Shown here piece by piece: positions 1 through 35,892 of a DNA stretch of 35,892 nucleotides. This DNA is from an uncultured Candidatus Saccharibacteria bacterium (GTDB lineage: Bacteria > Patescibacteriota > Saccharimonadia > Saccharimonadales > Saccharimonadaceae): NCBI GenBank assembly GCA_947302355.1, contig CAMYUU010000008.1, positions 1 to 35,892 on the forward strand, read 5' to 3'. The translations under genes and the position numbers were made by a program. The notes beneath the pieces are model-generated. The model ran no database searches. It had not been told where the DNA came from and worked only from the letters and a program-made list of their open reading frames with translations. The stretch's first letter is position 1; every line of letters starts with the position of its first letter.

Positions 1-1
1 C

Positions 2-1288
2 CAACCTGCTGATACATATGAAGGTAAAGTTAAATACACACTTGTACATCCAGCAAATGAAACACCTTTGCAACCACAACCAGCTACAGCAGGATGCATT
101 AACTACTTCCCAAATGGCTCTAACGTAGTAGGTACTATGGGGTGTCAGTCTGCTTCGGATAACGCTAGCGTAACACTTCTTGCATCCAACTTCAGTAGAG
201 AAGGTTATGGCTTTGCAGGATGGTCTAATAAGTTTGATTATGCTGATAATCCTAACCAAGAAGGTATTAAGTTCTATGGTCCACAAGAAACCATTACAGT
301 ACCTACTGGAACTACTACTAGTGGACTTAGCCTATATGCTGTATGGATTAAATCGCAAGGTAGCTTACAAGATTCTACTAAAGTAGCACAGCTTTGTGGT
401 ACTGGTACAGGAAGCCTAACTACTGCTCCTACTGATGGCACTGCTAACTTGTCTAGTGTCTCTGCTCTTACTGATAGCAGAGACAACAATACATATGCTA
501 TCGCTAAACTAGCTGATGGTAAATGCTGGATGATTGAGAACTTAAGGCTAGAAAGCACCAATAGTGACAATAGTACAGGTGCTCTAGCCCAAGGTTATGG
601 TACAAGTTCTACCTATGGCAATTTCTCAGGGCTCGCTGATGCAGAATCTGGCTTCCCTTTCGCTTATTCTGCTAATAGTCTCTACTATTCTGGTACTCAA
701 GAAGGCACTGCTACTATAAACATAGGTACCTCAAATGACCCAGCCTATCGAATGCCACGCTATAATAACTGGAACAACCAATCCACTTCTACCAACAGAC
801 CGCAAGACCCAATATCTAACTCAGCCACTAATAGCACCACTAATGCTGGCATGTATAGCTATGGCAACTACTACACTTGGCATGCAGCTATAGCAGATAC
901 TACATATTACGATAGCGGAGATCACGACACCACATCTCTTTGTCCAACTGGTTGGAAATTACCATATGGCAATAGCTCTGGTAATGGTGCTACAGCTGGG
1001 GGATTCTATAACCTAAACTACAAGATTAATAATGATTCTTATGTAACAAATTCTACGGCAAGTCAAAAGATCAGAGCTTTCCCAAATAACTTCCTCTACT
1101 CCGGCTACTTCGGTACGTTGTCTGCCTACGATAGAGGTAGCCAAGGCTACTATTGGTCGTCTACTGTCAACAATGGCAACTATAGCCAACGCCTGACCCT
1201 GTATAGTTACGGCGTGAATCCAGGTATCGGTAGCGACAGTACGGTTGCTGGGTTCAGTATTAGGTGTACGGTATCGGCCGGTACTTAA
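2..1288 (+). CDS. C-terminal part of a secreted FISUMP-domain surface protein (5' partial)
   Basis: The reading frame is open from the window edge, so this is the C-terminal 428 residues of a longer protein; the TTG at 68 is not a real start. It begins with PADTYEGKVKYTLVHP, followed at roughly residues 40-115 by one Listeria/Bacteroides-type (Flg_new, InlB-like) repeat with its GYGFAGWS and LYAVW hallmarks. The rest is a Fibrobacter succinogenes major paralogous (FISUMP) domain: DGKCWMIENLRL, CPTGWKLP, GYYWSST and GFSIRCTV. Asn/Ser/Thr/Tyr/Gly-rich composition fits an extracellular protein. No LPxTG motif or C-terminal membrane helix is visible; the chain stops soon after RCTV. Families like this are common on episymbiotic Saccharibacteria; a role in host contact is inference. 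The start of a similar protein lies at the opposite end of the window. Confidence 0.85.
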   Translation, partial: QPADTYEGKVKYTLVHPANETPLQPQPATAGCINYFPNGSNVVGTMGCQSASDNASVTLLASNFSREGYGFAGWSNKFDYADNPNQEGIKFYGPQETITVPTGTTTSGLSLYAVWIKSQGSLQDSTKVAQLCGTGTGSLTTAPTDGTANLSSVSALTDSRDNNTYAIAKLADGKCWMIENLRLESTNSDNSTGALAQGYGTSSTYGNFSGLADAESGFPFAYSANSLYYSGTQEGTATINIGTSNDPAYRMPRYNNWNNQSTSTNRPQDPISNSATNSTTNAGMYSYGNYYTWHAAIADTTYYDSGDHDTTSLCPTGWKLPYGNSSGNGATAGGFYNLNYKINNDSYVTNSTASQKIRAFPNNFLYSGYFGTLSAYDRGSQGYYWSSTVNNGNYSQRLTLYSYGVNPGIGSDSTVAGFSIRCTVSAGT

Positions 1289-1316
1289 GCTAAATTATTG
1301 AAATATATAATTATTA

Positions 1317-1325
1317 TGCTACAAT
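1317..1325 (+). promoter_or_regulatory. Extended -10 promoter (TGC-TACAAT), leaderless type
   Basis: TG at 1317-1318 and TACAAT at 1320-1325 lie 9 nt before the ATG at 1335. There is no Shine-Dalgarno sequence, so the transcript should begin at or just before the start codon. Confidence 0.55.
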
Positions 1326-1334
1326 AGATGTATT

Positions 1335-1844
1335 ATGGAAGGTAATAAAACAAAACCACGCGTGATATTGGTGTTCGGTGCGCCCTGCAGTGGCAAGACT
1401 ACGTTTGCATGTAATTTTGCCAAAAAGTATTCATTGGCCTATTATGATTTAGCTGCTATTAAGGATGATAATAAATTCTCGCATGATGATATTATGACGA
1501 TACTAGAGTTATTGTCGCGTACTAAGCAAAATTTGATAATTGAGGGTTGCCTTGATACCGAAAGTGCACGTAGCGAAGTTCGTTCTGTATTCTATAATGC
1601 AGGTTACGAGCCGGCTCTTGTCTGGATCCAGACAGATGTTTCTACGATTCGTAATCGTATGAAGTTTAAATTTAAGAGTGTAGCAAAAGCCAAAGAAGAA
1701 TATAATAGCGCAGTCGATGCTCTCGAGGCTCCTAGCGATAATGAACATCCGATAATTCTATCTGGCAAGCATACCTTTGAGACGCAAAACAAGCATGTAA
1801 TTTCTGGGCTAGCTGATTTTAAGACTAATGATCGTAAAAGATAA
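1335..1844 (+). CDS. Predicted P-loop nucleotide kinase (AAA_33-like)
   Basis: 169 residues with a clear Walker A, GAPCSGKT, at residues 15-22, in the usual place for small P-loop kinases of the zeta-toxin/AAA_33/shikimate-kinase-like group. LIIEGCLD around residue 60 could be the second acidic strand, and VWIQTDVSTIRNRMKFK around residue 96 resembles the arginine-rich LID region of such kinases. The substrate cannot be told from the sequence. The 3' end overlaps the next gene by 17 nt, so the two are probably cotranscribed from the -10 box at 1317-1325. No antitoxin-like partner is adjacent, which argues against a toxin role. Confidence 0.7.
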   Translation: MEGNKTKPRVILVFGAPCSGKTTFACNFAKKYSLAYYDLAAIKDDNKFSHDDIMTILELLSRTKQNLIIEGCLDTESARSEVRSVFYNAGYEPALVWIQTDVSTIRNRMKFKFKSVAKAKEEYNSAVDALEAPSDNEHPIILSGKHTFETQNKHVISGLADFKTNDRKR

Positions 1845-2373
1845 AGAATTTGGTGAGGTTATAGTACGTAAAAGTCCTCTAGCGAGGAATATTAAATTTT
1901 CTGTGTCTACTTCTGGCAGACTGTCGATGTCCGTACCTAAATACACGTCAAATTTCTTAGCTAAAAGATTTCTGGAGTCAAATCGTAAAATGATTCGCGA
2001 GAAATTGCCGATTAAGAATCCGGAAGAGCAACGCGCCAGAGATTATCGGAAAAAAGTATTAATGAAAAAGGCAAGGGAATATTTGCCGTATCGCTTGGAG
2101 TATTTTGCTAAATTATATGGCTATAAATATGAGAAATGCCGTCTTTCACATGCTAATACGCGTTGGGGGAGTTGTTCTTCCAATCGTACAATCTCATTAA
2201 ACATCGGATTAATGAAAGTACCAGAAAAACTACGAGATTACGTAATACTGCATGAATTGGCGCATCTTAATCATATGGATCATTCAAAAGCTTTTTGGGC
2301 TGAAGTGGCCGAGCATGACAAAAACTACAAAATACATGAAAAAAAATTAAAACAATTTAATCCTGGACTTTGA
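1828..2373 (+). CDS. YgjP-like zinc metallopeptidase (DUF45/M48-related)
   Basis: 181 residues. The catalytic signature HELAH lies at residues 142-146, followed by a third probable zinc ligand, His152, in DHSKAFW. The preceding TRWGSCSSNRTISLN segment is the second signature of the YgjP/DUF45 family. The N-terminal half (residues 1-75) is the basic beta-rich region seen in these proteins. No signal peptide or membrane helix is seen, so it should be cytoplasmic. Family members are predicted metallopeptidases of poorly known substrate; E. coli YgjP is the best-known relative. The start ATG at 1828 lies inside the end of the kinase gene, suggesting translational coupling. Stop codon is TGA. Confidence 0.85.
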   Translation: MIVKDKEFGEVIVRKSPLARNIKFSVSTSGRLSMSVPKYTSNFLAKRFLESNRKMIREKLPIKNPEEQRARDYRKKVLMKKAREYLPYRLEYFAKLYGYKYEKCRLSHANTRWGSCSSNRTISLNIGLMKVPEKLRDYVILHELAHLNHMDHSKAFWAEVAEHDKNYKIHEKKLKQFNPGL

Positions 2374-2382
2374 AAAAGCTTG

Positions 2383-2405
2383 TGCTATAATTAAGTTTAA
2401 GGAGG
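2383..2405 (+). promoter_or_regulatory. Extended -10 (TGC-TATAAT) plus Shine-Dalgarno for the sortase gene
   Basis: TG at 2383-2384 and TATAAT at 2386-2391, followed by AAGGAGG at 2399-2405. The strong SD supports the GTG start at 2410. Unlike most single genes here, this one has a short leader. Confidence 0.65.
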
Positions 2406-2409
2406 AGTT

Positions 2410-2901
2410 GTGGAGTTAAGACGTCATTTGGACCCTAAAATGATTCTAATTGGTCTATATGTCGTGGTGATATTTATGTGTTTTTTGATTGGGCTGCGTC
2501 CAGCTGGAGCTGCCGAGTATGTGATAAGTGGGGAACTCGAGATTCCAGATATTGGTTTGGAATCTGATGTTACACAGCTTACACTTGAAAACGGTAGATT
2601 GAATTCTCCTGATATAATTGTAGGTAGTTATTCTACTTCTCCGAATAAGACTTTATTAATAGGACATTCGACCACTGCATTTCATGACCTAGAGCAACTT
2701 GATTTAAATGATTATTTTTACTATAACCGTGTCAAATACAAGATTATTGATATCGAGGTTAAAAAGAAATCCGATATTCATATGGGGCAGATTTTGGCCG
2801 GCGCAGAAAAAGACACCGTTGTATTAATGACTTGTGCAGGTGAGTTGTTTGAAAACGGCGATGCAACACATCGATTAATTATAACCGCTGTAAGCGAATA
2901 G
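2410..2901 (+). CDS. Sortase-family transpeptidase
   Basis: 163 residues starting at GTG, with one N-terminal transmembrane segment (about residues 10-30) that would leave the enzyme outside the membrane. The catalytic triad is visible: His86 in LIGHST, Cys142 in LMTCAG and Arg155 in HRLIIT. The length fits a minimal class D/E-like sortase, but the class was not resolved. Sortases cleave a C-terminal sorting signal and attach surface proteins to an amine acceptor. The complete end of the nearby surface protein lacks an LPxTG signal; the only loosely similar sequence here is APSTGDN in the remnant at 15217-15546. The last 23 bp overlap the convergent GH97 gene. Confidence 0.88.
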   Translation: MELRRHLDPKMILIGLYVVVIFMCFLIGLRPAGAAEYVISGELEIPDIGLESDVTQLTLENGRLNSPDIIVGSYSTSPNKTLLIGHSTTAFHDLEQLDLNDYFYYNRVKYKIIDIEVKKKSDIHMGQILAGAEKDTVVLMTCAGELFENGDATHRLIITAVSE

Positions 2902-4828
2902 CGAATCCTCCGCCTGGAGCTAGGTGAATTTTAAGTTTGTCGCTTGATTTAGCTTTTTTGGTCTTGATTTCGTAGGCTAGAGGATTGTCTTTGTAATGGG
3001 ATTTTTCGGTATCACAGTAGATGGTGACTTGGTATTTATCATCTTCTAAGAAGTCCATTTTTATTTCTATTGAGCGACCGCTTTCATTAGTGACGCCACC
3101 AATGTACCAATCGGCACTGTTGCGGTCTTTTCTAGCTACTACGAAATATTCTCCGATTTGCCCGGCGAGTGGGATGGTTTTTTCAAAATTAGTAGGCACA
3201 TCACGGATAAAACTAAAGAGGTCGGCATATTCTCCAGAATACATAAATGGGCGGTCTGCCGCCATTTGCATGCCTGAATAAAAAACTATGAAGTAGGCTA
3301 CCTGTCTAGCGATGGTGGTATTAATACGTTTCTTGGGATTCTTGATATCGAAAATGCCGTTGGTATAATCCATTCCGCCAGATAATAAGCGCGTATATGG
3401 CAAATAGCAGGCATGGGATGGAGAGAGGGCTCCGCCTTCATATTCTTGCCCCCGGGCACCTTCTCTGGTCAAAAGGTTTGGCCAGGTTCTTTCTATACCA
3501 GTGCCTTTGATGGGCTCATGAATATCAAGGCAAATATGCTTAGCGGCGGCTAGCTCGATGGTTTTCTGGTAATGGTTGACACCGCGCTGTGAGTGATGAT
3601 ATTCTGGGCGACCATTGATTACCATTTTGCTACCAGCGTAGCCAGTCTTAATGTAGCGGATGTTGTTTCTCGCGTAATAATCATAAGCTTCTTCGATTTG
3701 TGATTCATAATTATCAACAAAGCCTACGGTTTCGTGGTGGCCTACAAGTTCGATATTGCGCCTTTTGGCATATCTTGCCACTTCTTCTAGGTCAAAGTCT
3801 GGCGTTGCTTCGGTAAATTTATTGTTAATGCCATTTTTTAGCCAATCGCCCTCCCAGCCATTATTCCATCCTTCGATTAGAAGTCCTGCAATTCCGAGCT
3901 TGACGGCTTCGTCGATATATTCTTTGGCGTGGCTAGTGGTGGCGCCATGTTTTTCGCCTGGAGCCCAAGTCCATTCGCCTACATACATCGCCCACCAGAT
4001 ACCAATAAATTTAAGTGTTTTGACCCAAGAGAAATCGCGCATGGGTGGGTCGTTCAACGCGTATATCATGCGGTTTTTGGTGAGGCTGACTGCGGAATCT
4101 CCAATCATGATCACGCGCCAAGGGGTGTTAAATGGCAGAGAAACATGAGCCTTCGTATTATCTGAAAGTGGAGTAATATTACTCTTGATTGTGGCGTTTT
4201 TGGCTTCGAGCGTCATCGAGCCGTAGTTATATAATGCGGCTTCGTGAATACTTAGGAAAATATTGTCGGGTGTCTGGATGGTGAGTGGGGTATGTACTGG
4301 ACTAGACAAATCTCCGAGTCTGGCTTTTTCATAATTGTATTCGTATCGGTCCGGCTGAAAGGCGGGGATGCTCCAGGCTGCACTTGACGGATTAATGCCA
4401 AATTCTGTTAATTCATCTTGGATGGTAATTTGCCTGAATTTTGGCTGTGGTGGAATTTCGTAGCGAAAGGCAATACCATCGTTAAAAACTCTAAAGCGCA
4501 AAGTCATAAGGCGACCGAGGGCGCGGTTTTCGGCAACAAAGAAGGAAGCCTCGTGATATGAATTATCGATAAAACGATCTTCACCCCATGGCATTTCAAT
4601 GGTTTCAGAATGCTCGATTTCTTGGGCGCGAATAAGAGAGAAGTTATCGCCTAGTATACCTTCACCACAAATATTTAGGCCTAATCTGGAATTACGTACG
4701 ACTACTACGTCATCACGATAAATCGAATAGCTGATTTTGCCGTTTCTGACTAGGAACTTACACTTTATATGTTCGTCCGGTGAGGTAATTTCGGTTTGAG
4801 AATCTTTGGATTTTCGCCTTTTTAGCAT
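2879..4828 (-). CDS. Glycoside hydrolase family 97 (alpha-glucosidase-like)
   Basis: 649 residues covering a whole GH97 protein: N-terminal beta-sandwich (to about residue 270), a (beta/alpha)8 barrel with EWTWAPGEKHGATT and LLIEGWNNGWEGDW, and a C-terminal beta domain. Comparing from memory with the inverting enzyme SusB, the probable acid is Glu462 (RGQEYE) and probable bases are Glu366 (HHET) and Glu438 (HEPIKGTG). KTGY occupies the place where I recall retaining members having a nucleophilic Asp, favouring the inverting alpha-glucoside branch; this should be checked by alignment. The N-terminus is charged (MLKRRKSKDSQ) and has no signal peptide, unlike many secreted GH97 enzymes, so an intracellular location is likely. 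Action on alpha-glucans would fit the phosphorylase-like gene at 16861. Monocistronic, with a leaderless-type promoter. Confidence 0.88.
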   Translation of the reverse strand: MLKRRKSKDSQTEITSPDEHIKCKFLVRNGKISYSIYRDDVVVVRNSRLGLNICGEGILGDNFSLIRAQEIEHSETIEMPWGEDRFIDNSYHEASFFVAENRALGRLMTLRFRVFNDGIAFRYEIPPQPKFRQITIQDELTEFGINPSSAAWSIPAFQPDRYEYNYEKARLGDLSSPVHTPLTIQTPDNIFLSIHEAALYNYGSMTLEAKNATIKSNITPLSDNTKAHVSLPFNTPWRVIMIGDSAVSLTKNRMIYALNDPPMRDFSWVKTLKFIGIWWAMYVGEWTWAPGEKHGATTSHAKEYIDEAVKLGIAGLLIEGWNNGWEGDWLKNGINNKFTEATPDFDLEEVARYAKRRNIELVGHHETVGFVDNYESQIEEAYDYYARNNIRYIKTGYAGSKMVINGRPEYHHSQRGVNHYQKTIELAAAKHICLDIHEPIKGTGIERTWPNLLTREGARGQEYEGGALSPSHACYLPYTRLLSGGMDYTNGIFDIKNPKKRINTTIARQVAYFIVFYSGMQMAADRPFMYSGEYADLFSFIRDVPTNFEKTIPLAGQIGEYFVVARKDRNSADWYIGGVTNESGRSIEIKMDFLEDDKYQVTIYCDTEKSHYKDNPLAYEIKTKKAKSSDKLKIHLAPGGGFAIRLQRL

Positions 4829-4834
4829 AAGCTA

Positions 4835-4843
4835 ATTATAGCA
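4835..4843 (-). promoter_or_regulatory. Extended -10 (TGC-TATAAT) for GH97, leaderless type
   Basis: On the minus strand TGC-TATAAT ends 6 nt before the ATG at 4828, with no room for a Shine-Dalgarno site. It is divergent from the promoter at 4865-4873 within a 54-bp gap. Confidence 0.6.
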
Positions 4844-4864
4844 TAATTCTTCAGTCTATTCTTG

Positions 4865-4873
4865 TGCTATAAT
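4865..4873 (+). promoter_or_regulatory. Extended -10 (TGC-TATAAT) for the CapA-like gene, leaderless type
   Basis: TG at 4865-4866 and TATAAT at 4868-4873, 9 nt before the ATG at 4883. It overlaps the in-frame TTG at 4862, which therefore cannot be the start. Confidence 0.6.
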
Positions 4874-4882
4874 AAAAATAAT

Positions 4883-6373
4883 ATGACTAGGCGGAAAAGA
4901 AATAAGCTGGGAGTATTAGCTGGAGGTATGGTATTATTTGTTTTGATAGGTGCTGGATGCTTCTTTGGTTTTCAATTTTTCACAAAGACAGGGATTTTTC
5001 GTATCCCAGGCGTAGTTTACTATGACGAGAGCCTAAATAATAGTGAGATTTCGATTTTACAAGGTATTTTTACTGATGAAGTATCTCTGGATAAGGATGT
5101 CCACATATCGGCAGCTGAATATCTGGAAAGGCCGGAGCTAAAGGAGGGTGAATACTTATATCGTATTTTTGTGCCAGTTGCCGATTTTTATAGCTCTGTG
5201 GATGGAATTAGTATTGGTGAGCCGTCAAATTTGTTTGCGGATCCTTATGTGTCGGATGTGAGTTATGAGACTATTGATGTGAATGAGCTTAGCTTTGACA
5301 AAAAGTTACTGAGCATTAACGATAAATACTTCTTAGACGATTTTGATTCTGGGGCAGTATTTAGAGTGATAAACTTTGAATCGGAAAAGTTTAAAGACGA
5401 AATCGAGCCACTAGTACAGGATCGGTTTACGGTAGATTTTCCTACTAAGGATTCAGTTTTGTCTTTTGCGCAGACTGGCGTGACGGCATTGTCTCGCGGA
5501 ATGAATGCAAAACTAAACCAAGTCGGTGATGCATCTTATTTTGCGGCTAATATTGGGGAGTATCTTTCTGGTTTTGATCTTACACACACCTCTAATGAGT
5601 CGTCTTTTTCGGATTACGCTAGCTCAAGCAATATTTGTTCGGATCGGAAATTTATGAATACCTTGCTTAGTGTTGGGCTCGATATCGTTGAGTTAACAGG
5701 GAATCATAATCAAGACTGCGGTGACGAAGCGGCTTCGGAATCGATTGACCTTTATCAGCAAAACAATATTCAAATAGTGGGTGGTGGTAAAACGGCCGAA
5801 CTAGCTGCGGAGCCACTTCTAATCAACAAGAAAAACTCCGGGGTAACATTCTTGGCTTATAATCTTTCTACTGGTGGCGCTACATATGACGACACTCCTG
5901 GAGCTAACCAATATTATGAAGAGAATTTTGTAGCCGAAGTTAATGAGGCTAAAGCGCGTGGTGACTTTGTAATAGCGGATATTCAATACTATGAATGTAG
6001 CGCCTATGTTTCAGAGAGTGAAGATACGACCTGTGATTACGCTAATTCGTCGGCTGGCGATCAGGTTGGGTTCTTCAGGCATTTGATTGATTTAGGTGCT
6101 GACGTAGTAGTTGGTACTTCTGCGCATCAACCTCAGACCTATGAACTTTATGCTGACGGTGCAATATATTATGGGCTTGGCAATTTGTTTTTCGATCAAT
6201 GCTGGTGGCCAGGAACGACTCGGAGTTTAATCTTGGCGCATTATTTCTACAACGGTAAACTTTTACAAACCAAGCTTGTACCCACACAATACGATCAGAA
6301 TTTTCAGACAGCTCTAATGAATAAAGAGGACGCGGCATGGTTTCTGCAGAGATTAGCGAGCGTACGGCCATAA
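4883..6373 (+). CDS. Membrane-anchored CapA/PgsA-type metallophosphatase-fold protein
   Basis: 496 residues from the ATG at 4883. One N-terminal transmembrane segment (about residues 10-33) follows a basic MTRRKRNK head, so the bulk is outside the membrane. From about residue 190 onward it matches the bacterial capsule synthesis (PGA_cap/CapA) family of the calcineurin-like superfamily: AQTGVTALSRGM, the metal-site motif ELTGNHNQDCG, VVGTSAHQPQ and IYYGLGNLFFDQ. Family members help make or export poly-gamma-glutamate in some Firmicutes, but most are uncharacterised, and no CapB/CapC partner lies here. The first ~190 residues are not recognised and may be a separate extracytoplasmic domain. 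The gene overlaps the next by 37 nt, so the two form an operon. Confidence 0.82.
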   Translation: MTRRKRNKLGVLAGGMVLFVLIGAGCFFGFQFFTKTGIFRIPGVVYYDESLNNSEISILQGIFTDEVSLDKDVHISAAEYLERPELKEGEYLYRIFVPVADFYSSVDGISIGEPSNLFADPYVSDVSYETIDVNELSFDKKLLSINDKYFLDDFDSGAVFRVINFESEKFKDEIEPLVQDRFTVDFPTKDSVLSFAQTGVTALSRGMNAKLNQVGDASYFAANIGEYLSGFDLTHTSNESSFSDYASSSNICSDRKFMNTLLSVGLDIVELTGNHNQDCGDEAASESIDLYQQNNIQIVGGGKTAELAAEPLLINKKNSGVTFLAYNLSTGGATYDDTPGANQYYEENFVAEVNEAKARGDFVIADIQYYECSAYVSESEDTTCDYANSSAGDQVGFFRHLIDLGADVVVGTSAHQPQTYELYADGAIYYGLGNLFFDQCWWPGTTRSLILAHYFYNGKLLQTKLVPTQYDQNFQTALMNKEDAAWFLQRLASVRP

Positions 6374-7254
6374 AGTTCGGGATTCTTTTTGCTTCAACTT
6401 TACTAATGATAGTTTTTATTGTTGCTCTTATTGCTACTTCTTCCGCTCAGGATGTCGGAGATTTAGAAGAAATGCAACCGGTTCCCAATGCGGCTTTCGA
6501 TGGTCCGACCGAAGACCCTTTGCCCGATAGAGTTGATTTTCAACCCGTGGTGGATGGCTGGGCCGAGGCAATGTCTGGCGGTCGTAGTGTGCTAGTGTAT
6601 GACTTAGAGAGAGATGAGGCAGTAGGCGCCTATAATTCTTCCGAAAATTACACTATTGATTCACTTTATAAGTTATTCGTTGTGTACGAAGGATATAGAA
6701 GAGTACAATCTGGCGAATGGAATTCTTCAGATTCGGCTGGATATACTGGATATACTATACTGGAATGTCTTGACCTTTCAATTAGAGAATCGAATTCTGT
6801 TTGTGCTGAAACATTGTGGTCGAAGATGGGAGAAGGTGATTTGGACGAAATAATTGAAAATGATTTTAAGATTACGAATTCAGATATTTCTTCTTTCATC
6901 TCGAATCCCGAAGATATTACAGAAATGATGAAACTATATTATAAGCATAAAGAAATTACTGATGAATCTTTAGTAGCTCGCATGCAAGATTCTTTCTTGA
7001 ATCAGCCCGTGACCGAATATGATTGGCGACAGGGATTGCCGAGTGGTTTTTCTTCGGCGAAAGTCTACAATAAGGTTGGTTGGGATTACAATCCAGATGA
7101 AAAGTATTGGAATACTTATCATGATGCAGCAATCGTAGAATTCCCTGAAGAAAATAGACATTTCGTTGTGGTAGTAATGACTAGTCATGTGCCTTTTCAA
7201 AAGATTTCAAAATTAGGTTCGCTAATTGAAGAAGCTTTTAAATCTTCACAATAG
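6337..7254 (+). CDS. Beta-lactamase-fold serine hydrolase, membrane anchored
   Basis: 305 residues. A transmembrane or signal-anchor segment lies at about residues 15-35. The three motifs of penicillin-recognising serine hydrolases can be read: Ser109-x-x-Lys112 (SLYK), Ser152-Asn-Ser154 in place of SDN, and Lys246-Val-Gly248 in place of KTG. Overall it resembles the class A-like Beta-lactamase2 family. Because motifs two and three deviate, a peptidoglycan or peptide hydrolase role is as likely as antibiotic resistance. The ATG at 6337 has an AGAGGA site upstream and lies inside the end of the CapA-like gene. It ends 1 bp from the convergent CAP-domain gene. Confidence 0.78.
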   Translation: MVSAEISERTAIKFGILFASTLLMIVFIVALIATSSAQDVGDLEEMQPVPNAAFDGPTEDPLPDRVDFQPVVDGWAEAMSGGRSVLVYDLERDEAVGAYNSSENYTIDSLYKLFVVYEGYRRVQSGEWNSSDSAGYTGYTILECLDLSIRESNSVCAETLWSKMGEGDLDEIIENDFKITNSDISSFISNPEDITEMMKLYYKHKEITDESLVARMQDSFLNQPVTEYDWRQGLPSGFSSAKVYNKVGWDYNPDEKYWNTYHDAAIVEFPEENRHFVVVVMTSHVPFQKISKLGSLIEEAFKSSQ

Positions 7255-7255
7255 T

Positions 7256-8215
7256 TTAGTAAGTGCTAAAGAATTGTGACCAATAAGCTTTATAGTCAGA
7301 ATCGATATCAAATTTGAATCCTACCGCAAGTTTTGTGAATTCTGGATTAAGGATATTAGCTCTGTGAGCTTCAGATCCCATCCAAAGTGCCACAGTAGTA
7401 GATGGAGAAACGGCAGCATTGCCAATAGCTAAATTTTCTCCACTTGAGCCACCTGAATTAGGCACTGGGCAGGCAGTCGACCAATTTGCGCCGTTTGGTC
7501 GTGTATGACTGTAGGAGATTGCTGTCTCTCCAGCACGAATATCGGCAGCCTCTGCACACGTGTCACCCCACGACAAAGGATTTAGATTGTTTTTGATGCG
7601 AATCTTATTTACTAGAGATAGAACTTCATATTTCCATTGCTCGACTGGTGGCTCAATTACTGTTACCGTTATGGAGTCTTTCCTTGTACCATCGTAGGTA
7701 CCCGCAGTAATAGTGGTGGTGCCGATACCTTTAATGACTGGGTATCTACAGGTATCGTTACTATACCCTAACCAGGTGCGGGCGGAGTCATAAAATCCAG
7801 ATATGACATTCTGATTCGATGTCTGCCAATACATGTTGCCAAGATTGGCGAGGCTTCCGCTGACGCAAATATCCGTATCTGGTGTGGCATAGATTACGAC
7901 CGATTCTTCATTCCATAGCTCCCCGGCATTGACAGGAGTATTATCAAACTCGTGGCCAGTGAATGAATCATAATCATCATTGGTGACAATTTGTGCTGGT
8001 TCTGTATTCGCATTCGAATTCGACACAGATTCTAGAAGCTCCATTTCTCCGACTGTATCTTGTACGATATCGGAGCGCTCATCGACGGCGCGGAATTCTA
8101 GCCCGCCACCAAACCAAATAGCGCTCGCTATCAAGACCCCTGCAATCAGTATGGCGGCCGCATTGATCGATAATAGTATAGTGGTTTTATTGTTTTTCTT
8201 TCGATCGCTTTCCAT
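7256..8215 (-). CDS. CAP-domain (SCP/PR-1-like) exported protein
   Basis: 319 residues from the ATG at 8215; a GTG two codons upstream (8221) is an alternative. A basic head and one hydrophobic segment (about residues 12-35) indicate membrane anchoring or export. The middle part ending in GTTTITAGTYDGTRKDSITVTVI looks like a bacterial Ig-like beta domain with paired cysteines. The C-terminal ~130 residues are a CAP domain: LVNKIRIKNNLNPLSW, SHTRPNG, SGENLAIG and WMGSEAHRANILNPEF. CAP proteins are widespread secreted proteins of varied function. It overlaps the end of the upstream 7TM gene, so it is second in a two-gene operon. Confidence 0.85.
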   Translation of the reverse strand: MESDRKKNNKTTILLSINAAAILIAGVLIASAIWFGGGLEFRAVDERSDIVQDTVGEMELLESVSNSNANTEPAQIVTNDDYDSFTGHEFDNTPVNAGELWNEESVVIYATPDTDICVSGSLANLGNMYWQTSNQNVISGFYDSARTWLGYSNDTCRYPVIKGIGTTTITAGTYDGTRKDSITVTVIEPPVEQWKYEVLSLVNKIRIKNNLNPLSWGDTCAEAADIRAGETAISYSHTRPNGANWSTACPVPNSGGSSGENLAIGNAAVSPSTTVALWMGSEAHRANILNPEFTKLAVGFKFDIDSDYKAYWSQFFSTY

Positions 8216-9155
8216 GTACACTTCTTTGTTTATGATTTTCTGTTTTTCCGGAAATGGTAGTTCGGATCGACATGTATACTTGATTCATGGCCGGCATCAG
8301 TAGTAAGAATATTAAAATCATAATGAAATTCAGAATGATAACCTCTGTGGACGGTGTGGAGCCTCGAAACAAGGCCGCAAAGATTAGCGAAAAGATGACC
8401 ATGTATACAATAGCAACTGAGGAGAGCAAAACTGTATAGGAGAAGATTTTTAGCCAGATTGATGATAAGTTGAGCGAGCGATATCGCAATATCGAATAAT
8501 AATACGAAATAATCATGGCAGATAGCGTAAGCGGACCTAACCATGTGAGGTTCCAGTTGCCAAAAATTGGTAGTATTATTTCGGAAACTCCGATAATCAA
8601 ACTTGAGAGAGCAAATGCAACCATGATGATGAAGTCGCCTTTACGTTTGCGGATTGAGTGCGTACGAAGGCACTGCTTGAGCAACGCGGTAGCAACTGCG
8701 GTTATGATAGAACAGAAGTAAAATATATATGTAATATAGAATAGTCCTATATTTAAACTAATCGTATTGCCAGTGTTTGCGAGGTTGATTTCTGAATATA
8801 AGAGTTCGGGTTTCAGGAAGATAATAATTGATAAGATTGCACCTGCAATCGCAAAGAGCAAAGTTAAAAGTCTGCCGTTTTTTTCATTCCAGACTACGTA
8901 GCTGAGGAAGAAAATATCAATTAGGATAGCTGCTACGAATACCCAGTTAACATGCCATGAGATGTTGAGGTTACTTTCTGGAGTGGCGGTAAGGAAGATT
9001 AGGATTGATGCGGTCCAAACAGCGGCAAAGAGCGCTGACATAAAAAACCAGAACGCCTGGACTTTTTCACCTTTTTTAGCTCCAAAGAAAGTAACTACGC
9101 CAGATAAAAAAGTTAGAATTGATACTGTGGTTAATAGAATAATAATTAAGTGCAC
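8187..9155 (-). CDS. Stand-alone 7TM sensor-type membrane protein (histidine-kinase N-terminal 7TM-like)
   Basis: 322 residues starting at GTG, with AAGGAGG upstream. I count eight or nine hydrophobic helices. The order of helices and the LGPLTLSAMIISYYYSILRYRSLNLSS segment match the 7TM region found at the N-terminus of some histidine kinases (PF16927-like). No HisKA, HATPase or other output domain follows; after the last helix there is only a short basic tail ending HGKRSKEKQ. It may signal through a partner, act as a ligand-binding or transport protein, or be a family using the same fold differently. It is cotranscribed with the CAP-domain protein. Confidence 0.7.
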   Translation of the reverse strand: MHLIIILLTTVSILTFLSGVVTFFGAKKGEKVQAFWFFMSALFAAVWTASILIFLTATPESNLNISWHVNWVFVAAILIDIFFLSYVVWNEKNGRLLTLLFAIAGAILSIIIFLKPELLYSEINLANTGNTISLNIGLFYITYIFYFCSIITAVATALLKQCLRTHSIRKRKGDFIIMVAFALSSLIIGVSEIILPIFGNWNLTWLGPLTLSAMIISYYYSILRYRSLNLSSIWLKIFSYTVLLSSVAIVYMVIFSLIFAALFRGSTPSTEVIILNFIMILIFLLLMPAMNQVYMSIRTTISGKTENHKQRSVHGKRSKEKQ

Positions 9156-9173
9156 CGAACCTCCTTTTTAATC

Positions 9174-9182
9174 ATTATACCA
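9174..9182 (-). promoter_or_regulatory. Extended -10 (TGG-TATAAT) with leader and SD for the 7TM/CAP operon
   Basis: Minus-strand TGG-TATAAT is followed about 18 nt later by the GTG at 9155, with AAGGAGG between them. A conventional short leader rather than a leaderless start. Confidence 0.6.
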
Positions 9183-9188
9183 TAAGTT

Positions 9189-10619
9189 TTATCGACGGAA
9201 GCCATTATTGAAAATATTATGATTATTCCCGATTGTAGTAGTAATGCCAGAGATGATGAAATCTTGATATTTTTGGTCATTTAGGTAGATTGAGTATGTT
9301 TCGTTTAGTACGAAATCCGTCGTACCGGCTGCAAGATGACTAAAAGCTTTTGCCGAAACATGCGAAATCACGGTATTTCCATTATAGTCTTTAATGTCAA
9401 TACGCGTGTTTGGTTCGAGTTGATTTTGGAAGAATACGCTAATATTGTAAACAGTAGATGTATCACCGAGTGTTTCCGCCATCCCGTTTGAGCCGACGGC
9501 GATTACAGTGCCACCATTTATAGTAATTCCAGCTCCACTGTCTAGCGCCCCATTTCCATTATTGGTGGGGCCATCTATTATGGTTGTGCCGCCATTAAAA
9601 TAGATATAACCATTCGAATCTACTCCGTCTCCACCGGAATTTACGTAGATGTTTCCACCATTAATAGATAGCAAACAGCTTGGGTCTGCATTGTTAGGGT
9701 TTTGCGGTGTAGATGAGTCACCTGAACCATTTCCGGCGTTAATTCCATCATCGTTAGTGGTTAAGCTGATATTACCACCATTAATTGCAATAACTGGCGA
9801 TTCTAGCCCTTCGTAGGATTGGGATATGGTTATTGTTCCGTTGTCTACTCTTAGTTTTCGACTGGCGCGTATGCCGTCGTCACCAGCGTCAATAAAGAAA
9901 TTACCGCCTTCTATAAAGACATATCCTTTGCCGACATCTACCTCGTTGGTAGATTTAATCGCATCAGCTTTCGAGCTGATTGTGAAATTACCATTAATAA
10001 TATGTACCGAATCTTTACCACGGATACCATCATCAGTGGCGTTAATTTGGTAATATCCACCCCTAAATTTGAGGTCATCTTTGCCTACGATGGCGTCTTG
10101 ATATTTTGCAGTTAAATGCAATGTGCCGTCTCCCTGAAACACTAAATCATCTTTGCTGTAGATTACTCCGCTGACATCTTCGTCGTATATCGAATCATAG
10201 CTTGCGCCGTCCGTGAGATAGTTTTCGCCAATAAGTTCAATTACTAAATTATTCGCGGAGTAACAGGCGATGGCTGGCCCAGTTGGGTTTTCGATGGTTG
10301 CATTGTCTAGTATTATTTTAACGTCGTCATTATTAGCATCAATTATGAGCGGTTGGTTAATTGTATTTTCGGATAATCTGTAAACGCCGGCTTTATTGAT
10401 TGCGGTTACATTTGATGGGTCTATATCCATTGTTTCATAACTAGCCCAATTGATTTTTTCGTCACCATTATCCAATGCTAAATCTTCTTCAGTAATTCCT
10501 GGTGGATTACTTTTATTATTAACATTGAGAATTACGGCGACGGTTAGGGTTGCAATCAATGCGAGCGTGATAATGATGACTCGATAGTCTATACGGAAAT
10601 TTTTATTAGGGTTTGACAA
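9189..10619 (-). CDS. Beta-helix carbohydrate-binding-type protein (DUF4353/Cthe_2159-like)
   Basis: 476 residues from a TTG start with GAGGAG upstream. A single membrane segment (about residues 12-32) anchors it outside. The rest is a right-handed beta-helix-like array of short repeats such as GGNFFIDAGDDGIRAS, GGNISLTTNDDGINAG and GGNIYVNSGGDGVDSN, rich in Asp and Asn at turns. This is the pattern of the Cthe_2159/DUF4353 family, whose founder binds acidic polysaccharide with calcium. It is the last gene of a VTC-DUF4956-beta-helix operon; in other bacteria the same pair is followed by CotH or by this family. Function in polyphosphate or cell-wall polymer handling is unproven. Confidence 0.85.
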   Translation of the reverse strand: MSNPNKNFRIDYRVIIITLALIATLTVAVILNVNNKSNPPGITEEDLALDNGDEKINWASYETMDIDPSNVTAINKAGVYRLSENTINQPLIIDANNDDVKIILDNATIENPTGPAIACYSANNLVIELIGENYLTDGASYDSIYDEDVSGVIYSKDDLVFQGDGTLHLTAKYQDAIVGKDDLKFRGGYYQINATDDGIRGKDSVHIINGNFTISSKADAIKSTNEVDVGKGYVFIEGGNFFIDAGDDGIRASRKLRVDNGTITISQSYEGLESPVIAINGGNISLTTNDDGINAGNGSGDSSTPQNPNNADPSCLLSINGGNIYVNSGGDGVDSNGYIYFNGGTTIIDGPTNNGNGALDSGAGITINGGTVIAVGSNGMAETLGDTSTVYNISVFFQNQLEPNTRIDIKDYNGNTVISHVSAKAFSHLAAGTTDFVLNETYSIYLNDQKYQDFIISGITTTIGNNHNIFNNGFRR

Positions 10620-10621
10620 TG

Positions 10622-11293
10622 TTATATCTCCTCTTCACAACATGGTTCAGAAAGAAGCACTTTAAGATTACTATTTCTGATGCGAATTTCGTCGAGAAAT
10701 TCTTTTTCATTAACGCTAGCTTTCAGCTTTACATCGTATGTCAATTTATAGAGTGAGCCCATGTTTACGGTCTTCATTCGAATAAGACGTGCGCGGGAAG
10801 TATATTTTTCGAAAATATCATCAAATGTTTCGTCATAGTCCAAGTCTTCCGGGATGATGATTTTGAGTACGCGCTCATTTTGATTAGGTTCCAAAAAATG
10901 CGTGTATGTTAAAATTACAATTGCGACAATCGCAATGACACTAATTACAGTGGCGAAAAGGATATGCCCCATACCTAGTGCTAGCCCTACCATCATAGCG
11001 AAAAATACGCTCAATAGATCTTTGGCGCGTCCCTGGATCGAGCGGAATCTGATTAGTGAAAAAGCGCCAAGTATTGCGATTGAGGTGCCTAGGTTGCCGT
11101 TAATCATAATCATGACTGCCATTACTAATAGCGGTAAGACTGCTAGAGTGATCAAGAATCCTTTTGTGGTCTGGGAAGTTTTCATATGCGTAATTGCAAT
11201 TGCAATGCCTAAGATTAGAGCTACGCTGGCGCAAATAAGAGCGGTAGCGATGTCTAATCCTGTTGATGTCGTATTAAATATACTGCTAAACAT
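10622..11293 (-). CDS. DUF4956 membrane protein
   Basis: 223 residues with four hydrophobic helices in the first ~140 residues and a soluble C-terminal ~80-residue domain. The signature GAFSLIRFRSIQGRAKDL followed by an FFAMMVGLALGMG helix identifies the DUF4956 family. Molecular function is unknown; the family is repeatedly encoded next to VTC-domain proteins, as here. The ATG at 11293 has AAAGGAG upstream and overlaps the VTC stop by 8 nt, so the two are coupled. Its stop is 2 nt from the next gene's start. Confidence 0.88.
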   Translation of the reverse strand: MFSSIFNTTSTGLDIATALICASVALILGIAIAITHMKTSQTTKGFLITLAVLPLLVMAVMIMINGNLGTSIAILGAFSLIRFRSIQGRAKDLLSVFFAMMVGLALGMGHILFATVISVIAIVAIVILTYTHFLEPNQNERVLKIIIPEDLDYDETFDDIFEKYTSRARLIRMKTVNMGSLYKLTYDVKLKASVNEKEFLDEIRIRNSNLKVLLSEPCCEEEI

Positions 11294-12011
11294 TTTTCTC
11301 CTTTATTATTTTTTCATAAATCTTACCAACCTTGCTAAATCGTTGTGGATAAATTCTATTCGTTGAAAGTATCTTGGTCAGCCATAATGGTAATGACCCC
11401 CGCGACTTTATTTCCATAATTATATTTTTATCATCCTTAAAGTAAATTTTATCATGTTTTTTCTTCGTAAAGCTCAAATCGTTGTCACGGTATTTGAGGT
11501 TTTCATCAAAAGTGATACGCAAACCATCTTCTTTTTTGTATGATTCGCGATGATACATAACTAAGATTTTGGGGGAAAGCTTAAGATGACTAATCAAATA
11601 ATCTATTTCGCGCGCAATCTGAAAATCAATCTTCGACCTTTGCTGGTTAGAAATCATATCGACTAGCGTTGTTTTTTGACTCACTAATATATCGAAATCC
11701 TTACGGGTAATCATGACGCGTCGCTTATATCCGGGATTGCTTTCTTTTTCGCGAAGTTTGGTCTTAATCTCCAAGAAAACTCGGTCGTATCCGCTATAAG
11801 ATCTAGCACGGAGCTTGTGTTTAAAGTTAGTCCAGTCGATAGATTGAGAGATTAAATCGTAATTATCGGTATCAAAATATAGATTAAAAATTTCGGATTT
11901 AAAATAATTGTCCTTTTCGATGTGATGTTTGATTTCATTTATAATCTGGCTTTTTTGAGCTTTATTGATCAAGTATTTCTTTTCAATACGATCAAAAACT
12001 TTTGACTTCAT
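11286..12011 (-). CDS. VTC-domain protein (polyphosphate polymerase-like)
   Basis: 241 residues spanning one VTC domain: N-terminal FDRIEKKYLI, then KHKLRARSY, FLEIKTK and YKRRVMI strands carrying the basic tunnel residues, and IIMEIKSRG near the end. In yeast Vtc4 this tunnel fold makes polyphosphate from ATP. In bacteria the domain is usually cytoplasmic and sits beside DUF4956, as it does here. No membrane helix of its own. First gene of the operon; TATAAT lies 9 nt before its ATG. Confidence 0.87.
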   Translation of the reverse strand: MKSKVFDRIEKKYLINKAQKSQIINEIKHHIEKDNYFKSEIFNLYFDTDNYDLISQSIDWTNFKHKLRARSYSGYDRVFLEIKTKLREKESNPGYKRRVMITRKDFDILVSQKTTLVDMISNQQRSKIDFQIAREIDYLISHLKLSPKILVMYHRESYKKEDGLRITFDENLKYRDNDLSFTKKKHDKIYFKDDKNIIMEIKSRGSLPLWLTKILSTNRIYPQRFSKVGKIYEKIIKEKNV

Positions 12012-12020
12012 ATACTATAT

Positions 12021-12026
12021 ATTATA
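12021..12026 (-). promoter_or_regulatory. -10 box TATAAT for the VTC operon, leaderless type
   Basis: Minus-strand TATAAT ends 9 nt before the ATG at 12011. No TG extension and no SD. Divergent from the ABC-transporter promoter in a 66-bp gap. Confidence 0.45.
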
Positions 12027-12058
12027 TACGAAAACTTGAAATAGTCTAAAAATTTTTA

Positions 12059-12067
12059 TGTTATAAT
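12059..12067 (+). promoter_or_regulatory. Extended -10 (TGT-TATAAT) for the ABC transporter, leaderless type
   Basis: TG 12059-12060 and TATAAT 12062-12067 precede the ATG at 12078 by 10 nt. The in-frame ATG at 12066 overlaps the -10 box, so it should not be in the transcript; this decides the start at 12078. Confidence 0.6.
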
Positions 12068-12077
12068 GATTGTAGAC

Positions 12078-15000
12078 ATGCTAGAGATTCGGGGTGTGAA
12101 GAAGACCTACTTGACGGGTGGGATTAAACGAGTTGTCTTAAATGACATTTCGGTAAATTTTCGCACCAGCGAATTTGTGACAATTCTTGGACCTTCTGGG
12201 TCTGGTAAGACTACATTGCTCAACATTGTTGGTGGATTAGACAAGTATTCGGCTGGCGATTTGATTGTCAATGAAAAATCAACAAAGAAGTTTCGCGATA
12301 AAGATTGGGATTCTTACCGAAACCATAGAATTGGTTTTGTTTTTCAGAATTATAACTTGATCCCGCATCAGACCGTATTACAGAATGTGCGTCTTGCCTT
12401 AACTTTATCTGGCATTTCAAAACGTGATTCAATTCGCCGTGCAAAGAAGGCCTTGAAAGATGTTGGCTTAGAGGACCACATCGACAAACGCCCGAATCAA
12501 CTATCTGGCGGACAAATGCAGAGAGTCGCAATTGCGAGGGCGCTGGTAAATGATCCCGATATCCTGTTGGCGGATGAGCCGACGGGCGCATTGGATTCGG
12601 AGACAAGCGTCCAGGTGATGGATATTTTGAAAAAAATAGCTAAAGATAAGCTGGTGATTATGGTCACTCATAACCCAGATTTAGCTAAGGCTTATGCAAC
12701 GCGAATTATTAAGCTAAAAGATGGCAAGATTACGTCTGACTCTAATCCATACAATGGAAAAAAGAAAACTGATTTGGAATTAGTGGAGGCACAAAAGAAG
12801 AGCAAGAAAACCAAGATGTCATTTTTGACTGCACTTTCGTTGTCGCTCAAAAATCTTATGACGAAGAAAGCACGGACTATCTTGGTATCTATTGCTGGTT
12901 CGATTGGGATTATAGGCATTGCTCTGATTTCAGCGGTTTCGACTGGGTTTCAGAACTATATTGATAAAATCGAACATGATACTCTCACATCTTATCCGCT
13001 TTCTTTAATGCAGGAATCAACCAATATTACCGGAATATTACTTAGCATGACTGGGATGAGCGAAGAATCTATACATGAAGACGGCAAATTGCACGAGAGT
13101 CAAATACTTTCTTCGACGCTGGGCAATGTCACCAAAAATGATTTAGCAAGTTTTAGAGATTATTTAAATCGCCATTATAGTGAAGTTGAAGAGGATATTA
13201 GGCTAATTGAATATGAATACAATATAGATCCAATGATTTATACTATTGATGCGACTGGTGAACTCGCACAGCTAAATCCAAATAATCTGTTCTCAACTAT
13301 ACTCGGAGATAATTCTTTGATGAACTCTTATTCCAATTTGACTTCGTCATTTCGGCAATATGATTTAGAGAATATCAAGACAGACACTAATCTTGTGGCC
13401 GGACGTTATCCTGAGGAATATAATGAGATGGTAGTATATCTTTCTAATGAATATGAGATATCTGATTTTTTGACTTATTCACTTGGGCTTCATGACACTG
13501 ATAGGTTGAGTGAAATAATTAAAAAGATTATGGGTGGGGAAGACGTCGAAATAAATGAAGAACCTTTGGTATTGACTTACGACGATTTAATGAGCGTAGA
13601 TTTGCGTTTAGTTTATGCGGCGGATACTTATAAATATAACGAAAAATATGATGTGTATGAGGATATGTCTGGCGATTTGAATTATATGATGAATATATAT
13701 GAGAATGATTCTGAGGAACTAAAAATTGTTGGTATTGTTACGCCAAATTCCGAATTGACGAGCGGAAATGGGATACTATATTTGCCTTCACTGGTTCGAC
13801 ATATTATCGAAAAATCGTCCGAAAAAGAAATAGTTAAAAAACAACTCGCTAGCCCAACAATTGACATTTTTTCGGGAACCAAGTTCGGGGAAGAGTCCAA
13901 CGATTTTAATTTTGAGTTTTCAGATTTGGTTTCTGTTGATAATGCCGCCTTATCTCAAGCTTTTAATGTTACTATTGACCAGAATGCAATTTCAGCTAAG
14001 ACCACAGAATATATTAATCAGATTAGCGATGATATCACGGCCGATATTTCTCCTGTTAAGGATGTGCTGACTGATAGATTCAGGGAGTTATCCGATGGAT
14101 TAATGTATAAAATCCTTGAAATAATAATGTCTGGCGGAACGATAGATCAAGACAATATCGATTCAACAATTGAAGAATATCTCAACGAGCTAGATTTTAC
14201 AGTATTAACTGAAAAGTATTTGATTCCTGTTGATAGTTTTAAGAGTTTTTACGCTGGACTCTTAAAAGGATATTTGGGCATCAAAATGCAAGATCCAACT
14301 ATGGAAATCGATTCGTATCTCAGCATGACAGAGGTCGGCAAAGCGTTCGATACCCTATCAATTGCGATTACCGAGGTCATGATGAAGCAGGCGATTTTGA
14401 CCAAGGTTGGCGGATTAACTACCTATTTGACTTCTAGTTTCTCTAAGGCGTTCAATATTGATGAGAGCAAATTGCTTTCAGCGTTTAAACTTAACTTTAC
14501 TGAAGAAGAGCTTTCCCGTATCGTAACGGCAATGTTCACCAAGAAAGAATCGACCCTATCTACAAATCTAGCGCTTTTGGGCTATCAAGATCTGGAAGAC
14601 CCATTTGAGATGGCTTTCTATTTTAATTCTTTTGACGGGAAGACGCATTTTATAAAGTTCCTAGATGATTATAATGAATTGATGAAATCTTATGATTCGG
14701 AAAATAAAGTTATCGATTATACAGATACTACCGGCGTCTTAATGTCGTCAGTTAAAACAATTGTCGATGCCGTATCCTATGTATTGATTGCATTTGTTTC
14801 TATTTCTTTGATTGTTTCCTCCATTATGATTGGAGTAATCACCTATATTTCTGTATATGAGCGCACTAAGGAAATTGGTATCCTGAGAGCAATAGGCGCC
14901 AGTAAACACAATATCTCGTCAATCTTCAATGCTGAAACGTTTATTATTGGATTTCTTTCTGGCTTATTTGGAGTAGTGATTTCGTACTTACTTGTGCCAA

Positions 15001-15176
15001 TTATTAATATTGTCTTACATCATTTTACTGGCGATATCCCACTCTCTGCCATGCTTGACCCTAGAATGGCTGGATTTTTGATTGTTCTAAGCATTGTTTT
15101 GACCCTAATTGGTGGTTTGATTCCAGCTCGTTCGGCTTCAAAGAAAGATCCAGTAGAAGCTTTGAGAAGTGAGTAA
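12078..15176 (+). CDS. ABC transporter: ATPase fused to FtsX-type permease (MacB-like)
   Basis: 1032 residues from the ATG at 12078. Residues 1-230 are a LolD/MacB-type ATPase: Walker A GPSGSGKT at 38-45, signature LSGGQMQRVAIARAL, Walker B plus D-loop LLADEPTGALD and the switch His in VTHNPD. A first helix follows a KKARTILVSIAGSIG segment, then a very large extracytoplasmic region of about 500 residues, then three C-terminal helices with the FtsX motif YERTKEIGILRAIGAS. The topology is that of mechanotransmission (type VII) transporters, which drive lipoprotein release, toxin or peptide export, or cell-wall hydrolases without moving substrate through the membrane. The outer domain is much larger than MacB's, so the substrate is uncertain. 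Monocistronic. Confidence 0.92.
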   Translation: MLEIRGVKKTYLTGGIKRVVLNDISVNFRTSEFVTILGPSGSGKTTLLNIVGGLDKYSAGDLIVNEKSTKKFRDKDWDSYRNHRIGFVFQNYNLIPHQTVLQNVRLALTLSGISKRDSIRRAKKALKDVGLEDHIDKRPNQLSGGQMQRVAIARALVNDPDILLADEPTGALDSETSVQVMDILKKIAKDKLVIMVTHNPDLAKAYATRIIKLKDGKITSDSNPYNGKKKTDLELVEAQKKSKKTKMSFLTALSLSLKNLMTKKARTILVSIAGSIGIIGIALISAVSTGFQNYIDKIEHDTLTSYPLSLMQESTNITGILLSMTGMSEESIHEDGKLHESQILSSTLGNVTKNDLASFRDYLNRHYSEVEEDIRLIEYEYNIDPMIYTIDATGELAQLNPNNLFSTILGDNSLMNSYSNLTSSFRQYDLENIKTDTNLVAGRYPEEYNEMVVYLSNEYEISDFLTYSLGLHDTDRLSEIIKKIMGGEDVEINEEPLVLTYDDLMSVDLRLVYAADTYKYNEKYDVYEDMSGDLNYMMNIYENDSEELKIVGIVTPNSELTSGNGILYLPSLVRHIIEKSSEKEIVKKQLASPTIDIFSGTKFGEESNDFNFEFSDLVSVDNAALSQAFNVTIDQNAISAKTTEYINQISDDITADISPVKDVLTDRFRELSDGLMYKILEIIMSGGTIDQDNIDSTIEEYLNELDFTVLTEKYLIPVDSFKSFYAGLLKGYLGIKMQDPTMEIDSYLSMTEVGKAFDTLSIAITEVMMKQAILTKVGGLTTYLTSSFSKAFNIDESKLLSAFKLNFTEEELSRIVTAMFTKKESTLSTNLALLGYQDLEDPFEMAFYFNSFDGKTHFIKFLDDYNELMKSYDSENKVIDYTDTTGVLMSSVKTIVDAVSYVLIAFVSISLIVSSIMIGVITYISVYERTKEIGILRAIGASKHNISSIFNAETFIIGFLSGLFGVVISYLLVPIINIVLHHFTGDIPLSAMLDPRMAGFLIVLSIVLTLIGGLIPARSASKKDPVEALRSE

Positions 15177-15216
15177 GGCTCATATATTAAATATATTGTA
15201 ATAGTTGACATAAGGG

Positions 15217-15546
15217 GTGGTTGCCGGAGAAGGCGCACATTTTGAAACCGAGAGCGGTAACGTATCCACGAAAACCTCTACCTACTTCCGTGGCGATATT
15301 TTCGATGATGAAACTCAGCCTATCCGTGACACTACCGTCACTATTTCCGAGGCCGAAGAGGAAGACATGGTTGCTCCATCTACTCCGGATGCTCCTAGCA
15401 CTGGTGATAATTTTACGGCAGATGAAAGCGCTAATTTTAGCGCTATTAACCACATTGTAACCACTATTATAAGTTTGTTCGCTATTTTAGTTGGATTATA
15501 TTCTTATAAAAAACGAGCTTTGTGCTCGTTTTTTATTTGTTATTAG
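15217..15546 (+). pseudogene. Probable C-terminal remnant of a surface protein
   Basis: A 109-codon frame begins just after an in-frame TAA at 15211-15213; the GTG at 15217 has no convincing SD or promoter and there is no signal peptide. The middle is acidic and Thr/Pro-rich with APSTGDN, and residues ~78-97 form one membrane helix followed by KKR, the layout of a wall-anchored protein's tail. The frame then runs through the terminator hairpin at 15508-15534 before stopping, so the last residues (ALCSFFICY) are encoded by terminator DNA. That suggests a lost stop or frameshift. It could instead be a small intact membrane protein using an unusual start. Confidence 0.5.
15508..15534 (+). terminator. 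Rho-independent terminator, probably bidirectional
   Basis: AAAAAACGAGC at 15508-15518 pairs with GCTCGTTTTTT at 15524-15534 around a 5-nt loop. A/T runs on both sides let it work in either direction, including for the minus-strand tRNA region. Confidence 0.75.
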
Positions 15547-15568
15547 CAATTTTTGATAATAAAAATGA

Positions 15569-15583
15569 CTGGGGTGGTAGGAC
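15569..15583 (-). repeat. Extra copy of the tRNA-Gln 3' end (direct repeat with 15751-15765)
   Basis: CTGGGGTGGTAGGAC occurs here and again at 15751-15765, where it is the 3' acceptor/T-arm end of tRNA-Gln. Three bases further out also match with one difference (TGA versus TGG). Repeats of a tRNA 3' end usually mark integration or duplication at the tRNA. Confidence 0.7.
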
Positions 15584-15584
15584 A

Positions 15585-15688
15585 GTGGTTTGCTTCGCAA
15601 AGCCACAACGCCGAGCGTCGTCTCGGTATATTTCAAATAGATTTGAAATATACGCTCGTCTCCTACGACGTCCGAACCCTACGGGTTC
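15585..15688. repeat. Hairpin-dense element of unknown nature between the two tRNA-end copies
   Basis: Packed inverted repeats: GTGGTTTGC/GCAAAGCCAC (15585-15606, one bulge), CCGAG/CTCGG (15611-15626), a perfect 12-bp palindrome TATATTTCAAAT/ATTTGAAATATA (15627-15652) enclosed by CGAGCG (15612-15617)/CGCTCG (15653-15658), CGTCGT (15616-15621)/ACGACG (15665-15670), and GAACCC/GGGTTC (15674-15688). No plausible coding. Could be a REP/MITE-like sequence or a structured RNA; not recognised. Confidence 0.6.
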
Positions 15689-15706
15689 TCGTCCCTCACC
15701 TTCAAT

Positions 15707-15749
15707 CAGAATCAAAATAAGACTCCATCGGAGTCTTCTTCTGATTCTG
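15707..15749 (-). terminator. Two-tier hairpin directly downstream of tRNA-Gln
   Basis: Outer stem CAGAATCA (15707-15714)/TGATTCTG (15742-15749) encloses AAGACTCC (15719-15726)/GGAGTCTT (15730-15737). It starts within the encoded CCA end of the minus-strand tRNA, so it probably ends transcription or guides 3' processing. There is no long T-run after it on the minus strand. Confidence 0.5.
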
Positions 15750-15822
15750 GCTGGGGTGGTAGGACTCGAACCCACGAATGTCGGGACCAGAACCCGATGC
15801 CTTACCACTTGGCGACACCCCA
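15748..15822 (-). tRNA. tRNA-Gln (anticodon CTG)
   Basis: On the minus strand it begins TGGGGTGTCGCCAAGTGGTA and folds into a full cloverleaf. The acceptor TGGGGTG (15816-15822) pairs with CACCCCA (15752-15758). The anticodon stem TCGGG/CCCGA holds the loop TTCTGGT, so the anticodon is CTG. The T-arm has GTGGGTTCGAGTCCTAC. Discriminator G at 15751 and an encoded CCA at 15748-15750. The sequence closely follows bacterial tRNA-Gln. The plus-strand reading frame over it, containing VGLEPTNVGTRTRC, is a familiar artefact of tRNA genes and is not a protein. Confidence 0.95.
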
Positions 15823-15856
15823 AGCTTTTTATATTTTATCATATTTACAAAAATAA

Positions 15857-15865
15857 TGCTATAAT
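15857..15865 (+). promoter_or_regulatory. Extended -10 (TGC-TATAAT), leaderless type
   Basis: TG 15857-15858 and TATAAT 15860-15865, 9 nt before the ATG at 15875; no SD. Confidence 0.6.
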
Positions 15866-15874
15866 GAGTGCATC

Positions 15875-16834
15875 ATGGCGAAGAAAAAAATTTTCACAAA
15901 AAAGCAGCTTCAAGAATTGTCAGCAGAAGAAATCATAGATATGCTCCAGCATAAGAATTATTCTTTGCTGGCTACTCTCGGTGCTGAAAATTTGAGAAAA
16001 GAGATGGTCCCAGTTGGTAAGGCTTGCAACGCAGCGATCAACTACTTTTTCAGAACGACTGGCCCTAAAAGTGATTCAGCTAAGCATACTAAGGCAGCTA
16101 GAAAAAAGCTGGTTAAAGTTTTGTCCAATATTACGCCGGGGTCTTACCATGGAATGCCAAAAGACAAGAAAGATGGCTTAGTCGTAGGTTTTAATCATCC
16201 TTCACTCGGTGAAATTGCACGTATTTTAACTATGAAGATCGATATCATGGGCGAAAAGCCAATGTATTTTCCGGTTAATTTGCCATGGTATGAGGCCTTA
16301 GCGCCAAATTATGACCGCATCAAGCGTCTTGGCATTATTATTACGCCCACTATTACGCCTACAACTTGGCAAAAGATAGGGCTAAAAGAAGGGGCATTTC
16401 TCTACGAACAGGGTCGGCGCTTAAAACACGATTTTAGGAATATTTATATCGATTTGTCGCATGATGCATTGGCTCAAGGTGGAGTCGTCTTTGTCGCCCC
16501 TTCGGCCACCCGTCAGACTACAGTTTTTAAAAATGAGCAAGTTTACAAAAAAGATGAAGAGATTATTCCGACAATGTCTATGCTAGCAGTAAAGTTATAT
16601 AAAGACCCCAAAATGAAGTGTGATTTTCTGCCGATGGCCGTTTTGCCTCCTAGAGGATATAAAAAAGGGCTGAATTTTGGAAAGAAATATCGATTAATTC
16701 CCGGAAAGATTATGACAGCCGACTATATTCGTAAAAAATATTTCAAGACGAAAAATCCAAAACGCCTTGAAGGGTTTGACTACGATTTTCATCAACGAAT
16801 TGCAGACGAATTACCAAAAGATTTCTGGTATTAG
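15875..16834 (+). CDS. PlsC-like acyltransferase family protein (tentative)
   Basis: 319 residues without membrane helices. FNHPSLGE places His108 and Glu113 in the pattern of the HX4D/E active site of glycerolipid acyltransferases. GGVVFVAPSATR at about residue 208 sits where those enzymes have FPEGTRS, and FLPMAVLPPRGY resembles the fourth block. The glutamate in place of aspartate and the altered third block make this a divergent member at best. If correct, it would acylate lysophospholipid or a glycolipid, fitting the acyl-CoA ligase, cdsA and pgsA genes near 32-35 kb. Own leaderless-type promoter, and the next gene also has its own. Confidence 0.5.
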   Translation: MAKKKIFTKKQLQELSAEEIIDMLQHKNYSLLATLGAENLRKEMVPVGKACNAAINYFFRTTGPKSDSAKHTKAARKKLVKVLSNITPGSYHGMPKDKKDGLVVGFNHPSLGEIARILTMKIDIMGEKPMYFPVNLPWYEALAPNYDRIKRLGIIITPTITPTTWQKIGLKEGAFLYEQGRRLKHDFRNIYIDLSHDALAQGGVVFVAPSATRQTTVFKNEQVYKKDEEIIPTMSMLAVKLYKDPKMKCDFLPMAVLPPRGYKKGLNFGKKYRLIPGKIMTADYIRKKYFKTKNPKRLEGFDYDFHQRIADELPKDFWY

Positions 16835-16844
16835 TATCGGCTTA

Positions 16845-16853
16845 TGATATAAT
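16845..16853 (+). promoter_or_regulatory. Extended -10 (TGA-TATAAT), leaderless type
   Basis: TG 16845-16846 and TATAAT 16848-16853, 7 nt before the ATG at 16861; no SD. Confidence 0.6.
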
Positions 16854-16860
16854 CATAAGC

Positions 16861-18609
16861 ATGAACGATGAAGATGGGCAGTATTTTTATCATCCACTAG
16901 AGAATATTGAAGAAACCGAAGTTTTTTATGAAGCCATAGGTAGGGAACATTTGACGAAATCCGTTTCCGCCGAGCGCCCCTATACTTATTGGACTATTGA
17001 ATTATATGATCAAAAAAATGGTATACGAGGTGGTGGTGGACTAGGCGTGCTCGCAGCCGATACAAGAAGAGTTGCCGATCAAATGTCAGTACCTTTTGTA
17101 CTAATCACACCCTTTTATCCTTCCGAATCGCATCAAATGCTGCGCGATCGTACTGTATATGAGCAGCAAGTAAAAGCCGACTATCACAAATTTGGTTTTA
17201 AGTTTGTAGACAAGGTGAATATCAAGACAAAACACGGGCTATGTCACCTAGATGTTATCGAGAAAAAGTTCAACACCACAAGGATTATCGCCGTTACAGA
17301 GCCTAATTTTGGTGAACTTTATTCGAATACGAGTGGTTCCGATCATCGTCTATACCAGGAGGTCTCATTAGGTTTTGGTGGATATGCCGCACTTAAGTTG
17401 ATAGGACTAAAACCTGCTATTATTCATCTGAATGAAGTGGCTACCTTTTTTGCGGCACTTGCTAGGTTAGACGAGCTGGCTTCTAACGGCATGGATTTCT
17501 ATGAAGCTGTAGTGTATACACGCAAGCACACTTTATACACTAATCACACGCTCGTGCAAGCCGCTGAAGCTGAGTTTTCCTATAGTCAGTTTGAAGAGTT
17601 TGTTTTTCCGAATCTTAAATCATTAGCCGTTAAAAAATGGCTTTCTGACAAGTTTACCAATGAAAAGATTCGCCTGTCTTCTGTTACTATAGAAATTGCT
17701 GAGCTTCGCTCGGGCGTATCTAAATTACATGCTAGAGTTGCAAATTATCATGATATCGCAGGGAACAAAGTCAAGTTTAAAGCGATTACTAACGGCGTAG
17801 ACATGAATAAATGGATGTTGCCTAGCCTGTATGCATTTTACCAAGAGATTGGTCTAGTTAATCAATTTGGGATGCCTTCGTCGAATTATACAGAATTGTT
17901 ACCCTCATTTGATTCTGATACCATCAGAAAATTCAAGAAAGAGGGTCGTGAGAAGCTTAATGGTATTTTAAAGAATCGTCCAGATCAAAACAATAATATT
18001 CTCAAGTTTTCAAAAGATGATTTCATTTTTACGTTTAAACGTCGTTTTGCCGACTATAAGCGCCCTGATTTGCCCTTTAGTGACCCAGTGCGATTAAGAA
18101 ACATCTTAGAATCTCGCGATGCACATTATATTATTACTGGTAGAGTACACACTGGCGACCAGAATATGTTGCATAAACTATACGCTTTACTTTCTGAAGT
18201 TGATCATGACGATTATTTGCGTACACACGTGCATTATTTATCCGATTATGATGAGGATTTGGCTTATGGACTTTCTTGTGGATCCAATACGGTCATTAAC
18301 ATTCCAATTGTGGGGCTAGAAGCTTGTGGTACTTCATGGATGAAAGATGTGGCAAATCTTGGTATTTTGATTTCTACTCATGATGGTGGCGTGGCTGACG
18401 CTTCAGTCAATTCTTATCTCAATGTATCCGGCAGTGATGAATCAGAGGAGCTCGATATGCTATATCAACGCATGGAAGAGTCTATTGCGATTTGGGAGAA
18501 TGATTACGACTTGGAGTACAACGTTCAACGTCAGCTCGAGAATTTCTTGCCAATTGTTTCAGGCGCTAGGATGATGAAAGATTATCTTGACTATTTGTTT
18601 CCCAAGTAG
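16861..18609 (+). CDS. Alpha-glucan phosphorylase-like protein (GT35 family)
   Basis: 582 residues, shorter than the 700-840 of typical glycogen phosphorylases. Family blocks appear in order: GGGGLGVLAADTRR near residue 58, IIHLNEVATFF, YTNHTLVQAAEAEFS, VSKLHARVA, ITNGVDMNKWMLP, and GLEACGTSWMKDVANLG with Lys495 at the pyridoxal-phosphate position. Phosphorylases release glucose-1-phosphate from alpha-glucans. The catalytic core looks intact, but several block residues differ from the standard (ACGTSWMK for ASGTGNMK), so substrate specificity may differ. Cytoplasmic. Together with the GH97 enzyme it hints at alpha-glucan use. A terminator follows at once. Confidence 0.82.
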   Translation: MNDEDGQYFYHPLENIEETEVFYEAIGREHLTKSVSAERPYTYWTIELYDQKNGIRGGGGLGVLAADTRRVADQMSVPFVLITPFYPSESHQMLRDRTVYEQQVKADYHKFGFKFVDKVNIKTKHGLCHLDVIEKKFNTTRIIAVTEPNFGELYSNTSGSDHRLYQEVSLGFGGYAALKLIGLKPAIIHLNEVATFFAALARLDELASNGMDFYEAVVYTRKHTLYTNHTLVQAAEAEFSYSQFEEFVFPNLKSLAVKKWLSDKFTNEKIRLSSVTIEIAELRSGVSKLHARVANYHDIAGNKVKFKAITNGVDMNKWMLPSLYAFYQEIGLVNQFGMPSSNYTELLPSFDSDTIRKFKKEGREKLNGILKNRPDQNNNILKFSKDDFIFTFKRRFADYKRPDLPFSDPVRLRNILESRDAHYIITGRVHTGDQNMLHKLYALLSEVDHDDYLRTHVHYLSDYDEDLAYGLSCGSNTVINIPIVGLEACGTSWMKDVANLGILISTHDGGVADASVNSYLNVSGSDESEELDMLYQRMEESIAIWENDYDLEYNVQRQLENFLPIVSGARMMKDYLDYLFPK

Positions 18610-18621
18610 TATACTATTGAC

Positions 18622-18644
18622 AAGTCTGGTATCAGACTTTTTTT
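18622..18644 (+). terminator. Rho-independent terminator between the phosphorylase gene and secE
   Basis: AAGTCTG (18622-18628), loop GTAT, CAGACTT (18633-18639), then T's to 18644. A TTGACA at 18617-18622 lies just upstream and might be a -35 box for secE, with TTTAAT at 18642-18647 as a weak -10 (19-bp spacer); if so, terminator and promoter are interleaved. Confidence 0.75.
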
Positions 18645-18660
18645 AATAGTAAGGAGTAAG

Positions 18661-19041
18661 ATGGCAAAAGTCACAAGGATTAAGGCAAAGGATTCTACTT
18701 CTCGCGACGATGAATCGGATGCGCCGGCTATTACGCGCAAAAAGATTACTGTCGAAGATAAGAAATCCGCTAAAGCAAAGCAAAAATCCATTAAGAAAGC
18801 TGAGAAAAAACTTGCTAAGTCTGAATCAGGGAAAAAACCTTTTATTCTGATCCGACCATTTGTATATTTATGGAGGTATCTAAGAGGTGCCTGGCATGAA
18901 ATCAGGCAAGTGCGTTGGCCAAACCGAAAAGCAACATGGAAAATGGTGTTTGCGGTATTGGTGTATACAGCGTTTTTCATGATACTGATTTTGTTACTAG
19001 ATATGTTGTTTACTTGGTTATTTAATTTAATATTAGGATAA
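18661..19041 (+). CDS. secE: Preprotein translocase subunit SecE
   Basis: 126 residues: a long charged head (about residues 1-65, rich in Lys, Glu and Ser) followed by the conserved SecE core WRYLRGAWHEIRQVRWPNRK and one transmembrane helix (about residues 98-122). SecE clamps the SecY channel in the inner membrane. The head is longer than in single-helix SecE proteins of Firmicutes (about 60 residues). AAGGAG at 18651-18656 supports the start. nusG follows after 9 nt with its own GGAG, the usual secE-nusG pair. Confidence 0.95.
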   Translation: MAKVTRIKAKDSTSRDDESDAPAITRKKITVEDKKSAKAKQKSIKKAEKKLAKSESGKKPFILIRPFVYLWRYLRGAWHEIRQVRWPNRKATWKMVFAVLVYTAFFMILILLLDMLFTWLFNLILG

Positions 19042-19050
19042 GGAGATAAT

Positions 19051-19599
19051 ATGGCAGTTAACAGATATGATGATAGAAGGGCTTGGTACGCGATTTCCAC
19101 GTATTCAGGCTACGAAGACAAGGTGGCTGATTCAATCAACCAGCGTACTGGCACCGTTGAAATGGCTAATAAAATTTTCGAGGCGATTGTACCTAAAGAA
19201 AAGCAAATTGAAATTAAGAATGGTAAACGCAAAATCGTAGATCGTAAAATTCTGCAAGGCTATGTACTTGTAGATATGAAGCTATCTGATGAAACTTGGT
19301 ATATCATCCGCAACACCCCTGGTGTAACTGGTTTTATCGGTACTGGCACACAGCCAACTCCAGTTTCAGAAAAAGAGATTGCTAAGATCAAAAAGCGCAT
19401 GGGCGTTGAGGATCCTAAGTTTTCGGTTAAATATGAAGTCGGTGAGGTAGTTTCAATTACCGATGGACCATTTAAAGGCTTCGATGGCTCGATAGCGGAG
19501 ATTGATGCCGCTAAGGGCAAACTAAAGGTAATGGTGTCAATGTTTGGCCGCGAAACACCCGTCGAGCTTGATGCGTTACAGGTAAAACAATTAAACTAA
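19051..19599 (+). CDS. nusG: Transcription termination/antitermination factor NusG
   Basis: 182 residues. The N-terminal NGN domain (RAWYAISTYSGYEDKVADSI to about residue 115) contacts RNA polymerase, and the C-terminal KOW domain is read from VGEVVSITDGPFKGFDGSI onward. NusG sets elongation rate and couples transcription to translation or Rho. IKNGKRKIVDRKILQGYVLV is the standard linker of the NGN domain. GGAG at 19042-19045 precedes the ATG. Located between secE and rplK as in most bacteria. Confidence 0.97.
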   Translation: MAVNRYDDRRAWYAISTYSGYEDKVADSINQRTGTVEMANKIFEAIVPKEKQIEIKNGKRKIVDRKILQGYVLVDMKLSDETWYIIRNTPGVTGFIGTGTQPTPVSEKEIAKIKKRMGVEDPKFSVKYEVGEVVSITDGPFKGFDGSIAEIDAAKGKLKVMVSMFGRETPVELDALQVKQLN

Positions 19600-19622
19600 T
19601 AACTTTACTTTTTTAGGTTTTT

Positions 19623-19654
19623 TGTTATAATTTAAGAGTTACGCACTAGAAAGG
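19623..19654 (+). promoter_or_regulatory. Extended -10 (TGT-TATAAT) and SD for rplK
   Basis: TG 19623-19624 and TATAAT 19626-19631; then AGAAAGG at 19648-19654 before the ATG at 19664. rplK therefore can be transcribed independently of secE-nusG, with a leader of about 25 nt. Confidence 0.6.
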
Positions 19655-19663
19655 TTAATTTTT

Positions 19664-20092
19664 ATGGCAGAAAAGAAAGTAATTGGAAATCTTAAATTAC
19701 GTATTCCAGCAGGACGCGCTACGGCGGGTCCTCCAGTAGGTTCTACTCTTGGTCAATGGGGTCTAAATATGATGGATTTCATCAATCCATTTAATGAGGC
19801 TACCAAAGGTTTAATGGGAAAGAATGTAATTGTGCACATTCGTGTTTTTGATGATCGTTCATTCGACTGGAAGAGCCTAGGTCAGCCAGTGGATGATTTG
19901 ATTCGTGAAGCCATCAAGATTGATAAGGGTTCAGGTAAGCCTAATGTTGATAAGGTCGGTAAGATTACCAAAGCTCAACTTCAGGAAATCGCCGAGAAGA
20001 AGATGGACCAGCTTAACGCTGTCGATATCGAAGGTGCAATTAAAATTGTTGCTGGCACTGCACGTTCAATGGGCGTTGAAGTCGTAGAGTAA
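19664..20092 (+). CDS. rplK: 50S ribosomal protein L11
   Basis: 142 residues, the normal L11 length. It begins with the RNA-independent N-terminal domain containing LRIPAGRATAGPPVGSTLGQWG and the proline-rich PPVG hinge, and ends with the 23S rRNA-binding domain (GKITKAQLQEIAEKKMDQLNA, IKIVAGTARSMGVEV). L11 forms the GTPase-associated centre with L10 and L12. In most bacteria rplA follows at once. Here a terminator and two unrelated genes separate rplK from rplA. Confidence 0.97.
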   Translation: MAEKKVIGNLKLRIPAGRATAGPPVGSTLGQWGLNMMDFINPFNEATKGLMGKNVIVHIRVFDDRSFDWKSLGQPVDDLIREAIKIDKGSGKPNVDKVGKITKAQLQEIAEKKMDQLNAVDIEGAIKIVAGTARSMGVEVVE

Positions 20093-20103
20093 ATATTCTT
20101 TTC

Positions 20104-20134
20104 AAAAAAATACTCCGCATGGGGGTATTTTTTT
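20104..20134 (+). terminator. Rho-independent terminator after rplK
   Basis: AAAAAAATACTCC at 20104-20116 pairs (one G-T pair) with GGGGTATTTTTTT at 20122-20134. It isolates rplK from the downstream orphan gene. Confidence 0.8.
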
Positions 20135-20145
20135 GATGGCTACGC

Positions 20146-20173
20146 TTGACCTATCCCGTATTTATGTTATAAT
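20146..20173 (+). promoter_or_regulatory. Promoter TTGACC - 16 bp - TATAAT with TG extension, for orphan gene A
   Basis: -35 TTGACC 20146-20151, TG at 20165-20166 and TATAAT 20168-20173. Both boxes are near-consensus. The predicted start of transcription, about 20180, would exclude the GTG at 20179. Confidence 0.7.
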
Positions 20174-20211
20174 TAGGGGTGGCAATATTGGTCCTAGAGA
20201 ATAGGGAAAAC

Positions 20212-20670
20212 ATGACCAAAATGCGGAACATTCCCAAAAAGGAAGTGCAGATCGACCAGCTGATTATCTTGTGGTACGAATACCATGAGTCCTACAGCGC
20301 GTTGTACCGGGAGTATTTGGAGCTGATTAGTCAGGAGGCTAATCAAAATAATGGCAAGAAGCGTCCAGCGAAGCTCATGACTAGTGAGTATCGTCCCAGT
20401 TGGGCTACTTTTCTCTTGAAAGAGAGCGAAGCTGAGGCTAGGTCTTTCCTTGCTGGTAAGCGTAGTAATACTATTTCTACGATTGTTAGGGATGGCCATG
20501 CTGGCAGCATCGAATTCTTAATTCAGAATCTTCGCTCCGTTTTGCCGGATTGGCATTGGTGGAATAAAGCTAGCTCTAAAGGTAGCACTAACTTTAGCCC
20601 TATCCCATTTTCCCGTAGTGGGGGCCGTCATTCTAGTTCCTATTCACGCGTGACCTGGCTCTCCGATTAA
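20212..20670 (+). CDS. Uncharacterised protein A in the rplK-rplA gap
   Basis: 152 residues from the ATG at 20212, which has AGGGA upstream; an in-frame GTG at 20179 would add 11 residues but sits only 5 nt from the -10 box. I do not recognise the family. It is soluble, with no signal peptide or helix of membrane type. The N-terminal half looks helical (LIILWYEYHESYSALYREYL), the tail is Ser/Gly/Trp-rich (WHWWNKASSKGSTN). A motif YRPSWATFL...A...L followed by a helical stretch resembles YPKWARFL...A...L in the gene at 20885, so the two may be paralogues. It has its own promoter and terminator and lies where bacteria normally have rplK-rplA directly joined. Recent acquisition or a clade-specific gene are both possible. 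Confidence 0.65.
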   Translation: MTKMRNIPKKEVQIDQLIILWYEYHESYSALYREYLELISQEANQNNGKKRPAKLMTSEYRPSWATFLLKESEAEARSFLAGKRSNTISTIVRDGHAGSIEFLIQNLRSVLPDWHWWNKASSKGSTNFSPIPFSRSGGRHSSSYSRVTWLSD

Positions 20671-20689
20671 TCTGTCACCTTTTTGTTGA

Positions 20690-20713
20690 GCCCCGCCTAA
20701 CTTCAGGCGGGGC
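20690..20713 (+). terminator. GC-rich hairpin after orphan gene A
   Basis: GCCCCGCCT (20690-20698) and AGGCGGGGC (20705-20713) form a perfect 9-bp stem with a 6-nt loop. The T-rich stretch comes about 12 nt later (to 20735), so termination may be less standard. Confidence 0.6.
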
Positions 20714-20752
20714 GCTTCGTTATAGTTATTTTTTGTCCGACAATTCCACTTA

Positions 20753-20781
20753 TTGACAAAGCGTCAAATCATTGGTATAAT
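20753..20781 (+). promoter_or_regulatory. Perfect consensus promoter for orphan gene B
   Basis: TTGACA at 20753-20758, exactly 17 bp, then TATAAT at 20776-20781 with the TG extension at 20773-20774. This is the closest match to the sigma-70 ideal in the window, better than that of any ribosomal-protein gene here. Confidence 0.85.
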
Positions 20782-20787
20782 ATAATG

Positions 20788-20884
20788 ACTTGATTAAAAA
20801 TCAAGCTTAAGTACATTTCGGATTCGGAGCAAGAAAGGAGGCAAAAATCTATCAGCCGTAAAGGCCACGAGGAAAGGAGCAAAA
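20788..20884 (+). promoter_or_regulatory. About 97-nt leader with 5' hairpin and two Shine-Dalgarno sites
   Basis: CTTGAT/ATCAAG with a 5-nt loop lies at about 20789-20805, at the likely 5' end of the transcript. AAAGGAGG at 20834-20841 is a full SD without a standard start codon behind it; only ATC codons follow, the nearer opening a four-codon frame that ends at TAA 20859-20861. AAAGGAG at 20873-20879 serves the GTG at 20885. Confidence 0.5.
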
Positions 20885-21181
20885 GTGGCCAAGAAGCAAA
20901 GACTGTCCTCCACAGAGGTCAGCAGTGCACGCACGACCCTACTGGCGTATTACAACGCCTATGGGCCGAAGTATCGATTCCTTCTCGAGGCCCTTCCTAA
21001 GGGTGTGAGTAGTAAGGAATTTTACCCCAAGTGGGCCCGTTTTCTTAGGGCTCCCAGTAGGGGTAAAGCCCAGATGATACTTCGCGACATGGATAAGCAG
21101 ACTTTGAAGTTTGCATACAACCATGCCGATGAGATCGTCAAGCTGATCGCTGATCTCGAAGCGGCGGTTCAGTCTTCCTAG
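20885..21181 (+). CDS. Uncharacterised small protein B in the rplK-rplA gap
   Basis: 98 residues from GTG at 20885, 5 nt after AAAGGAG. Not recognised. Basic head (MAKKQRLSSTE), then mostly helical sequence: LLAYYNAYGPKYRFLLEALP, FYPKWARFLRA and a C-terminal amphipathic stretch FAYNHADEIVKLIADLEAAV. No signal peptide or membrane helix. The P-x-W-A-x-F-L block and the flanking helix pattern are shared with the protein at 20212. By hand count 62 of its first 110 bases are G or C, against 48 of the first 110 in rplK, so its composition is richer than its neighbour's. The consensus promoter and strong SD predict abundant expression. A DNA-, RNA- or ribosome-associated role would be a guess. Confidence 0.7.
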   Translation: MAKKQRLSSTEVSSARTTLLAYYNAYGPKYRFLLEALPKGVSSKEFYPKWARFLRAPSRGKAQMILRDMDKQTLKFAYNHADEIVKLIADLEAAVQSS

Positions 21182-21213
21182 CCTGCCATTTCGGCTGCTC
21201 CGTTTCACCCTTG

Positions 21214-21240
21214 GGGCGAGCGCTCGTTGCTCGCCCTTTT
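21214..21240 (+). terminator. Rho-independent terminator after orphan gene B
   Basis: GGGCGAGC (21214-21221) and GCTCGCCC (21229-21236) with a 7-nt loop, then TTTT. Typical GC-rich form. Confidence 0.8.
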
Positions 21241-21263
21241 CGTTTGCAAAAAATAGTTGTTTT

Positions 21264-21272
21264 TGTTATAAT
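21264..21272 (+). promoter_or_regulatory. Extended -10 (TGT-TATAAT) for rplA
   Basis: TG 21264-21265 and TATAAT 21267-21272. rplA starts 65 nt later, so a leader of about 57 nt is made. Confidence 0.65.
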
Positions 21273-21291
21273 ATAGATATTAATTTAATAA

Positions 21292-21322
21292 TGGTTGGGA
21301 GAGCTTTTGCTCGTTATTACCA
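21292..21322 (+). promoter_or_regulatory. Leader hairpin of rplA, candidate L1 autoregulatory site
   Basis: TGGT (21292-21295) pairs with ACCA (21319-21322), and GAGC (21301-21304) with GCTC (21309-21312), leaving internal loops with a GGGA segment. L1 represses its own mRNA in many bacteria through a hairpin with loops like its 23S site. The match here is by shape only. Confidence 0.3.
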
Positions 21323-21336
21323 CAGAAAGGATTAAA

Positions 21337-22239
21337 ATGGCCGAAGAAGAGGTCAAAGCTACTGAAAATGTAGAAGTTAATGAAACAAAAGTTAAAGAAC
21401 AGGAGACTTTTGCTAAGTCCGGCAAAAAGTCTAAAAAACATATAGAAGAAGTCAAGGCCGAAGAAGAACGCCAAGCTCGTAAACTTGAGCGCAAAGCGGA
21501 AGAAGCTGCCGTTAAGCCAAAAGGGGCTGCTCCTATCACGCGTCCAAAGATTGAGCGTCGAGGCAAAAAGTATCAGGAAATGGCTAAGTTGGTAGAGAAG
21601 GGTAAGGTCTATGGCCTTAAAGATGCTATCGATCTCGCCATCAAGACTAACCCTACTAAGTTTGATGCTAGCGTTGAAATTCACGCACGTTTAAGTGTGG
21701 ATCCACGTCAGGCTGATCAAAATATCCGCACCACAATTGTATTGCCTAATGGTAATGGTAAGAGTGTGCGCGTAGCTGTATTTGCGCCACTAGATGTGTG
21801 TAAAACTGCTAAGGCAGCTGGCGCTGATATTGCCGAAGACGAAGAGTTCCTTAAGCGCCTTGAAAAAGGAACTATCGACTTCGATGTCTTAATCTCCACC
21901 CCACAATACATGCCAAAGCTTGGTAAATTTGCTCGTTTGCTTGGCCCGAAAGGCTTGATGCCGAATCCAAAGGCTGGTACCGTTACTATGGACGTCGAGA
22001 AGGCTGTAAAAGAATCTAAGGCTGGTAAGGTTGAATACCGCGTAGACAAGCAATCAATCGTTCATATCGGTGTAGGTAAAATCTCATTTGGGACCGACAA
22101 ATTGCTTGAGAACGCCAACACCTTCTTTGAGAGCCTAAAGGCCCAAAAGCCTGCCTCTCTTAAGGGTTCCTATGTGAAGTCGGTATTTATTACTACCACG
22201 ATGGGGCCTTCCATAGCTGTGGAAAATCTGTATAATTAA
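21337..22239 (+). CDS. rplA: 50S ribosomal protein L1 with a long charged N-terminal extension
   Basis: 300 residues from the ATG at 21337, supported by AGAAAGG upstream; typical L1 has about 230. Residues 1-75 are an added Lys/Glu-rich segment with no Cys or Trp (KAEEERQARKLERKAEEAAV looks like coiled coil). The L1 core begins at about RRGKKYQEMAKLV and continues with FDASVEIHARLSVDPRQADQ, RTTIVLPNGNGKS, LGPKGLMPNPKAGTVT and IGVGKISFG. L1 binds 23S rRNA and forms the mobile stalk at the E site. The last codons, LYN-stop, contain the -10 box of the next gene. Confidence 0.95.
   Translation: MAEEEVKATENVEVNETKVKEQETFAKSGKKSKKHIEEVKAEEERQARKLERKAEEAAVKPKGAAPITRPKIERRGKKYQEMAKLVEKGKVYGLKDAIDLAIKTNPTKFDASVEIHARLSVDPRQADQNIRTTIVLPNGNGKSVRVAVFAPLDVCKTAKAAGADIAEDEEFLKRLEKGTIDFDVLISTPQYMPKLGKFARLLGPKGLMPNPKAGTVTMDVEKAVKESKAGKVEYRVDKQSIVHIGVGKISFGTDKLLENANTFFESLKAQKPASLKGSYVKSVFITTTMGPSIAVENLYN
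22229..22236 (+). promoter_or_regulatory. TG-TATAAT promoter embedded in the last codons of rplA
   Basis: TATAAT at 22231-22236 is the Tyr-Asn codon pair before the rplA stop. Six nt separate it from the ATG at 22243, the spacing seen at other leaderless starts here. Confidence 0.5.
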
Positions 22240-22242
22240 AGC

Positions 22243-22827
22243 ATGGAATATTTGGAGCAAATCAAGGCAAAATTTGAGGGGATGCCACTTTATGAGCTAC
22301 TAATCATGTCGGGGCTTGGCCTAGCATTAATGTTGTTCGGCTATCGCATTAAGAAAATTGCCTTCTTCATTATTTGGTTCTTGATTGGCTATAATTTAAT
22401 GATGTTTCTGATGCCGATGCTAAATAATATGGTGCCAGAAATCGCCGGAAGTGAACTTTATCAGATTCTGCTACCGATTGCAGGTGGACTTCTGTTAGCT
22501 CTGCTTGGATTTTCGATTGAGAAAGTGTGTGTGGCTGGTATTTGCTTCTTTCTCGTTATGATAATTACTGTACAGTATTTTGGCACAGAGATACCGACCC
22601 TTGCAATTGGAGCAATCATCGGCGTAGTAGCAGGAGCCGCTGCCAATATGATGATGAAGCCAGCCATCATAATTGCAACGGCGCTAGCTGGAGCCTATGC
22701 GCTCACTGTGGCGCTGCTAAACATCTTCCCGGTGCTTGATTCTGGAATCCTATATTTCCCATTGATTGGCGCATTCACTCTACTTGGATCGATATTCCAA
22801 TTTGTCACCACTAAGCATGTCTCTTAA
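22243..22827 (+). CDS. Seven-helix membrane protein of unknown function (DUF4203/TMEM198-like)
   Basis: 194 residues with about seven hydrophobic helices and very short loops, starting after a short amphipathic head. Gly-rich helices such as LLIMSGLGLALMLFGYRIKK and LAIGAIIGVVAGAAANMMMKP resemble the TM7S3/TM198-like (DUF4203) fold, but the match is only by pattern. It is inserted between rplA and rplJ, which are usually adjacent. Its start is 3 nt after the rplA stop, and a separate leaderless-type promoter is possible. Its stop codon lies inside the stem of the palindrome at 22824-22908. Confidence 0.7.
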   Translation: MEYLEQIKAKFEGMPLYELLIMSGLGLALMLFGYRIKKIAFFIIWFLIGYNLMMFLMPMLNNMVPEIAGSELYQILLPIAGGLLLALLGFSIEKVCVAGICFFLVMIITVQYFGTEIPTLAIGAIIGVVAGAAANMMMKPAIIIATALAGAYALTVALLNIFPVLDSGILYFPLIGAFTLLGSIFQFVTTKHVS

Positions 22828-22908
22828 CAAGCCCAAGCTACATCTTCGGACACGCTCGAGGGCGCTCGCCCAAGCTTATGGTCCTCAGATGCAGCTTAGG
22901 CTTGTTAA
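22824..22908. repeat. 85-bp rod-like imperfect palindrome
   Basis: Arms pair from both ends inward: TTAACAAGCC/GGCTTGTTAA (10 bp), one mismatch, AAGCT/AGCTT, one mismatch, CATCT/AGATG, a 2x2 loop, GGAC/GTCC, an open region, then GGGC-GCTC-GCCC at the tip (22860-22871). No T-run follows, so it is not a standard terminator. Either a folded RNA in the 3' end of the membrane-protein transcript or a small MITE/REP-like element. Confidence 0.7.
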
Positions 22909-22921
22909 ATAATTCTACTTG

Positions 22922-22930
22922 TGATATAAT
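22922..22930 (+). promoter_or_regulatory. Extended -10 (TGA-TATAAT) of the rplJL operon
   Basis: TG 22922-22923, TATAAT 22925-22930. Transcription should start at about 22937, giving a leader of about 124 nt. Confidence 0.65.
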
Positions 22931-22937
22931 TGGAGCA

Positions 22938-23010
22938 GTTACCAAAGACAGTGGCGGAGAAATCTTAATTATGCCACCGAGGAAATTCTTATAATTTTAT
23001 TTGGTGACGC
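22938..23010 (+). promoter_or_regulatory. Ribosomal protein L10 leader (autoregulatory RNA)
   Basis: The conserved core AAAGACAGTGGCGGAG ... GCCACCGAGG is present, with GTGGC (22951-22955) pairing with GCCAC (22973-22977). A closing helix GTTACCAAA (22938-22946)/TTTGGTGAC (23000-23008) brackets it, as in the L10 leader family. The L10-L12 complex binds this RNA and represses rplJL when in excess. Confidence 0.85.
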
Positions 23011-23060
23011 TACTTAACAATTAGCTAACTAAATATTAACAATAACCAAAGGAACTTTTT

Positions 23061-23582
23061 ATGGCAATTACAAAGCAAAAAAAGAACGAATTGGTTGCTG
23101 ATTTAACTGAGCTATTATCAAATGCGAAGACTACTGTATACGCAAAGTATCAGGGTTTAACCGTAGCAGAGCTTCAGGAGCTTCGTAAAGCCGCTAGAGA
23201 GGCCGGAGTCAAGATAAAGGTAGTTAAGAATCGTCTTGTACGTGTAGCGATGAATCAAATCGCCGTTTACAAGGACACCGACACTACTGGCTTGACTGGT
23301 CAATTACTCTATGCTGTTTCTAGCGAAGATGAAGTTGCTCCAGCAAAGGTTTTAGCTAATTTTGCTAAGACTCATGATGCGCTAACTCTTCTTGGAGGTT
23401 TTAGCGATCTCGGGAACAACCTATCTGAAGAAGATGTAAAATCCCTTGCTGCAATGCCAAGCAAGAACGAGCTTATCGCTCAGGTTGTGGCACAGCTTTT
23501 GTCGCCAGCTACCGACAGCATTTCCGCTCTTTCCGGTGGACTATCTAGCATAGTTTCTGGACTAGAAGCACGCGCAAGTTAA
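23061..23582 (+). CDS. rplJ: 50S ribosomal protein L10
   Basis: 173 residues, normal length. It begins MAITKQKKNELVADLTELL and carries the rRNA-binding core VYAKYQGLTVAELQELRKAAREAG and KVVKNRLVRVA. The C-terminal helix that binds L12 dimers is about residues 140-170. L10 anchors the L12 stalk that recruits translation factors. AAAGGAAC precedes the ATG. Preceded by its leader RNA and followed after 36 nt by rplL, the standard arrangement. Confidence 0.97.
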   Translation: MAITKQKKNELVADLTELLSNAKTTVYAKYQGLTVAELQELRKAAREAGVKIKVVKNRLVRVAMNQIAVYKDTDTTGLTGQLLYAVSSEDEVAPAKVLANFAKTHDALTLLGGFSDLGNNLSEEDVKSLAAMPSKNELIAQVVAQLLSPATDSISALSGGLSSIVSGLEARAS

Positions 23583-23618
23583 TAAGTAACCTATAATATT
23601 ATTTTAGAAAGGACTAAT

Positions 23619-24002
23619 ATGGCTACAGATATCAAGAAATTAGCCGAAGAACTAGTCAAATTGACTGTTCTCGAAGTAAATGAATTAAAGAACACTCTTA
23701 AAGATGAATATGGCATCGAACCAGCTGCTGCTGCAGTTGCTGTTGCTGCTGGCCCTGCTGGTGATGCGGGTGCCGCTGCCGATGAAGGCAAAAGTGAATA
23801 CGACGTCGTCTTGAAGGACGCTGGCGCACAAAAGATTGCAGTAATCAAGGCCGTCAAGGAAGCTACTGGACTTGGTCTTGGTGAAGCTAAAGCCATCGTA
23901 GATGGTGCTCCTGCTACCGTTAAGGAAAAGGTCGCTAAAGACGATGCTGAAGCCATGAAGAAGGCTCTTGAAGAAGCTGGTGCTACCGTAGAGCTCGCTT
24001 AA
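23619..24002 (+). CDS. rplL: 50S ribosomal protein L7/L12
   Basis: 127 residues. The N-terminal dimerisation domain (about 1-35, [20 protein letters not shown]) is followed by an Ala/Gly-rich hinge and the C-terminal factor-binding domain with [20 protein letters not shown] and [21 protein letters not shown]. This is the multi-copy stalk protein that activates GTPases. AGAAAGGA is placed well for the ATG. A strong terminator closes the operon. Confidence 0.97.
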
Positions 24003-24027
24003 ATTATTATTGTTAGCTAATTGTGCA

Positions 24028-24054
24028 AATATCACCCGAAAGGGTGATATTTTG
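24028..24054 (+). terminator. Terminator of rplJL, running into the next promoter
   Basis: AATATCACCC (24028-24037), GAAA tetraloop, GGGTGATATT (24042-24051), then TTTG. The end of its T-run is also the TG of the following extended -10 box. Confidence 0.85.
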
Positions 24055-24061
24055 TTATAAT
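24053..24061 (+). promoter_or_regulatory. Extended -10 (TGT-TATAAT), leaderless type
   Basis: TG 24053-24054, TATAAT 24056-24061, 7 nt before the ATG at 24069; the -35 region would lie within the upstream terminator stem. Confidence 0.65.
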
Positions 24062-24068
24062 AGTTTTC

Positions 24069-25232
24069 ATGAACGATTTTGATTATTTAGGTGAGGGGGA
24101 AGTATATCTAGATGCGGCTTGCCAGAGCTTGCGTCCGCGTCATGTGATTGATGCCATCAATAAGTATTATACAGACCATAATTCTTGCGGAGAGAGGGTG
24201 AAGTATAAGTGGGGAATTGAGACCGATGAAAAGGTCGAAGATACTAGGGCAAAAGTTTTGAAGTTTTTGAAGCTATCCCCACGTAAATATACGGTATCGT
24301 TTACGCTTAACACTACTTACGGCATTAATTTAATCTTGTCTCAGCTTAAGGCTGATAAATTTAAGAAAGTAATCACTACTGAGATTGAGCACAATTCACC
24401 GTTCCTCGCGACGATTGCTTTTTCCGAGCGTACCGGCTTACCGCGTGAAGTGGTGAAGAGAAACGAGGATGGCTCTATCAGTATAGATTCCTGCAACTTC
24501 GCCGATGCCGTGGTCGCGATGAACTGCGCATCTAATTTTGATGGACGAAAGCTCTTAAACATTAAAGATGTAATTAAGGCCGTACATAAGGCTGGTGGGA
24601 TAATTATAATCGACGCGGCGCAAGCCATGGCGCACTCGGTGGATATCCTGCGCGGAATGGAGCCGGATGCTATTTGTTTTTCGGCACATAAATTATACGC
24701 CCCATCGCTTGGTGTAATAGTGTGGCGAGATGAGCTAATGGATGATATGGTGCAGGGATTTGTCGGCGGCGGGATGGTAGATGACGTTGAAGAAAGCGCC
24801 TACGTTTTATCCGCAACGGGTAAAGAACACCGCTATACGCGATTTGAGTCTGGGCTTCAAGCTTGGGGAGAAATCGTGGGTCTAGGCGCGGCACTTGATT
24901 GGTTAAATGAACTGCCTAAGAAGGATTGGCAAAACCTAAAAAACAATTATACCGAATTATTTGACTTTTTATCTAGCTCGGATAAAGTTCATTTAGTGAA
25001 TCATGAGGCCAATCCTACTATTTCGTTCTATGTGGATGGGCTAGATTCTCACCTACTAGGTACGGCACTTTCGAGAGAAAACATTATGGCGCGTACTGGG
25101 TATTTCTGTGTCCATTATTATCTAGATCATGTGCTTGGAATGCCACCACTGGTTAGATTTTCACTTGGCCTGCATAACCGTCCAGAGGATGTAGACAAAG
25201 TCAAAAAAGTGATGGAAAAAATTATTTATTAA
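24069..25232 (+). CDS. Class V aminotransferase, SufS-like cysteine desulfurase
   Basis: 387 residues of fold-type I PLP enzyme. Lys208 in CFSAHKLYAP is the PLP-binding lysine, DAAQAMAHSV is the cofactor Asp region, and Cys347 in ARTGYFCVHYY occupies the position of the SufS/CsdA catalytic cysteine (RTGxxC). The start YLDAACQSLRPRHVIDAI also fits the group. Cysteine desulfurases supply sulfur for iron-sulfur clusters or tRNA thiolation. No SufU, SufB or other partner is in the window. A PLP enzyme with another substrate, such as an isopenicillin-epimerase-like one, remains possible. Monocistronic. Confidence 0.82.
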   Translation: MNDFDYLGEGEVYLDAACQSLRPRHVIDAINKYYTDHNSCGERVKYKWGIETDEKVEDTRAKVLKFLKLSPRKYTVSFTLNTTYGINLILSQLKADKFKKVITTEIEHNSPFLATIAFSERTGLPREVVKRNEDGSISIDSCNFADAVVAMNCASNFDGRKLLNIKDVIKAVHKAGGIIIIDAAQAMAHSVDILRGMEPDAICFSAHKLYAPSLGVIVWRDELMDDMVQGFVGGGMVDDVEESAYVLSATGKEHRYTRFESGLQAWGEIVGLGAALDWLNELPKKDWQNLKNNYTELFDFLSSSDKVHLVNHEANPTISFYVDGLDSHLLGTALSRENIMARTGYFCVHYYLDHVLGMPPLVRFSLGLHNRPEDVDKVKKVMEKIIY

Positions 25233-25246
25233 ATCTTAAACTTTTA

Positions 25247-25255
25247 TGCTAAAAT
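25247..25255 (+). promoter_or_regulatory. Extended -10 (TGC-TAAAAT), leaderless type
   Basis: TG 25247-25248, TAAAAT 25250-25255, 9 nt before the ATG at 25265; no SD. Confidence 0.55.
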
Positions 25256-25264
25256 AGTTACATT

Positions 25265-26320
25265 ATGGTGTGTATAGCTGCATTTATTATTTTGGCGCTG
25301 ATTGGGGTCTTTGTGGCGCTGATTTCAATCTTCAAACCCAAAATAGGGAAGGCCTATCTTAAGGCATTAAAAAAAGCGTGGGGGTGCCTTTGGAAAAAAG
25401 TTCGCTTACAGAAATGCGAAACTGGTTTTAAAGAAGACGTCAAGAATACCCTTCTTAGTCGAGTAATGCTTAAATATCCTAAGTGGGTTAAGCCACTATC
25501 GATAATTATCGAGGTTCTCTCGGTGGTGATTGTAATTATAGCTATTTGGGCTATTTTAACGGCGATTAAGTCATTGCTAGCCCTATGGGCGCTTGGAAGT
25601 TGTAATGTGACTAAGCCTTCGGCCTGTACGTTAGGGGCAGAGGTTTGCTCAATTGATGAAAGTGAGCCCACTAATCTACTTGAAGCCACGGGGCGCTGGT
25701 TTACCGAGTGGGGCGAGATTTTCGAAGCCATTCCAGACAAATTCCGATCTTACGAAGCTAGCGATTACAATTTTAATTACATCGCCATTAACAACTTTGA
25801 GGTTGAAGGTTTGCCGACTGCAGTTGATATCTTTGACCCTGGGTGTTCGGTCTGCATGTCTTCTTATCGCAATCAAAAGAATGCTGGTTTTTTCGATTCC
25901 TATAATGTAAGACTGGTGCCTTTTGCAATTCAGGACGCAAGTGGCGAATACAAGTTCCAGAATTCAGAAATAATAGTTAAGTATATGTTTGCCAGTGAGC
26001 AATACGAGTCTGATTTGTCGCTCTACATTATTGATAAAATTTTTACCGAAAAGAATAGTGAGGGAATATCTTATCAAAACAAATTTAACGAAGATTACAG
26101 TATAGATGATGCGACTGCTAAGCTTGAACAGTGGCTCAGGGAGGCTGGAGTAGATGATGGAGGAATCGAGCGAATTAGAGAAATCGTGAACTATCCCGAA
26201 ATTACAGATAAGATGAATGAGAATAAAGAGATTATTGAAAATCAACTAAAAGTAAAAGGCATCCCCACTATGATCTATGATGGAAAAAAGCATACTGGTC
26301 TTTGGACTCAAGAAAATTAG
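25265..26320 (+). CDS. Membrane protein with an extracytoplasmic DsbA-like thioredoxin domain
   Basis: 351 residues. Two hydrophobic segments (about 1-22 and 78-104) flank a basic cytoplasmic loop. After a cysteine-containing linker, the second half is thioredoxin-like: DIFDPGCSVC with the redox pair Cys194-x-x-Cys197, a helical insertion rich in acidic residues, and KGIPTMIYDG, which holds the cis-proline. This is the layout of DsbA/DsbG-type disulfide oxidoreductases fixed in the membrane. It may fold the Cys-containing surface proteins encoded at both ends of the window. Extra cysteines in the linker (GSCNVTKPSACTLGAEVC) may take part in electron relay. No DsbB or VKOR partner is seen nearby. 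Confidence 0.75.
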   Translation: MVCIAAFIILALIGVFVALISIFKPKIGKAYLKALKKAWGCLWKKVRLQKCETGFKEDVKNTLLSRVMLKYPKWVKPLSIIIEVLSVVIVIIAIWAILTAIKSLLALWALGSCNVTKPSACTLGAEVCSIDESEPTNLLEATGRWFTEWGEIFEAIPDKFRSYEASDYNFNYIAINNFEVEGLPTAVDIFDPGCSVCMSSYRNQKNAGFFDSYNVRLVPFAIQDASGEYKFQNSEIIVKYMFASEQYESDLSLYIIDKIFTEKNSEGISYQNKFNEDYSIDDATAKLEQWLREAGVDDGGIERIREIVNYPEITDKMNENKEIIENQLKVKGIPTMIYDGKKHTGLWTQEN

Positions 26321-26463
26321 CACAACAATTTTATGTTATTTTTACAACATTTTACACAAAACCGCTGTTAATTTTGTGGAAAACTTTATTATTAAATCCT
26401 TGACTTTACTAACCGAAAGATATAATATAATATTAATACTATATTTAGACAGGATGCGAGGTG
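26321..26463 (+). promoter_or_regulatory. AT-rich intergenic region with promoter for the 26464 gene
   Basis: TTGACT at 26400-26405 and overlapping TATAAT boxes at 26421-26426 and 26426-26431 (15- or 20-bp spacing). GAGGTG lies just before the ATG. The first 80 bases hold TTTTACACA and, on the other strand, TTTTCCACA, which resemble DnaA boxes only loosely. Confidence 0.5.
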
Positions 26464-26982
26464 ATGTCTGAAATTTCAGAAAAACAAATAAAAAGGTTAC
26501 GTAGTCTTCTTAGCGAAGCAGAAGTTAATTTGTCTGCTGCCAAGGAGCTTTTAGTTTCCGTAATTGGCGATGGTGACACTATTACTGCGCCACGTGATTC
26601 TATTATGTCTAGCCCAGAAGGCAAGGTTGTAGAAGGTATTTTCGATGGTCAAATCATGATTGGCCCTGACGGCAAAAATTATCCAGTCCCTGCAAACTAT
26701 GCCTCTAAGTCTAAGCTGGTTGAAGGCGACATCATGAAACTCACGATTACTAACGATGGCAAATTCCTTTACAAGCAGATTGGTCCAGTGGAGCGCAAGT
26801 CCGTGATTGGTACGCTCACGCATCATGATGATAAGTACTTCGTTGAAATTGCCGGCAAAGAATATCAGATTTTATATGCATCGGTCACATACTTTCACCT
26901 ACACGAAGGCTCGCAAGTCTCTGTGACTATCCCGGCCAACAATGAAGATGCTACTTGGGCTGCAGTTGAAGCAGCACTCTAA
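26464..26982 (+). CDS. Hypothetical soluble protein
   Basis: 172 residues from the ATG at 26464 (a GTG directly before it is the other option). A helical head SEKQIKRLRSLLSEAEVNLSAAKELLVSVI is followed by beta-rich sequence with two internal segments of similar rhythm: VVEGIFDGQIMIGPDGKNYPVP and VIGTLTHHDDKYFVEIAGKEYQIL. No membrane segment or catalytic motif. I do not recognise a named family; the beta part could be a small barrel fold that binds nucleic acid. It has a conventional promoter with leader and lies directly upstream of dnaX, which has its own start signal. Confidence 0.75.
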   Translation: MSEISEKQIKRLRSLLSEAEVNLSAAKELLVSVIGDGDTITAPRDSIMSSPEGKVVEGIFDGQIMIGPDGKNYPVPANYASKSKLVEGDIMKLTITNDGKFLYKQIGPVERKSVIGTLTHHDDKYFVEIAGKEYQILYASVTYFHLHEGSQVSVTIPANNEDATWAAVEAAL

Positions 26983-26988
26983 ATTTCG

Positions 26989-26997
26989 TGTTAGAAT
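26989..26997 (+). promoter_or_regulatory. Extended -10 (TGT-TAGAAT) for dnaX, leaderless type
   Basis: TG 26989-26990, TAGAAT 26992-26997, 6 nt before the ATG at 27004. Confidence 0.5.
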
Positions 26998-27003
26998 ATA
27001 TTT

Positions 27004-28374
27004 ATGAAGGCTCTATACAGAAAGTACCGTCCTCTTAAATTGGCGGATGTGATTGGGCAGGACCAGGTTACGCGGCCACTTGCAAGCTCTCTTAAGTCTG
27101 GCAAGATTAGTCATGCATATTTATTTATTGGACCGAGAGGCTGCGGCAAGACTAGCGTGGCTCGAATTCTTGCGCATGAAGTAAATGGCTTTAAATATAA
27201 GGCTGAAGATAGTTATGTAGATATAGTCGAAATCGATGGTGCTAGCAACCGCGGCATAGATGATATTCGGGAATTAAGGGAAAAGGCCGCCATTGCGCCG
27301 ACTGCCGGAAAATACAAAATATATATTATTGATGAAGTACACATGTTGACGCCTCCGGCCTTTAATGCGCTTCTTAAGACATTGGAGGAACCGCCTTCTC
27401 ACGTTATTTTTATCTTGGCGACTACGGATGCACACAAGGTTCCTATTACTATCACTTCTCGAACCCAAGTATATACTTTTAAACTGTGTGATGTCGACGC
27501 CATGACGGAATTTTTGAAATCAATAGCCGAGAAAGAAAAAATCGCCATAGACGATGATGCCTTGAAGATTATTGCGAGACGAGGCGGAGGGTCATTTAGA
27601 GATTCACTTTCTCTACTTGATCAATTATCTACACTTTCGGATGATAAAATCACAAAGGATATGGTAGTATCTGCAATGGGACTGCCTGACGATGAAAAGA
27701 TAGACAATATACTGTCGCAATATACTTCTGGCGATTTGGCGGGGATTTCTGCTTCATTAAAGGATTTGTTACTCTCTGGCGTAAAGCCAGAAACGCTATC
27801 AGAAGAAATGATTAAAAAAATCATCGAAAATCCAAGTGCCAGCGTCTTACCACTACTATCAAAACTGGCTGATGTAAAAGCGCCGTTTCCTGAAGCTAGA
27901 TTACTAGTGGCCTTGACGAGTGGCGTTGAGGTGGTTCCTAAACCAGCTCCTAGCCCCGTCCTTCAACAGACGGCAGTAAATATGGATAGGAAAACGCCTA
28001 CTTCTGTGGCAAAAAAAGAATCACCAGCAGCAGAGCCAACACGAGCCGCAACGCAAAATGTATTTGATTGGCAGTCTTTTCTTGATGACGTGAAAGAACT
28101 AAATGATGCCGTGTATTCCCAACTACTTAAGTGCGATTATGTTATCGATGGCGGAACTTTAAATCTTTATCCACAAAAAAAGATTGTTAAAGCCATTCTC
28201 TCGCGTGATAATAATAAAATGATTCTAAACAAAGTGGTTCCTGGCGTTAAAATTGTAGTTCACGAGATAGGAGACCATCCTGAAAACACGAAAACCGACA
28301 CGATGATTGATAAAATTTCTGATATAATGGGAGGTAGAGTACAAAACGATAGAGGAGGTAACCCATTTGAGTGA
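27004..28374 (+). CDS. dnaX: DNA polymerase III subunit gamma/tau, lacking the zinc module
   Basis: 456 residues. Clamp-loader AAA+ motifs: Walker A GPRGCGKT at 43-50, Walker B IYIIDEVHML, sensor 1 ILATTDAHKVPITITSRTQ and a sensor 2-like GGGSFRDSLSLLDQL. Domain III and a variable Pro/Ala-rich tail follow, with a C-terminal folded part. DnaX normally has a four-cysteine zinc module right after Walker A; here only ~25 residues without cysteine (LAHEVNGFKYKAEDSYVD) join Walker A to EIDGASN. The subunit loads the sliding clamp and, in longer forms, links polymerase to DnaB, which is encoded next with an 8-nt overlap. AGGAGG near the end of dnaX serves dnaB. Confidence 0.95.
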   Translation: MKALYRKYRPLKLADVIGQDQVTRPLASSLKSGKISHAYLFIGPRGCGKTSVARILAHEVNGFKYKAEDSYVDIVEIDGASNRGIDDIRELREKAAIAPTAGKYKIYIIDEVHMLTPPAFNALLKTLEEPPSHVIFILATTDAHKVPITITSRTQVYTFKLCDVDAMTEFLKSIAEKEKIAIDDDALKIIARRGGGSFRDSLSLLDQLSTLSDDKITKDMVVSAMGLPDDEKIDNILSQYTSGDLAGISASLKDLLLSGVKPETLSEEMIKKIIENPSASVLPLLSKLADVKAPFPEARLLVALTSGVEVVPKPAPSPVLQQTAVNMDRKTPTSVAKKESPAAEPTRAATQNVFDWQSFLDDVKELNDAVYSQLLKCDYVIDGGTLNLYPQKKIVKAILSRDNNKMILNKVVPGVKIVVHEIGDHPENTKTDTMIDKISDIMGGRVQNDRGGNPFE

Positions 28375-29704
28375 TAAAAACGGGAAGGTTCCACCGCAGG
28401 ATATAACTGCCGAGAAGTCTTTGCTTGGTGCAATTATGTTGGCCGAGGATGTGATGTCGGATGTATTATCGATTGTTCGTCCGCGTGATTTTTACGATAA
28501 ACGTCACGAAATAATTTTCGAGGCTATGGTTAGTCTGTATGACAAGCATAAGCCTATCGACCTATTGACTTTGACCTCCGAGCTCAAATCCATCAAGAAA
28601 ATAAAGGAAGTTGGTGGCGCGGAATATTTGACCGAACTCTCGACCTTTGTGCCGGTAGCTACCCATGCTAAGGCTTATGCGGAGATTGTGGAGAAAATGT
28701 CAGTACGGCGAAGACTAGTCAATGCTGGCACCACTATTGCAGAAAAAGCTTACGAAGATGATGTCGATACTGATGCACTGGTAGGCGAGGCCGAAAGAGA
28801 GCTCTTCGAGGTCTCGGATAAGATTATTAAAAGCGATTACGTGGCAATGGACGAGCTCCTAGCCGATGCTTTAGAAAGAATCGCAGAGCTACATAAGAAT
28901 CGTGGTGCACTAAGGGGACTAAAGACTGGTTTTCGCGATTTAGATAAAAAGACGGCTGGTTTGCAAAAAGGCGACTTCATTGTAATTGGCGCGCGTCCGG
29001 CTATGGGTAAGACGACTTTTGCACAAAATCTGGCGTACAATGTGGCAAGCATTAATAAAAAAGGCGTTTTGTTCTTTTCTCTAGAAATGGCAAAGAACGA
29101 AATCGTCGACCGCATGATTTCGGCTGTTTCTGGAATTGATAACTGGGGCATGCGTACTGGTAATTTGTCTGATGAAGAATTTCAGCGTATTGGCGACGCT
29201 ATGGACGAAATGGATGAAGTACCCATCTACATAGACGACACTAGCTCAATGACGATTATCGAGCTACGTAATAAAGCCCGTAGAGCAATGCACGATCATG
29301 ATATTGGTGTGGTAATAATCGATTATTTACAGTTAATCCAGGGCGGGGAACGATACAAAGGTCAGCGCGTACAAGAAGTGACCGAGATTTCGCGTGGACT
29401 AAAAATCTTAGCGCGTGAGCTTGATATTCCGGTAATTGCCTTAGCGCAGCTATCTCGTAACGTGACTGGTCGTGATGATCCGAGGCCAGTACTTTCGGAT
29501 TTACGTGAATCTGGTTCTATTGAGCAGGATGCTGACCTCGTAATGTTCTTGCACCGCGTAGATTATTATAAGAAACCGGAAGAAGAAGACACGAACATCA
29601 CGGAACTAATTGTTCGCAAACACCGCCATGGCGCCATCGGCACAATCGAACTTTATTTCGACGGCGCAAGATCGAGGTTTATGTCGCTAGACAAAGAGCA
29701 TTAA
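28367..29704 (+). CDS. dnaB: Replicative DNA helicase DnaB
   Basis: 445 residues from a TTG start at 28367, preceded by AGAGGAGG about 9 nt upstream and overlapping the dnaX stop. The N-terminal primase-interacting domain (PPQDITAEKSLLGAIML) and linker are followed by the RecA-like domain: Walker A GARPAMGKTTF at about 208-218, Walker B VIIDYLQLI, and LSDLRESGSIEQDADLVMFLHR. It unwinds DNA at the fork as a hexamer. No intein or insertion. The dnaX-dnaB overlap puts clamp loader and helicase under one promoter. Confidence 0.97.
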   Translation: MSDKNGKVPPQDITAEKSLLGAIMLAEDVMSDVLSIVRPRDFYDKRHEIIFEAMVSLYDKHKPIDLLTLTSELKSIKKIKEVGGAEYLTELSTFVPVATHAKAYAEIVEKMSVRRRLVNAGTTIAEKAYEDDVDTDALVGEAERELFEVSDKIIKSDYVAMDELLADALERIAELHKNRGALRGLKTGFRDLDKKTAGLQKGDFIVIGARPAMGKTTFAQNLAYNVASINKKGVLFFSLEMAKNEIVDRMISAVSGIDNWGMRTGNLSDEEFQRIGDAMDEMDEVPIYIDDTSSMTIIELRNKARRAMHDHDIGVVIIDYLQLIQGGERYKGQRVQEVTEISRGLKILARELDIPVIALAQLSRNVTGRDDPRPVLSDLRESGSIEQDADLVMFLHRVDYYKKPEEEDTNITELIVRKHRHGAIGTIELYFDGARSRFMSLDKEH

Positions 29705-29735
29705 ATCATTAACTTAAGCGCGTCTAATATACATA

Positions 29736-29744
29736 TGGTATAAT
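29736..29744 (+). promoter_or_regulatory. Extended -10 (TGG-TATAAT), leaderless type
   Basis: TG 29736-29737, TATAAT 29739-29744, 6 nt before the ATG at 29751. Confidence 0.6.
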
Positions 29745-29750
29745 GTTTAT

Positions 29751-31196
29751 ATGAAGAAAATTATAATTTCTAAACTTTTTTTGTATCGGCATCGCTTCGT
29801 AATTGGTTACACTATCTTGGGTCTTGCATTCGTGGTTTTACTTTTCGTCCTGCCGCTGATTGCACAGTATGGATTATCCCAGGCCGAGATTGATTCAGCG
29901 ACTGAATCTTTCGGAGTCGGAAGAGCGGGCATTTTAAACGGCGAGCTGGTGGATTTACCGTATAGAATTTTACAGAAAATATCTATCTCTCTCTTTGGAT
30001 TAACAGCCTATGCAATTAAGTTACCAAGTATTTTAGTCGGGTTATTATTAGGGTTTCTATTTATCCTACTACTTAACAGGTGGTTTAAAAGTAATGTTTC
30101 GCTCTTGGTGTCTTGTCTGATTGTCCTTTCTACGCCTTTTCTCTTTCTCGCTGGATCTGGTACGCCGCTCATTATGTTAGTTTTTTGGCCAACTTTAATG
30201 CTCTGGCTGGGATCAAAAATTCAGGGTGAAAAACGCCCCAAGCCATTATATTGCTTTGCGTTTGCTATTATTATGATGATGTCAATTTTTACACCATATA
30301 TGGCTTATTTTGCTGTTTTCTGTGTGATTTTCGTACTATTACAGCCACATCTTCGCTTCGTAATCAGGAACCTTCCTAAAATCCCGCTCGTAATCATTGG
30401 GCTATTAGTGATTGGCAGTTTTGTATTGCTCGGGATCAGTATTCATAATCGTCCAGATATTATAATGGATTTGCTATTTGCAAGAGATTTTAATATTGGC
30501 GATTTCTTCCCAAATATAGCATATGCCCTAGGCCCGGTCTTCTCTTGGCGTAGTACGGTCGAAAGTGTATTCTTGTCGCCTCTAATTAGCTTACCGGTGT
30601 TTGCTCTTGTTTTAATTGGTCTTTTCTCTACTACTAAGGGGTTCTTCGCTTCCCGAAATTCTATTGCTTCTATTTTGATTGTTTTCTGTCTGATTATTTC
30701 TGGGTTTAACCCTAACGCCATTATCTTTTTAATTCTGCCTTTCTCGATTCTTATGGCACACGGCTTCAAGTATATTCTTGAGAAATGGTATGGACTATTT
30801 CCGGAAAATCCCTACGCGCGTGTTTCGGCTGCGTTACCGTTGATGATTTTGTTTGGAATAATGATTATCCCGAATCTCTTACAATATGTTTATGGCTATC
30901 GCTACAATCCTAATATCGCTAATCAGTTTAGTTATACTCTTGAGGTAATCAATGAGAATGTTAGCTCAGGAAAGCTTCTTGCGACTCAAAACTATGAATT
31001 CTATAAAATATTGGAGCACAAGACCGATATTACAGTAATTGATAAATTGGATGATAGTCGCGAAGATATTGCTTCACTGGGTTCTCTTACAGACAAACCT
31101 GAATATTACGAATTATCAGAGATTATCACTTCGCCAATGCGCGAAAATTCTGATATAATATATCTATATACATATACTGAAAAAGAAGGAGAATGA
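29751..31196 (+). CDS. Multi-spanning membrane protein, GT-C glycosyltransferase-like
   Basis: 481 residues with about ten or eleven membrane helices and a soluble C-terminal part from about residue 380. After the first helix an acidic loop (LSQAEIDSATESFG) sits where ArnT/PMT-type enzymes hold their catalytic Asp-Glu, and KLPSILVGLLLGFLFILLLNRWF followed by VLSTPFLFLAGSGTPLIMLV matches the usual helix order of that superfamily. Such enzymes transfer sugars from lipid-linked donors on the outer face of the membrane. The match is by architecture, so donor and acceptor are unknown. ybaB starts one base after its stop, with AAGGAG inside its end, so ybaB-recR are probably cotranscribed with it. 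Confidence 0.6.
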   Translation: MKKIIISKLFLYRHRFVIGYTILGLAFVVLLFVLPLIAQYGLSQAEIDSATESFGVGRAGILNGELVDLPYRILQKISISLFGLTAYAIKLPSILVGLLLGFLFILLLNRWFKSNVSLLVSCLIVLSTPFLFLAGSGTPLIMLVFWPTLMLWLGSKIQGEKRPKPLYCFAFAIIMMMSIFTPYMAYFAVFCVIFVLLQPHLRFVIRNLPKIPLVIIGLLVIGSFVLLGISIHNRPDIIMDLLFARDFNIGDFFPNIAYALGPVFSWRSTVESVFLSPLISLPVFALVLIGLFSTTKGFFASRNSIASILIVFCLIISGFNPNAIIFLILPFSILMAHGFKYILEKWYGLFPENPYARVSAALPLMILFGIMIIPNLLQYVYGYRYNPNIANQFSYTLEVINENVSSGKLLATQNYEFYKILEHKTDITVIDKLDDSREDIASLGSLTDKPEYYELSEIITSPMRENSDIIYLYTYTEKEGE

Positions 31197-31197
31197 T

Positions 31198-31503
31198 ATG
31201 GGTCAGAAGATGGACCAAATGAAATTATTAAACCAATTGCGCAAGGCGCAAAAAGAATTGAAGAATGAAATCGTTGAAGTTGAAGCTGGTGACGGAGCAG
31301 TAGTCGTTCAAATTAATGGCGAATTAAAAGTAAAGAAGGTTAAAATCGACCCTGAAAAGGTGGATTTAGACGACATCCATGAATTAGAGCGTTGGATTGA
31401 GAACTGCATGAGGGATGGTTTTGCAAAGGCGCAAGAAATTGCTACCGATAAGATGAAACCACTCATGGGCGGCTTAGGCAATCTTGGCTTCGGCGGGATG
31501 TAA
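31198..31503 (+). CDS. YbaB/EbfC nucleoid-associated protein
   Basis: 101 residues. The family pattern is clear: helix MKLLNQLRKAQKELKNEIVEVEAGDGAVVVQINGELKVKKVKID with its central beta hairpin, then a second helix around the ERWIENCMRDGFAKAQEIA segment, and a Gly-rich end MGGLGNLGFGGM. The dimer binds DNA non-specifically or at short sites. It is encoded next to recR (3 nt apart), as in very many bacteria where dnaX-ybaB-recR form one operon; here dnaX is separated from it by dnaB and a membrane protein. Confidence 0.93.
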   Translation: MGQKMDQMKLLNQLRKAQKELKNEIVEVEAGDGAVVVQINGELKVKKVKIDPEKVDLDDIHELERWIENCMRDGFAKAQEIATDKMKPLMGGLGNLGFGGM

Positions 31504-31506
31504 CAA

Positions 31507-32112
31507 ATGTTGCCCCAGGCTCTGACAAATGTAATCGAAGCTTTGTCGATGCTTCCTGGCGTTGGACCGCGTACAGCCGAGAGGTATGCATATTTTCTCT
31601 TTAAATCGAATCCGAAGATATCTCAAAATGTCGCTGACGCATTGGCTGGACTACATGACAAGGTTAAATCTTGTCCTGTGACTTTTTCATTGATTGATGC
31701 AGATGAGGATATTTCACCTTTTTATGCAGACCCCGCTCGCGACAAAACCACAGTGCTAGTAGTTGAAGAGCCTCTCGATATTTATGCGATTGAGCAGACA
31801 AAATCTTTTAAAGGCACTTATCATGTACTTGGTGGCGCGATTTCACCTATCGATGGGATTACTCCCGACCAGCTACATATTGGTGAATTGATTAAAAGAG
31901 TCAATGACGACAATGTAAGAGAAGTCATCATTGCAACAAACCCATCCGTCGAGGGAGAATCTACAGCTTTGCTGCTCGAAAAGCTTTTACATGAGCAAAA
32001 TCCGGAGCTAAAGCTTACAAGATTAGCGCGCGGGCTGCCGCTGGGCGTAGATTTATCTTACGCCGATCAAATTACACTAAGCGCAGCCCTAGAAAATAGG
32101 ACGAAGCTATAA
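31507..32112 (+). CDS. recR: Recombination mediator RecR with a degenerate zinc finger
   Basis: 201 residues, normal length. The helix-hairpin-helix IEALSMLPGVGPRTAERYA, the Toprim domain (VLVVEEPLDIYAIEQ, VIIATNPSVEGESTALLLEKLL) and the C-terminal TRLARGLPLGVDLSYADQITL are well kept. The zinc finger normally between them has four cysteines; here the segment reads KSCPVTFSLIDADEDISPFY, keeping only the first. RecR works with RecO or RecF in loading RecA at gaps. The fold may be held without zinc, as is known for some homologous fingers. Its end overlaps the convergent acyl-CoA ligase gene by 6 nt. Confidence 0.93.
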   Translation: MLPQALTNVIEALSMLPGVGPRTAERYAYFLFKSNPKISQNVADALAGLHDKVKSCPVTFSLIDADEDISPFYADPARDKTTVLVVEEPLDIYAIEQTKSFKGTYHVLGGAISPIDGITPDQLHIGELIKRVNDDNVREVIIATNPSVEGESTALLLEKLLHEQNPELKLTRLARGLPLGVDLSYADQITLSAALENRTKL

Positions 32113-33843
32113 TAGTCTTTCTAAAGCTTTGAAATCTACTTTTGCAAGCTTGGTTTTTGGAAGCTCATCGATAAACCTGATTTCACGCGGAATTTCATAT
32201 TTAGCGAGATACTTTTTATAGATACCGCCTAATTCTTTCTTGATGGATCGTTCGGAAGCTTTTTCCTTAGCTACTACGAATACGATTACTTTCTCGCCAC
32301 GCAGCTCATCTTCCTTGCCGATTACAGCACAGCTACTAACATTGGAACATTTAAGTGTAACATCTTCAATATTGGTAGGATAAATATTATAGCCATTACT
32401 AATAATCATGCGTTTGAGACGAGAGCGAAAGTGGACGAGCCCTTTCTCGTCAATATAGCCGATGTCACCGGTTTTAAGATATTTTTTTCCGTTTACTGTA
32501 GCAAAAGCTTCCTTAGTTTCTTTCGGTTTATTCAGGTATCCCTTCATAACCGATAGTCCGCGCACCAGAATTTCGCCGTCTGTGCCAGGTGTAGCTTGTT
32601 TTTTGGTTTTTAGATTCATGATGATAACTTCATTATCTGGAAGAGGATAGCCTATGCCGTCAGGATCCTCCGCTACGCTGAGCGGGGAAAAGATAAAGCC
32701 GCCCGAAGCTTCAGTAAGCCCGTAGCCGTTTTCGATTAAGGCCTTGGAGCCAAATTCTTTCAGAAAACTATTGATTTTTTCTTTGCTAGACATACTAATC
32801 ATGTCGCCGCCCGAAACGACATATTTCACTGTCTTTAAATCGTTTCTCTTAAATTTAATTTTAGTAAGATATTCAAAGACCGTAGGTACGCCCACCAGGA
32901 TATTGATTTTATATTTAGTAATATAGCTTTTGAATTTTTTAGGGTTGAACTGAGGAATCAGAAAAGAAGTGGCTCCGAAATATAGTGGCATATGGATACA
33001 GCACCCCAAGCCAAAAGCATGAAAATTTGGTAAAAATGCCATAAACGAGTATTCGGTCTTAAATAGCTCTGGTACCAGATATTTGGCGCCTAGGGCTTGA
33101 GCGTTGAAATTAAGGTTAGAAAGAATGATACCTTTTGGCTTGCCGGTGGTGCCGCCGGAATACATAATAACAGCTTCATCTTTAGATTTAATATCGGTAT
33201 GAGGATTGCCGATGAACTTACTAGCTTTGGCTAGAAAACTATCCCACGTCGATACGTGTTGTGACTTTTTAACATGATTCTTGCGACCTTTGGTGAGCTT
33301 GTAGACTAATCGGACAATAAAGTCCATAGACCGAGAGGGCGATACTACGATAACTTGTTCAAGATTAGTGTTTTCAATAATTGCTTCGACCTTGAAATAC
33401 GAAATATCGATGCAGAGCATAATTTTAGAATTTGATTGGACTAAATAATCCTCAATTTCTTTTTCACTGGAGAGTGGGTGAATCATATTGGCCACGGCGC
33501 CAATCTCATTAATAGCGTAAAACATATATATAGCTTCCGGAGTGTTTGGCATACATACCGTAATGCGATCGCCTTTTTCGGCCCCGATTGCTTTTAATGC
33601 GGCTGCGACTTTATTGATTTTTTTAATCATGTCTTTATAAGTTATTTCGGCATCAAAATAACGCAGTGCTATATTGTGTGGCCACTTGAGGGAAGCCTCA
33701 TAAATGGCATCATAGAGCCCGCCGCTAAAATATTCTATGTCTTTTGGTAACTTATCAATATAGCCATATTTTGTGCGCTCCAACTTCATATCAATTTTGC
33801 GCAGGGTATTCTTTAACTTGCGGTACAAAAAATCCAATGGCAT
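32107..33843 (-). CDS. AMP-forming acyl-CoA synthetase/ligase family protein
   Basis: 578 residues of the ANL adenylate-forming superfamily. The P-loop-like motif YSGGTTGKPKG lies at about residues 226-236, then ENGYGLTEASGG (A5), KTGDIGYIDEKG (A7) and a C-terminal domain with PKTKLAKVDFKAL, which holds the late catalytic Lys. Substrate is most likely a fatty acid, judging from the resemblance to long-chain acyl-CoA ligases and the neighbouring phospholipid genes. An acyl-ACP or aryl substrate cannot be excluded. No membrane helix. It is transcribed away from cdsA from a shared 36-bp divergent promoter region. Confidence 0.87.
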   Translation of the reverse strand: MPLDFLYRKLKNTLRKIDMKLERTKYGYIDKLPKDIEYFSGGLYDAIYEASLKWPHNIALRYFDAEITYKDMIKKINKVAAALKAIGAEKGDRITVCMPNTPEAIYMFYAINEIGAVANMIHPLSSEKEIEDYLVQSNSKIMLCIDISYFKVEAIIENTNLEQVIVVSPSRSMDFIVRLVYKLTKGRKNHVKKSQHVSTWDSFLAKASKFIGNPHTDIKSKDEAVIMYSGGTTGKPKGIILSNLNFNAQALGAKYLVPELFKTEYSFMAFLPNFHAFGLGCCIHMPLYFGATSFLIPQFNPKKFKSYITKYKINILVGVPTVFEYLTKIKFKRNDLKTVKYVVSGGDMISMSSKEKINSFLKEFGSKALIENGYGLTEASGGFIFSPLSVAEDPDGIGYPLPDNEVIIMNLKTKKQATPGTDGEILVRGLSVMKGYLNKPKETKEAFATVNGKKYLKTGDIGYIDEKGLVHFRSRLKRMIISNGYNIYPTNIEDVTLKCSNVSSCAVIGKEDELRGEKVIVFVVAKEKASERSIKKELGGIYKKYLAKYEIPREIRFIDELPKTKLAKVDFKALERLL

Positions 33844-33849
33844 AGGTCA

Positions 33850-33858
33850 ATTTTATCA
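33850..33858 (-). promoter_or_regulatory. Extended -10 (TGA-TAAAAT) for the acyl-CoA ligase, leaderless type
   Basis: On the minus strand TGA-TAAAAT ends 6 nt before the ATG at 33843. Only 36 bp separate the two divergent starts. Confidence 0.55.
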
Positions 33859-33864
33859 TAATTA

Positions 33865-33873
33865 TGGTATAAT
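33865..33873 (+). promoter_or_regulatory. Extended -10 (TGG-TATAAT) for cdsA, leaderless type
   Basis: TG 33865-33866, TATAAT 33868-33873, 6 nt before the ATG at 33880. Its -35 position would lie in the start of the divergent gene. Confidence 0.6.
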
Positions 33874-33879
33874 TAAAGC

Positions 33880-34566
33880 ATGGACAGAAACTTTAAGGTT
33901 AGACTAATCGTCGGCGCTAGTATGTTTGTAGTGGCCTTATTGGCACTTTATATTAAGGATGGTGCGCCATTCAAGCTTTTATACGCACTGTTTGCTTTCG
34001 TATCAATGATAGAGCTTTTTAGTTTCTTCAAAAAGAAATCAAATGGCACAGTCTTTTTCTTGTCATTTTTAGAAGTTGTATTTTTGATATGGAGTACCAT
34101 TTATGTTGCAAGTACTGACGTCGGACATTTTTGGTACATCATCTTTGGCGTGCCGGGATATGATATATTTGCATATCTTTTTGGTAGATCATTCGGTGGT
34201 AAGGTCTTTAAAAAGTCTAGGCCATTTCCGCGTATTTCTAAGAACAAAACTTGGGAGGGTACAGCATTTGGGCTATTCATGGCAATTTTACTCGTTGGTG
34301 TAAAAATGTTTATTGATGGAGGATTTGCAACTGACTGGATGTATTTGTTCTGTGGTCCGCTAGCTTTGATGGGTGATCTTTTCGAAAGCTATTTGAAGAG
34401 GAAGTTTGACGTGAAAGATTCGAACGAAATTTTAATTAAGAATAGATTCTTTGCTAAGCTTGAGATGGTCGTAGGAGGATCGGAAGGGCATGGCGGATTC
34501 TTAGACAGAATCGATTCGACCGCTTTCGCTTGTACAGTTCTCTTTGTTATTATTTGTTTGTTATAA
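33880..34566 (+). CDS. cdsA: Phosphatidate cytidylyltransferase (CDP-diglyceride synthase)
   Basis: 228 residues with six or seven membrane helices. The CDP-alcohol-synthase signature occupies the C-terminal half: GYDIFAYLFGRSFGG, SKNKTWEGTAFGL, and SYLKRKFDVKDSNEI leading to GSEGHGGFLDRIDS, which carries the catalytic Asp residues. It converts phosphatidate and CTP into CDP-diacylglycerol, the substrate for the adjacent pgsA product. The loop before GHGG is longer than usual (IKNRFFAKLEMVVGGSE). Its stop directly abuts the stop of convergent pgsA, with no base between. Confidence 0.9.
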   Translation: MDRNFKVRLIVGASMFVVALLALYIKDGAPFKLLYALFAFVSMIELFSFFKKKSNGTVFFLSFLEVVFLIWSTIYVASTDVGHFWYIIFGVPGYDIFAYLFGRSFGGKVFKKSRPFPRISKNKTWEGTAFGLFMAILLVGVKMFIDGGFATDWMYLFCGPLALMGDLFESYLKRKFDVKDSNEILIKNRFFAKLEMVVGGSEGHGGFLDRIDSTAFACTVLFVIICLL

Positions 34567-35097
34567 TTAAATCTTTTTTCGGCCGCGATATAAATAATCT
34601 ATGCCAGAAATAATGGTCAAAATTAATGCAATATATAGAGCGATATTACCAATTACGCTTATAATTTCATTGTTTAAAATGAGATTTAGGAGTAGGATGG
34701 TTAACGCAAGCATCTGAATTGTAGTCTTTAGCTTACCACAAAACGAGGCGGCGAGAGTAACTTTACTGCGAGCTAGTGCCATACGCATTCCGTCGACAGC
34801 GAAATCACGTACTAAAACGACGGCGAATACCCAAAGTGGCACCACATTTAGATATGTAAGGGCTAGAAAGGCTAGGTTTACTAGCATTTTATCTGCAATG
34901 GGATCCAGAAAAGCTCCGAGGTCGGTGACTTGCCTACTACTTCTAGCCCAGATGCCGTCAATTTTATCGGTGATGGCTGCTACGATGAAGAGAATTAGAG
35001 CCGTAATTCTAGCCCAAGTATCCGGGATCGTCACGAAAATCATAAATAAGATAGAGAGTAGCATTCTGGCGACCGTAAGGGCAGTCGGCCCGGTCAT
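34567..35097 (-). CDS. pgsA: CDP-diacylglycerol-glycerol-3-phosphate 3-phosphatidyltransferase
   Basis: 176 residues with about five helices. The CDP-alcohol phosphotransferase motif DGxxAR-(8)-GxxxD-(3)-D is read as DGIWARSSRQVTDLGAFLDPIAD at about residues 47-69. The enzyme makes phosphatidylglycerophosphate at the membrane. PgsA fits better than cardiolipin synthase or phosphatidylserine synthase because of length and because the next gene encodes a probable phosphatidylglycerophosphate phosphatase. The ATG overlaps the stop of that gene by 4 nt (ATGA), so the pair is translationally coupled. Confidence 0.88.
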   Translation of the reverse strand: MTGPTALTVARMLLSILFMIFVTIPDTWARITALILFIVAAITDKIDGIWARSSRQVTDLGAFLDPIADKMLVNLAFLALTYLNVVPLWVFAVVLVRDFAVDGMRMALARSKVTLAASFCGKLKTTIQMLALTILLLNLILNNEIISVIGNIALYIALILTIISGIDYLYRGRKKI

Positions 35098-35525
35098 ACA
35101 ATATTCCTTCTGTGATCTACCTTCCAGGCGCGAATTTTAGCGAATTTAGCGGCAAGCACGTCGGTAGACCATTTGTCGCCAAGCATGACAGTTTCTCGTG
35201 GCTTAAACTTGTATTTTACCATAGCCTCAGTCAGCTTCTTGCTCATAGGCTTCTTGGCCCACCAGACACAATCTACGCCGATTGGTTCACAGAATTTCTG
35301 CATCATCTTTTTGCGGCCATTATTGGAAATAATGACGATTTTTACGCCAGCATTCTTGCAGTCTTCTACCCAATCTTGAAGCTCATCTGCTGGCTCTTTT
35401 TCGGAGTGGAGCCTAAGAGTATTATCAAGATCGCAGAGAAGAAGCTTTACACCTTCTTTCTTTAGAAGCTTAGGCGTAACATCTTCGAATCTTTCAAACT
35501 TTTTATCTGCATGCAAAATAGACAT
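35094..35525 (-). CDS. HAD phosphatase of the YqeG/Gep4 type (probable PGP phosphatase)
   Basis: 143 residues. HAD motif I is DLDNT with Asp32 and Asp34; motif II Ser/Asn lies in IVIISNNGR; a Lys region KPMSKKLTEAM and motif IV GDKWSTDVLAA follow. The short form without a cap matches YqeG (HAD subfamily IIIA), related to the yeast phosphatidylglycerophosphate phosphatase Gep4. Placed directly before pgsA in one transcript, it would complete phosphatidylglycerol synthesis. No membrane helix, as in Gep4. TAAAAT lies 6 nt upstream of the ATG, a leaderless-type start. Confidence 0.85.
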   Translation of the reverse strand: MSILHADKKFERFEDVTPKLLKKEGVKLLLCDLDNTLRLHSEKEPADELQDWVEDCKNAGVKIVIISNNGRKKMMQKFCEPIGVDCVWWAKKPMSKKLTEAMVKYKFKPRETVMLGDKWSTDVLAAKFAKIRAWKVDHRRNIV

Positions 35526-35531
35526 GTTACT

Positions 35532-35540
35532 ATTTTAACA
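35532..35540 (-). promoter_or_regulatory. Extended -10 (TGT-TAAAAT) for the yqeG-like/pgsA operon
   Basis: On the minus strand TGT-TAAAAT ends 6 nt before the ATG at 35525; no SD. Confidence 0.5.
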
Positions 35541-35555
35541 AATTTCGGTTGTTTA

Positions 35556-35564
35556 TGCTATAAT
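35556..35564 (+). promoter_or_regulatory. Upstream promoter (TGC-TATAAT) of the right-end surface protein
   Basis: TG 35556-35557, TATAAT 35559-35564. A transcript from here would carry a leader of about 47 nt with no clear SD. Confidence 0.5.
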
Positions 35565-35582
35565 TTTTGTCCAACAAGGCCA

Positions 35583-35611
35583 TTGACCATCCACGATATA
35601 TTATATATAAT
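35583..35611 (+). promoter_or_regulatory. Downstream promoter TTGACC - 17 bp - TATAAT, leaderless type
   Basis: TTGACC 35583-35588 and TATAAT 35606-35611, then 6 nt to the ATG at 35618. With the box at 35559 it makes a tandem promoter. Confidence 0.6.
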
Positions 35612-35617
35612 TAGCTT

Positions 35618-35892
35618 ATGTTAAAGTTGTGTAATAAAACTAATTCCTGTGTATATATATTAACTCTTCTTTCTAGTTTATCTTTTCTTTCCGTCTCTTT
35701 ATTGTCACCTAGTACTGTCTCTGCAGACGATTCCATAGTAGATGAGATAAATATCACAGTTCCAGTCTCCTGTACTATGACCGGCACTGGTATGAACTCT
35801 CATACTGCAGAAATTACTAATGGTACATATACTGCAGATATAGGTACTACCACACTTAAAGCTTATTGTAATGATAGTAATGGTTTTTCTAT
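35618..35892 (+). CDS. N-terminus of a secreted surface protein (3' partial)
   Basis: The frame runs from the ATG at 35618 through the window edge, 91 complete codons. A signal peptide is evident: short basic start, hydrophobic ILTLLSSLSFLSVSLL and a likely cleavage after TVSA, before DDSIVDEI. The mature start (INITVPVSCTMTGTGMNSH, then GTTTLKAYCNDSNGFS) has two cysteines and is the kind of N-terminal domain that precedes Listeria/Bacteroides repeats and FISUMP domains in Saccharibacteria surface proteins. It is probably of the same family as the protein whose C-terminus opens the window. Too short for the track of complete frames, but well supported. Confidence 0.8.
   Translation, partial: MLKLCNKTNSCVYILTLLSSLSFLSVSLLSPSTVSADDSIVDEINITVPVSCTMTGTGMNSHTAEITNGTYTADIGTTTLKAYCNDSNGFS

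Follow-up and report, generated by a model that had tools for sequence, protein, structure and literature searches.

In the window, by which we mean the whole 35,892-nucleotide stretch of DNA analyzed here, two small genes, ORF1 and ORF2, separate rplK from rplA. We think it likely that the two arose as tandem paralogues within a protein family restricted to the genus and at home in the rplK-rplA junction, and that this junction serves as an exchangeable cassette site. The organism is a ruminant-gut Saccharibacterium, and our literature search found no paper on this locus.

Genes and signals between rplK and rplA

The original prediction was that rplK and rplA are separated by two ORFs of 152 and 98 residues, and that each ORF has a near-consensus promoter and a GC-rich terminator of its own. 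Our analysis confirmed the coordinates of both ORFs, the hexamer matches of the two promoter-like sites and the two terminator stems (Table 1). All four genes, rplK, ORF1, ORF2 and rplA, lie on one strand. When we scored the flanks of family ORFs of at least 90 aa (n = 50), a promoter-like site was found upstream of 45, compared with 9 in shuffled flanks, and a terminator-like stem was found downstream of 49, compared with 7 in shuffled flanks. The prediction had also taken rplK-rplA to be a strongly conserved pair. This holds less well here, as the length of the junction in the genus runs from a few bases up to ∼2.6 kb. Rfam gave no above-threshold match at the rplK-rplA junction. The ORF2 leader (20786-20890) is ∼100 nt long and has a hairpin after the promoter plus an unused SD-like site.

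Table 1 Features of the rplK-rplA junction, in window positions
Feature	Coordinates	Strand	Description	Evidence
rplK (uL11)	19664..20092	+	Left edge of variable junction	Pfam L11 N and C domains
rplK terminator	20098..20136	+	Stem ATACTCC/GGGGTAT, then T-run	Read from sequence
ORF1 promoter (promoter-like)	20146..20173	+	TTGACC-16-TATAAT with TG extension	11/12 match
ORF1	20212..20670	+	ATG start, 152 aa	Family member by held-out HMM
ORF1 terminator hairpin	20690..20717	+	Stem 20690-20713, GC-rich	
ORF2 promoter (promoter-like)	20753..20781	+	TTGACA-17-TATAAT	12/12, perfect match
ORF2 start hairpin (predicted)	20862..20890	+	GGCCAC...GTGGCC; SD in loop, GTG start in 3′ arm	RNAfold
ORF2	20885..21181	+	GTG start, 98 aa	ORF1 paralogue without C-terminal tail
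ORF2 terminator hairpin	21213..21242	+	Stem 21213-21237, GC-rich	
rplA promoter (own)	21243..21272	+	TTTGCA/TTGCAA ... TATAAT	
rplA leader (conserved, candidate L1 site)	21296..21330	+	TGGGAG-stem-GYTANNACCACAGAAAGG; overlaps SD	
rplA (uL1)	21337..22239	+	Right edge of variable junction	Pfam Ribosomal_L1 9.1e-60

ORF1 and ORF2 as members of one family

Upon direct alignment of ORF1 with ORF2 (SW), we obtained a score of 78, against 27±5 for shuffled sequences, and none of 1000 shuffles reached it. Weak matches to ORF1 were present in the genus, and in other genomes many of them came immediately after rplK. A family profile was built from the junction ORFs of 100 fetched rplK loci, and at E<1e-3 it matched junction ORFs only among the 4690 ORFs of the rplK loci. 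We then left out ORF1, ORF2 and their nearest relative, genome G010, which carries a broken copy of ORF1 and a 99-aa second ORF. The resulting held-out profile found ORF1 at E=4.5e-12 and ORF2 at E=8e-4, with the next unrelated ORF at ∼1, and no shuffled sequence reached the score of either. The P-x-W-A-x-F-L block that was predicted to be shared occurs in the two ORFs as RPSWATFL and YPKWARFL and is conserved family-wide, with P-x-I-x-F-L in other members. Judged by alignment and held-out profile, ORF1 and ORF2 are paralogues of common ancestry, which bears out the duplication that had been proposed.

The history of the pair is less simple. ORF2 resembles ORF1 and the ORF1-like proteins encoded in G077 and G167 more than it resembles the second gene of either genome. 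The pair in the window need not, then, share a duplication with the pairs of G077, G167 and G060. No pairwise homology was detectable between ORF2 and these two second genes or the second ORF of G010; hence, we do not claim a single ancestral tandem pair. A family locus usually holds one gene.

Distribution in the genus

Across the 174 genomes of the genus, rplK was found in 165 and a convincing family member in 54 (54-55 counting G010). Every family hit lies within ∼1 kb of rplK, in all 54 convincing genomes. No family member turned up outside the genus among the genera sampled, 143 in the order and 247 in the phylum. Weak off-site profile matches, named by eye as the N-terminus of phosphate acetyltransferase, RecF and a glycosyltransferase, were set aside as chance. 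The named relatives are Candidatus Saccharibacteria, mostly from the ruminant gut, and include Nanosyncoccus alces. Scans for relatives on phages and viral contigs, the latter using single family members, found none. The description of the two genes as orphans stands at the level of the genus and falls for the single genome, given the relatives at the same place in 54-55 genomes.

A recently acquired two-gene system of foreign origin had also been suggested. ORF2 is indeed rich in G+C (0.52, GC3 0.61) relative to the window average of 0.41, and the hand count of 62 G+C in its first 110 bases, against 48 in rplK, proved exact. However, ORF1 has 51 in its first 110 bases and the GC of the family ranges widely, which makes this count weak evidence for transfer. 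The family is spread clade-wide in the genus and mostly tracks the core tree, most loci hold a single gene, and relatives are lacking from the phylum genera sampled. Recent acquisition is thus very unlikely.

Selection and divergence

Close pairs with dS <1 gave dN/dS values of 0.11-0.17. This implies that the family consists of real genes under purifying selection in such pairs, and it bears on the idea that the ORFs are spurious readings of an intergenic spacer. The family matches no database family and its copies are broken in four genomes (G010, G100, G126 and G176), as one would expect of such readings, yet Shine-Dalgarno sites precede most family starts, the helical models are fairly confident and the profile matches are significant. 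We give spurious ORFs next to no chance in the window, and for the family as a whole the selection on protein sequence seen in these substitution rates refutes them.

Family proteins are 14-87% identical where core identity is 94-98%, and their divergence reaches ∼20-30% identity while concatenated L11, L1 and NusG stay at or above 84%. By this comparison, the family is diverging fast.

Turnover at the junction

Comparison among loci marks the rplK-rplA junction as a turnover site. In sister species, the junction may contain a family gene or a decayed copy of one, may be taken up by an unrelated nucleosidase, or may be empty, and presence or absence changes at least 20 times on the nusG+L11+L1 tree. 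For instance, L041 was compared with L039 and L057 at a flank dS of 0.19-0.28 (0.28 for L039 and L041). The family gene is truncated or broken in L039 and L057, L041 has a nucleoside phosphorylase-like gene in its place, and DNA identity breaks only from the rplK stop to the rplA promoter. In a second set with a flank dS of 0.5-0.7, the family proteins of L098 and L107 (flank dS 0.58) are 30% identical and the site in L108 is empty. L100 and L101, in contrast, show gradual divergence. Phosphatidate cytidylyltransferase-like genes (named by eye) occupy the junction in a separate clade. Remnants of the family were looked for in the empty genomes and none were found, and no integrase or mobile element was seen at the junction.

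Core-gene clades largely stay intact in the family tree. Since this tree mostly matches the core tree, swapping is not the main mode, and the two trees indicate mainly vertical descent, plus loss and occasional replacement. We infer recombination from between-species patterns in which most dS values are saturated, so that fast divergence can mimic replacement.

Several further arrangements were observed. A nucleoside phosphorylase or MTA nucleosidase-like gene (by eye) lies between rplK and rplA in L041, L043, L046, L068 and L069, and the junction of L118 is filled by one 659-aa ORF of no assigned kind. In ∼15 of 101 loci, rplK has the opposite orientation to nusG and rplA (L091-L096, L102-L104, L106, L109, L113, L117, L119 and L131). 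The inversion takes the family gene along in L093, L094 and L104 and involves rplK alone in L103 and L106.

These observations bear on whether the proteins act in translation or on the ribosome, binding L11, L1 or rRNA, and need co-location with rplK and rplA. The loss, decay or nucleosidase replacement in sister species speaks against this, as do the promoter and terminator signals that the genes have of their own, and a protein so divergent in comparison with L11, L1 and NusG is unlike a partner of a conserved surface. In its favor, the family gene always adjoins rplK, even an inverted one (L093, L103, L106), and the proteins are basic with basic tails. The ease with which the family is lost weighs against an important ribosomal role, and we consider such a requirement for co-location unlikely.

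A candidate L1 site ahead of rplA

The rplA leader, whose stem covaries, is conserved in 83 of 101 loci, and exact matches to its pattern occur also in other genera of the same taxonomic family. In Actinobacteria and Cyanobacteria, a bulged stem-loop before rplA is the site of L1 self-repression (PMC10931766). Like that uL1 leader, the one in the window is a short irregular stem-loop with an internal bulge just before rplA. It differs in that Rfam has no match to it, and it would account for the insulation of rplA only and not for the orphan family. From its sequence and position, the rplA leader is probably an L1 autoregulatory site that overlaps the SD. If so, rplA would be independent of the rplK transcript and the junction would be free to vary.

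We propose the following for the exchangeable cassette site that we favor. With its own promoter and an L1-type leader, rplA would form a separate transcription unit, which probably makes the junction permissive. A cassette running from promoter to terminator could then sit there, or be exchanged, without harm to ribosomal gene expression. Occasionally, cassettes may be swapped between species by homologous recombination via the conserved flanks, for example during natural transformation. Natural transformation with homologous recombination has been documented in cultured Saccharibacteria (PMC10633639).

Predicted structure and possible role

The ORF1 model is all-helical (pLDDT 84) with a disordered basic tail. 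The ORF2 model is also all-helical (pLDDT 80) and has the same order of helices, an agreement between models that rest on nearly one shared alignment and are not independent. Family members are basic (median pI 9.0) and have no membrane stretch, and the tail is positively charged in 41 of 45 tailed members. Fold searches gave a best Foldseek E of 3.3 and, for the helical model, a best VIA-align Z of 6.3, and no known fold stood out. A match to an immunity protein at Z 6 was discarded, since such scores are common for helical bundles. The absence of a known family agreed with what had been predicted: no Pfam, NCBIfam, PHROG or PADLOC match recurred, and the HMM searches gave only scattered ones in 1-2 of 46 members. 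SAP, ANTH, V-SNARE, Cullin-binding, SecE, Cas10, Inclusion membrane protein A and others were discarded as confined to 1-2 members or sub-threshold. The helical models offer no hint of a function.

Our guess as to the role is a tentative one, namely a dispensable, soluble, basic helical cytosolic protein that may bind nucleic acid or the ribosome. Such binding is suggested only by the basic charge and tail of the proteins and by the constant position of their genes. Fast change of the protein might be driven by species-specific pressure, such as phage or the host bacterium, and a role against phage or in competition comes close behind.

That second role corresponds to a distinct explanation in which the family provides phage defence, counter-defence or inter-bacterial competition, with a cassette site and diversification in an arms race. 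Fast divergence, presence and absence, and replacement at a fixed site would all fit. Nonetheless, PADLOC and PHROG gave no recurring match, relatives on phages and viral contigs were not found, and dN/dS in close pairs is far below 1. The mostly solitary genes have no partner of the kind that a toxin-antitoxin pair calls for; we reject such a pair because, in addition, paired genes belong to the same family and the ORFs in the window each have their own promoter. We lean against a defence or competition gene. A bolder version, in which the family keeps to one junction genus-wide, uses the ribosomal genes as homology arms for trade between species and serves conflict with phage or the host bacterium, strikes us as improbable.

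Comparison with known systems

As in integration hotspots and cassette exchange through flanking genes, the junction has variable cargo between core genes, with breakpoints in or at these genes. It differs from hotspots in its lack of a visible integrase or mobile element, in its position within the rplK-rplA pair and in its cargo, as a rule one small gene from just one family. Taxonomically restricted orphan genes likewise have no detectable relatives beyond a genus, change fast and are frequently lost. Unlike them, the family in the window keeps to one junction in dozens of species and is coherent, with a predicted fold.

The family is new as an unlabelled Saccharibacteria protein family with a predicted fold. 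Its junction offers a natural experiment in gene turnover, in which sister species can be compared at one fixed position that is occupied in some by a family gene, in others by a decayed copy or an unrelated enzyme, and in still others is empty. The arrangement also suggests that rplK and rplA, often taken as an invariant operon, are transcribed as separate units in this genus, a point of consequence for annotation based on operons. Farther along the window, an L10 leader RNA (RF00557) lies at 22924-23070, before rplJ, and the gap between a membrane-protein gene and rplJ is likewise highly variable in the genus.
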